47,014 nucleotides of DNA from Bacteroidota bacterium (GTDB lineage: Bacteria; Bacteroidota; Bacteroidia; Chitinophagales; LD1). The notes beneath the pieces were generated by a model. It searched no databases. It was given only the letters and a program-made list of their open reading frames with translations, and was not told where the DNA came from. The number at the start of each line of letters is the position of its first letter. Position 1 is the stretch's first letter. Shown here piece after piece: positions 1 to 47,014 of this stretch. Where the stretch lies: the NCBI GenBank assembly GCA_026391075.1, contig JAPLES010000025.1:1-47014 (forward strand). The letters run 5' to 3'. A program made the translations under genes and the position numbers.

Positions 1-2
1 AT

Positions 3-3000
3 GGTTCTGCAACCAATCCAACCTTGGGAATGTTTGTATATACACCAAACGTTGGTTTCAGTGGAAAAGATACGATGGAATATCGCATCTGCGATAATGG
101 AGCACCTTCGCTTTGCGATACCGGAATGGTGGTGATTACAGTTAATCCTACTCCGATTATTTCTGCATCAGTTTCAAGTCTGAATAATTGCAGTGGCGAC
201 ACGGTGAGTATTACCTTCAATTCAAATGTAGGTGGAACATCATTCACGTGGACCGGTTCAAACGGAACTAGTGGTACAGATGAAATTCAAACATCGTTGA
301 GTAATGCTGGCACTTCAAACATTGTAGTTACCTATACTGTTATAGGAACTGCACGTGGTGGTTGCGGAAGCAATACACTTTCAATTCCTGTAACAGTTAA
401 ACCACGTCCTATTGTTTCATTCACGCAGAACAATACAATCTTCTGCTCGGGCGATCAAGTGGTAGTTAATCTTTCATCGAACATTGCCGGAACTACATAC
501 ACTTGGACTGGGTCAAACGGTTCGAGCGGAAGCGGAAATATTATTACTGACAATCCGGTGAATAACGGAACAAGCAATATCACTGTTACTTATACTGTAA
601 ACTCATTGTTGAATGGTTGTTCAGGAACTCCTGTAACAATTTCTGTAACGGTTAAACCTAAACCGGTTCTTTCAACAGACCCTCCGTCACAAATAGTTTG
701 TAGCGGAACTCCGATTACAATTACAATTTCTTCAACAGTTCCAGGAACTTCAATTAACTGGACTGCAAGCAATGGTAACAGCGGAAATACTTCAACCATA
801 AACGACAGTCCGATTAATTTTACGGGAAGTACAATCGTAGTTACTTACACAGTGAACGGTCAGTTCAACGGCTGTGCTGCGAATACAACAACGGCAACAG
901 TAACAGTTCGTCCTAAAGTAAATACTGATGCCGGTCAAGATAAATCTGTAACCGCATGTTCGGCTAGTTGTGTGACTATTGGTGGTTCGCCTACAGGTTC
1001 GGGTGGTTCAGGTACCCTTACTTATTCTTGGAATCCAATTTTAGGATTGAGTAGTCAAACTGCAGCAAATCCTACGGCATGTAACATTGCATCAACTACG
1101 AATTATATTGTAACGGTGACAGATGCAAGCGGATGTTCTGCAACCGATGCTATGACCATAACGGTAACACCAAGTTCATTAACTGCAGAAGCAGGAGCAG
1201 GCGGTGCATTATGTTTAGGAAGCGGTGACAGCGTAATGCTAGGGGGTTTCCCTACAGCAGTAGGTGGTACTCCGGCTTATACTTACACTTGGGCTCCATC
1301 GGGATTAAACTTAACTAACCCTGCAAATCCTTGGGCGTTCCCTACTTCAACTACTCGATATTATTTGACAGTTACCGATGCGCTCGGTTGTACTTCGGTT
1401 GACTCAACACTTGTGGTGGTGTATCCACAGTTATTTGCAAATGCAGGAACCGATGCCGTTGTATGTGCAGGATTCAATGCCACACTTGGTGGAAGTCCTA
1501 CAGCTATAGCAGGTAGTGGAAGCGGATTTACTTATGCGTGGTCTCCAACATTGAATGTGAGCAACACTGCAGTGTCAAATCCAATTGCTACACCTACTAC
1601 TACAACTTCATACGTAGTTACAGTTATAGATGGCAATGGCTGCCATGCATCTGACACTGTGCAGATCGTAGTTAATCCTTCGCCTACTGCACATGCGGGT
1701 ATTGATAAATCATTGGCACAATGTCCAGGTGATAGCGTAATACTTGGTGAAAATCCGGCTGCTACAGGCGGTACTGCACCGTTTACATATTCATGGACAC
1801 CAACCACAGGTTTTGTAACTGCATCTAATATTCCTAATCCTGTAGTGAAAGGATTAAGTGCGTCAGTTACTTATACATTGAGCGTTGTTGATGCAAATGG
1901 CTGTTCAAGCACCGATCTGGTATTGATTACTGTAACTCCAAATACGTTACAAGCTCAAGCAGGTCCTGATGAAGCAATATGCAGCGGGTTGAATTCATGT
2001 GTTCAAATTGGCGGCTTGCCTACTGCAGTAGGTGGCTATCCTCCGTATTCTTTCGCATGGTCTAATTCTGGTTCGTTGACAAATGCAACAAGTGGAAATC
2101 CACTAGCTTGCCCTATATCAACAACTACTTATACCTTAACATTAACTGATAGTAAAGGATGTACTGCAACTGATGCTGAAACAGTAACTGTTAATCCTTC
2201 ACCAACTGCAAACGCAGGACCTGATACATCGGCATGTGCTGGAAGTAGCGTGATAATAGGTGGAAGTCCAAGTGCAACAGGAGGAACTCCTGGTTATACT
2301 TATTCATGGACTCCAACTCCAGGTTTGTCGTTACCAAACATTGCTAATCCGGCAGCTTCTCCTATTGTAGTTACTACTTATCAATTGATAGTAGTAGACA
2401 ATAAGGGTTGTTCTTCTTTAGATGAAGTAACAGTTACGCCAAGAACAAATCCTATTGCCGATGCAGGTTCCGATAAAATTTTGGTGAACTGCTCGGGTGA
2501 TTCAACATTCATTGGAGGATTACCAACCACCGTAGGTGGTGGAACTCCACCTTACTCATGCGTTTGGGCTCCGGCTTTTGGCTTGAGTGATTCTACAACT
2601 TGTAATCCTACAGTGGCAGGAACTACGTTAGGACTTGGTTCGCATTCTTATCAATTAATTGTGAAAGATCTTTACGGTTGTGTAGGTGTTGACTATATGA
2701 TTGTAGATGTTATTCCAAGCACGCTTCAGGCAAATGCAGGAAACAATGGATCGCTTTGCTCTAACGCTGGTAGCACCATAACTATTGGTGGAAACCCAAC
2801 AGCAGTTGGCGGCTCAGCACCTTTCAATTTTACGTGGGCTTCTTCTCCGGGTATATTTACAAGCGGTCTAGCTAATCCTCAGGTTTCACCAACGGTTACA
2901 ACTACTTATTATGTAACTGTGATGGATAGCAAAGGATGTACTTCAACCGATTCTGTGAAAGTGATTATACATCCTGCACCTTCGGCAAATGCTGGAACCG

Positions 3001-6000
3001 ATACTACTTTATGTTCCGGATTCTGTGTAAATATTGGAAGTGCTGCAACTGGTTTTGGAGGCACTGCACCTTATCAATACTTATGGTCACCTACTGTTGG
3101 CTTAAGTGCTAACAACACAGCTAATCCATTAGCATGTCCGTTGGTTACAACAACTTACAATGTTCAAGTTACCGATTCAAATGGTTGTATCATCAATGAA
3201 GCTGTTACAGTAACGGTTCGTCCTGTTCCTGTTGCAAATGCCGGGGTTGATGCAAGCATGACCACATGCTCCGGTGATAGTGTTCGCATTGGTGGCTCTC
3301 CGGCTGCTAGTGGTGGAACACCTGGTTATACTTATTCATGGAATCCTGCTGCAGGCTTATATCCTGATTCAACAGTTACTAATCCTTGGGTAAAAGGAAT
3401 TGCTTCTTCGCAACTTTATACCTTGGTGGTTACCGATGCTAACGGTTGCACAGCAGAAGATGCTGTAGCCGTAACTGTGGTTTCAAGCACATTAACCGTT
3501 GATGCAGGTAATAATAGCTCATATTGTTCTGGAAGTGGAAGTAGCGCAACATTAGGTGGGGGAACTACGGCAATTGGCGGATATCCGGCATATACTTTCA
3601 GCTGGAGTCCTTCAACAGGATTAAGTTCAACTACCGTTGCACATCCGGTTGCAAACCCAACGGTAACTACAAAATACTATGTTACAGTTACCGATTCGAA
3701 AGGATGTATTGCAGTTGATTCGGTTAGAGTAATTGTGAATCCTTCACCGATTGCGGATGCTGGTAATGATACCGCTGTTTGTAGTGGTAAACCAGTTATT
3801 CTTGGAGGAAATCCTACGGCAGTTTCAGCAGGACAGGGTAACGGAATATTTAGTTACAATTGGTCTCCGGGAGTTGGGTTAAGTAGCACTACGGCATCTA
3901 ATCCAAAGGCTACCACTACAGTTACCACAACATATACGGTAACTATCTCTGATGAAAACGGTTGTTCTGCAAGCGATGGAATTCAGATTACCATTCGAGA
4001 AAATCCCATAGCAGATGCAGGTCCGGACAAAACTTTAGTTGCATGTTCAGCAGACAGTGTTCGTTTAGGTGGTTCACCTACTGCTTCAAATGGCGGAGGA
4101 ACTTATACTTATAGCTGGACTCCGGGTACTAATCCTCCATTGTCAAACGGTACATTACCAAATCCTTATGCCAGTCATCTAGGTTCTACTACATCATTTA
4201 CAGTGGTTGTAACTGACCAGTTTGGATGTTCTGCGCAAGACCAGGTTGCGGTTCAGGTAACTAATCCTACTTTGATTGCTAGCGCAGGAAACGATGTTTC
4301 ATTCTGTCAAGGTGCTTCTGTTTCTGTAACGTTGGGAAGTACCCCTACAGCTTTAGGTGGAACTCTACCTTATACTTATTCATGGTCACCGGGTGCTACA
4401 CTAACGCCTGATAGTATAAGAGCAAATCCGGTAGCTACGCCTACTGCAACTACAACTTATACAGTAGTGGTGAGAGATGCAACAGGTTGTATTGCTTCAG
4501 ATACGGTGAGAATAACAATCAATCCTCGTCCTGTTGTAAGTGCAGGTTTACCTGATACAATTTGTGCGGGTGAGTGTCTTGCATTGGGTGGTTCACCTAC
4601 TGCCAGCGGAGGAACAGGTTCATATAGTTATAACTGGACTCCTAGTTTATTTATAACAAGTTCAACCACTATTGATAGACCTACTGCTTGTCCTACTTCA
4701 CCAATTACTTATCAGGTTACTGCGACTGACTCTTTAGGTTGCAGTAATACTGCAAGTATTTCTATCCGTGTAAATCAAAATCCTGTGGCTAATGCAGGAG
4801 TTGATAAATCACTGGTAGCTTGTCCTGAGGCTTGTGCAACCATAGGTAGCTCTCCTACAGCCTCAGGCGGAGGAGGTGGTTATCTGTATGCATGGGCTCC
4901 TTCGGCAGGATTGAACAACACTGGTCTTTCAAATCCATCGGCTTGTAATTTATTGCAATCGGTTACCTATAATTTAACCGTAACCGATGCTAATGGTTGC
5001 ACCGCAGTTGATCAGATGTTAGTTAGTGTAACGCAAAGTACTTTACGTGCCGATGCAGGTGCTGATAAGAGTATTTGTGCAGGAACTACGAATTGCGTTT
5101 CTATTGGAGGAATAAATTCCGTTTCGGGTGCTACAGGATCTTATGTAATTGACTGGTCACCTACGGGTGGAATTTGTAACGCAAGTAATATTCCAAATCC
5201 ATTGGTGAATCCAACAGATACTACAACGTATGTGTTATTGGTAACCGACTCGTTGGGTTGTGTGGCAATTGATTCAATGACTTTATTTGCAAACCCTGCG
5301 GTAACAGCATCTGTTGCTCCTGATACAGCTATTTGTCAAGGCGGAAGCGCATTGCTTGGAGGATATCCAACAGGAAGCGGTGGCACGCCAACTTATACCT
5401 ACGCATGGAGCGGAGGAACATTGACTAACCCAACTTCAGGTAATCCAACAGCTTCGCCATTATCAACTACTTCATATTGTGTAACCGTAACCGATGTGGT
5501 AGGTTGTTCTTCTTCCACTTGTCAAACAGTGACAGTGAACCCTGCAGTTTGTGCTAATGCAGGACCAGACCAAGCTATGCTGTATTGTCCAGGTTCATTC
5601 CTTACTATTGGTGGTTCGCCAAGTGGGGCATGTGGTTCTGGAAATTACAGTTACCAATGGACACCGGATAGCGTAGGTGGTGTGCTGGTTGTGTTTGGAG
5701 CTACAATTCCAAATCCAATTATTACTGGATTGACCGTGACAACAGTATTTACTTTGAAAGTTACCGATAATGCTACCGGATGTTATGCAACAGACCAGGT
5801 GAAAATTACAGTTAATCAAAGTACACTTGCTGTTGACGCAGGTCCTGATAGAACTTTCTGTTCTAACAGTGCAAGCTGCATATTGATTGGTGGTTCACCT
5901 ACAGCAAATGGCGGTGTATTCCCTTACACTTATCAGTGGGCACCAATAGGTGGATTGAACGATGCGACTATTGCTAATCCATGTGGCGCACCAATAAACA

Positions 6001-9000
6001 CTACCATGTATCACTTAACGGTATACGATAACTTAGGTTGTTTTAGAGAAGATTCTATGACAGTTGTGGTTAGTCCGTTGATTGCTGTTAACGCAGGAAA
6101 CGATACGATTATCTGTTCTAATTCTTCAGTATTACTTGGAAGTAATCCTAGTGCTGTAGGTGGAACGGGTACTTACACCTATCAGTGGAGTCCTTCTTCA
6201 TTCCTCACTAGCACTATAGCTTCAAATCCTACTGCGCAGAATGTTACTTCAAACATGACTTATGCATTGAAGGTTACAGATTCACTGGGTTGTTCGGCTT
6301 CTGATATTATTAATATAGGAGTTAGAGCATTACCAATTGCGAACGCAGGTGCTAATGCAGTAATTACTGCATGTAGTACCGATAGTGCGGTACTAGGTGG
6401 TCTACCAACAGGTTCAGGCACTACACCTCCATATACGTATTCTTGGAATCCTCCTGTTGCTTTGAATAGCTCTACGGTGTCGAACCCTGTGGTTAGTCAA
6501 TTAGGAAATACAACACAGTATTGTGTTGTGGTAACTGATTCTTTTGGCTGTGCATCTGTACCAAGTTGCGCAACTGTTACGGTATTGCCGGTTTCAATCA
6601 TTGTTGACGCAGGAGCTACACAAAGTTTATGTTCTAATCTGCCTACTTGTGTAACCCTAGGTGGAGCTACACCTGTAAGTGGAGGATTTGGTCCTTATAC
6701 TTATACTTGGTTAGGAGGAGCATTGCCTACAAATATTGACCATCCAACGGCTTGCCCTTTAGCAACTACTACATACACCTTGGTAGTTACAGATAACAAT
6801 GGATGTCAGTCATCTGACACTGTTCAAGTAATTGTGAACCAACCTACGGAGACCAATATTTCGGGATTGAATTCATCGTACTGTATCAACTCAGGAAATG
6901 TGGTGATGACTGGTATTCCTGCAGGTGGAACTTTCAGTGGTCCTTTTGTAACAGGCAATGTTTTCCAACCTACTGCTACAGGTTTCTGGTGCATCACTTA
7001 TCGTTACACTAATCCTTCAACAGGTTGTGTGGATGATACTGTGATTTGTGTAACAGTAAATCCACTTCCGGTGGTAACTGCTTCCGGCTTTAATGCAAAC
7101 TATTGTCGTTACGATGCTCCATTTACAATTACAGGAAGCCCAAGTGGTGGAACGTTTAGTGGAAGCCCTGGTGTTGATTCATTGGGTGTATTTACACCGG
7201 CAAATGCAACGGTTGGAAACAACGTAATTACTTACACTTACCTTGATGAGCAAACCGGCTGTAGTAATACTTACACATTTACTATTAATGTAAAAGATGC
7301 TCCAACCTTAGATTTGTCAGCTACTAATGACACGGTTTGTTTGGCAGGATGTGTAACCATAGATGCTACCTACAGCCTTGATGTGTTCAACATCTCTTAC
7401 ACGCAAATTGGAGGAGGTAATGTGCATTCAGGTCTAGGTTCATGGACATACTGCCCTACCTTGACTGATGTTTCGATAGTAGGAACCGCAGTGAATACTC
7501 CTAACGGTTGTATTACTCGCGATACGCTTACCTTCCACGTAAACCAACCTCCGGTTGCACTTTATGACGAAGCAAGTACTTGCGAAGAAATTCAAGTGTT
7601 CATTCCTGAATTGAGCAATGATTCAGATCCGGAAGTAGATAACAACAACGTAACTATTATCAGCACTGGTCATGGAAACACGACTGTGGGAAATGGATTG
7701 TTGATTTACACACCAGCTGCTAACTTCAGCGGAACTGACACTATATTGTATTTGTTGTGTAACACAAATTGTCCTAACTCTTGTGATACAGGAACGGTAG
7801 TAGTAACTGTTTGTCCGGTGAATGACCCTCCGGTTATTCTTGATACTACCATTACTATTTATGAAAACGATACAGCGGATGTTTGTCCGTTCATATTCGA
7901 TTTAGATGGCGATGCTCTTATCATTAGTGATGCACAATGTGCACCGCTAAACGGCACTATTGTAATGACCAGCGATAGCTGTTTCGAGTTTGTTCCTACA
8001 CCGGGATGGACAGGAACTCAAGTATTGTGCATTGCAGTGTGTGATCCTTCCGGTTTGTGTGATACTGCAACCATTATAATTAATGTGATAGGAATAAATC
8101 ATCGTCCACATGCAGTAAAAGTGAACACTACAGTCTGCGTAAATACATCAATTGGTATTAACGTATCGGCTGGTGCGGGCGATATAGATGGTGACCCACT
8201 TAACTTCAGTTACCTTGCTGCTACTTCGCAGCCTGCCGGTTCAACCTATGCGTTGACTGTTACAGGTAACGGTGCGGTTGTATTCAGTGGAACAACTCCT
8301 GGTTATTATCACATACCATACATTGTTTGTGACCAAACCAATCGTTTCCCAGGTTCATTATGTGATACTGATGAAATTATTGTGAGAGTTATTATCTGTG
8401 ATTCGCTCAATGAGCCACCGGTTGCAAACGATGACTATACCACTACTACAGTTGGTACTTCTACCACTATCAATGAGTTGGCTAATGATTTTGATCCGGA
8501 TGGAGATTCGTTAAACGTAACTTTGTTATGCCCTCCAACTTTGGCAGGAGCAACAGCAAGTGTGAATCCAAACGGAACAATTAATTATTCATCACCAATT
8601 GTGGGGGTAGATTCTATCTGCTACATTATTTGTGATCCATACAATGCATGTGATACAGCAGTGGTGTATATCTTCATTGATTCTACAACAGGAGTTAACC
8701 ATCCTCCGGTAGCGGTTGATGATTTCGATTCTACAGATTATGTAACTCCTGTAACCGTTCATGTATTAACTAATGACCATGATCCGGACGGAAACCTAAT
8801 TAGTATCATTGTAAGTATCCCATGTCCTCCATTGTATGGAACTGCAACTGTCAATGGTAACGTTATTACTTACATACCTGGTCCTAATGCAAACGCAAAT
8901 CAACCTGACACCTTCTGTTATGTCATTCAGGATATTTACGGAGCATACGATACTGCGTACGTGGTTATCTTTATCAAGAACTCGGTTCAAGCGGTTAATG

Positions 9001-10652
9001 ATACTGTTCAAACCGGAAACTATGTTCCAATTACAATCGATGTTATGAATAATGACTTCGACCCTGAATCGGATAGTTTCTATGTGACTAGCGTAATTAC
9101 CAATGGAACTGTGGGAACGGTTACGTTGAATGCTGATGGAACAGTTACTTACATTCCTCAGTCTGACACTTGCGGATTTGTAGATTCATTCCAATACACA
9201 GTTCAAGATGTTCTTGGCGCAGTAGATACAGCCACGGTTTATATAACCATTATCTGTTGCCCATTGCCTGTGGCAGTGCTTGATAGTGCTATTGTAATTT
9301 CTGGTGATTCGCTATTAATAAATCCAACGTTTAATGATACGGGTGCAAATCTCACAGTGGCAGTTGTTACGGCTCCGCTTCATGGAACTGCAACCGTAAA
9401 TGCAAATGGTGTGGTTACTTACAAACCTGCTTCGGGGTATTGCGGTTACGATACATTGGCATACAGTATTGCAAACCCTTGCGGTGCCGATACTGCATTG
9501 ATCATTGTGAATGTTAGCTGTAATCTTCCTCCAAATGCAATCAAGAATTCACTTACCATGTGTGTAAATGATACGGCTTGTGTAGATGTGTTGGCTAATG
9601 ATAATGATCCGGATGGTAACACGCTTACGATTACAGGACTAAGCACTCCGTTCCCTTCAGGTCTTGGAAATATCACTGGTGTGAATGGCGGTTCTATTTG
9701 CTTCCAGTCTGGAACTGTAGCAGGAACGTTCTCACTCAATTACTATGTGTGCGATAACGGAATTCCAAGCAAGTGCGATACCGCAATTTTGATAGTTAGA
9801 GTAGTGCCGTGCACCCTGGTACATGCTGACACTATCTACGGAACTACCTGCTTGAATACAGCAGATACCATTTGTGCGGGTAATGGCATAACCGGAACTA
9901 ACAATCCTACTATCACTACGCTTTGCTCTTCGCAAAATGGTGCGGCAACGTTGGTTGGTGGTAACTGTATTGCTTACTCACCTAATAGCGGTTTTATAGG
10001 TAGGGATACATTCTGTATGGTTGTTTGTGACACACTTGGACATTGCGATACTTCGGCAGTGGTACTGACAACAGTTGATTGCTTGATTCAAGCAGTTGAT
10101 GAGCCATGCGACTTAGATACGGCTTACATGAATAATCCAATTACAATTGATGTGCTAGCGAACGACATCATACCTTTTGGTGGAGATACTTCTGTTGTCT
10201 TGTTAAGCAACGGAGTAAATGGTACTGCGGTTGTGAATGCTGATTACACGGTAACTTACACACCGAATGTAAGCTTCAAAGGAACTGAATCATTCGTTTA
10301 TCAGGTATGTGTAATTACAGGTACTGATAGTTTCTGCGCTAGAGCAAAAATTTGTGTCACGGTTGTAGATACTACTGTGGAGTGCTACATACCAAATGGA
10401 TTCTCGCCAAACGGTGATGGAGTGAATGAAGAGTTTACCATTCCATGTAACAGTCGTTATCCTAATTCAACACTCAGAATTTTCAACCGTTGGGGTGTGG
10501 AAGTTTGGTTCAGTGAGGGAGCTTATCAGAACGACTTTGCAGGTAAAAACAAACAAGGTATTGCACTTCCTGATGGAACGTACTACTTGATTTATGAATA
10601 CAATGATGGCACCGGAAAACGCGAAGCGAAATTTGTAGTCATCAACAGATAA
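3..10652 (+). CDS. Giant T9SS type B repeat adhesin, 5' end outside window
   Basis: The frame is open back to the first bases of the window (residues GSATNPTLG precede the first Met), so the N-terminus and signal peptide lie upstream. About 3550 residues are visible. In order: the end of a cadherin-like domain, three PKD/Ig-like domains (about 165-914), 23 ADAG-type Ig-like domains of about 86 residues (915-6842), three further Ig-like domains (6843-7547), ten cadherin-like domains with ND.DPDGD and Y.P motifs (7548-10382), and a gliding-motility-type C-terminal domain (FSPNGDGVNEEF, RIFNRWG, LPDGTYY). That C-terminal domain is the known signal for type IX secretion of SprB-like adhesins. The protein is Thr/Ser/Gly/Asn-rich and poor in Lys/Arg. 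The PorP/SprF gene directly downstream supports a cognate secretion pair. Its ligand, and any role in gliding or attachment, are inference. Confidence 0.93.
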   Translation, partial: GSATNPTLGMFVYTPNVGFSGKDTMEYRICDNGAPSLCDTGMVVITVNPTPIISASVSSLNNCSGDTVSITFNSNVGGTSFTWTGSNGTSGTDEIQTSLSNAGTSNIVVTYTVIGTARGGCGSNTLSIPVTVKPRPIVSFTQNNTIFCSGDQVVVNLSSNIAGTTYTWTGSNGSSGSGNIITDNPVNNGTSNITVTYTVNSLLNGCSGTPVTISVTVKPKPVLSTDPPSQIVCSGTPITITISSTVPGTSINWTASNGNSGNTSTINDSPINFTGSTIVVTYTVNGQFNGCAANTTTATVTVRPKVNTDAGQDKSVTACSASCVTIGGSPTGSGGSGTLTYSWNPILGLSSQTAANPTACNIASTTNYIVTVTDASGCSATDAMTITVTPSSLTAEAGAGGALCLGSGDSVMLGGFPTAVGGTPAYTYTWAPSGLNLTNPANPWAFPTSTTRYYLTVTDALGCTSVDSTLVVVYPQLFANAGTDAVVCAGFNATLGGSPTAIAGSGSGFTYAWSPTLNVSNTAVSNPIATPTTTTSYVVTVIDGNGCHASDTVQIVVNPSPTAHAGIDKSLAQCPGDSVILGENPAATGGTAPFTYSWTPTTGFVTASNIPNPVVKGLSASVTYTLSVVDANGCSSTDLVLITVTPNTLQAQAGPDEAICSGLNSCVQIGGLPTAVGGYPPYSFAWSNSGSLTNATSGNPLACPISTTTYTLTLTDSKGCTATDAETVTVNPSPTANAGPDTSACAGSSVIIGGSPSATGGTPGYTYSWTPTPGLSLPNIANPAASPIVVTTYQLIVVDNKGCSSLDEVTVTPRTNPIADAGSDKILVNCSGDSTFIGGLPTTVGGGTPPYSCVWAPAFGLSDSTTCNPTVAGTTLGLGSHSYQLIVKDLYGCVGVDYMIVDVIPSTLQANAGNNGSLCSNAGSTITIGGNPTAVGGSAPFNFTWASSPGIFTSGLANPQVSPTVTTTYYVTVMDSKGCTSTDSVKVIIHPAPSANAGTDTTLCSGFCVNIGSAATGFGGTAPYQYLWSPTVGLSANNTANPLACPLVTTTYNVQVTDSNGCIINEAVTVTVRPVPVANAGVDASMTTCSGDSVRIGGSPAASGGTPGYTYSWNPAAGLYPDSTVTNPWVKGIASSQLYTLVVTDANGCTAEDAVAVTVVSSTLTVDAGNNSSYCSGSGSSATLGGGTTAIGGYPAYTFSWSPSTGLSSTTVAHPVANPTVTTKYYVTVTDSKGCIAVDSVRVIVNPSPIADAGNDTAVCSGKPVILGGNPTAVSAGQGNGIFSYNWSPGVGLSSTTASNPKATTTVTTTYTVTISDENGCSASDGIQITIRENPIADAGPDKTLVACSADSVRLGGSPTASNGGGTYTYSWTPGTNPPLSNGTLPNPYASHLGSTTSFTVVVTDQFGCSAQDQVAVQVTNPTLIASAGNDVSFCQGASVSVTLGSTPTALGGTLPYTYSWSPGATLTPDSIRANPVATPTATTTYTVVVRDATGCIASDTVRITINPRPVVSAGLPDTICAGECLALGGSPTASGGTGSYSYNWTPSLFITSSTTIDRPTACPTSPITYQVTATDSLGCSNTASISIRVNQNPVANAGVDKSLVACPEACATIGSSPTASGGGGGYLYAWAPSAGLNNTGLSNPSACNLLQSVTYNLTVTDANGCTAVDQMLVSVTQSTLRADAGADKSICAGTTNCVSIGGINSVSGATGSYVIDWSPTGGICNASNIPNPLVNPTDTTTYVLLVTDSLGCVAIDSMTLFANPAVTASVAPDTAICQGGSALLGGYPTGSGGTPTYTYAWSGGTLTNPTSGNPTASPLSTTSYCVTVTDVVGCSSSTCQTVTVNPAVCANAGPDQAMLYCPGSFLTIGGSPSGACGSGNYSYQWTPDSVGGVLVVFGATIPNPIITGLTVTTVFTLKVTDNATGCYATDQVKITVNQSTLAVDAGPDRTFCSNSASCILIGGSPTANGGVFPYTYQWAPIGGLNDATIANPCGAPINTTMYHLTVYDNLGCFREDSMTVVVSPLIAVNAGNDTIICSNSSVLLGSNPSAVGGTGTYTYQWSPSSFLTSTIASNPTAQNVTSNMTYALKVTDSLGCSASDIINIGVRALPIANAGANAVITACSTDSAVLGGLPTGSGTTPPYTYSWNPPVALNSSTVSNPVVSQLGNTTQYCVVVTDSFGCASVPSCATVTVLPVSIIVDAGATQSLCSNLPTCVTLGGATPVSGGFGPYTYTWLGGALPTNIDHPTACPLATTTYTLVVTDNNGCQSSDTVQVIVNQPTETNISGLNSSYCINSGNVVMTGIPAGGTFSGPFVTGNVFQPTATGFWCITYRYTNPSTGCVDDTVICVTVNPLPVVTASGFNANYCRYDAPFTITGSPSGGTFSGSPGVDSLGVFTPANATVGNNVITYTYLDEQTGCSNTYTFTINVKDAPTLDLSATNDTVCLAGCVTIDATYSLDVFNISYTQIGGGNVHSGLGSWTYCPTLTDVSIVGTAVNTPNGCITRDTLTFHVNQPPVALYDEASTCEEIQVFIPELSNDSDPEVDNNNVTIISTGHGNTTVGNGLLIYTPAANFSGTDTILYLLCNTNCPNSCDTGTVVVTVCPVNDPPVILDTTITIYENDTADVCPFIFDLDGDALIISDAQCAPLNGTIVMTSDSCFEFVPTPGWTGTQVLCIAVCDPSGLCDTATIIINVIGINHRPHAVKVNTTVCVNTSIGINVSAGAGDIDGDPLNFSYLAATSQPAGSTYALTVTGNGAVVFSGTTPGYYHIPYIVCDQTNRFPGSLCDTDEIIVRVIICDSLNEPPVANDDYTTTTVGTSTTINELANDFDPDGDSLNVTLLCPPTLAGATASVNPNGTINYSSPIVGVDSICYIICDPYNACDTAVVYIFIDSTTGVNHPPVAVDDFDSTDYVTPVTVHVLTNDHDPDGNLISIIVSIPCPPLYGTATVNGNVITYIPGPNANANQPDTFCYVIQDIYGAYDTAYVVIFIKNSVQAVNDTVQTGNYVPITIDVMNNDFDPESDSFYVTSVITNGTVGTVTLNADGTVTYIPQSDTCGFVDSFQYTVQDVLGAVDTATVYITIICCPLPVAVLDSAIVISGDSLLINPTFNDTGANLTVAVVTAPLHGTATVNANGVVTYKPASGYCGYDTLAYSIANPCGADTALIIVNVSCNLPPNAIKNSLTMCVNDTACVDVLANDNDPDGNTLTITGLSTPFPSGLGNITGVNGGSICFQSGTVAGTFSLNYYVCDNGIPSKCDTAILIVRVVPCTLVHADTIYGTTCLNTADTICAGNGITGTNNPTITTLCSSQNGAATLVGGNCIAYSPNSGFIGRDTFCMVVCDTLGHCDTSAVVLTTVDCLIQAVDEPCDLDTAYMNNPITIDVLANDIIPFGGDTSVVLLSNGVNGTAVVNADYTVTYTPNVSFKGTESFVYQVCVITGTDSFCARAKICVTVVDTTVECYIPNGFSPNGDGVNEEFTIPCNSRYPNSTLRIFNRWGVEVWFSEGAYQNDFAGKNKQGIALPDGTYYLIYEYNDGTGKREAKFVVINR
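915..6842 (+). repeat. 23 tandem Ig-like domains in A-B-C order
   Basis: Protein-level tandem repeat of about 86 residues (about 258 bp). The shared core is AGxD, C, IGG.PTA.GG, YTY.W.P, NP.A, TTTY.VTVTD..GC. Three subtypes alternate without exception. A has a DKS-like start with two or three extra residues before its first Cys. B starts with STL.A.AG. C starts with P.ANAG.DT. The order is seven ABC triplets plus a final AB. Copies have diverged at the nucleotide level. Confidence 0.85.
7548..10382 (+). repeat. Ten cadherin-like (Big_9/VCBS-type) domains
   Basis: Ten successive domains of about 90-100 residues. Each typically begins PPVA.DD, carries ND.DPDGD.L near the middle and Y.P..... 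F.G.D....Y.V.D near the end. Asp-rich loops of this type bind calcium in related domains. The partial domain at the window's left edge (Y.PN.GFSGKD) is of the same type, so the domain type occurs on both sides of the ADAG block. Confidence 0.75.
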
Positions 10653-10664
10653 TGATTGAAATCC

Positions 10665-10694
10665 TCTTCTTCCCGACTTCTGTCGGGAAGAAGA
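10665..10694 (+). terminator. Perfect hairpin between adhesin and porP genes
   Basis: Thirteen base pairs (10665-10677 with 10682-10694) enclose the 4-nt loop TTCT and are followed by TTTTTG. It starts 12 nt after the adhesin stop codon and ends 35 nt before the chosen start of the next gene. It could be a partial terminator or an mRNA-stabilising 3' hairpin that lowers expression of the downstream genes relative to the adhesin. Confidence 0.6.
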
Positions 10695-10729
10695 TTTTTG
10701 AAAAAATATTAACCAGTAAAAATGTTTTT

Positions 10730-11716
10730 ATGAAAAAACTACTCTTATCAATCCTGATGTTTACTGCGGTTTTTACCGGAGTAAAAGCGCAACAAGATCC
10801 CGCGTATAGCATGTATATGTTCAACGGATTATTTCTGAATCCTGCTTATGCAGGAAGTCAGGAAGCTATCAGTGTAATGGCAATTTACCGTCATCAATGG
10901 GCAGGATTGGAAGGCGCACCTCGCACGGCAAACATAAGTGTACATACTCCATTCCGCAGAGACCAGTATGCTATTGGCTTAACTCTAACAAACGATAAAA
11001 TCGGTTTGGCAAATACTTTTTCGGTAACTCCGGCATTCTCTTACCGCCTGCGGATAAAAGAAACTCGTTTGTGTTTTGGTATTCAAGCTTCGTTTGCCTA
11101 TTTCTATCAGAACAACACGAGTGCGAACCTGCCTTTGGCCGGTGTAGCTGATGATGCGTTTAAGTTGAACGCAAGTCTTTTTGTTCCTAACATCGGTTTC
11201 GGAATTTATGCTTATGGCAAAAGATATTTCGTAGGTGTATCTGTTCCTCATTTATTGCCTTCTAAACTTCGCGATAAAACAGGAGTGAGCGGTTATAACC
11301 AGTCAATAGCTCGCATGTATAACCACTACTTGTTTACAGCAGGATATGTTTTTGGTAAAGAAGCTTCGATTGTAAAATTTCGCCCATCAATTTTAATGAA
11401 GTGGCAAAAAGGATTGCCTAAAAACATTCCTCAGTTCGATATCAATTTAGCCTTGCTATTTATTGAAAGAGTTTGGTTAGGCGTTGGCTATCGTACGGCA
11501 GGCGATGGACAGCAATCAAGAAATTATGTAGGTCAATCAGCTAATGTATTTGTAAACTTTAAAGCAACGCCACAATTACAAATTGGTTATTGCTACGATG
11601 CTGAAATTACAGCACTTCGTAAATACACTTCAGGCACACATGAAATTATGATTGGCTACGATTTTTATTACAATAAAAAACGTTTTGTAACACCACGTTT
11701 TGTAAAATATTTCTAA
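10730..11716 (+). CDS. PorP/SprF family type IX secretion membrane protein
   Basis: 328 residues. An N-terminal signal peptide ends at about VKAQ, followed by QDPAYSMYMFNGLFLNPAYAGS, the typical opening of PorP/SprF proteins, then YRHQW and a C-terminal beta-barrel rich in alternating aromatic strands. SprF-like proteins are needed for secretion or surface assembly of their partner SprB-like adhesins in gliding Bacteroidota. I chose the ATG at 10730 because it opens directly with a signal peptide. An in-frame ATG at 10652 overlaps the adhesin stop codon, but its 26-residue extension is encoded by the intergenic hairpin. The gene sits between the giant adhesin and the PorE-like gene, probably in one operon. 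Confidence 0.92.
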   Translation: MKKLLLSILMFTAVFTGVKAQQDPAYSMYMFNGLFLNPAYAGSQEAISVMAIYRHQWAGLEGAPRTANISVHTPFRRDQYAIGLTLTNDKIGLANTFSVTPAFSYRLRIKETRLCFGIQASFAYFYQNNTSANLPLAGVADDAFKLNASLFVPNIGFGIYAYGKRYFVGVSVPHLLPSKLRDKTGVSGYNQSIARMYNHYLFTAGYVFGKEASIVKFRPSILMKWQKGLPKNIPQFDINLALLFIERVWLGVGYRTAGDGQQSRNYVGQSANVFVNFKATPQLQIGYCYDAEITALRKYTSGTHEIMIGYDFYYNKKRFVTPRFVKYF

Positions 11717-11749
11717 GAGAATTTTGGGTAACCCCTTAAATATACGACT

Positions 11750-13978
11750 ATGAGTTTGAAGAAATCCCTGACATTACTGATTGCAGCTTTCCTCTTTGCA
11801 GGAATGGTGAACGCAGAAAAACCAATTGTGAAAGTAGGCGATTGGTATTTTAAACAATTCGACTACACAAAAGCGATTTTGTTTTACGAACGCGCTTTGA
11901 AAAAAGACCAGGCGAATGTTTACGTAAAACAAAAAATGGCCGATAGCTACCGCTTAACAAACGATTGGGTAAAAGCAGAGCCGTATTATGGAGATTTGGC
12001 AAAAGCCGAAAATGCAAATGCTATCAACAAACTTTATTATGCCGAAGCCTTGCGTGCTAATCAAAAATATGCCGATGCAAAAGTTTACTATAAGCAGTAT
12101 ATGGATGTGGTGCCTGCAGATAACAGCATAAAGGAACGTTTGAATGGTATTGATAAAGTAGAAGAGTTAAGTAAAGACAAAGGTTTTTACGATGTGAAGA
12201 ACATGGATAAAATAAATTCCAAATTTTCAGATTTCGGAGTTTCGCTTTTCAAAGACACAGGAATATTTTTCTGTTCTAACCGTTATCCCGATGCTTATGT
12301 AGTTCATAAAGATCGTTGGACGCACGGAAATTTTTTACAGATATATCAGGCGTTTAAAGATGACACAGCAGCAGGAAATATTTCTACCTGTGCATTAATG
12401 CATGGTCGTCAGCCTAACAAAAAATTTCATGAAGGAACTTCTTCGTACGTTGATAAAATGCAAGAGCTTTATATTGACCGAAGCAACTACAATGGTAAGC
12501 GTGCATTTACAGCCGCTGATAAAACAGTGAAGTTGAAAATTTATCGAATTGGTTGGTTGAATGACCAAAACCGCTGGGGCGATGAAGTAGTAGAAGCTGT
12601 TACTTTCAACGATAAGGAATATTCTGTAAGTCATCCTACCGTTACAAAAGATGGAAAGTCTTTATACTTCGCCAGCGATAAGCCCGGTGGATATGGTGGA
12701 GTAGATATTTATATTTCTACCCGTGAAATTGGTGGCGCATGGGGCACACCGGTAAATCTTGGACCCAAGGTGAATACTTCCAGCGATGAGATGTTTCCAT
12801 TTATTGCAGAAGACAACACTTTGTATTTCGCTTCGAGCGGCCACACAGGTTTAGGTGGTTTAGATGTTTTTTCAACTACTATGGTGAAGACAGGAAACAA
12901 ACTGACCAACTGGACAGAGCCTGAAAACTTGGGCTATCCGATTAATACCAACGCAGATGATTTTGGTTATGTAATTCAGAAGGATAACAAGAAAGGTTAT
13001 TTCTGTTCTAACCGCGAAGGTGGCCAAGGTGATGATGACATTTATAGTTTTGTAAAGAAGGGTGTAATACTGAACGGTATTGTTTACGATGCTGCCACCG
13101 GCTTACCTATTGAAGGAGCGCAAGTGGTAATGAAAGATGAAGATGTAGAAAAAGGAAAATTGAAATCGGGCAAAGAAGGAGATTTTTCTTTTGCGGCAAC
13201 ACCAGGAAAGAAATACAAATTTTACGCAACGAAAGATGGCTATTTACCAGCTGAACTTACGTTTGACGTAAAAGAAAAACCTGAGTTGGTGAAAATACCA
13301 ATGGTAGCAGAAGGGGGAATTACATTGGAAATTACCGTGTTGGACAAGAGAACGCGTGACCCGCTCGAAGCCTCGAAAGTTAAAGTGACCAATCTTACAA
13401 CTATGAAAGATGAACTTTGCTCTACCAACAAAGACGGCAAATGCACTTTCACTTTAGAACCAACTACTAACTATCGTTTAGAAGCTTCGAAGGAAACAGG
13501 AGAGCCCGATACAAAATATTTAACTGTTACCGCTACACAATCTACCAATGGAGTAAAAGCTCCTGCTACTTTGTACTCGGTGCTTGAGTTAGAGAAAGTG
13601 AAGAAAGGTGTCGCTATTAAAATTGAAAATATTTATTACGATTTGGACAAATGGTTTATTCGTCCTGATGCAGCAAAAGAGTTGGACAAACTTGTGAAGG
13701 TGATGAAGGATAATCCTACTATGGAAATTGAATTGAGCTCGCATACCGACTGTCGTGCAACGGCTAAATACAATATGCAGTTGTCGAGCAAGCGTGCAGA
13801 ATCAGCAGTAAACTACATTGCTTCGCAAGGGGTGGAAGCACGCAGAATGATAGCTGCGGGTTATGGTGAAAGCCGCTTAGTAAACAAATGTCAATGCGAA
13901 GGAACAGTTATAGTGCCTTGTACTGATCAAGAACATCAGGAAAACAGAAGAACTGAGTTTAAGATTTTGAAATTCTAA
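11750..13978 (+). CDS. PorE-like OmpA family protein (TPR, propeller, CTLD-type regulatory fold, OmpA)
   Basis: 742 residues. A signal peptide (about 1-22) precedes TPR-like helices (about 25-150), a PD40/WD40-like beta-propeller (about 215-435; motifs SLYFASDKPGG and GYFCSNREGG), a carboxypeptidase D regulatory-like fold (about 438-520), a second Ig-like fold (about 523-610) and an OmpA C-terminal domain (about 623-742; HTDCRA, SSKRAESAVNYI, GYGES, NRRTEF). The HTD Asp and the NRR/SSKR Arg are the usual peptidoglycan-contact positions. This four-part architecture matches PorE of P. gingivalis, which links the T9SS outer-membrane complex to peptidoglycan. It lies 33 bp after the PorP/SprF gene and is closed by a strong terminator. 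A PorE paralogue dedicated to this adhesin is as likely as PorE itself. Confidence 0.88.
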   Translation: MSLKKSLTLLIAAFLFAGMVNAEKPIVKVGDWYFKQFDYTKAILFYERALKKDQANVYVKQKMADSYRLTNDWVKAEPYYGDLAKAENANAINKLYYAEALRANQKYADAKVYYKQYMDVVPADNSIKERLNGIDKVEELSKDKGFYDVKNMDKINSKFSDFGVSLFKDTGIFFCSNRYPDAYVVHKDRWTHGNFLQIYQAFKDDTAAGNISTCALMHGRQPNKKFHEGTSSYVDKMQELYIDRSNYNGKRAFTAADKTVKLKIYRIGWLNDQNRWGDEVVEAVTFNDKEYSVSHPTVTKDGKSLYFASDKPGGYGGVDIYISTREIGGAWGTPVNLGPKVNTSSDEMFPFIAEDNTLYFASSGHTGLGGLDVFSTTMVKTGNKLTNWTEPENLGYPINTNADDFGYVIQKDNKKGYFCSNREGGQGDDDIYSFVKKGVILNGIVYDAATGLPIEGAQVVMKDEDVEKGKLKSGKEGDFSFAATPGKKYKFYATKDGYLPAELTFDVKEKPELVKIPMVAEGGITLEITVLDKRTRDPLEASKVKVTNLTTMKDELCSTNKDGKCTFTLEPTTNYRLEASKETGEPDTKYLTVTATQSTNGVKAPATLYSVLELEKVKKGVAIKIENIYYDLDKWFIRPDAAKELDKLVKVMKDNPTMEIELSSHTDCRATAKYNMQLSSKRAESAVNYIASQGVEARRMIAAGYGESRLVNKCQCEGTVIVPCTDQEHQENRRTEFKILKF

Positions 13979-13992
13979 TTTCAGAAAACACA

Positions 13993-14030
13993 AAAAACAA
14001 AGCCCCGAAAATTTTCGGGGCTTTGTTTTT
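13993..14030. terminator. Bidirectional intrinsic terminator
   Basis: A perfect 38-nt palindrome (19 bp per arm) with core AGCCCCGAAAATTTTCGGGG, flanked by an A-run on the left and a T-run on the right. It lies 14 bp after the PorE-like stop codon and ends the adhesin-porP-porE unit. Confidence 0.9.
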
Positions 14031-14100
14031 AATCTTAGTGCAGAATGAAGAACAGATGAAAATTATTTCTTTGTTACATTCATGAAGAGTAAAGGATGAA

Positions 14101-14108
14101 TAATTTTG
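14101..14108 (+). promoter_or_regulatory. Possible Bacteroidota -7 promoter element
   Basis: TAATTTTG matches the TAnnTTTG consensus exactly, 14 bp before the ATG of the next gene. The nearest TTG (14071-14073) is 27 bp upstream, wider than the usual 19-21 bp, and the implied 5' UTR would be only about 8 nt. Confidence 0.35.
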
Positions 14109-14122
14109 TTTAGAGTTCAATT

Positions 14123-14842
14123 ATGGTGTATATTCCAATTCATGTTTCTTCCCTCTTTATTGCGCTGGTTTTTGCCATCGCTTTTATCATTGTTATTTCA
14201 GTGCACGTTTGTGGCTTGCGATTACAACTCGATTTTGAAGAGCGCAGAAGAAATATGCTCGTAAGCATTCTTATCATCTTTGTGTGGCTGGCGTTTACAA
14301 ATATTATTGCCATGTCTGGTTTGCTTACAGACTTTACCCAGATGCCTCCCAAATTATTGCTCATTACCTTACCGCCACTTGTTTTTATTTTGATTTTATT
14401 TTTATCAAAACCTTTTCATGAACTGTTCGAATCTATAGGACACTTCTGGATTATTTATGCGCAGTCTTTTCGCATTTTAATGGAATTTATTTTGTGGTTG
14501 CTGTATCGCTACCATGTCATTCCTGTGCAAATGACTTTTGAAGGAAGAAACTTTGATATACTGATTGGTTTGAGTGCCCCTTTTGTTGCTTACTTCTGTT
14601 TCATTAAAAAATCGTGGAGTGAAAAAGTAGCGTTGCTTTGGAATATTGTTGGCTTGTTAGTGCTTGCCAATATTGTTGTGGTTGCTGTTTTATCTACACC
14701 TTACCCTTTCCGTTATTTTATGAATGAACCGGCTAACACTATTGTGTTTAATTTCCCTTTTGTATGGTTACCATCTTTCGTGGTGCCGTTCGCGCTATTG
14801 CTTCATTTGATTTCCATGCGCAGACTAGTAGCGAAGAAATAA
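14123..14842 (+). CDS. Polytopic integral membrane protein of unknown function
   Basis: 239 residues with about six to seven hydrophobic segments (roughly 7-28, 43-65, 76-94, 105-125, 145-160, 170-195 and 212-232), separated by short loops. The loop CGLRLQLDFEERRRN is strongly basic and acidic, so it is probably cytoplasmic. I see no catalytic motif and cannot place it in a family. The preceding strong terminator makes it a separate transcription unit, and the convergent M20 gene follows. Start: the ATG at 14123 is followed at once by a membrane segment. Confidence 0.75.
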   Translation: MVYIPIHVSSLFIALVFAIAFIIVISVHVCGLRLQLDFEERRRNMLVSILIIFVWLAFTNIIAMSGLLTDFTQMPPKLLLITLPPLVFILILFLSKPFHELFESIGHFWIIYAQSFRILMEFILWLLYRYHVIPVQMTFEGRNFDILIGLSAPFVAYFCFIKKSWSEKVALLWNIVGLLVLANIVVVAVLSTPYPFRYFMNEPANTIVFNFPFVWLPSFVVPFALLLHLISMRRLVAKK

Positions 14843-14844
14843 GA

Positions 14845-14878
14845 CCTCACCCCCAACCCCTCTCCGAGGGAGAGGGGA
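14845..14878. repeat. Dispersed GC-rich hairpin element
   Basis: A 9-bp stem (14857-14865 with 14869-14877) around the loop GAG, within CCTCACCCCCAACCCCTCTCC. Sequences of this kind recur between genes in many Bacteroidota genomes. It lies between two convergent genes and may also act as a terminator. Confidence 0.55.
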
Positions 14879-14910
14879 GAAACAGCCGTCTTTTTTGAAA
14901 AAACTATCAA

Positions 14911-16281
14911 TTACTTCTCACTCATCTCCGCAAAATACTGGTAGAAGTACGGAAGTGTTTCAATGCCTTTGTAGTAATTGAACAAACCGTACTTTTCGTT
15001 TGGCGAGTGAATAGCATCGCTATCTAATCCAAAACCGAATAGCACCGATTTTATTCCTAATACTCTTTCGAACATGGTAACTATAGGTATGCTGCCACCG
15101 GTGCGCAATGGAATTGGTGTTTTGCCGAAAGTTTTTTCCATAGCTTTTGATGCGGCTTTGTACGCAATAGAATCAGTAGGTGTAACAGCCGCTTCGCCAC
15201 CATGATGAGGCATTACTTTTACCTTTACATAAGCAGGAGCAATTTTATTGAAATGCTCTTCGAACAGTTTCATTATCTTTTCACTGCTTTGGTTAGGCAC
15301 TAAGCGCATCGATATTTTTGCAAATGCTTTAGAAGGTAAAACAGTTTTTGCCCCTTGACCAATATAACCGCCCCATATTCCATTTACATCAAGTGTTGGG
15401 CGAATGGAAACTCGTTCAAGCGTGGAATAATTTTTTTCACCAAGCACTTCATTAATATCGAGATGCGCTTTGTATTCTTCTAAACTGAAGGGTGCGCTTG
15501 CCATCATGTCGCGTTCCTGTTTTGAAACCTCTTCCACACCATCGTAAAATCCGGGAATGTTTACGCGTCTGTCTTTATCATGCAGTGATGAAATCATATC
15601 GCAGAGAATGTTGATGGGGTTGGCTACCGCACCGCCATAAACTCCGCTGTGCAAATCGCGGTTAGGTCCTGTAACTTCTACTTCGAGATAAGTTAGCCCA
15701 CGTAAACCAGTGGTGATACTCGGAACATCGTTGGCAATCATGGAAGTGTCGGAAATCAAAATTACATCGGCTTTAATTTTTTCCTTATTGGCAACGGCAA
15801 ACGGTTCCAGATTCACCGAGCCTATTTCTTCTTCGCCCTCAATCATAAATTTTACGTTGCAAGGCAGCACGTTATTCTTCACCAGCATTTCAAACGCTTT
15901 AACGTGCATATACATTTGCCCCTTATCATCACATGCACCACGCGCGTAAATGTTTCCGTCTTTCACCACGGGTTCAAAAGGAGGGGAGTTCCACAACTCG
16001 AGCGGGTCGGCTGGCTGCACATCGTAATGACCATACACTAAAACAGTAGGAAGCGTGGCATCAATTATTTTTTCGGCATACACCACGGGATAACCTTTGG
16101 TTGGGCAAATTTCTGCTTTATCAACTCCGGCATTAAGCAATTGTTGTTTCACAAATTCTGCCGCTCGGTTTACATCAGCCGAATATTTTGTATCGGCACT
16201 TATAGATGGAATGCGAAGCAGTTCAAGAAGCTCGTTTAAAAATCGTTCTTTGTTTTGTTCCAGATAATTTTGAAGAGGCAT
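14911..16281 (-). CDS. M20 family metallopeptidase (dipeptidase)
   Basis: 456 residues, the usual size for the CNDP-like branch of M20. Metal-site motifs are in order: YGHYDVQPAD (His85, Asp87), ARGACDDKGQ (Asp118), EGEEEIGS (about 148-155), and AIHSPNEKYGL near the C-terminus with the last His. The lid/dimerisation domain carries DLHSGVYGGAVANP. There is no signal peptide, so it is a cytoplasmic di-zinc enzyme that probably hydrolyses dipeptides or short peptides. It appears monocistronic: upstream lies a double hairpin and downstream a convergent neighbour. Exact substrate specificity cannot be read from the sequence. Confidence 0.9.
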   Translation of the reverse strand: MPLQNYLEQNKERFLNELLELLRIPSISADTKYSADVNRAAEFVKQQLLNAGVDKAEICPTKGYPVVYAEKIIDATLPTVLVYGHYDVQPADPLELWNSPPFEPVVKDGNIYARGACDDKGQMYMHVKAFEMLVKNNVLPCNVKFMIEGEEEIGSVNLEPFAVANKEKIKADVILISDTSMIANDVPSITTGLRGLTYLEVEVTGPNRDLHSGVYGGAVANPINILCDMISSLHDKDRRVNIPGFYDGVEEVSKQERDMMASAPFSLEEYKAHLDINEVLGEKNYSTLERVSIRPTLDVNGIWGGYIGQGAKTVLPSKAFAKISMRLVPNQSSEKIMKLFEEHFNKIAPAYVKVKVMPHHGGEAAVTPTDSIAYKAASKAMEKTFGKTPIPLRTGGSIPIVTMFERVLGIKSVLFGFGLDSDAIHSPNEKYGLFNYYKGIETLPYFYQYFAEMSEK

Positions 16282-16383
16282 AAGTTTTTATTTTTTACGC
16301 AGGTGAAAATAGTAATGGATGGAAGAATTGAAATTTGTTTCATTTCTGTTAAGTACAGAGTCATTAACAGCTACTTAAAATAA

Positions 16384-16417
16384 AAAAAATAGCGAAGCAC
16401 GTGCTTCGCTATTTTTT
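16384..16417. terminator. Bidirectional terminator downstream of RRM gene
   Basis: A perfect 17-bp palindrome centred on CGAAGCACGTGCTTCG, flanked by A- and T-runs. On the minus strand it follows the stop of the RRM gene at 16467 and ends in a run of T. Confidence 0.85.
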
Positions 16418-16423
16418 GTTTTC

Positions 16424-16444
16424 GCGCTTCGTTTTGCGAAGCGC
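16424..16444 (-). terminator. Second, adjacent hairpin
   Basis: An 8-bp stem (GCGCTTCG with CGAAGCGC) and 5-nt loop, between the RRM stop codon and the stronger palindrome at 16384-16417. Both stems share the GCGAAGC core, so the two hairpins could also pair with each other. Confidence 0.5.
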
Positions 16445-16466
16445 TTACCATAAATCTGTTCTTGAT

Positions 16467-16718
16467 TTATCTTTTAGTAGATGGACGAGCTTCGTTCACT
16501 ACCAGGTTTCTTTCAGAAAATTCAACACCGTTCAATTGAGCGATAGCTGTTGCGCCTTCTGAGTCGTTAGGCATTTCAATAAAGCCAAACCCACGGCTGC
16601 GACCTGTATCACGGTCTGTTACGATTTTAACGGATGATACTTCTCCGAATTGTTGAAAAAGATCTTTCAACTGACCTTCCGATGCACGGAAGCTGATGTT
16701 TGCTACGTAAATGTTCAT
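16467..16718 (-). CDS. Single-RRM RNA-binding protein
   Basis: 83 residues, all of it one RRM fold. RNP2 is IYVANI at residues 3-8 and RNP1 is RGFGFIEM at about 42-49, with aromatic residues in the RNA-contact positions. The motif DRDTGRSRGFGF is typical of small bacterial RRM proteins. In Bacteroides such proteins (the RbpA/RbpB group) bind RNA globally and influence small-RNA or carbohydrate regulation, perhaps replacing Hfq. That role is inferred here. A close paralogue lies 102 bp upstream on the same strand. There is a short basic tail (STKR) and no glycine-rich tail. Confidence 0.93.
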   Translation of the reverse strand: MNIYVANISFRASEGQLKDLFQQFGEVSSVKIVTDRDTGRSRGFGFIEMPNDSEGATAIAQLNGVEFSERNLVVNEARPSTKR

Positions 16719-16775
16719 TGTTTTGAAAATAAATGATGAAAAAAAAAGTTTACTAAAATGTTTTGTATAAATAAA

Positions 16776-16802
16776 AACGCGCGCTCGTTAAAAGAACGCG
16801 TT
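16776..16802 (-). terminator. Weak hairpin between the two RRM genes
   Basis: AACGCG (16776-16781) can pair with CGCGTT (16797-16802). Read on the minus strand it is followed by TTTTTATTT. It may attenuate readthrough from the upstream RRM gene into the downstream one. Confidence 0.35.
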
Positions 16803-16820
16803 CTCTTTAAAATGTGATGT

Positions 16821-17069
16821 TTATGATTTTGGTGGACGGGCTTCGTTTACCACTAAATTTCTTTCGCCAAAAGAAGTGCCGTTCAATTGGGCAATTGCGG
16901 CTGTTCCTTCTGAATCGTTTGCCATTTCAACAAAACCGAATCCACGGCTTCTGCCGGTATCGCGGTCCTTTACAATCTTTGCCGAGGTTACCTCTCCAAA
17001 TTGCTGAAATAAATCTTTTAACTCCTCTTCTGTTGCTCGGAAACTGATGTTTGCTACGTAAATGGTCAT
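16821..17069 (-). CDS. Single-RRM RNA-binding protein, paralogue
   Basis: 82 residues, one RRM with RNP2 IYVANI (3-8) and RNP1 RGFGFVEM (about 42-49). It shares most residues with the protein at 16467-16718, so the pair arose by tandem duplication. The differences cluster in helix 1 (EEELK against EGQLK), in the loop before strand 4 and in the C-terminal tail (PPKS against STKR). Expected to be a cytoplasmic RNA chaperone or post-transcriptional regulator. It has a roughly 100-nt leader if the promoter at 17178-17185 is right. Confidence 0.93.
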   Translation of the reverse strand: MTIYVANISFRATEEELKDLFQQFGEVTSAKIVKDRDTGRSRGFGFVEMANDSEGTAAIAQLNGTSFGERNLVVNEARPPKS

Positions 17070-17177
17070 TGTCTTAAAAATAACTGATTAAAAAATATTG
17101 CTTTTAAAATCCTTTCTGCTACTGCTTGTTTTGAAAACTCAGAACAAAAAATTGCGAAACATTTTTAATTGCGGGTT

Positions 17178-17185
17178 CAAAGATA
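17178..17185 (-). promoter_or_regulatory. Candidate -7 promoter element for the RRM genes
   Basis: Read on the minus strand this is TATCTTTG, an exact match to TAnnTTTG. It would give a 5' UTR of about 100 nt. No clear TTG was found at the expected -33 distance. The rest of 17070-17366 is AT-rich, with no coding signal I trust. Confidence 0.45.
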
Positions 17186-17366
17186 AATTAAAAACTGAAT
17201 TAAGAAATTTTCTTTTTCAGTCACGAAATTCTAAAATGGGCAGGGTTGGAAACAAACGGTCAGGATTCTATTTGTTTTTTTAGAATGGAATTTGAAGAGT
17301 AATTTTTTTTCTTAAAACACGGATATTGAAACACAACCTTTTATTAGACAGATTAATTTCTGCGTA

Positions 17367-18239
17367 TCACTCTTTTATTGTTTTTCTGATAATCATATAT
17401 CCCTCTTGGTTGGTAATGCGAAAAATGTAAATGCCCCCAGGAAAACCACTCATATCAATATCCTGATTAGATTTTGCAAAGGCAAAACTCTTAATTTCTT
17501 TACTGGTGAAATCAGTAATGCTCACATGATATTTTGAAACGGAACCTTCAATTTCCAAATGTAAAATATCAGTAACTGGATTCGGGTAAGTATTTATGCT
17601 GAATGGAGTTTCGGTAACTGATTTGACCGCTGTAGTGTTGTAGCAAGGTAAATTATAGATAAGACCATCGCTATTTAGCACTTGACATAAAGTTGACGAA
17701 CCCCCATAGCAGGTCTCCATAAATAATCCAAAACGGGTATTTCCAATACCTTCAATCCAAAAGTCATGGTCATAATAAGGAGGATTTGAAGAGGTAACGG
17801 TAAAACGTTTGCGAAATGTAGACCCTACTAAAATAGTATCAATGGCAGTTACAACTGAGGGGTAAGACGATGGGGCGGAACCGGAGCGAAACAAATACAA
17901 CGGTATGGGATCCCCGACTTGAGCCGCAAAATCAAAAACTAAGAGGTTTGTAAATATAGCATATGTCATAAACACTTTTTTAGAAGAATCTTCTCTAACA
18001 TAAGCGAATGGACCACCATTTGCGGAAAACAACTCTCGCCAAATCAACCCGTCAATTGAAGTGTCTCCGTACATTTGGAGGTGATAAGTACATGACATCG
18101 GGCCATGTGTGCTGTAATATATAGCTCCTCCATACCAGTCTGTCTCAAGAGAATCCATTGGAAAGTAGTGGTAAGTCTGTGCCCTTGAAGCAAGTTGTGC
18201 AATACAAAGTAAAAAAAGAGAGAGCAGATTTTTTTTCAT
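17367..18239 (-). CDS. Secreted protein with T9SS type A sorting domain
   Basis: 290 residues. A clean signal peptide (about 1-20, ending SRAQ) is followed by a body of about 190 residues without a recognised catalytic motif. The C-terminal domain of about 75 residues has the type A hallmarks: TYPNPVTDILHLEI, then FPGGIYIFRI and a short terminal strand ending RKTIKE. Type A domains direct export through the outer-membrane T9SS and are cleaved on attachment to the cell surface. The body contains several Cys and Tyr/Trp residues (DFWIEGIGN, METCYGG), a pattern seen in many uncharacterised Bacteroidota T9SS proteins. Function unknown. Confidence 0.88.
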   Translation of the reverse strand: MKKNLLSLFLLCIAQLASRAQTYHYFPMDSLETDWYGGAIYYSTHGPMSCTYHLQMYGDTSIDGLIWRELFSANGGPFAYVREDSSKKVFMTYAIFTNLLVFDFAAQVGDPIPLYLFRSGSAPSSYPSVVTAIDTILVGSTFRKRFTVTSSNPPYYDHDFWIEGIGNTRFGLFMETCYGGSSTLCQVLNSDGLIYNLPCYNTTAVKSVTETPFSINTYPNPVTDILHLEIEGSVSKYHVSITDFTSKEIKSFAFAKSNQDIDMSGFPGGIYIFRITNQEGYMIIRKTIKE

Positions 18240-18302
18240 AATGAAAATGTTTAGACGCTAACAGAAGCTAAATGTAATCAAACTTCGTCTTGTGTCTAAC
18301 GT

Positions 18303-19580
18303 CTACTGTAAATGCTCCGCCTTCCATTTCATAGCGGTTTCCACGCGCACTCTACCGCTGGGGTGGTCAAAGAAAAATATCTCTTCCCATTTGCCCGGGT
18401 TCAGCTTGCGGTATTCCGAAAGCATAATATCCACATGCGCTTCGGCATCGGGCTCGCGCGCAGCGTTTAAACCAAACTGGTCGGCCTCCATTTCCTGTGT
18501 GCGAATCATGGTATTGGTTATCGGAGTAGCAATAAACGTAACCACTGAAATAATTACAGCCAGCAAAGGCAGCCCCGCAATATCGCTGATGTCTTCAATG
18601 CCGAGTGTGCCGCCCCACTTGCTCAATACTTTATTGAGCGCCCAGTTTACAATAGCAAACACGAGGAAGATAAACACACCAAATTCTATAATGCCTTTGT
18701 AAACGTGGTTGAGAACATAGTGCCCCATCTCGTGCCCCATCACCGCGCGCACCTCGGCAGGTGTGCAGCGGTTCAGCAAATTATCGTTGAGCGAAATGCG
18801 CGTAGTGCTCGCAAAGCCGCTCACGTTGGCACTCACGCGCTTGCTCTGTTTACTCGCGTCAAACATATACACGTTAGTGGCAGGTATGCAGTTAGCGCGC
18901 GCCATCGAAAGAATTTCTTCTTTCAGTTTGCCTTCGGTCAGTGGTTTGTAATCATTAAATATGGGATCTAAAAACACAGGCGCTATAAACGACACGAACA
19001 TGATAAACAGAATACTTCCGCTTGCGCCCCAAATCCACCAACTCTTGCCCGCCTTGCGCAGTGCTATATAAAGAGCCATTATTAAAGGAGCACCGAAAAG
19101 CAAACCAATGGCAATGCCTTTCAGGTTCTCCACGAACCACGCACTGAAGGTTAAGTTCGATAAACCATAAGCATGTTCGCGGAAATAATCCTGATATACA
19201 CTAAACGGAAAAGTAATAGCCCACACCAACAGAATATACAGCGCGGCATAAATCATGTTCTGTAAGTTTTTGCTTTTCACTTTCGTGGCTATGCTCTTCA
19301 CGCGTCTCGACAAACCTAAATGCAAAAAGATAAACGCCACTGCAAAGCCGTAAAGCAAATTCCAAATCTGCAACCAGTATCCGCCCTCGAAATAACTATC
19401 GCTCTTCGCCTTCGCCTCTGGCGAAAGCATGTTTAAATAATGCTGCGTTGCCGAATCAATATTGAAAGCGGGAGTGGTTACAGCCGTTGTGACACTATCA
19501 ATAACTACGGCAGCACTGTCTTGCGCAAACAGAGTTACCATCAACAGCATGGTGAAAAAGAAGAGGGTGGTTTTTTTCAT
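18303..19580 (-). CDS. M48 family metallopeptidase, Ste24-like
   Basis: 425 residues. The N-terminus looks like a signal peptide or first membrane segment (about 3-20). Several membrane helices follow (about 70-90, 108-127, 150-172, 188-212), then the zinc site HEMGH at 283-287, two more helices (about 296-320 and 335-356), and EMEADQFG with the third ligand Glu365. The C-terminal FFDHPSGRVRVETA resembles the conserved end of CAAX protease 1 (Ste24). Bacterial Ste24/HtpX-type enzymes take part in membrane-protein quality control; the substrate here is unknown. It is transcribed divergently from the cysteine operon. Confidence 0.9.
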   Translation of the reverse strand: MKKTTLFFFTMLLMVTLFAQDSAAVVIDSVTTAVTTPAFNIDSATQHYLNMLSPEAKAKSDSYFEGGYWLQIWNLLYGFAVAFIFLHLGLSRRVKSIATKVKSKNLQNMIYAALYILLVWAITFPFSVYQDYFREHAYGLSNLTFSAWFVENLKGIAIGLLFGAPLIMALYIALRKAGKSWWIWGASGSILFIMFVSFIAPVFLDPIFNDYKPLTEGKLKEEILSMARANCIPATNVYMFDASKQSKRVSANVSGFASTTRISLNDNLLNRCTPAEVRAVMGHEMGHYVLNHVYKGIIEFGVFIFLVFAIVNWALNKVLSKWGGTLGIEDISDIAGLPLLAVIISVVTFIATPITNTMIRTQEMEADQFGLNAAREPDAEAHVDIMLSEYRKLNPGKWEEIFFFDHPSGRVRVETAMKWKAEHLQ

Positions 19581-19689
19581 GGAGAAACTTTTGTGTGGTG
19601 GTTAAATAATGGCGGTAGCGAATATAATTAAACAGAAAATTCACCACTTGTTTTGAAATACAGATGTTCTACTTATTTTTACGCTCGTT

Positions 19690-19773
19690 ATGAAATCAAA
19701 TATGTTCCATAGTCTTTGTTGTATCTGTTGCTGCTGCTGCGGTGTAACAGGTCATGGCTATAGGTGGACGTAG
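19690..19773 (+). CDS. Cysteine-rich leader peptide of an attenuator
   Basis: 27 codons with stop TAG. Seven of them are cysteine codons (19717-19722 and 19726-19740), giving the stretch CCICCCCC at residues 10-17. The segment lies 117 bp upstream of the cysteine synthase start, followed by an antiterminator segment and a perfect terminator. The arrangement matches leader peptides of amino-acid attenuators such as trp and his: low Cys-tRNA would stall the ribosome on the run. An alternative start at Met5 (19702) changes nothing. Poly-cysteine leader peptides are known in mycobacteria; whether this Bacteroidota case has been described I cannot check. The logic is inferred, but the codon run and hairpins are direct observations. 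Confidence 0.82.
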   Translation: MKSNMFHSLCCICCCCCGVTGHGYRWT

Positions 19774-19813
19774 TCAATAGAATATTCCGTAAGCGTATAT
19801 ATAAGCTCCACCT
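19762..19813 (+). promoter_or_regulatory. Antiterminator pairing in the cysteine leader
   Basis: AGGTGGA (19762-19768, at the end of the leader coding sequence) is exactly complementary to TCCACCT (19807-19813), which is most of the left arm and part of the loop of the terminator. A ribosome stalled on the Cys codons (ending at 19740) would leave AGGTGGA free to pair. One that reaches the stop codon at 19771-19773 would cover it and let the terminator form. Confidence 0.7.
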
Positions 19814-19832
19814 CGTGTGGAGCTTTTTTTTT
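19803..19832 (+). terminator. Intrinsic terminator (attenuator) before cysM-like gene
   Basis: A perfect 9-bp stem, AAGCTCCAC (19803-19811) with GTGGAGCTT (19817-19825), a 5-nt loop and a run of nine T (19824-19832). It stands only 15 bp before the start codon of the synthase, on its coding strand, where a terminator makes sense only as an attenuator. Confidence 0.88.
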
Positions 19833-19847
19833 GTCAAAACCAGAAGT

Positions 19848-20804
19848 ATGAACACAGCAACTATAACCGAACTAACCGAACTAACCGAAGTGAAAAACGA
19901 ACTGAAGCAAAAACTTTTTACTGTCAGCAAGAAGATTGGCAACACTCCGTTGATTCCAATCCGCCATCTGCATGATAATAAAAAGGTGCGCATTTATGCC
20001 AAAGCCGAATGGCAACAACTCTCGTGCAGCGTGAAAGCACGCGCGGCATTCAACATTATTCGTCATGCGATTGAAAACGGTGAATTGGACGAAAACAGAA
20101 TTTTGCTCGATGCCACCAGCGGCAACACCGGCATAGCTTATGCGGCTATTGCTAAAGAACTCGGTTTGCGTGTGGTGCTTTGTCTGCCAGCCAATGCTTC
20201 GGCTGAGCGCAAGAGCATTCTGCAAAGTCTCGGTGCTCAAATTATTTACACTTCTAAATTTGGCGGAACCGATGAAGCGCAGGAAGTAGCCGCTGAACTC
20301 GCGCTTCAAAACCCCGACAAATATTTTTATGCCAGTCAGTATACCAACGAACAAAACTGGAAAGCGCATTACTACGGCACGGCTGTAGAAATAGCACGCG
20401 ATGCTCCGCCCTTCACGCACTTCGTTGCAGGGCTTGGCACCACTGGAACTTTTGTAGGCACCGGCAGAAGACTGAAAGAATTTAATCCCGCTGTTCAACT
20501 GATTGCGCTTCAACCCGACCTTGCTCTGCATGGTTTAGAAGGTTGGAAACATTTAGATACTGCTAACGTGCCGCAAATTTACGATGCCTCTGTGGCGGAT
20601 AGAATTCTCGAAGTGAGTTCTAATCGTGCACACGACATTATTAAAGAAGCCGCGCGCAAAGAAGACTTGTTGCTGAGTCCTTCATCAGCGGCAAACCTGG
20701 CTGGTGCGTTACAAATAGCAAGTGAAATAGAAGAAGGCGTAATCATTACCGTGCTACCCGACAATGCCGACAAATACAGTGAAATCATTAAACAAATCTT
20801 CTAA
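19848..20804 (+). CDS. cysM: CysM-like cysteine synthase (PLP-dependent)
   Basis: 318 residues, fold type II PLP enzyme. The Schiff-base lysine is Lys63 in CSVKARAAF, the phosphate loop is TSGNTG (90-95), the second loop is THFVAGLGTTGTFVGTG, and SPSSAANLAGA lies near the C-terminus. Several stretches (THFVAGLGTTGT, GAQII....GG) are closer to mycobacterial CysM, which uses O-phosphoserine and sulfide carried on CysO, than to ordinary CysK. From memory, the phosphoserine-binding Arg of that enzyme appears as Lys here, a conservative change. The start at 19848 is chosen because an in-frame extension to 19764 would be translated through the attenuator. It is followed after 2 bp by the JAMM protease gene. 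Confidence 0.9.
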   Translation: MNTATITELTELTEVKNELKQKLFTVSKKIGNTPLIPIRHLHDNKKVRIYAKAEWQQLSCSVKARAAFNIIRHAIENGELDENRILLDATSGNTGIAYAAIAKELGLRVVLCLPANASAERKSILQSLGAQIIYTSKFGGTDEAQEVAAELALQNPDKYFYASQYTNEQNWKAHYYGTAVEIARDAPPFTHFVAGLGTTGTFVGTGRRLKEFNPAVQLIALQPDLALHGLEGWKHLDTANVPQIYDASVADRILEVSSNRAHDIIKEAARKEDLLLSPSSAANLAGALQIASEIEEGVIITVLPDNADKYSEIIKQIF

Positions 20805-20806
20805 CC

Positions 20807-21271
20807 ATGATAAAGATTAATTCAGTTATCCATCAATTCTTAGCAGACGATGCGCTTCGCACTTTTCCTGATGAATGCTGCGGCTTTCTCCTCGGCACCG
20901 AAGAAGGAGAGCAGCGCGTTGTAGAAGAAATCATCGTAGTGAACAATGCAAAAGATAGCGACAAGCGCAGACGTTTTGAAATCACTCCGCTCGATTATTT
21001 AAAAGCTGAGCGTACTGCCGATGAAAAAAATCTCTTGTTGCTTGGTGTGTATCATTCGCATCTAAATCATCCTTCTGTTCCAAGCGAACACGACCGTGTA
21101 GTAGCGCAGCCTTATTTCAGTTATGTCATTATAGCCGTTCGCGAAAACGAATTTGTATCGCTGCAATCGTGGCGGTTGAATGACGATTCACAATTTGAAG
21201 AAGAAAAAGTAGAAGGCTATTTACCGCAGTCGGCAGAATCAACTCCGCGACCTTATCCATCATCACGATAA
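20807..21271 (+). CDS. Mec-like JAMM (MPN+) metalloprotease
   Basis: 154 residues. The JAMM zinc-site set is complete: Glu23 in PDECCGFLLG, and His83, His85, Ser93 and Asp96 in YHSHLNHPSVPSEHD. In M. tuberculosis, Mec releases cysteine from the CysO-cysteine adduct made by CysM. The present neighbours, a CysM-like synthase before it and a sulfur-carrier fusion after it, indicate the same step. A possible extra role is to cut the carrier from its E1 fusion partner after Gly90. The last 30 residues are acidic and proline-rich, probably disordered. Cytoplasmic, same operon (2 bp after the synthase, 31 bp before the next gene). Confidence 0.9.
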   Translation: MIKINSVIHQFLADDALRTFPDECCGFLLGTEEGEQRVVEEIIVVNNAKDSDKRRRFEITPLDYLKAERTADEKNLLLLGVYHSHLNHPSVPSEHDRVVAQPYFSYVIIAVRENEFVSLQSWRLNDDSQFEEEKVEGYLPQSAESTPRPYPSSR

Positions 21272-21302
21272 CACAATTACCAATCATAAAAAACAAAACA
21301 AC

Positions 21303-22721
21303 ATGGCAACTATTATTATTCCAACTCCGCTACGTAAGTTTACTAATCAGCAAAACAAAGTAACCGTTGGCGGCACTACTATTAAAGAAAGCATTGATGA
21401 GCTAACACTCAATTTCCCCGACCTCAAAAAAAATCTGATTGATGAAAACGGAAAGCTTCGCAGCTTCGTCAATATTTTTGTTGGTGATGACGACATCCGC
21501 GATTTGAATGAAGAAAACACTGCGGTGAAAGCCGAAACGGTTATCAGCATTATTCCCGCCATTGCAGGCGGAAGCGCTGACTACGAAAATATTACTTTCA
21601 GCAAAGAAGAACTGGCGCGCTACAACCGCCACATTATTATTCCGGGCTTTGGTTTAGAAGCGCAGAAAAAATTAAAAGCAGCAAAAGTTTTAGTTGTTGG
21701 CTCGGGCGGTTTGGGAAGTCCTGTCCTCTTATATTTAGCTGCCGCTGGTGTAGGCAATATCGGCATCGTTGATTTCGATGTGGTGGACGATAGCAATCTT
21801 CAGCGTCAGGTTTTATTTGGAGTTAGTGAAGTGGGCAAATCAAAAGTGGAAGCTGCAAAGGCGCGCATACAAAGTTTAAATCCGCACATCAACGTTACTA
21901 CTTACAATACACAGCTTACTTCTAAGAATGCCTTAGAAATAATAAGTCAGTATGATGTAATAGCCGATGGCACCGATAATTTTCCTACCCGTTATTTAGT
22001 AAACGATGCCTGCGTTATTGCGGGCAAGCCAAATGTATATGCCAGCATCTTCCAGTTCGAAGGGCAGGTTTCTGTTTTTAATTACACCAATGCCAAAGGT
22101 GAAACAGGACCTAACTACCGCGACCTTTATCCTAGTCCTCCGCCACCGGGCTTAGTGCCTAACTGTGCCGAAGGCGGAGTGCTGGGCGTTTTGCCGGGAA
22201 TCATCGGCAGTCTTCAGGCAAATGAAGTTATCAAAGTAATTACCGGTGTTGGTGAAACTTTAAGCGGAAGATTTTTTGTGTTCGATGCGCTAACTTTCGA
22301 AACGCGCACATTAAAAATTAGCAAGCGTGCAAACGCTCCTGTAGTAAAAGAACTGATTGACTACGAACAGTTCTGCGGTGTAAAAGCAGTGGAGAAAAAA
22401 ATAAAAGAAATAAGCGTAGATGAATTTGTGCAATGGCAAAAAAGCGGAGAAGATATTCAGGTGATTGATGTGCGCGAACCTACCGAGTATGAGCAGGTGA
22501 ATATTGGTGCTTTACTTATTCCGCTGGCAACTGTAGCGGAACGCGCTAACGAAATAAGCAGGGATAAAAAAGTGGTGGTGCATTGTAAGCTTGGCGGACG
22601 CAGTGCTAAAGCCATACGCGAACTGGAAGAGAAATTCGGCTTCGACAATTTGTATAATCTCAAAGGCGGCATTACCGCTGTTGAGCAGGAAAGCGATTTG
22701 TTGAAAGCCGTAAACGTTTAG
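21303..22721 (+). CDS. CysO/ThiS-type sulfur carrier fused to MoeZ-like E1 and rhodanese
   Basis: 472 residues in three parts. Residues 1-90 are a beta-grasp ThiS/MoaD/CysO-type domain ending in Gly89-Gly90 (AIAGG). Residues about 95-345 are an E1-like adenylyltransferase with GSGGLGS (133-139), NLQRQ (165-169), DGTDN (222-226), YRDLYPSPPPPG and the candidate catalytic Cys288 in VPNCAEGGV. As in MoeZ, the MoeB-type CxxC zinc pairs are absent. Residues about 365-472 are a rhodanese domain with active-site Cys428 in VHCKLGGRS. Expected reaction: adenylation of the carrier C-terminus, then sulfur transfer from the rhodanese to give a thiocarboxylate for cysteine synthesis. The oddity is that the carrier's GG end is internal, joined to the enzyme meant to activate it. 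Confidence 0.92.
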   Translation: MATIIIPTPLRKFTNQQNKVTVGGTTIKESIDELTLNFPDLKKNLIDENGKLRSFVNIFVGDDDIRDLNEENTAVKAETVISIIPAIAGGSADYENITFSKEELARYNRHIIIPGFGLEAQKKLKAAKVLVVGSGGLGSPVLLYLAAAGVGNIGIVDFDVVDDSNLQRQVLFGVSEVGKSKVEAAKARIQSLNPHINVTTYNTQLTSKNALEIISQYDVIADGTDNFPTRYLVNDACVIAGKPNVYASIFQFEGQVSVFNYTNAKGETGPNYRDLYPSPPPPGLVPNCAEGGVLGVLPGIIGSLQANEVIKVITGVGETLSGRFFVFDALTFETRTLKISKRANAPVVKELIDYEQFCGVKAVEKKIKEISVDEFVQWQKSGEDIQVIDVREPTEYEQVNIGALLIPLATVAERANEISRDKKVVVHCKLGGRSAKAIRELEEKFGFDNLYNLKGGITAVEQESDLLKAVNV

Positions 22722-22764
22722 TGGGTTTTGGTTAGGCGGTCGGCAGGGGTGTAGGCCGTCATTT

Positions 22765-22835
22765 GGTGCTGTGGTCGAGTGGTTAGATACGGCTCTGCAA
22801 AAGCCGTCACACCGGTTCAAATCCGGTCGGCACCT
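22765..22835 (+). tRNA. tRNA-Cys (GCA)
   Basis: 71 nt up to the discriminator base. The acceptor arms GGTGCTG and CGGCACC pair with one G-T. The anticodon stem CGGCT/AGCCG encloses the loop CTGCAAA with anticodon GCA. The T arm is ACCGG-TTCAAAT-CCGGT. The discriminator is T, as expected for cysteine. CCA is not encoded. It lies 43 bp after the E1 fusion gene and 31 bp before the next gene, with no clear terminator in between. Confidence 0.95.
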
Positions 22836-22866
22836 CAATTTTTTAATGGAGATAAAATCAACAACT

Positions 22867-23301
22867 ATGTCAGAAACAACTGTAGCAAAATCATATTTAG
22901 AAGAAAACACCATTCGCTTTGTAGCATTGCAGGTAGTAATTATTTCAGCCGTGCTGCTTGCCATACAATCAAAGTATCTGGCTTTGTTGCTCGCAATTGA
23001 TTTTGCCGTAAGAGCGTTTACTTATTTGCCATCACCTTTGGCAGCAGTCGCAAAATTTTTAGTAAAGCAATTTAACATAGAGCGCAAACCTGTATTCGCA
23101 GCACCAAAAAAATTTGCGGCAGCATTGGGCTTTGTTTTTTCACTAAGTATTTTTCTCCTGTTTCAATTTGAATTAACCACTGCTGCATTTGCTGTAGGAG
23201 GGGTGCTGGTGTTTTGTGCCGTACTGGAATCTTTCTTTAAAATATGCGTGGGCTGCTATGTGTACGACTGGGTGGTGGTTCCGTTTACAAAGAAAGGATA
23301 A
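22867..23301 (+). CDS. DUF4395 family membrane protein
   Basis: 144 residues with four predicted membrane segments (about 20-50, 85-101 and 106-125, with a short hydrophobic helix near 56-66), and CVGC at 127-130 followed by Y. The CxGC-Y end is the hallmark of DUF4395, a family of unknown function often found near rhodanese, thioredoxin or sulfur genes. Its place behind the cysteine genes and tRNA-Cys supports a thiol or sulfur role, but that is inference. I prefer the start at 22867. An ATG at 22846 in frame adds seven residues, and any start further upstream would lie inside the tRNA gene. Confidence 0.8.
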   Translation: MSETTVAKSYLEENTIRFVALQVVIISAVLLAIQSKYLALLLAIDFAVRAFTYLPSPLAAVAKFLVKQFNIERKPVFAAPKKFAAALGFVFSLSIFLLFQFELTTAAFAVGGVLVFCAVLESFFKICVGCYVYDWVVVPFTKKG

Positions 23302-23329
23302 CGAATAATTTAATGGATGGGTTTTGGTT

Positions 23330-23357
23330 ATAGCCGGTGTAACAGCCGGCTATTTTT
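23330..23357 (+). terminator. Intrinsic terminator after DUF4395 gene
   Basis: An 8-bp stem ATAGCCGG (23330-23337) with CCGGCTAT (23346-23353), an 8-nt loop, followed by TTTT. It is the first good terminator after the attenuator, so the unit may extend from 19690 to here. Confidence 0.75.
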
Positions 23358-23650
23358 GTTTCGGTTAATCGCGGTAAACCATCGCCTGCACAAACCCCTC
23401 CTTCAATTTTACTTCAAAAAACTACGCGGAAAAAAATTTTTTGTTTCGGTTTATTTCTTTCCTTTGGCGAGCATTAATTATTGCAGACAACGAAAATTTC
23501 TTTTTTCTCGTCTGTAAACACACTGGACAAGAGATTTTTTTAAGGACCCTAAACCACTTTGAAATTATCAAGATGAGTACCTCGTTAACCCCCACTCGCG
23601 CCTTTTTCAACCTTAACTATTTATTTAATCACTTCTTTAAAATCAGACTT
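23358..23650. other. Intergenic region without convincing gene
   Basis: AT-rich region between the cysteine operon terminator and a small secreted-protein gene. An open frame runs in from 23441, but its residues before the signal peptide look unlike protein. A TTCCTTTG (23459-23466) resembles the -7 element with one mismatch, but its TTG partner is only 15 bp upstream. The promoter of the adhesin unit probably lies here. Confidence 0.4.
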
Positions 23651-24055
23651 ATGAAACAGTCAGTTAGAACCTCTCTATGTAGTTACCTCATGCTTTGCGT
23701 TTTCCTTTTAGCAGGAATAGCTGCCAATGCACAAACAACACATTCAAAAGAAACAACAAACGGTTCTGCCATCAGCGCACCTGCTGCCGAAGGCACTTAC
23801 CAGTTCATCTTTAACTCGCGTAATGATGATAAAGACATTACGCTTAACGCACACGAACTGCAAGCCATTGAAAAATTGAGACAAGATAATGAAGTGGTGT
23901 ATGCCATGACTCCTTATAGTGATGACATTCGCATCAAAATTCTTCCGCGCAATGCTGTTAGTGGAAAAGGATTTACCGCAGCTTCCAAAAAATATTACAA
24001 AACCGAACATCCGTACGAAGAGTGGGCTAACATCAGATATGTAGAGTTGAACTAA
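23651..24055 (+). CDS. Small secreted hypothetical protein
   Basis: 134 residues. A signal peptide of about 28 residues ends at ANAQ. The mature part begins with a Thr/Ser/Ala-rich stretch. It continues with YQFIFNSRNDDKDITLNAHE, a short helical region (AIEKLRQDNE) and a basic, Tyr-rich C-terminus (KKYYKTEHPYEEW). I recognise no domain. It is 55 bp upstream of the giant adhesin on the same strand and is probably cotranscribed with it. An accessory, periplasmic or surface role is possible. The start at 23651 is chosen because it opens directly with the signal peptide. Confidence 0.72.
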   Translation: MKQSVRTSLCSYLMLCVFLLAGIAANAQTTHSKETTNGSAISAPAAEGTYQFIFNSRNDDKDITLNAHELQAIEKLRQDNEVVYAMTPYSDDIRIKILPRNAVSGKGFTAASKKYYKTEHPYEEWANIRYVELN

Positions 24056-24110
24056 ACGAACCCTTTTCAAAAAAAATATAAGTAATCAAAAGAATCAAAC
24101 CCCTGACAAC

Positions 24111-27100
24111 ATGAAAAAGTTTACCAATTACTTCAAAACGCTTTGCATCTTCTGCTTCTCAGCAGCAACGCTAATTGTAAATGCACAGGCTCCGTCAAAC
24201 GATTTAATATGTGGTGCTACACCTATTTCGGTAGGTATTGGTTGCACACAAAGCACTAACGTAAACGCCACTATTACGGGTAGCCCTGCTGCTGCCACTT
24301 GTTGGGCACCAAACAATGCCAGCAACGATGTTTGGTTTTCGTTTGTAGCTACTACAGTAAATATGACAGTGAGCACCGATGCATCGGGTCTTACACTCAC
24401 TAACACACAAGTAGCTATCTATAGTTCTTCTACTAACAACTGTACAGGCACACTTACCTTAGTGGGTTGCGGTGAAAATGGTGGAACCAACGTAGCCAAC
24501 AATTCTATTACAGATTTATCCCTTGTTCCCGGTAATACTTATTTTATACGTGTTGACGGAAACGGAACTGCCACAGGAACTTTTTGTGTGAGTGCCTACG
24601 ATACGTATACTCCCGGTTCTACTCCATGCGAAGCGCAGATAGTAAGTCCTAACAGTGCTACCTGTGCTACCACAGCGGGTAATTTAGTTACGAATTCAAC
24701 TGTTCCTGCTGTTTCTTATCCGGTGATTGGTGTTGATTATGGCGGTTGCGATAATGAAACAAGCCAATTTGGAGTATGGAACGTTTTTACTGCTAATAGC
24801 ACCAGCGTTACTTTAACTAACCGAAGCGGTGGAGGAAGAGACTATACGCTTTTCTCAGGACCTTGCTCTAGCCTTACATGGATTAGCTGTACTTCTATTC
24901 CTAATAATAACGGAACAACGTTGTTCAGTGGTTTAACGGTAGGTACTGATTATTATTTACTCACTACTTTGTCAAATGGTGCTACTACTGCACCTGTAGT
25001 TACCGACCTCTGTGTGACCAATACAATTCCTTGCACACCCCCAACTAATAATACTTGTGCTACAGCAATGTCTATTACTGCTAACACCTTATATAATGTA
25101 ACCAACTATTGCGCTACGGCTGACCAGCCACCCGCCTTATGTTCAGGTACACTTCAAAACAATATCTGGTTTAACTGGACAACTCCGGTTGGCTGGACAG
25201 GTCAGGCTTATTTCCAGTTGTTTGAAGAAAACTGCCGTTCAGGAGCTACTTCACAAGGTATGCAGTGTTCGGTTTATCAAAACACCGTGGTGTGTGGTGG
25301 AACTGCCAATTGCGTAGCTACATCCAATACCATTACAGACAATAACGTAAACGTTGTTTGGACTCCTGTGCCCGGAACTACTTACCTGATTAACTACGAT
25401 GGTTATTCAGGCGAGGTATGTAACATGAATTTCGAAATTACGAACACAGCTGCTGTTGTTGTTATTTCGGTGAACTCACCCGTTATATGTTTAGGAGAAT
25501 CTGTAGTACTTACTGCCACCAGTAATGCAACAGGATATCTTTGGTCAACAGGTCAATCAGGAAGTTCAATTACCGTTAGTCCTACTGTAACTACTTCTTA
25601 TACCGTTTCAGCAACAGCTGGTGGCACAGGTTCAGCAGTGGCTACGGTAACGGTTAATCCAATTCCTGCAGCACCAACATTGGGAAGTAACAGTCCTGTT
25701 TGCGAAGGTTCAACTTTGGACCTTACCGCCAGTACCATTGCTAACGCTACTTATTCTTGGACAGGTCCAAATAATTTTTCGTCTACTCAGCAAAATCCTT
25801 CTATTGCAAGTGCAACAGTTGCAGCCAGCGGTACTTACACAGTTACCGATACATTACTTGGTTGCGGAAGTTTGCCTGCTCACATCACTGTAGTGGTTAA
25901 TGAAATTCCACCAGCACCACAGGCATCGAGTAACAGTTCAATATGTTCGGGTGATACGTTAAGACTTTTTGCTTCTACTGTAGCTAACGTAACTTATAGC
26001 TGGACAGGTCCAAACGGATTTACTTCTTCGGCACAAAACCCAGTTATTGTTGGTGCTACTGCGGCAGATGCCGGAACATATTCGGTAACTACTACCAGAA
26101 ACGGTTGTACCAGTCCTGCTGCAACAACTACTGTGGTGATTAATGCAATTCCATCAACAACTGCGGGAAGCAATAGTCCACTCTGTGCAGGCGGAACATT
26201 GAACTTAACCGCTACGAACGTTTCGGGCGGTAGTTTTACATGGACAGGGCCAAACGGATTTACTTCTAACCAACAAAATCCTTCTGTTGCTAATACTACA
26301 GTTGCTGATGCGGGAACGTATACGGTGAACGTAACGGCTGCAGGTTGCGGAAGTGCTCAGCCTTCATCAACTGTTGTTGTTATCAATCCGGTTAATCCTC
26401 CGGTTGCAAGTAGTAACTCTCCTATATGTGCGGGAAATACGTTGAATTTAGCCGCAACTACAATTGCGGGAGCTACTTATGCATGGACAGGACCAAACGG
26501 TTTTGTATCTAACCAGCAAAACCCTTCTATATCTAACGCTACTGTTGCAGCTTCAGGAACTTATTCTGTAGTGGCTACCGTTAGCGGTTGTTCAAGCAGT
26601 TCACCGGCTACTACCGATGTAGTGGTGAATCCTATTCCGGGGGTTACAGCAGGAAGCAATAGCCCTGTGTGTGCAGGTTCTGATATCAACTTAACGGCTA
26701 CAACTTTTGCAGGTGCTACCTATTCATGGACAGGCCCGGGTGGATTTACATCTACTCTTCAAAATCCTACGATTACAAATGCCACAGTTGGTATGTCGGG
26801 AACCTACACGGTTACTTCAAGTGCCAATGGTTGTTCAGGTGGTGCGCCATCTTCAACCACTGTTGTGGTAAATCCGGTAACTCCACCGGTTGCAGGAAGT
26901 AACAGTCCTTTATGTGAAGGAGCTACCTTAAATTTAACAGCAAGTTTTATTGTGGGAGCTACATATGCATGGACAGGTCCAAACGGATTTACTTCTACTC
27001 TTCAGAACCCAAGTATTACTCCGGTTACTGTTGCAACAGCGGGAGTTTATTCAGTTATAGCAAACGTGAGTGGTTGTAACAGTTCGGTACCTGCTACTAC

Positions 27101-30100
27101 AACAGTAGTAGTTAATCCGGTTCCAACTATTACAGCAAGCAGTAACAGCCCGATATGCGCAGGAGGAACTTTAAACTTAACGGCTACTACTTTTGCAGGA
27201 GCTATTTATAGCTGGACAGGTCCTAACGGATTTGCCTCTACGCTGCAAAATCCTTTCATCAATAATGCCACCACAGCGGCTTCGGGTATTTATTTCGTAG
27301 CAGCAAGTGCTGGCGGTTGTACATCTAACACTGCGGCTTCTACCACTGTTGTGGTTAATCCGATTCCATCGGCTCCTACAGCAAGTAGCAATAGCCCGAT
27401 ATGTGAAGGAGCTACTTTAAATTTAGCTGCCACTACTGTTGCTAATGCAAGTTATACATGGCAAGGACCAAACGGATTTTTCTCAAACGTACAGAATCCT
27501 TCTATTGGTGGTGCTACACTGGCTGCTGCGGGAACCTATATATTTAGAGTAACTGTGAACGGCTGTGTTAGCCCTGCTGCAACAACAGTTGTTGTTATAA
27601 ACGGAACGCCCGTTGCTCCAACAGCATCGAGCAATAGTCCTGTTTGCGAAGGCTCAACTATTCTTTTAACTGCCAGCACAATTCCGGGTGGAACTTATAG
27701 CTGGACTGGACCAAACGGATTTACTTCTTCATCGCAAAATCCTAGCGTACCAAACGCTACTTTTGCTAACGGAGGAACTTATTTTGTTTTTGTAACCGTA
27801 AACGGTTGCACGGGTATTACAGCAACAACAGTAGTAACGGTGAACAAAGTTCCGGCTGCTCCTACCGCAACTAGCAACAGTCCTGTATGTGTGGGTGGAA
27901 CCTTACTTTTATTTGCCAGCACAATTCCTAATGCAACTTATGTTTGGACAGATCCAATCGGTTTTACTAATCCAACTCAAAATCCCGTTGTTCCTAACAT
28001 CTCTGCTTTAGTAGCTGGTGTTTATTCAGTAGTTGCAACCGTGAACGGATGTTCAAGTCTTCCGGCTACAACTTTAGTGGTTATCAGTCCAGTTCCTACG
28101 GCAACTTTTACTTCAACAGCACCGGTTTGTGTGGGCACGGGAGTTGACTTTACTAATAGCGGTTCCACAGGTGTTGGGTATACATTCTTCTGGGATTTTG
28201 GTCCGGGTTCAAACCCACCAACTTCTACTTTAGAAAACCCTACCGGAATTACATACTCAAGTTCGGGACCTAAAACAGTTACTTTAACTGTAACAGGTCC
28301 TGGATGTTCAACAACCGATTCGGCTGTTATCAATATTACAACTGTTCCATTAGCTGACTTTACTACTAATGGACCTGTATGTTCTTTTGCAGACCCTGTA
28401 ATATTTACAGATGCCAGTACGGGAACCATCACTTCTTATTTTTGGGATTTTGGTCCGGGTGCTACACCGGCCACTTCGACTTCTGCCGGTCCTATTACAG
28501 TTGTTTACAGTTCTAACGGAACAAAAACAGTTATGCTTACTGTTACCAGTGGTGCATGTACAAACACTACAACCAAAACGGTTGATGTGGGTGTTGTAGG
28601 TGCTGACTTTACTTCTTCATCACCACCGGGTGGTGATGGTGGCTGTTTAGGTAATGGAGAAAACTTCTACAACATTGGAAGTTCGGGAAGCGGTGCATTG
28701 CACTTCTGGAATTTTGGTGCAGGTGCTACTCCGGCTACTTCTACTTTAGAAAACCCTACCGATATTGTTTACGCTACTTCGGGAGCAAAAATTGTAACAC
28801 ATACAGTTACTGTTCCACTATGCGGACTGACAGAAACTATCACACATATTATTACCATTAACCCATCACCGGCAGCTTCGTTTACTTCTTCGGCTTCGGC
28901 TTGTGCTAACGGTCCTGTTGATTTTACAAATACAGGAAGCACAGGAGTTGGCTTCTCTTACTTCTGGGATTTTGGCGCAGGAACTCCGGTTACTTCAGTA
29001 GCTGAAAATCCTACAGGAATTATTTACGCAACATCAGGAACTAAGGTGGTTACGCTTTCAGTTACTAATGAATTTTATTGTGTAACGCTGGCTACGCAAA
29101 CTATCATTATTGGCTCAACACCGGTAGCATCGTTTGCTTCTACTGCACCACAATGTACCGGTTCATCAGTTGATTTCACTAACACAGGAACATCATCTGG
29201 TGTTAGCTGGTCATGGAACTTTGGAGGCGGTGCAACTCCTGCCACAGATACCGTTCAAAATCCAACAGGCGTAGTTTACTCAACACCGGGAGTTAAGGTG
29301 GTTACGCTTACAGTTGGCAATGCCGCTTCAGGATGTTCAGCAACAGCAACCAACACAATTCTTATTCACCAAACACCGGTGGCTTCGTTCACTTCAACGG
29401 CACCACAATGTGCTTTTGCTAATGTTGACTTTACGAATACAGGAAGCACAGGTGGTAACTGGTCGTATGATTGGAACTTAGGTCAGGATGGAATTCCGTT
29501 TGTGGCTTCATCTGAAAATATTACCGGTGTTATTTATCGTAGCTCAGGAATTAAAACTGTAACTTTTACTATTTCAGATCAAAATTGTTCGAACACAATT
29601 TCTCAGGACATTTTGATTAACGAAACGCCAACAGCAAGATTCACTTCAACTGCTCCTGTTTGTACAGGCCAAGCAGTAGATTTTGCAAACACCGGAACAT
29701 CGGGTGGTGTTACCTTCTCCTGGAATTTTGGTGCGGGTTCAAACCCAAGTTTAGGCAGCGTTGAAAATCCAACCGGAATTGTTTACTCAACACCGGGCGT
29801 TAAATTGGTTCAGCTTTCTGTTACCAATGTAACTACAGGATGTGTAGCTAATGTGACCAACACCATTGTTATTCACGAAACACCTACAGTAACTTTTACT
29901 TCCACTGCACCACAATGCGCTGGAACAGGAATTGATTTTACGAATACAGGCAGCACCGGAGGCGGTTGGGCTTATGTTTGGAGTTTTGGACAAGGGGCAG
30001 ACCCTTCGGGTTCTTCTGCCGAGAATCCTTTGGGCATTGAATACAATTCGGGCGGAACCAAAACGGTTACACTCACTATTTCAAACCAAAATTGTACACA

Positions 30101-33100
30101 GACTTCTTCGCAAACTATTGTGGTGAACGAAACACCAACAGCTAGTTTCACTTCTACAGTTCCTGTGTGCACAGGATTGCCGCTTAACTTTACAAACACT
30201 GGAACAACTGCAGGAGTAACTTGGTCTTGGGATTTTGGAGCAGGAGCAACACCGGCTACATCAACCGACCAAAACCCTACGGGTATTGTTTACGCAAATG
30301 GTGGAATTAAAATAGTAACACTTACTACTACGAATACAGCTACAGGTTGTAGTGCTACTGCCACAGTTGCCATCAATATTAATCAGGGACCTACAGCTAC
30401 CTTTACTTCTACTGCTCCACAGTGTGCTAATAGCCCTGTTGACTTTACCAATACAGGAAGCACCGGTGGTAATTGGTCTTACTCTTGGAACTTAGGTCAA
30501 GGTGCAAACCCTGGAACTTCTACTGCCGAAAACCCAACAGGTATTTTATACAGCAGTGCAGGAACTAAAACGGTAACCTTTACTATAAGCGACCAAAACT
30601 GTACACAGACTTCTACTCAAACTATTGTGATTAACGAAACACCGGTAGTAAGCTTTACTTCGGCAGCACCACAGTGCACCGGCTTACCGGTTAACTTTAA
30701 TAATACCGGAACTAGCACAGGAGTAACCTGGAGTTGGAACTTTGGTTCCGGTGCAAATCCTGCAACGGATACAGTTCAAAATCCTGTAGTGATTTATTCA
30801 ACAGCGGGAATTAAAACAGTTACCTTAACTACTACTAATACCGCAACAGGTTGTGCAGTAACAGCTACTAATACGGTAAACATTAATCAAACACCTACGG
30901 CTACTTTCTCTTCAACAGCTCCACAGTGCGCAAACACAGGAATTGATTTTACCAATACCGGAAGCACCGGTGGTAACTGGTCTTATACATGGACATTCGG
31001 TCAGGAATCAAATCCTGCTATGTCCAGTGCAGAAAATCCAACAGGTATTACTTACAGTACTTCGGGAACTAAAACGGTAACCTTTACTATTTCTGACCAA
31101 AACTGTACACAGACTTCAACACAAACAATTGTGGTGAATGAAACACCGGCTGCAAGTTTTACTTCTACTGCACCACAGTGCACCGGATTGAATGTTGACT
31201 TTACCAATACTGGAACAACCAGTGCAGGTGTAACCTGGGCATGGGATTTTGGATCAGGTGCAACACCTGCTACTTCTACCGATTCAAATCCAACCGGAGT
31301 AGTTTATTCAACCGCAGGAATTAAAACGGTAACCTTAACTATTACGAATACAACAAGTGGATGCGCAGTAACTGCTACTAGTACGATTAAAATTAATCTT
31401 ACACCTACTTCAACATTTACTTCTACGGCTCCGCAATGTGCTAACACTGCCATTGATTTTACAAACACAGGAAGCACAGGAAGCAACTGGTCTTACACCT
31501 GGACTTTTGGTGTAGCTTCTAATCCTTCTACTTCATCGGCCGAAAATCCTTCGGGCATTACTTATGGAATTGGCGGAACTAAAACAGTAACCTTTACTAT
31601 TGCTGACCAGAATTGCACCAATACTTCTTCACAGGTCATTACAATTAATGAAACACCTACAGCAAGTTTCACTTCTACTGCACCACAGTGCACAGGACTT
31701 GGAGTTGATTTCACTAATACAGGAACCGCCACCGGTGTTACCTGGACTTGGAACTTTGGCTCTGGTGCTTCACCGGTTACTTCAACCGATGAAAATCCAA
31801 CAGGTATAGTGTATTCTACTTCGGGAATTAAAACAGTAACCTTAATTACCACCAACTCAACCACCGGATGTTCTTCCACAGTAACTAATACGTTGAATAT
31901 TCATCAGTCGCCAACGGCTACCTTTACTTCTACTGCTCCACAATGTGCTAATTCAGGAGTGGATTTTGTGAATACAGGAAGCACGGGAAGTAACTGGAGT
32001 TACAATTGGAATTTTGGATTAGGTGCAAACCCTGCTACATCGGTGGCGGAGAATCCTACGGGAATTACTTACAGTTCTTCGGGAACTAAGACAGTGAGCT
32101 TTACTATCAGCGACCAAAACTGTACGCAGACTTCTACACAAACCATTACTATTGATGAAACACCGGTAGCTAACTTTACTTCTACTGCACCACAGTGCAC
32201 AGGCTTGCCGGTTAACTTCACCAATACAGGAACGGTAACAGGAGTTACTTGGGCTTGGACTTTTGGTTCTGGTGCAACACCTGCTAGTAGCACAGATGAA
32301 AATCCAACAGGCGTAGTTTATTCGACTGCAGGAACTAAGTTTATTACAATGACTACTACCAACACGGTAACCGGCTGTATCAGCAATGTAACAGGTACCA
32401 TCAACATCAATCAAACGCCAACCGCTACGTTTAGTTCTAACGCACCACAGTGTGTAAGTTCAGCTATTAACTTTACAAACACCGGAAGCACCGGAAGCAG
32501 TTGGAATTATTCTTGGACCTTTGGACAAGATGCGGTGCCTGCTGTTTCTACTTCAGAAAATCCAGGTGGTGTGTTGTATACAAGCGCAGGAACTAAAACG
32601 GTAACGTTTACTATTTCTGATGCCAATTGTGTAAATACTTCTACGCAAACTATTGATGTAAATGCATTGCCGGTGGCAGATGCAGGAGCCGATGTAACTA
32701 TCTGCGCTAACAGAACTGCGCAACTGGGAAGCCCATCAATTGCAGGTAACACTTACAACTGGTTCCCTTCAACTACACTTTCTAATCCCTTTATTTCTGA
32801 CCCAAGTGCAAGCCCTGTGGCGAGTGTTACTACTTACTTAGTGCAAGTAGTAAATACAGCTTCAGGTTGTTCGAATACCGATCAAGTTACCGTAACTATG
32901 TTGCCTCCGCTTCATGCTAATGCAGGACCCGATGTGGAAATTTGCGACCATGAAAGTGTTCAAATAGGAGCAGCTTTGATTGAAGGACAATTCTACTCTT
33001 GGACTCCAACTACAGGATTGAGTGACCCTACTTCACCTAAACCAATTGCTAACCCAAGTGTAACTACTACTTATACTTTACAAGTTACCGATACAGTAGG

Positions 33101-33659
33101 TTGCGATTTCATTGCCGATGATGTAACCGTAGTTGTTCATCCGCTGCCAATGGCAAACGCAGGTGCAGATGATACGATTGGAAAAGGTGCTTCTATTCAG
33201 TTGATTGGAACAGGAGGTATTCAATACTTCTGGACTCCTGTAACAGGATTGAACAACGCTAATATTTTCAATCCTATTGCCAGCCCCGACAGCAGCACAG
33301 ATTATGTGTTAACCGTAACCGACTTGTTTGGTTGTGTAAATACTGATACGGTAAATATTCATGTCTTCGGATTTACTGAACCTTACTGGTTGCCTTCGGC
33401 TTTTTCACCAAACGGTGACGGACACAATGATGTGTTGTATGTGCGCGGAAGTAAATTCCTGACCTTCGATTTTTCAATTTACAACCGATACGGTGAATTG
33501 ATTTTTGTTTCTAAAGATATTAATGTGGGCTGGGATGGTAACAGCCAATACACGGGCGATGAAATGCCTTCGGATGCTTACGTTTATAAAGTAGACGGAG
33601 TAGTGGCAGAAGATGGTACCGTGGTTAAGGCGAAAGGCTTAGTTAACTTAGTAAGATAA
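24111..33659 (+). CDS. Giant T9SS type B adhesin with Ig-like and PKD repeats
   Basis: 3182 residues, complete. The signal peptide (about 1-26, ending NAQA) precedes an N-terminal region of pre-peptidase/CBM-like beta-sandwich domains with paired Cys (about 27-445) and one Ig-like domain (about 446-518). Ten 81-residue Ig-like domains (519-1328) and 18 PKD domains of about 85 residues (1329-2853; FTNTG, W.W.FG, NPTG, Y...G.KTVTLT) follow. Then come three ADAG domains like those of the other adhesin and a gliding-motility-type C-terminal domain (FSPNGDGHND, SIYNRYGELIF, AYVYKV). It is expected on the cell surface after type IX secretion, helped by the PorP/SprF protein encoded 49 bp downstream. 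It is very rich in Thr, Ser, Gly and Asn and poor in Lys and Arg outside the ends. Confidence 0.94.
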   Translation: MKKFTNYFKTLCIFCFSAATLIVNAQAPSNDLICGATPISVGIGCTQSTNVNATITGSPAAATCWAPNNASNDVWFSFVATTVNMTVSTDASGLTLTNTQVAIYSSSTNNCTGTLTLVGCGENGGTNVANNSITDLSLVPGNTYFIRVDGNGTATGTFCVSAYDTYTPGSTPCEAQIVSPNSATCATTAGNLVTNSTVPAVSYPVIGVDYGGCDNETSQFGVWNVFTANSTSVTLTNRSGGGRDYTLFSGPCSSLTWISCTSIPNNNGTTLFSGLTVGTDYYLLTTLSNGATTAPVVTDLCVTNTIPCTPPTNNTCATAMSITANTLYNVTNYCATADQPPALCSGTLQNNIWFNWTTPVGWTGQAYFQLFEENCRSGATSQGMQCSVYQNTVVCGGTANCVATSNTITDNNVNVVWTPVPGTTYLINYDGYSGEVCNMNFEITNTAAVVVISVNSPVICLGESVVLTATSNATGYLWSTGQSGSSITVSPTVTTSYTVSATAGGTGSAVATVTVNPIPAAPTLGSNSPVCEGSTLDLTASTIANATYSWTGPNNFSSTQQNPSIASATVAASGTYTVTDTLLGCGSLPAHITVVVNEIPPAPQASSNSSICSGDTLRLFASTVANVTYSWTGPNGFTSSAQNPVIVGATAADAGTYSVTTTRNGCTSPAATTTVVINAIPSTTAGSNSPLCAGGTLNLTATNVSGGSFTWTGPNGFTSNQQNPSVANTTVADAGTYTVNVTAAGCGSAQPSSTVVVINPVNPPVASSNSPICAGNTLNLAATTIAGATYAWTGPNGFVSNQQNPSISNATVAASGTYSVVATVSGCSSSSPATTDVVVNPIPGVTAGSNSPVCAGSDINLTATTFAGATYSWTGPGGFTSTLQNPTITNATVGMSGTYTVTSSANGCSGGAPSSTTVVVNPVTPPVAGSNSPLCEGATLNLTASFIVGATYAWTGPNGFTSTLQNPSITPVTVATAGVYSVIANVSGCNSSVPATTTVVVNPVPTITASSNSPICAGGTLNLTATTFAGAIYSWTGPNGFASTLQNPFINNATTAASGIYFVAASAGGCTSNTAASTTVVVNPIPSAPTASSNSPICEGATLNLAATTVANASYTWQGPNGFFSNVQNPSIGGATLAAAGTYIFRVTVNGCVSPAATTVVVINGTPVAPTASSNSPVCEGSTILLTASTIPGGTYSWTGPNGFTSSSQNPSVPNATFANGGTYFVFVTVNGCTGITATTVVTVNKVPAAPTATSNSPVCVGGTLLLFASTIPNATYVWTDPIGFTNPTQNPVVPNISALVAGVYSVVATVNGCSSLPATTLVVISPVPTATFTSTAPVCVGTGVDFTNSGSTGVGYTFFWDFGPGSNPPTSTLENPTGITYSSSGPKTVTLTVTGPGCSTTDSAVINITTVPLADFTTNGPVCSFADPVIFTDASTGTITSYFWDFGPGATPATSTSAGPITVVYSSNGTKTVMLTVTSGACTNTTTKTVDVGVVGADFTSSSPPGGDGGCLGNGENFYNIGSSGSGALHFWNFGAGATPATSTLENPTDIVYATSGAKIVTHTVTVPLCGLTETITHIITINPSPAASFTSSASACANGPVDFTNTGSTGVGFSYFWDFGAGTPVTSVAENPTGIIYATSGTKVVTLSVTNEFYCVTLATQTIIIGSTPVASFASTAPQCTGSSVDFTNTGTSSGVSWSWNFGGGATPATDTVQNPTGVVYSTPGVKVVTLTVGNAASGCSATATNTILIHQTPVASFTSTAPQCAFANVDFTNTGSTGGNWSYDWNLGQDGIPFVASSENITGVIYRSSGIKTVTFTISDQNCSNTISQDILINETPTARFTSTAPVCTGQAVDFANTGTSGGVTFSWNFGAGSNPSLGSVENPTGIVYSTPGVKLVQLSVTNVTTGCVANVTNTIVIHETPTVTFTSTAPQCAGTGIDFTNTGSTGGGWAYVWSFGQGADPSGSSAENPLGIEYNSGGTKTVTLTISNQNCTQTSSQTIVVNETPTASFTSTVPVCTGLPLNFTNTGTTAGVTWSWDFGAGATPATSTDQNPTGIVYANGGIKIVTLTTTNTATGCSATATVAININQGPTATFTSTAPQCANSPVDFTNTGSTGGNWSYSWNLGQGANPGTSTAENPTGILYSSAGTKTVTFTISDQNCTQTSTQTIVINETPVVSFTSAAPQCTGLPVNFNNTGTSTGVTWSWNFGSGANPATDTVQNPVVIYSTAGIKTVTLTTTNTATGCAVTATNTVNINQTPTATFSSTAPQCANTGIDFTNTGSTGGNWSYTWTFGQESNPAMSSAENPTGITYSTSGTKTVTFTISDQNCTQTSTQTIVVNETPAASFTSTAPQCTGLNVDFTNTGTTSAGVTWAWDFGSGATPATSTDSNPTGVVYSTAGIKTVTLTITNTTSGCAVTATSTIKINLTPTSTFTSTAPQCANTAIDFTNTGSTGSNWSYTWTFGVASNPSTSSAENPSGITYGIGGTKTVTFTIADQNCTNTSSQVITINETPTASFTSTAPQCTGLGVDFTNTGTATGVTWTWNFGSGASPVTSTDENPTGIVYSTSGIKTVTLITTNSTTGCSSTVTNTLNIHQSPTATFTSTAPQCANSGVDFVNTGSTGSNWSYNWNFGLGANPATSVAENPTGITYSSSGTKTVSFTISDQNCTQTSTQTITIDETPVANFTSTAPQCTGLPVNFTNTGTVTGVTWAWTFGSGATPASSTDENPTGVVYSTAGTKFITMTTTNTVTGCISNVTGTININQTPTATFSSNAPQCVSSAINFTNTGSTGSSWNYSWTFGQDAVPAVSTSENPGGVLYTSAGTKTVTFTISDANCVNTSTQTIDVNALPVADAGADVTICANRTAQLGSPSIAGNTYNWFPSTTLSNPFISDPSASPVASVTTYLVQVVNTASGCSNTDQVTVTMLPPLHANAGPDVEICDHESVQIGAALIEGQFYSWTPTTGLSDPTSPKPIANPSVTTTYTLQVTDTVGCDFIADDVTVVVHPLPMANAGADDTIGKGASIQLIGTGGIQYFWTPVTGLNNANIFNPIASPDSSTDYVLTVTDLFGCVNTDTVNIHVFGFTEPYWLPSAFSPNGDGHNDVLYVRGSKFLTFDFSIYNRYGELIFVSKDINVGWDGNSQYTGDEMPSDAYVYKVDGVVAEDGTVVKAKGLVNLVR
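25665..28094 (+). repeat. Ten 81-residue Ig-like repeats
   Basis: Ten tandem domains averaging exactly 243 bp. Consensus elements are SNSPVCEG, TLNLTAT, YSWTGPNGFTS, QNPS, GTY.V and GC, then VVVNP. One Cys near the start and one near the end of each could form a disulfide in the periplasm or outside. The spacing is nearly invariant although codon use differs between copies. Confidence 0.88.
28095..32669 (+). repeat. 18 PKD repeats with an A-B super-repeat
   Basis: 18 PKD domains of about 254 bp. From 29121 to 32669 the last 14 alternate strictly. One type has TNTGT..GVTWSW, ending TNT.TGC...TNTININQT. The other has TNTGSTGGNWSY, ending TISDQNCTQTSTQTIVINET. The duplicated unit is thus two domains (about 507 bp), present seven times. 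The first four domains are more divergent. Confidence 0.88.
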
Positions 33660-33708
33660 GAAACAGAAAAACAAAATCAATTATCCAAAACATTTAAAGC
33701 TCAAGAAT

Positions 33709-34743
33709 ATGAAACCAATAAATAAAATTACACAGTGCTTCATTATCGCACTTCTGTTCGTTGCTACTTTTGCTGCTGCACAGGATACCCGCTTTTCGCA
33801 GCCGCTGAATAATCAACTGGCATTGAACCCGGCTATGATGGCGCTTACCAGCGATTTCAGAATTTCGTTGACTTACCGTAACCAATGGGCAAGTATTGAC
33901 AAAGGCTATGTTAGCTACACGGGTTCTTTGCTCTATCCTTTGTTTTTGAAAACGGGTGGTGCAGCAAAATATACCACGCGCAAAGCAGAAGGAAAATCAA
34001 GAATGGATTTCGGTTTGAATATTACCGATGATAAGTCGGGCGGATTCAACCGCTTGAATGCAACACTTTCTGTGGGTTATAGTTTGCAGTTAAGTCCGGA
34101 GCATTCACTTTCTGCTGCATTGAACCTTGGCTATGTTCATTATTCATTCAATGTGCTTCACCAAACTTGGGACGAGCAATTCAGCAACGGTAGTTATGAT
34201 GCCAATGCACTCTCTAACGAAAATCTAAATTTGAATAAAGGTTCGGTAGATGTGGGTTTAGGTTTAATGTATCACTACGTTCAGGATAAAGGCAAGTGGC
34301 AGGCGTTTGCAGGGTTGGGTGCATTCCATGTGAACCAACCTAACCTTACGGTACAAAATACCGATGGCTCTTTAGGTAAACTGGCTACCCGTTTCAATAT
34401 ACAAGCAGGTGTAAAAATGATTGGAGCTAAAATTGATTTCACTCCGGTAATGTTGTATAATATTCAGGGTCGTTACAAACAGTTTACAGGCGGTATGTTG
34501 CTGGCATATAAGTTTGGCGAAAAAGGTAAACTGGTGGTAGGTAGCTGGTATAAAGAAAAGCAAAGCGTGGTGTTGCAGGCAGGTTACGAGCACAAATTGT
34601 TCTTCTTTACTTATAGCTACGATTTCGGTATTTCGAAATTAGATAGAACTACTAAAGGTTTAATGACCCACGAAGTTACGCTTGCATTCAAATTAGTAGA
34701 TGTGGCGAAGAAGAAAGGAATTAAGAATAATAGTTTCTTCTAA
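33709..34743 (+). CDS. PorP/SprF family type IX secretion membrane protein
   Basis: 344 residues. A signal peptide (about 1-25, ending AAAQ) is followed by DTRFSQPLNNQLALNPAMMA and LTYRNQW, a recognisable variant of the PorP/SprF opening. A beta-barrel with repeated short strands follows (GLNITDDKSGGF, SLSAALNLGYVHYSF, FFFTYSYDFGISKL). It is only distantly similar to the PorP/SprF protein at 10730-11716, which fits a one-to-one pairing of each protein with its own upstream adhesin. It lies 49 bp after the adhesin, with two hairpins behind it. The outer-membrane location is inferred from the family. Confidence 0.9.
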   Translation: MKPINKITQCFIIALLFVATFAAAQDTRFSQPLNNQLALNPAMMALTSDFRISLTYRNQWASIDKGYVSYTGSLLYPLFLKTGGAAKYTTRKAEGKSRMDFGLNITDDKSGGFNRLNATLSVGYSLQLSPEHSLSAALNLGYVHYSFNVLHQTWDEQFSNGSYDANALSNENLNLNKGSVDVGLGLMYHYVQDKGKWQAFAGLGAFHVNQPNLTVQNTDGSLGKLATRFNIQAGVKMIGAKIDFTPVMLYNIQGRYKQFTGGMLLAYKFGEKGKLVVGSWYKEKQSVVLQAGYEHKLFFFTYSYDFGISKLDRTTKGLMTHEVTLAFKLVDVAKKKGIKNNSFF

Positions 34744-34749
34744 CTCAAC

Positions 34750-34782
34750 AAACCTTATAGGTTTTAAAAACCTATAAGGTTT
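34750..34782. repeat. Palindromic AAACCTTATAGGTTT element
   Basis: A 15-bp inverted repeat with a 3-nt loop, 6 bp after the PorP/SprF stop codon. This palindrome type is often dispersed between genes in Bacteroidota. It lacks a T-run, so it is more likely a repeat or mRNA 3'-end stabiliser than a terminator on its own. Confidence 0.6.
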
Positions 34783-34790
34783 CCCATACC

Positions 34791-34824
34791 AAAGCCCTTC
34801 GCATTTTTTTGCGAGGGGCTTTTT
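34791..34824 (+). terminator. Intrinsic terminator of the second adhesin unit
   Basis: A stem of about 12 bp (AAAGCCCTTCGC with GCGAGGGGCTTT, one G-T pair), an 8-nt loop and a T-run. The 34825-34959 stretch after it has no gene I can support. Confidence 0.8.
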
Positions 34825-34959
34825 ATTATTCCCGCCTCAACGGATGTTTATTCAGACGGGCCATCCCGACTTAGCGCAGAAATTATAAAAGTACAGGCTA
34901 AGGTAAATGGTTGTTATAAGCAAGGGACTTAGATTCCTTTTTTGAAGGCTCACAATGTG

Positions 34960-34981
34960 AAAAATGGCTCTGGTGAAGCCA
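34960..34981 (-). terminator. Weak terminator after accD
   Basis: On the minus strand, TGGCT and AGCCA form a 5-bp stem with a 7-nt loop, followed by TTTTT. It starts 16 bp after the accD stop codon. Confidence 0.45.
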
Positions 34982-34996
34982 CAGAAGCATTAGACT

Positions 34997-35803
34997 TCAA
35001 TTCGCGAGCAACAAAATCAGCGACTGCAATTTGTCTTTCAGATTTTTTCGTTCTACAATAAAATCAAGAAAGCCGTTTTCTAATTGAAACTCCGAAGTTT
35101 GAAAACCTATCAGTGCTCCGGGCTCCGCAATATTTAAATCGCCTAGCATGGCAAACGAAGCCGTTACTCCACCTGTAGTAGGATTGGTCAGCAAACTGAT
35201 GTATGGAATTTTTGCATCGGCAAGTTGGTTCAACTTAGCAGACGTCTTTGCCATTTGCATTAATGAGAACGCGCTCTCTTGCATACGCGCACCACCCGAT
35301 TTTGAAATTACAAGCAAAGGCGTTTTGTGTTCCAAACAATAATCAATAGCGCGGGCAATTTTCTCTCCCATTACTGAACCCATTGAACCGCCTATGAAAC
35401 GAAAATCCATTGCTGCTACTACTAATTTTTCCTCACCACATTTTCCTTCCACCACACGAATGGCTTCGCGCAATCCTGTAGTTTCCATCGTATCTTCAAT
35501 GCGCTGCTGATAAGGTTTTAAGTCAACAAACTGCAAAAAGTCTTTCGGTACTAAATCGTCAAAAAGTTCATTGTATTTGCCGCAACCTAAGATGATATTT
35601 AGATAATCTTCGGCATCAATTTTTTCGTGGTAATTACACTCGGGGCAAACGTGCAGATTGTCTTTCAGTTTAGTAACAAGCACAGTGGCTTTGCAGTTCG
35701 GGCATTTATACCAAACTCCTTCGGGTGTTTCTTTTTTCTCTTCTGTTGAAGTCTGAACACCTTTTCGAAATCTCTTCCACCAAGGCACCTTTTCATCACT
35801 CAT
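34997..35803 (-). CDS. accD: Acetyl-CoA carboxylase carboxyltransferase subunit beta, with internal deletion
   Basis: 268 residues, shorter than the usual 280-300. The N-terminal zinc ribbon is intact (Cys34, Cys37, Cys53, Cys56), followed by the crotonase-like core with GGARMQE, PTTGGVTASFAMLGD and IAEPGALIGF. In AccD proteins the next residues are normally AGPRVI..T and a stretch ending PEGF before QTSEF. Here IGF runs straight into QTSEF, so about 18 residues are missing in frame. The C-terminus (LENGFLDFIVERK) is normal. With AccA, AccD transfers carboxyl from biotin to acetyl-CoA in fatty acid synthesis. The missing segment is part of the conserved catalytic core, so activity is doubtful if the sequence is right. 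Same strand as fbaB, 19 bp downstream of it. Confidence 0.9.
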   Translation of the reverse strand: MSDEKVPWWKRFRKGVQTSTEEKKETPEGVWYKCPNCKATVLVTKLKDNLHVCPECNYHEKIDAEDYLNIILGCGKYNELFDDLVPKDFLQFVDLKPYQQRIEDTMETTGLREAIRVVEGKCGEEKLVVAAMDFRFIGGSMGSVMGEKIARAIDYCLEHKTPLLVISKSGGARMQESAFSLMQMAKTSAKLNQLADAKIPYISLLTNPTTGGVTASFAMLGDLNIAEPGALIGFQTSEFQLENGFLDFIVERKNLKDKLQSLILLLAN

Positions 35804-35822
35804 ACTTCGTGTTTAAAAAGAA

Positions 35823-36884
35823 TTACGCAATCGTTACTTCCTTCGAAAGATAAACATCCTGAATTGAATTCAACAACGCCACTCCTTCTTTAAGTGGTCT
35901 TTGAAACGCTTTGCGACCAGAAATTAATCCCATTCCTCCAGCGCGTTTATTGATAATGGCTGTTGCTACTGCTTCTGCTAAGTCAGTTGCGCCACTCGAA
36001 GCACCGCCTGAATTTATTAAGCCAACTCTTCCCATGTAACAGTTCGCTACTTGGTAACGACACAAATCAATAGGATGGTCTGTCGTTAATTCTGAATAAA
36101 CTTTTTTGTGTGTCTTACCAAAATTAAGCGCGTTGTACCCGCCATTGTTCTCAGGCAATTTCTGCTTGATGATATCTGCCTGAATCGTAACACCCAAATG
36201 ATTTGCTTGTCCCGTTAAATCAGCCGAAACATGGTAATCCTTTTCAGGAGTTTTGAATGCTGCATTGCGCGCATAGCACCAAAGAACAGTAGCCATTCCC
36301 AATTCATGCGCATATTCAAATGCTTTTGCTACTTCAACAATTTGTCGTTTCGATTCTTCGCTACCGAAATAAATGGTAGCACCTACGGCAGCCGCTCCCA
36401 TATTCCATGCATCGCGAATAGTGCCGAACATAATTTGGTCGTAAGAATTCGGGTAACTCAAAAATTCGTTGTGATTGATTTTTACAATGAACGGAATTTT
36501 GTGAGCATATTTTCTAGCAACGTTCCCTAACACACCATACGTAGTTGCCACTGCGTTGCAACCTCCTTCAATAGCCAGCTTCACAATATTTTCCGGGTCA
36601 AACATCGGAACGTTTGGCGCAAACGATGCACCAGCACTGTGCTCAATACCCTGGTCAACGGGAAGAATAGAAACATAGCCTGTTCCTCCTAAGCGACCGT
36701 GCTCTGCAATGAGCGAAAGGTTGCGAAGGGTTTGAATATTTCTGTTGGAATCTTTCCAGATGGTATCAATAAATTTTTTGCTGGGCAAATGCAATTGGTC
36801 TTTCGAAATTGTTTTCGATTGATGATTGAGCAAGTAGTTTGCTTTTTCTTCGCCTATTAGTTTTTCTATGTCTTCTCTTTTCAT
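35823..36884 (-). CDS. fbaB: Class I fructose-bisphosphate aldolase, FbaB/DhnA type
   Basis: 353 residues, matching E. coli FbaB in length. Motifs include [67 protein letters not shown] and [15 protein letters not shown] near the end, as in the archaeal-type Schiff-base aldolases. It cleaves fructose 1,6-bisphosphate in glycolysis and gluconeogenesis, in the cytoplasm. An in-frame ATG at 36971 would add 29 hydrophobic residues that no family member has and would overlap the divergent gene's leader, so the start at 36884 (MKREDIEKL) is preferred. accD follows on the same strand. Confidence 0.92.
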
Positions 36885-37001
36885 GATGTAAAAAATTTGA
36901 GAAGCGAATGTAAAAAAAGGAGATAAACACAGCTTAAAAAATGAGCGTTGACCTAATTGCAATGCCATCAAAAGTTTTCAATTTATATATTGCGCTATAT
37001 T

Positions 37002-37940
37002 ATGAATGGCGTAACAGCGAAGGGAATCACAGTTTCTGATATTCAGAAATCTATTCTTAAAACCCTCTCTTACTTCGATATTTTTGACTATCCTCTCAAT
37101 CTTGATGAGTTGTATGAATACGCTTATCATTCGGGTTTGAGCAAAAAAGATTTTCAACTAAGTTTACAAGAATTAGTGGAGCAACAGATCTTGGTTTTCT
37201 CCGAAAATTTATATCACTTCAGTTCAAACAAAAACGTAGTAGCAATTCGTAAAGATTTGAATCAGCGAGCTGGTGAATTTTTACCCTACGCAAAAAAATA
37301 TTCGCAACTCATTTCAAAGTTTCCCTTTGTAGCAGCGGTTTTTATTACCGGTTCGCTAAGCAAAAATTGCATGCCCATAGATGGTGATGTAGATTATTTT
37401 ATTGTGGCAAAGCCAGCCAGATTGTGGGTTTGCCGATTGTTCTTAACCGTCTTCAAAAAAATATTTTTACTCAACTCCCGAAAATATTTTTGTGTCAACT
37501 ATTACCTCGATTCTGACTCGTTAAGAGTTCCTGACACCAATATTTTTACGGCTACTGAAATTGTTTTTGCCTTACCTGCTTCCAACCAGCTTTTATGCAC
37601 ACAGTTTTATAAAACAAATGAATGGACAAAAGAGTTTTATCCAAACAAACCACAACCCGAAGCCCTAGTTGAAAACGGGAACAACAATTTTATCAAAAAC
37701 ATTTTAGAGAAAATATTTTCCGGTTCATTGGGAGAAACTTTGGATGAACTAAGTTTCAAACTTTTTGTTTGGCGTTGGAAAAGAAAATTCTCCTGGATGA
37801 CCACAGAAATGTTTGATGTGAATTTGCGCTCTGCTAAAAACACATCAAAACATCATCCACTAGGCTTTCAGTTTAAAGTGTTGAAAGCCTATGAAGAACG
37901 AATAATATCGCTTGAAGAAAAATTGGGAACTAGTTTATAA
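37002..37940 (+). CDS. Nucleotidyltransferase-like protein with helical N-terminal domain
   Basis: 312 residues from the preferred start (an alternative ATG lies at 36957). The first 85 residues look like a winged-helix domain (ITVSDIQKSILKTLSYFDIFDYPL). Then FITGSLSKN (Gly117, Ser118) and IDGDVDYFIV (Asp127, Asp129, Asp131) match the GS...D.D active-site pattern of the MNT/polymerase-beta nucleotidyltransferase superfamily. The C-terminal third is helical and unassigned. The stop codon overlaps the next start codon by one base (TAATG), so it is translationally coupled to the radical SAM gene. The substrate is unknown. Confidence 0.72.
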   Translation: MNGVTAKGITVSDIQKSILKTLSYFDIFDYPLNLDELYEYAYHSGLSKKDFQLSLQELVEQQILVFSENLYHFSSNKNVVAIRKDLNQRAGEFLPYAKKYSQLISKFPFVAAVFITGSLSKNCMPIDGDVDYFIVAKPARLWVCRLFLTVFKKIFLLNSRKYFCVNYYLDSDSLRVPDTNIFTATEIVFALPASNQLLCTQFYKTNEWTKEFYPNKPQPEALVENGNNNFIKNILEKIFSGSLGETLDELSFKLFVWRWKRKFSWMTTEMFDVNLRSAKNTSKHHPLGFQFKVLKAYEERIISLEEKLGTSL

Positions 37941-39397
37941 TGAGCGCGCGCATTCTGTTTACTCATTCTTACTTTATGCGTTTCGACCCCAAACAGTGGG
38001 CGCTGAAACAACCCTATCCCCCTTTAGCAACCATACTAGCAGCCGCTGTGCTACGCGAAAAAGGATATGACGTAAAGTTGTTCGACACCATGTTTGTGCA
38101 GTCGCCCGATGAAATCATTCCTCTGTTGGATTCTTTTGAGCCCGACTATTTGGTGATTTACGATGACGGTTTTAATTACCTTACTAAAATGTGCCTGACT
38201 AACATGCGCGAAGCTGCATGGAAAATGAGTGAGTATGCACATGCCCGCAATTGCAAAGTGATTATTTCAAGTTCAGATTCAACCGATCATTTTGAAGATT
38301 ACCTCAACCACAATGCTGATTTTATTATGCTTGGCGAAGCCGAGCAAACACTTTTAGAGCTAGTGAGCAATTCTGAAAGTTTTGAAAGCATAAATGGACT
38401 TGCTTACAAAAAGGAAAATGAAATTGTAAAAACAAATCCGAGAACATTATCCAAAGAATTGGATTCATTTCCTCTGCCGGCATGGGATTTAGTAGATGTG
38501 GAAGCCTATCGAAAAATTTGGCTCAGCCGCTGGAATTATTTTGCGTTGAACGTAGCCACAACTCGCGGCTGTCCATATAAATGCAACTGGTGTGCAAAGC
38601 CAATTTACGGCAATGCATACAACATGCGCAGTCCGCAACATGTAGTGAATGAATTGAAATTTTTGAAAGAGAATTACAACTACGACAAGATTTGGTTTTG
38701 CGATGATATTTTTGGTTTACGAAGAAATTGGGTGATTGAATTTGCCGAACTAGTCAAAAAAGAAAATCTGGATTTCAGATACAAAATTCAATCGCGTGCC
38801 GATTTGCTGGTGCAGGATAAATATGTAGAAGCGTTGGCAGATTCAGGTTGTTACCAAGTGTGGATGGGTGCAGAAAGCGGCTCGCAAAAAATTTTGGATG
38901 CCATGGAGAAAGGTACGACTGTACAGCAAATACGTGATGCAAATAAAATGCTAAAGCAACATGGAATTGAATCAGCTTTCTTTTTGCAGTTCGGTTATTT
39001 GGGAGAGACTATTGAAGATGTAAAACAGACAATTGACTTGCTCAACGAATGTTTACCCGAAGATATTGGCGCATCGGTTTCTTATCCTTTGCCCGGTACT
39101 GGTTTTTACGAAACCGTAAAAAAGGATTTGTATCAAAAATCAAACTGGACAGATTCGGATGAGTTGGCGTTAATGTTTAAGAATACTTACACACCCGAAT
39201 TTTACAAACAACTTCACTGCTACGTGCACAAAAATTATCGCAAACATCAGGCGTATGAAGCCATTGGAAATATTTTTTCTTCTGCTCCAAGTTTTAAAAA
39301 GTTGAAACGTGCTGCTTCCGCAGCTTATTATATTCCAACTGCTTTTATTGAAAAGCAAAAGCTGAAAAAAATTGAACATGCAGCCGCAACCCTTTGA
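37940..39397 (+). CDS. B12-binding-type radical SAM protein
   Basis: 485 residues. The N-terminal Rossmann-like domain of the cobalamin-binding type (about 1-140; PYPPLATILAAAVLREKGYDV and FIMLGEAEQTLLEL) lacks the DxHxxG cobalamin-ligand motif. The radical SAM domain (about 195-420) has the cluster motif CPYKCNWC with Cys211, Cys215 and Cys218, and GAESGSQKILDAMEKG. The class includes BchE-, HpnP/HpnR- and methyltransferase-type enzymes that act on lipids, pigments or unactivated carbon. The last 60 residues are basic. It overlaps the methyltransferase gene by 26 bp and has a paralogue two genes later. The substrate is unknown. Confidence 0.88.
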   Translation: MSARILFTHSYFMRFDPKQWALKQPYPPLATILAAAVLREKGYDVKLFDTMFVQSPDEIIPLLDSFEPDYLVIYDDGFNYLTKMCLTNMREAAWKMSEYAHARNCKVIISSSDSTDHFEDYLNHNADFIMLGEAEQTLLELVSNSESFESINGLAYKKENEIVKTNPRTLSKELDSFPLPAWDLVDVEAYRKIWLSRWNYFALNVATTRGCPYKCNWCAKPIYGNAYNMRSPQHVVNELKFLKENYNYDKIWFCDDIFGLRRNWVIEFAELVKKENLDFRYKIQSRADLLVQDKYVEALADSGCYQVWMGAESGSQKILDAMEKGTTVQQIRDANKMLKQHGIESAFFLQFGYLGETIEDVKQTIDLLNECLPEDIGASVSYPLPGTGFYETVKKDLYQKSNWTDSDELALMFKNTYTPEFYKQLHCYVHKNYRKHQAYEAIGNIFSSAPSFKKLKRAASAAYYIPTAFIEKQKLKKIEHAAATL

Positions 39398-40169
39398 TGC
39401 TTACGCTAAAAATTACGATGCAAATTTTACCTATACCAGTATTGGCAGAATGCAGCGTGGCTTTGTGATAGGTTGGTTAGCACGCTATTTAACTTCACCC
39501 AAGAAAATTTTAGAAATAAACTGTGGCACTGGTGAAGATGCTTTGCAGTTGGCACTGCTTGGTCATTCGGTTATAGCTACCGATGCATCTGAAAAAATGA
39601 TTGAAGAAGCGCGACAAAAGAAATTTAGAAATCAGATTTCAGACATCCGATTTGAATGCGCAAATTTCAATTCGCTGAAAGAAAAGTTCAACTCCAATAA
39701 GTTCGATTTAATTTTTTCCAACTTTGGCGGATTGAATTGTGCAGATAAAGTTGAATTAAAGAAGCTTAGTGCAGATTTTGCTGCGTTGCTGAATGAAAAT
39801 GGGAAGCTTTTTTTTGTGATTATGGGTAGCGCGTGTAAATGGGAACAACTATATTTTCTACTGAAAGGAAATATTGAAAAAGCATTTCGAAGAAAAAGCA
39901 GCGCAGGAATTCGCACACAAATTAGCGATGTAACATTTAACACGCACTATTATTCACCATCAGAAATGAAAACCATTTTTGGAGAAAATTTCGATTTAGA
40001 ATTTAAGCGAGCGGTAGGGCTTTTTGTTCCGCCTTCGTACTTGCAGCAATTTTTCGAAAACAAACTTTGGCTGCTAAAAATCTTGGGCTTATTCGATTAT
40101 GCCTTCACTAATTTTTCTTTCCTGGCAAATTGGGGAGATCATTATGTGATTGTGCTAAACAAGAAATAG
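39372..40169 (+). CDS. Class I SAM-dependent methyltransferase
   Basis: 265 residues. FDAYAKNYD precedes motif I at ILEINCGTGED (46-56), then VIATDASEKMIEEA (acidic Asp71 after strand 2) and LIFSNFGGLNC (strand 4 region). This is the methyltransf_11/25 fold acting on a small molecule or lipid. The start overlaps the preceding radical SAM gene by 26 bp, and a second ATG two codons later is equally possible. It is sandwiched between two radical SAM paralogues in one operon, so it probably acts in the same pathway. The C-terminal half (about 150-265) is less conserved, with hydrophobic helices that may contact a membrane substrate. Confidence 0.85.
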   Translation: MNMQPQPFDAYAKNYDANFTYTSIGRMQRGFVIGWLARYLTSPKKILEINCGTGEDALQLALLGHSVIATDASEKMIEEARQKKFRNQISDIRFECANFNSLKEKFNSNKFDLIFSNFGGLNCADKVELKKLSADFAALLNENGKLFFVIMGSACKWEQLYFLLKGNIEKAFRRKSSAGIRTQISDVTFNTHYYSPSEMKTIFGENFDLEFKRAVGLFVPPSYLQQFFENKLWLLKILGLFDYAFTNFSFLANWGDHYVIVLNKK

Positions 40170-40181
40170 TATTTTCAAAAA

Positions 40182-41573
40182 GTGAAAATTTTACTTACCC
40201 ACGCTTACTTTTTAAATGACGACCCGAAGGAGAAGGTGATAATGAAACCCTATCCGCCTTTGGGCATTTTGTATGTGTCAGCATATTTGGAACAACACGG
40301 TTTTCAGAACGAAGTATTCGATTCTACTTTTTCGAATTTCGAAACACTCCAAAAACAAATTCTCGAAACGCAACCTGATGTGATTGGAGTTTACACCAAC
40401 TTGATGACGAAGTTGAATGTGCTGAAGTTGATTCAGTTTGTGCGCGTGCAAAAAAATCTTTCCACTAAAATTATTCTTGGCGGACCTGAAGTGCGCCATC
40501 ATAAGGAAAAATTTTTAGAATATGGTGCCGATGTAATTGTGTTTGGTGAGGGTGAAGTGACTATGCTGGAGTTGATGAAACATTTCTCTTCGCCCAATCA
40601 AAAAACAGATTCACTAAAACACATTACGGGAATTGCTTTTAAAAATGAAGAAGCCAACGCAATTGTAAACGAAGACCGTGAACTGATTGCAGAATTAGAT
40701 ACACACCCGCAACCGAACAGAAGCAAAATTGATTTGCAAAAATATTTCGACACGTGGAAGAAACACCACGGTCAGAGTGTGGTTTCGCTGAGCACTATGC
40801 GCGGTTGTCCTTACGATTGTAAGTGGTGTAGCCGTGCAGTTTACGGTCAATCGTATCGTAGACGAAGCCCAGCGAAGGTGGTTGATGAAATGCAATGGCT
40901 TAAAGAAAACTATCAGTTCGATATGATTTGGTTTGTGGATGATGTGTTCACTGTAAATTATCCATGGTTGCGCGAGTTTGCTGCAGAGTTAGAAAAACGA
41001 AAACTGAAAATGCCTTACGAAATAATTACACGAGCCGACCGATTAAACGAATCAATTATTCAAACACTAAAACAAAGCGGTTGTCACCGTGTTTGGATTG
41101 GTGCCGAAAGCGGTTCACAAAAAATTATTGATGCCATGAGCAGACGCGTGAAGGTGGAGCAGGTACGTAACATGATTCAGCTTTCGCAACAACACGGTAT
41201 GCAGGCGGGAACATTTATTATGCTTGGCTATCCCGGTGAAACGCAAGACGACATTGCAGAAACCATTCATCACTTGAAAGTTTCTGACCCTGATATTTTC
41301 ACGCTTACTGTTGCGTATCCTATTAAAGGAACTCCGCTTTATACCGAAGTGCAAAATGATTTTATTCAGCCTTTGCCATGGGAAAGTTCGAGCGATAGAG
41401 ATATTGATTTCAAGCGCACCTATAACCGAAAATTTTATGATTATGCGATTCGCTGGGTGAATAATGAAGTGGCTTTGCACAAAGCACAAAAAACAAAAAC
41501 GATTTCTAAAATTCCGATGCTAAAAATTAAATCAGTTGCTGCGCAAGTTGGAATGGCGTTCTATAAAAATTAA
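40182..41573 (+). CDS. B12-binding-type radical SAM protein, paralogue
   Basis: 463 residues, starting with GTG. The N-terminal domain opens KILLTHAYF, like the paralogue at 37940, with PYPPLGILYVSAYLEQHGF and VIVFGEGEVTMLEL. The radical SAM motif is CPYDCKWC (Cys209, Cys213, Cys216), followed by GAESGSQKIIDAM and GYPGETQDDI. It shares the same overall layout and many exact motifs with the earlier gene, indicating an old duplication. The GTG start is supported by its position right before KILLTHAYF, which aligns with the paralogue's N-terminus. It is the last gene of the plus-strand operon, and its stop codon overlaps the convergent radical SAM/SPASM gene by 4 bp. Confidence 0.88.
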   Translation: MKILLTHAYFLNDDPKEKVIMKPYPPLGILYVSAYLEQHGFQNEVFDSTFSNFETLQKQILETQPDVIGVYTNLMTKLNVLKLIQFVRVQKNLSTKIILGGPEVRHHKEKFLEYGADVIVFGEGEVTMLELMKHFSSPNQKTDSLKHITGIAFKNEEANAIVNEDRELIAELDTHPQPNRSKIDLQKYFDTWKKHHGQSVVSLSTMRGCPYDCKWCSRAVYGQSYRRRSPAKVVDEMQWLKENYQFDMIWFVDDVFTVNYPWLREFAAELEKRKLKMPYEIITRADRLNESIIQTLKQSGCHRVWIGAESGSQKIIDAMSRRVKVEQVRNMIQLSQQHGMQAGTFIMLGYPGETQDDIAETIHHLKVSDPDIFTLTVAYPIKGTPLYTEVQNDFIQPLPWESSSDRDIDFKRTYNRKFYDYAIRWVNNEVALHKAQKTKTISKIPMLKIKSVAAQVGMAFYKN

Positions 41574-42652
41574 TGTGCGCTGCAACAGCGCGAGCAAGCG
41601 GGAAGTAGACCGCCAACACTAACTAAATCCTTTCTGAAAGTAGAAGCCACCTTACTGTTCCAGATTTCTTTCAAATTATTTTGGTATAAATTTCCTGTAG
41701 TTACCTGATAACATCTGCTATGCGCAGGAATTACATTGCCATCTGTTTTTATCATGATATTGCTGAAAGCATCATTGCAAAAATTGCCAATAGGATTCTC
41801 CGTTTCATAGTAGGACTTCAAATCATTCTCACTTTTCAAATCAGGAATAAACAAAGCCGGGAAGCCAAAGTTTTCGGACTTCAACTTTTGATATTCCTTC
41901 CACAACGTCTGCAAATTGTAATTCGTCAGATTCACTTCTTCTACATTTGAAGCAGAGGTAAAATACTTTTCACCAAACAATGCGTTGTGCTTTTGCGCCA
42001 TTAAATCTGTAACGTACACAGTATGCATAAAACCCATTTGCTTGATTTTTACAGCGCGAAAAATTTCTGCTAACTCAATCAACCTACCAATGTTCCATTC
42101 GGTAATGGCACAGTAAACTGAAACTTCCGGAGCATTGGGCAACGACAAAATTTTGCTAATTCCTTCAAAGGCTTTTTCAAACGACTGCTTATGCCCTCGA
42201 ATAAAATTGTGGATGTCAGCAGGTCCATCAAGCGATACATTTAACTCTTTCAAACCTGCTTTACACAAATCCTCCGCCTGCTTTGCTAATTGCAATCCGT
42301 TTGTTGTAAGCGATGTGAAAATATTTTTTGACTGTGCATACGCTAATGATTCTAGGAGATGCGGATACACACTCGGCTCTGTAAAAGCATAGCCAAGTTT
42401 AGCTTTGGGGAAATAAGAAGCAGTTTGGTCAATGATGTTCTTCAACAAACCTATAGGCATGTTTATAGGCTGCGCACCCATCATGTGTTGGTAAAAATTA
42501 CTGTCTGTTGTTTTAGTGCCAACGTCACACATTTTGCAATGCAGATTGCAGGCGTTGTTTACGCATAGAATTATCCAAGAAGGATTGTATAACAACTTCC
42601 GCGGATAGAATTTCGCGTTTACTTTCTTAATAGCTCCTTTTATAGTTGGCAT
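41570..42652 (-). CDS. Radical SAM/SPASM domain protein
   Basis: 360 residues. The radical SAM motif CNLHCKMC (Cys35, Cys39, Cys42) is followed by TEPSVYPHLLE and TNGLQL, and by LNVSLDGPADIHNFIRG. The C-terminus has a SPASM-like set of Cys (IGNFCNDA, HSRCYQV, PACSRCCSAH) for auxiliary clusters, with TDGNVIPAHSRCY. Known members mature peptides, act on sugar nucleotides or modify lipids. Here the neighbours are glycosyltransferases and an SGNH protein, so a glycan or lipid substrate is plausible but unproven. Its start overlaps the SGNH stop codon by 1 bp. Confidence 0.88.
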   Translation of the reverse strand: MPTIKGAIKKVNAKFYPRKLLYNPSWIILCVNNACNLHCKMCDVGTKTTDSNFYQHMMGAQPINMPIGLLKNIIDQTASYFPKAKLGYAFTEPSVYPHLLESLAYAQSKNIFTSLTTNGLQLAKQAEDLCKAGLKELNVSLDGPADIHNFIRGHKQSFEKAFEGISKILSLPNAPEVSVYCAITEWNIGRLIELAEIFRAVKIKQMGFMHTVYVTDLMAQKHNALFGEKYFTSASNVEEVNLTNYNLQTLWKEYQKLKSENFGFPALFIPDLKSENDLKSYYETENPIGNFCNDAFSNIMIKTDGNVIPAHSRCYQVTTGNLYQNNLKEIWNSKVASTFRKDLVSVGGLLPACSRCCSAH

Positions 42653-43644
42653 TACCTCAGTTCATTTTGAAGTGTTGAAGAAAGAAAATCAGCGATAACC
42701 TTTTGTCCTTTTGTGTTCAAATGAATGTCGTTTTGATAGTAGAGTAAATTACCTGAAGAATCTATTTGGTGAAATAGTTGTAGCGGATGCAGAATTTCAA
42801 TTTGCTCAGCTTTCAACTTCTCTTTTATAAAAGAGTAAAGCACGAAGTTGTTTTTTTGGAAAACAGCGTTACTGGTGAATTGCGCTCCAACACTTACCAT
42901 TTTGTTCAAATAATCTTCGTTTACCTGCGCGCAATGTGGAATAAGCAACACAATTAGCTGAGCATTTTCATTTCTAGTTAACTTGCTTAATTCCTCCAAT
43001 CCATCTACCAGTTCTTCAGCATCTACTTCTCTTCCATTTTTGAGCAGGACAGAATTTTCAATCAACAACGGTTCTGCCTGTAACAATAATTTTTCGCGGT
43101 TCGAAAATTCTTTTGGTGAAAATTTTTCTTCATTACGATACTGATCATGAATGGGATTAATGCCTAGCGAGTTTTTTAATTGGCCAGCTTTATAATTGAT
43201 ATAACGCAAAAACAGGGAACGATCAGTGAGCCACCAAAATATTTTTCTGGTCATCGAAATATTTCCATCAAGTGGTTTTCGAATATCAAACAAATCATTG
43301 CCCACATAAATCTGATAAATAACAACAGACGGCTTGAATCGTTCAATTCTATTCTTCGCAATACATTTCGTTTCCCGAATTCCCGTACCCGGAATTGCTG
43401 CATTAATGAAATCGAATGGAGGAAACAAGAGTTGAAGTTTGCCTACGTAACTAGCGGTATCTGCACTAAACGAATCACCTAGTACAAGAATTTTTTTTCT
43501 GCCGTTTACCAGAAGTCCATCTTTTGAATTTAATGCCTGTAGTTCTGTGGAGTAAAAATCGAACCATTGCATTCGGTAAACTAGCTCTGCAATGCCTAAA
43601 GCAAAGAACACACTTATTGAAAGCAGAAATATTTTCTTAATCAT
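42652..43644 (-). CDS. SGNH-type hydrolase/acyltransferase-like protein with membrane anchor
   Basis: 330 residues. One N-terminal membrane segment or uncleaved signal (about 3-22) precedes the SGNH core: GDSFSAD with Ser58, PGTG at 85-88, VGND at 114-117 and the Asp/His site DIHLNTKG (about 306-313). This resembles AlgX/AlgJ-like or SGNH O-acyl enzymes that act on exported polysaccharides. It is therefore expected outside the inner membrane, as a deacylase or acyltransferase on a glycan. Overlaps of 4 bp with the gene before it and 1 bp with the gene after it indicate tight coupling with the glycosyltransferase and SPASM genes. Confidence 0.82.
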   Translation of the reverse strand: MIKKIFLLSISVFFALGIAELVYRMQWFDFYSTELQALNSKDGLLVNGRKKILVLGDSFSADTASYVGKLQLLFPPFDFINAAIPGTGIRETKCIAKNRIERFKPSVVIYQIYVGNDLFDIRKPLDGNISMTRKIFWWLTDRSLFLRYINYKAGQLKNSLGINPIHDQYRNEEKFSPKEFSNREKLLLQAEPLLIENSVLLKNGREVDAEELVDGLEELSKLTRNENAQLIVLLIPHCAQVNEDYLNKMVSVGAQFTSNAVFQKNNFVLYSFIKEKLKAEQIEILHPLQLFHQIDSSGNLLYYQNDIHLNTKGQKVIADFLSSTLQNELR

Positions 43645-44687
43645 TTTGCAAAGAGTAACTTGTTGTACAAATCTATATAGTCAGCTACTGTTTGCTGAAT
43701 GAAAGTTGTTTCTATTGGGGTAAAAGTTTTTACGGTTTGCAAAACATCTACACAATTATTTGCCAACTCTTGTGTTGAATTTCCGATGAATGAGTTCTGT
43801 TCATTTGCTATTCCTACTTTGTGCGAAACAATTTTCATTCCGCTCCACAATGCCTCGGCAAATACATAGCCATACGATTCAAATTTAGAAATGTGTAAGA
43901 GGATTTTACTTTGTTGCATCAATTGCAAAATTTCCGGCCGTTGCAAATGTCCTTTGAAATTTATGTTGTTTGATAAATTTAGCTGCTTCACTTTTCCTTC
44001 CAGTTCATTTCGCAACAATCCATCTCCGGCAATTATTGCATTGACTTTAGGAAAATCATTTTTCACCAGAGCCACTACTTCAATAAACTCATTCAGGTTT
44101 TTTACTTGGTTCAAAGAACCAACAGCTAGAATATCGACAGTTCGTTTGCCAGCATTAAACTCCGGAAATTCATTTTTATCGATTCCCCATGGAATAATTT
44201 TGTGCACTACCTTTTGCGTAGTAGCATTTAAGGTATTTGCATGAAAATTTGAAAGTGCTACTAACTTTTGCTTGCTAAGCGAAAGAACTTTTAAATAATT
44301 ATTTGAGGGTAAAACATCTTGCCCCATCATAGTAGTGAGATATGGGATTGAATATTTGCGCGCAAAGTAATTTCCCACAAGCATTGTATCCTGTAACCAA
44401 AAACTGTGTACCACATCTATTTTACATTCTTGATTAATCTTTTTCAAAAGCGCTGTCGCCTTCAACCATGTAAATGGTTTGGCAACAATAGCATTGTTAC
44501 CACCGCAACTATAAACGTTCACAAGATGCCATTGGTAATTTTTCTTTTCAGGGTATTCCAGTGCAACAACAGTCACTTTAAAATTTTGTTGCGCTAAATG
44601 TTTTGCAAACAGCTGCAAAGGCGGAATACAAGAAGCATCATTTTCATCTTTTGCAAAACCCGGTGTAATAAAAACAACGTGTTTCAT
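43641..44687 (-). CDS. GT4 family glycosyltransferase
   Basis: 348 residues, GT-B fold. The N-terminal half has the GT4-like HVVFITPGFAKDEND loop and HSFWLQDTM. The C-terminal half has ILAVGSLNQVKNL, AGDGLL and the EX7E motif, Glu270 to Glu278 in FESYGYVFAEALW, that marks retaining GT4 enzymes. It transfers a sugar from a nucleotide sugar to an unknown acceptor, at the cytoplasmic face of the inner membrane. It overlaps both neighbours by 4 bp. Confidence 0.9.
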   Translation of the reverse strand: MKHVVFITPGFAKDENDASCIPPLQLFAKHLAQQNFKVTVVALEYPEKKNYQWHLVNVYSCGGNNAIVAKPFTWLKATALLKKINQECKIDVVHSFWLQDTMLVGNYFARKYSIPYLTTMMGQDVLPSNNYLKVLSLSKQKLVALSNFHANTLNATTQKVVHKIIPWGIDKNEFPEFNAGKRTVDILAVGSLNQVKNLNEFIEVVALVKNDFPKVNAIIAGDGLLRNELEGKVKQLNLSNNINFKGHLQRPEILQLMQQSKILLHISKFESYGYVFAEALWSGMKIVSHKVGIANEQNSFIGNSTQELANNCVDVLQTVKTFTPIETTFIQQTVADYIDLYNKLLFAK

Positions 44688-45490
44688 ACCGTTGGCTTTT
44701 TAATAACTAACCAATGAAATGGAGACTGGTAGATATCAATGGTGGTCAAAAATTTATTCCAATACTTATTGGGGGAATAAAAAATTTGAGGGAAGTAGGT
44801 CTTCACCTCCTGCCATGAATGATGGTAATAATAACTCTTCATTGCGCTTGAATTGATCCGTTCAAAATATTCTTCAGAACGTTTTTTTGCGCCTGCAATT
44901 TCATGTGGTGCATAAAATGGCGAATCGAGCAAATGAATTTCTCCATCCTCTTTTAGGATTTCAAAAAGTCGTTGCAACAAACTTTGCAACGATTCAAAAT
45001 ACTGTAAGCTGGCATTCAAAACAATTACATCAAAATATTTTTTAGGCAAATTGGTTTCATACAAATTAGCGTAGAGCCAAAAAATATTCTCGCCATTAAA
45101 AACTTCTGCTGCTTGTTTTAGTTCATTTAGATTAATGTCTAAGCCAAAAACATTTGCCGCTGGGCAAGCCCGTTTCATCGCATTGCTAAACCATCCATTA
45201 CCTGACCCAATTTCCAAAATATTTAAAGGTTCATTTTTCTTTTTTAAGTAGTTGCAAAGTCTTGTGGAAGAATTATTTCTCATTCGCCACATTTTCCAAT
45301 TTGGCTTTCCCTTTTCTACTGCTGGAAGATTCTTTACTGTCGTGTTAGAAAATAGCCACCCTTCCTTTTCGCGAGTTTGCAGATAGGTCATTTCAAAATG
45401 GGGATTCAAAGGAGAAAGTATATACACCCCGTTTTGTAATACAGCATCGTTCAAAAAAATCGGTTCCTTCATTTTATTTTTTTGAAACAA
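44684..45490 (-). CDS. Class I SAM-dependent methyltransferase
   Basis: 268 residues. Motif I is ILEIGSGNGWFS (about 91-102), then VFGLDINLNEL, ANLYETNLPKKYFDVIVLNASLQYF, and LKEDGEIHLLDSPF, which is the methyltransf_11-type order. The first 80 residues are poorly conserved. The start overlaps the upstream membrane glycosyltransferase by 17 bp; Met7 (45472) would leave 1 bp between the genes and is an alternative. It probably acts in the same pathway as the neighbouring glycosyltransferases. Confidence 0.83.
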   Translation of the reverse strand: MFQKNKMKEPIFLNDAVLQNGVYILSPLNPHFEMTYLQTREKEGWLFSNTTVKNLPAVEKGKPNWKMWRMRNNSSTRLCNYLKKKNEPLNILEIGSGNGWFSNAMKRACPAANVFGLDINLNELKQAAEVFNGENIFWLYANLYETNLPKKYFDVIVLNASLQYFESLQSLLQRLFEILKEDGEIHLLDSPFYAPHEIAGAKKRSEEYFERINSSAMKSYYYHHSWQEVKTYFPQIFYSPNKYWNKFLTTIDIYQSPFHWLVIKKPTV

Positions 45491-46877
45491 TTCGAAATAG
45501 TTCCCATCCGTCTTTCTTCTTTACGAGAGATTCCAGTTGATAGTTTTTTTTCAAATTGTTCCAGTTCAACATTGGATTTTTACCACGCCATTGAGTTTGA
45601 AATTTCTTTTCATTGAATAAAACCAAGGCCGGTATTTGAAACACTTCATACTTCTGTTGCCAAAGATTATGAATAGTTTTTGTGGTAGCGTAACTCTTCA
45701 TAGCCACATCTATATCGAAGGTGTAAAGCAGCGTATCGGGATAGGTTTGAACCAAAGCTGTTAGATTTTTCTCCAATGAGTTACGTTCATAAAACTCTTT
45801 GAATGCAGAAACAAACAGGATAGAATGTATAACCAGAACAAAAGAATAAACTACATTTTTTTTGTTAGTGGCTTGCAACAATCTTACAAAAGCTGGATAG
45901 AACAAAATTGCAACCATAGGAAAGCTCATCAGCAAAAACCGCTTATTCTGAAATGGAATGCCTGCCAAAAAAAAAGCATAAAGCAGTACACTTATAAAAA
46001 TTATTCGAGGAACGAGTGCTGAAAAATCCTCGCGTTTTATAAAAAATAAAAGCGGAACACCCAGCACCCAAAAATGGGGATGCACAATATTTACCAATAC
46101 AAAAACAAAATTAGGCAAGAGGTAATAAGTCGTTCCATCATGTGTGGTAAAATCTCTTTCAAAAAAATTTGCAGCACTCCATTCGTTCAGCCATTCATGC
46201 TGAACAAAAGCAAGTGGCGAGTGTGAGCGTATAAAAAAATGTGGGGCAAAACAGATACTCGCTATGAAAAGAATAGGCAAAAATTTTAAATAAGCCTTGT
46301 TCAAAACAAGGCGATAAGCTATTAGCAAACTAAACGGTAGTAAAATAACTGCCGAAGCATAGCGAGTCGTGCAAGCTAAAGCGGCAAATACAGAAAACAA
46401 ACACAGCCATTTAATTTTTTCTGCGTGCAGAAAATTTTGAGCCGCATAAAACGCCAACATAACTAAAGCAATACTGAGCATATCGCTCATGCAAACGATT
46501 CCTTCGCGCAGCATAAATGGAGATAAGCCAACTGCTATAAGCGCAAAAGCAAGTTGAATTTTTATACTCTTCTGGTTTTCAAAATTCCAATTACTAACCA
46601 CCCAAACAACAAGCGCTAGAGACACCACAGATACAAATTGGAGGACCAGAAGAATTTTAACGTGGGTAACAAATGAAATACCAGCAGCCACTAAAGGATA
46701 ACATACCGGCCAAAAATAATCACCAGGGTTCTTTCCGGTTTCAAAAAACGTAAGCAATGCTTTGGCGTAACGATAATACTCGTGCGAATCTTGCCCATAA
46801 AGTCCGTTGAACTTTGTTAGAAAAATAATTGCCGTAGCGATTAGCAAAACAATAAACGAGGGGAAGATTTTTTTCAC
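45474..46877 (-). CDS. GT-C-fold integral membrane glycosyltransferase
   Basis: 467 residues, about ten to eleven membrane helices. The first external loop carries GQDSHEYYRYA with Asp30, the position of the catalytic Asp in ArnT/PMT-type (GT39/GT83-like) glycosyltransferases, followed by a hydrophobic core with many Phe, Leu and Ile. The C-terminal 100 residues are soluble and may face the periplasm. Such enzymes transfer sugars from a lipid-linked donor to lipid or protein on the outer side of the inner membrane. It is the first complete gene of the minus operon here. It has a short gap to the partial gene upstream. Confidence 0.8.
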   Translation of the reverse strand: MKKIFPSFIVLLIATAIIFLTKFNGLYGQDSHEYYRYAKALLTFFETGKNPGDYFWPVCYPLVAAGISFVTHVKILLVLQFVSVVSLALVVWVVSNWNFENQKSIKIQLAFALIAVGLSPFMLREGIVCMSDMLSIALVMLAFYAAQNFLHAEKIKWLCLFSVFAALACTTRYASAVILLPFSLLIAYRLVLNKAYLKFLPILFIASICFAPHFFIRSHSPLAFVQHEWLNEWSAANFFERDFTTHDGTTYYLLPNFVFVLVNIVHPHFWVLGVPLLFFIKREDFSALVPRIIFISVLLYAFFLAGIPFQNKRFLLMSFPMVAILFYPAFVRLLQATNKKNVVYSFVLVIHSILFVSAFKEFYERNSLEKNLTALVQTYPDTLLYTFDIDVAMKSYATTKTIHNLWQQKYEVFQIPALVLFNEKKFQTQWRGKNPMLNWNNLKKNYQLESLVKKKDGWELFRIVSKK

Positions 46878-46910
46878 AGATTATTTACAAGGATAAAGAA
46901 AGTGAAATGG

Positions 46911-47014
46911 TTATTTTTTTTCAGTAGTTAATTCTTCTGTTTGGTTTAGTAGCACCTTATCTTGTGCAGATACATTCCACTTGCCAAAGGTGTGCCAGTA
47001 GTATTCTTTATTCA
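46911..47014 (-). CDS. C-terminal end of an unidentified gene
   Basis: A reading frame enters from the right edge of the window and stops at 46911-46913 (TAA on the minus strand), giving 33 residues that contain YYWHTFGKWN and end in a charged tail. It lies 33 bp upstream of the GT-C gene on the same strand, suggesting one operon. Too little is visible to assign a function. With only 33 codons, chance cannot be fully excluded. Confidence 0.5.
   Translation of the reverse strand, partial: NKEYYWHTFGKWNVSAQDKVLLNQTEELTTEKK

Follow-up and report, generated by a model that had tools for sequence, protein, structure and literature searches.

The window, the whole 47,014-nucleotide stretch of DNA analysed here, carries a short Cys-rich open reading frame (ORF) next to a set of cysteine genes (Table 1). 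This leader ORF sits between a divergent ORF on the minus strand (18303-19580) and a cysM-type gene, the first of the operon, which is followed by a mec-like gene and by a gene in which CysO is fused to MoeZ. Pfam domains of the three downstream genes fit cysM, mec, cysO and moeZ, in keeping with the initial annotation, which had placed the leader before cysteine synthesis genes. The best NCBIfam model for the cysM-type gene is TIGR01138 (cysM), at 275 bits and thus under its cut-off of 394. We take cysM, mec, cysO and moeZ to be the protein-thiocarboxylate cysteine synthesis set known from mycobacteria. Mycobacterial MoeZR takes part in cysteine biosynthesis, according to the accessible part of one report (PMC3227635).

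Table 1. Features of the leader region and the cysM operon in the window
Feature	Position	Strand	Details
Leader ORF	19690-19773	+	27 aa, MKSNMFHSLCCICCCCCGVTGHGYRWT then stop; 7 Cys codons of 27
Cys codons of leader ORF, positions 10, 11, 13-17	19717-19722, 19726-19740	+	Read from the sequence
Predicted antiterminator strand AGGTGGA	19762-19768	+	In the last three sense codons of the leader, 21 nt past the last Cys codon
Intrinsic terminator	19803-19832	+	Arms 19803-19811 and 19817-19825, 9 perfect bp; loop 19812-19816, 5 nt
T run of terminator	19824-19832	+	Nine T, the first two also within the 9-bp stem
cysM-type PLP-dependent cysteine synthase	19848-20804	+	First operon gene; Pfam PALP 1.6e-63
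mec-like JAB/JAMM metallopeptidase	20807-21271	+	Pfam Prok-JAB 6.6e-22
CysO (ThiS/MoaD-like sulfur carrier) fused to MoeZ (ThiF/MoeB + rhodanese)	21303-22721	+	Pfam ThiS, ThiF, Rhodanese

Elsewhere in the window, a single ORF at 24111-33659 encodes 3182 aa with many similar repeats and is probably a large surface protein. Two adjoining, very similar short proteins are encoded on the minus strand at 16467-16718 and 16821-17069; from a sequence motif, we presume them to be RRM-like RNA-binding proteins.

Leader, terminator and predicted antiterminator in the window

The leader stop lies 29 nt before the terminator hairpin, and the terminator ends 15 nt before the cysM ATG at 19848. AGGTGGA can pair without mismatch with TCCACCT at 19807-19813, that is, with five bases of the left arm and two of the loop, and because of this overlap the terminator and antiterminator pairings are mutually exclusive. 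The initial annotation had named these parts. Translation of the ORF bears out its poly-Cys leader with seven Cys in 27 codons, the coordinates agree with its perfect terminator carrying nine T at 15 bp from the CysM-like start, and the complementarity that it reported was found again. Its broader claim, that all parts of an attenuator sensing Cys-tRNA stand in one stretch, holds for the anatomy, and the comparative predictions that follow from it were largely borne out.

Two other origins for the region were rejected. The terminator is unlikely to belong to an upstream gene, the nearest long ORF on that side being on the opposite strand. For a riboswitch or other known RNA family, an Rfam scan of the window at gathering score returned a tRNA as its sole match, with none on the leader-terminator stretch; two matches in the leader region were both far below that score.

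We propose that the region very probably controls cysM-mec-cysO-moeZ by ribosome-mediated transcription attenuation, with charged tRNA-Cys as the quantity sensed, a reading drawn from sequence. RNA polymerase would transcribe the leader with a ribosome trailing on the poly-Cys ORF. When Cys-tRNA is ample, the ribosome would get to the stop codon and mask AGGTGGA, the 9-bp terminator would form, and transcription would end before cysM. When Cys-tRNA is scarce, the ribosome would stall in the Cys run and leave AGGTGGA free to pair with TCCACCT once this has been transcribed, so that no terminator would form and the operon would be read. From this arrangement we infer that the leader is translated, that the ribosome stalls when Cys-tRNA is low, and that termination and readthrough occur.

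The spacing of the parts and the modelled folds are consistent with such a switch. In the model, the ribosome was assumed to reach about 11 nt beyond the codon in its A site, and the polymerase was placed just past the loop. When the modelled ribosome sits at the last Cys codon, the best fold contains exactly the AGGTGGA-TCCACCT helix; a ribosome at the stop codon covers AGGTGGA, and the terminator alone forms. A stop-codon ribosome is thus predicted to mask the strand and a ribosome in the Cys run to free it, with the limit that other local folds are predicted for a ribosome at Cys codon 10 or 13, where the strand is likewise free. For a 1:2 pause or protector hairpin, the window offers at most a local hairpin around AGGTGGA, in some of the modelled folds.

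The folding energies count in part against the mechanism. Even when the ribosome has halted at the last Cys codon, the terminator is the more stable structure (-20.0 kcal/mol, against -11.0 kcal/mol with the antiterminator enforced). Because the terminator remains the more stable fold at equilibrium, antitermination would have to be kinetic; the switch in trp attenuation is likewise assumed to be kinetic. The whole leader folds modestly better than shuffled sequence (z -1.91; 7 of 200 shuffles did as well), and the case therefore rests on comparison and not on folding energy.

Conservation and co-variation at cysM loci

Loci carrying cysM orthologues were drawn from 60 related genomes, from a contig scan of named relatives (best 80 of 208) and from 395 genomes of the phylum. 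Because the best 80 of 208 were kept, the scan of named relatives leans to close ones. Of 115 loci entered, eight near-duplicates and two with less than 250 nt upstream were removed, leaving 105. The 60-genome search contributed L001, L010, L011, L012, L014 and L016 only: L004-L009 and L013 were left out as repeats, being from the same genomes as L033, L034, L046, L066, L048, L047 and L114, and L015 and L022 as fragments. Seventeen CysK-like paralogue loci (L002, L003, L017-L021, L023-L032) served as controls, 16 with enough upstream sequence. One fixed detector was applied throughout, with the upstream stretch ending at the match start and longer loops allowed; a leader was called at three or more Cys in five codons, with a stricter tier of five or more in eight.

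A leader with at least three Cys in five codons was found at 87 of the 105 loci, one with at least five in eight at 70, an intrinsic terminator at 76 and the ordered pair of leader and terminator at 74. For the same four classes, 1050 dinucleotide shuffles gave 42, 0, 13 and 0, the 105 reverse strands 7, 0, 12 and 0, and the 16 paralogue upstream regions 0, 0, 2 and 0. An earlier detector setting had returned leader plus terminator at 70 of 107 loci and in none of 535 shuffles, 107 reverse strands and 17 paralogues. Two groups of loci count against the mechanism, namely the 18 of 105 without a Cys leader by the detector and the 13 of 105 with a leader but no ordered terminator. In two of those scored leaderless (L062, L076) a Cys-rich frame is visible that the detector did not accept. 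The 18 leaderless rows are scattered on the FastTree tree (14 changes, shuffled mean 16.9), and this scatter suggests repeated loss or missed cases.

Where the sequence extends more than 2700 nt beyond the cysM start (67 loci), mec, cysO and moeZ are always present, and the gene set is incomplete in 6 of the 38 loci with less downstream sequence. In three of these (L043, L090, L110) the sequence ends early. The other three, each with about 2.4 kb of sequence, show mec alone (L133, L137) or none of the three genes (L142), and all three are leaderless. CysO and MoeZ are fused in frame at 27 of 99 loci (the window, L034-L037, L039-L041, L049, L050 and others) and are separate genes at 72. In the fused protein the Ala-Gly-Gly terminus of CysO becomes internal. 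Should CysO have to carry sulfur on a free terminus, the fusion would need cutting, perhaps by the neighbouring JAB peptidase.

Runs of four to eight TGY triplets occur at 72 loci, with T as third base in 314 and C in 96. As TGY repeats read as Leu or Val/Ala in the other frames, all three frames were compared. In the Cys frame, an ATG-started ORF spans the repeat at 68 of the 72 loci, against 9 in the Leu frame and 3 in the Val/Ala frame, which disfavours a poly-Leu or poly-Val/Ala reading. With GTG, TTG and CTG also taken as starts, the counts become 72 for Leu, 71 for Cys and 24 for Val/Ala, and Cys and Leu are not separated. Among the 74 ordered pairs, the leader stop precedes the terminator by a median of 28 nt (quartiles 25-33, range 19-60) and the last Cys codon precedes it by a median of 67 nt (quartiles 59-73, range 47-99).

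The two alternative pairings co-vary. Summed over the 74 loci, the duplex energy of each leader end with the 5' arm and loop of its own terminator is -1200.9, against a mean of -903.4 (sd 25.4) for permuted partners, and 0 of 2000 permutations were as low. Locus by locus the effect is graded, as expected because many loci share similar arms: the native pairing beats all 40 random swaps at 14 of 74 loci and falls in the best tenth at 37, with a median rank of 0.125. GGTGGAG stands with CTCCACC in many Chitinophagaceae, GGTGAGG with CCTCACC also occurs, and in Saprospiraceae and Cytophagales GGAAAG-like strands pair with CTTTCC. The initial annotation had asked whether the Cys run, the stop position and the hairpin pairing are kept in relatives; on these three points, the loci above largely answer in its favour.

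Leader plus terminator is also restricted to cysM among the poly-Cys frames of five genomes, the window's own and four others. In the window's genome, four consecutive TGY triplets occur at 60 sites, giving 54 distinct frames with at least four consecutive Cys codons, and among these frames a terminator follows the stop within 110 nt at the cysM leader alone. In the other four (Niastella vici, L109; Puia dinghuensis, L087; Flexithrix dorotheae, L060; Reichenbachiella faecimaris, L074), 59 sites with five consecutive TGY, all of them read, gave 45 frames with at least five consecutive Cys; the terminator test covered those in which no more than 40 codons separate the run from the stop. A terminator follows four of the frames; each genome has one of them, and it always stands before cysM. 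The corresponding His pattern, five consecutive CAY, has 23 sites in the window's genome. A His-rich frame (HHHHHRHHRHR) with a terminator-like hairpin downstream lies at L217 (G000, contig C14, near 204620); it could be a His leader or chance.

These comparisons bear on two alternatives. That a low-complexity TGY repeat lies by chance near an ordinary hairpin might be thought plausible from the 60 TGY sites of the genome, yet a leader with a terminator arose in 0 of 1050 shuffles against 74 of 105 loci. The shuffle controls, the pairing permutations and the genome-wide frame checks together refute this reading, to which we assign a negligible probability. Poly-Cys peptides can bind metals, and the small ORF, having a start and a stop and then a terminator, could be a real gene for a Cys-rich peptide (metal-binding or modified) with its own ordinary terminator and no relation to cysM control. 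The leader peptide is identical at L033; other relatives have different peptides with a comparable run of Cys, and outside that run the sequence varies between clades. Constraint at the end of the ORF lies in RNA pairing with the terminator, and in the five genomes checked the combination of leader and terminator stands nowhere but before cysM. We regard a peptide gene as very improbable.

Layouts, promoter and spread

The leader occurs in four layouts before cysM. The first is the single three-segment attenuator of the window. In the second, at 12 of 105 loci (L035, L037, L061, L065, L073, L077, L079, L090, L092, L098, L110, L114; 8 of the 12 in Saprospiraceae), two Cys leaders stand in tandem, and two terminators were found at 10 of the 12. 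The third is a four-segment form with a 3:4 terminator in group f34 (L126, L127, L131, L132), where 1:2 pairings of -24 to -38 kcal/mol and 2:3 pairings of -46 to -50 kcal/mol were calculated, both without a shuffle control; the detector found no ordered leader-terminator pair at these four loci.

In the fourth layout the leader is present and no intrinsic terminator was detected, at 7 of 7 loci (L106, L118-L123). L106 is on a Balneolaceae contig and forms one branch with L118-L123 (support 98), a placement by which the latter probably belong to Balneolaceae too. Six of the seven leaders end in CCCS and the stop, their Cys codons reaching one codon before it. The spacer is C-rich and G-poor in all seven (C/G 1.5-2.7; the median for sequence following the terminator at other loci is 1.32), and at L120-L123 a TTACCG...CGGTAA hairpin follows the leader stop. 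We would guess that the output here is Rho-dependent or translational.

The same features lend some weight to a rival for the region as a whole, in which the leader acts on translation or on Rho-dependent termination and not on intrinsic termination, as has been considered for mycobacterial poly-Cys leaders. Actinobacteria offer a precedent, as leaders with Cys runs near the stop and without terminators are described there and Rho is suggested in the part of the report available (PMC1262725). In the Balneolaceae branch, the seven loci without a detected terminator, their C-rich, G-poor spacers and the six Cys runs near the stop all fit it. However, the window and 73 other loci have a terminator at a narrow distance, with an arm that co-varies with the leader end, and for these the rival is improbable. 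Attenuation by an intrinsic terminator, with a predicted response to cysteine, is clearly to be preferred to each of the alternatives.

It is tempting to speculate, and we would give it about an even chance, that a poly-Cys sensor of cysM-mec-cysO-moeZ is ancient and has been kept across Bacteroidota and neighbouring groups, while the output has been exchanged between a three-segment attenuator standing alone, a pair of complete attenuators in series, a trp-like form with four segments and, in Balneolaceae, a terminator-less form that may act via Rho. If this is true, two terminators in series would give a steeper response than one.

In a flavobacterium, the main sigma factor has TAnnTTTG as its -7 element, according to the available text of one study (PMC9723704). 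A TAnnTTYG box lies within 70 nt upstream of the leader at 35 of 80 loci with at least four Cys, against 2 of 77 control windows. The exact box is absent from the window's own promoter region, which counts against the mechanism.

In the sample of 395 genomes of the phylum, a true cysM orthologue (at least 344 bits, followed by a gap to 279) is present in 43. A Cys leader is present in 28 of these 43: the detector found it in 23 of 30, and a looser pattern that makes no start-codon demand in 5 of the remaining 13; the subset of 30 includes the window, and three near-duplicates are counted with their twins.

Relation to known leaders and attenuators

To our knowledge, the coupling of ribosome and polymerase in Bacteroidota has been little studied. 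Promoters and translation initiation in this phylum differ from those of enterics, as the accessible text of one study sets out (PMC9723704), and the leader would give a phylum with such unusual features a directly testable and widely conserved example of amino-acid attenuation. It would also tie the protein-thiocarboxylate (CysO) route to cysteine demand and offer a natural series of output designs on one sensor, tandem attenuators included. The four other species named above are among the carriers of the leader.

Attenuation in bacteria is reportedly treated in a 2010 work by Lopatovskaya, and the poly-Cys leader ORFs of Mycobacterium reportedly in one of 2020 by Canestrari. Within Bacteroidota, Flavobacterium psychrophilum has been suggested to use leader-peptide attenuation before amino-acid operons (PMC9723704), and short ORFs reminiscent of leader peptides have been noted in Bacteroides thetaiotaomicron (PMC7366714); the available portions of both sources do not name cysteine in this connection. 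No description of a Cys leader in Bacteroidota was found in the accessible parts of the open-licence literature, including PMC4833913, PMC13236596 and PMC2965389. To this extent the literature supports the initial annotation, which knew of none in the phylum, as it does on poly-Cys leaders of mycobacteria (PMC1262725). The initial annotation had credited attenuation of this kind to trp and his in enteric bacteria. Its account of earlier work needs amending, since a Cys attenuator with a terminator has already been proposed in Rhodobacterales (PMC8632094) and leader-peptide attenuation in the flavobacterium named above.

That proposal concerns uORFC-8-2, before cysS, a Cys-codon attenuator with an intrinsic terminator whose tandem Cys codons are usually at positions 14-15 (PMC8632094, from the portion available). 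Both it and the window are predicted ribosome-mediated attenuators with Cys codons and an intrinsic terminator. Whereas uORFC-8-2 has two Cys codons and precedes cysS in alphaproteobacteria, the window has cysM, Cys codons at 10, 11 and 13-17, and relatives in Bacteroidota. With gene, Cys positions and taxonomic group all different, the window falls outside uORFC-8-2 as the available text defines it.

Poly-Cys leader ORFs before cysteine genes are described in Mycobacterium, Propionibacterium and Bifidobacterium, with no conserved terminator hairpin in the text consulted (PMC1262725). The window resembles these in its Cys run within a short leader ORF before cysteine genes. Unlike them, it and 73 other loci have a terminator hairpin, and the window thus lacks the mycobacterial arrangement of a Cys run near the stop with no intrinsic terminator; the Balneolaceae loci come closer, 6 of 7 having this layout. 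For the tandem form, the nearest parallel is Salmonella mgtCBR, with tandem attenuators and two short ORFs in one leader in the part of the report available (PMC3641672). Here the two short ORFs are both Cys leaders arranged serially, 10 of the 12 loci having two terminators.

In the trp and his leader-peptide attenuators of enteric bacteria, a leader ORF and mutually exclusive antiterminator and terminator precede the biosynthetic operon, which lies directly downstream. The window shares with them a codon run for the pathway's own amino acid, the exclusive pair of structures and a first operon gene directly after. It differs in sensing, as we read it, cysteine, and in having three pairing segments with no clear 1:2 helix, the four-segment form being that of group f34. 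The class of mechanism is therefore classical, and Cys leaders are already known in Actinobacteria and before cysS in Rhodobacterales. What is apparently new is the operon, the spread over 28 of 43 genomes, the tandem leaders, the four-segment form and the Balneolaceae form without a detected intrinsic terminator.
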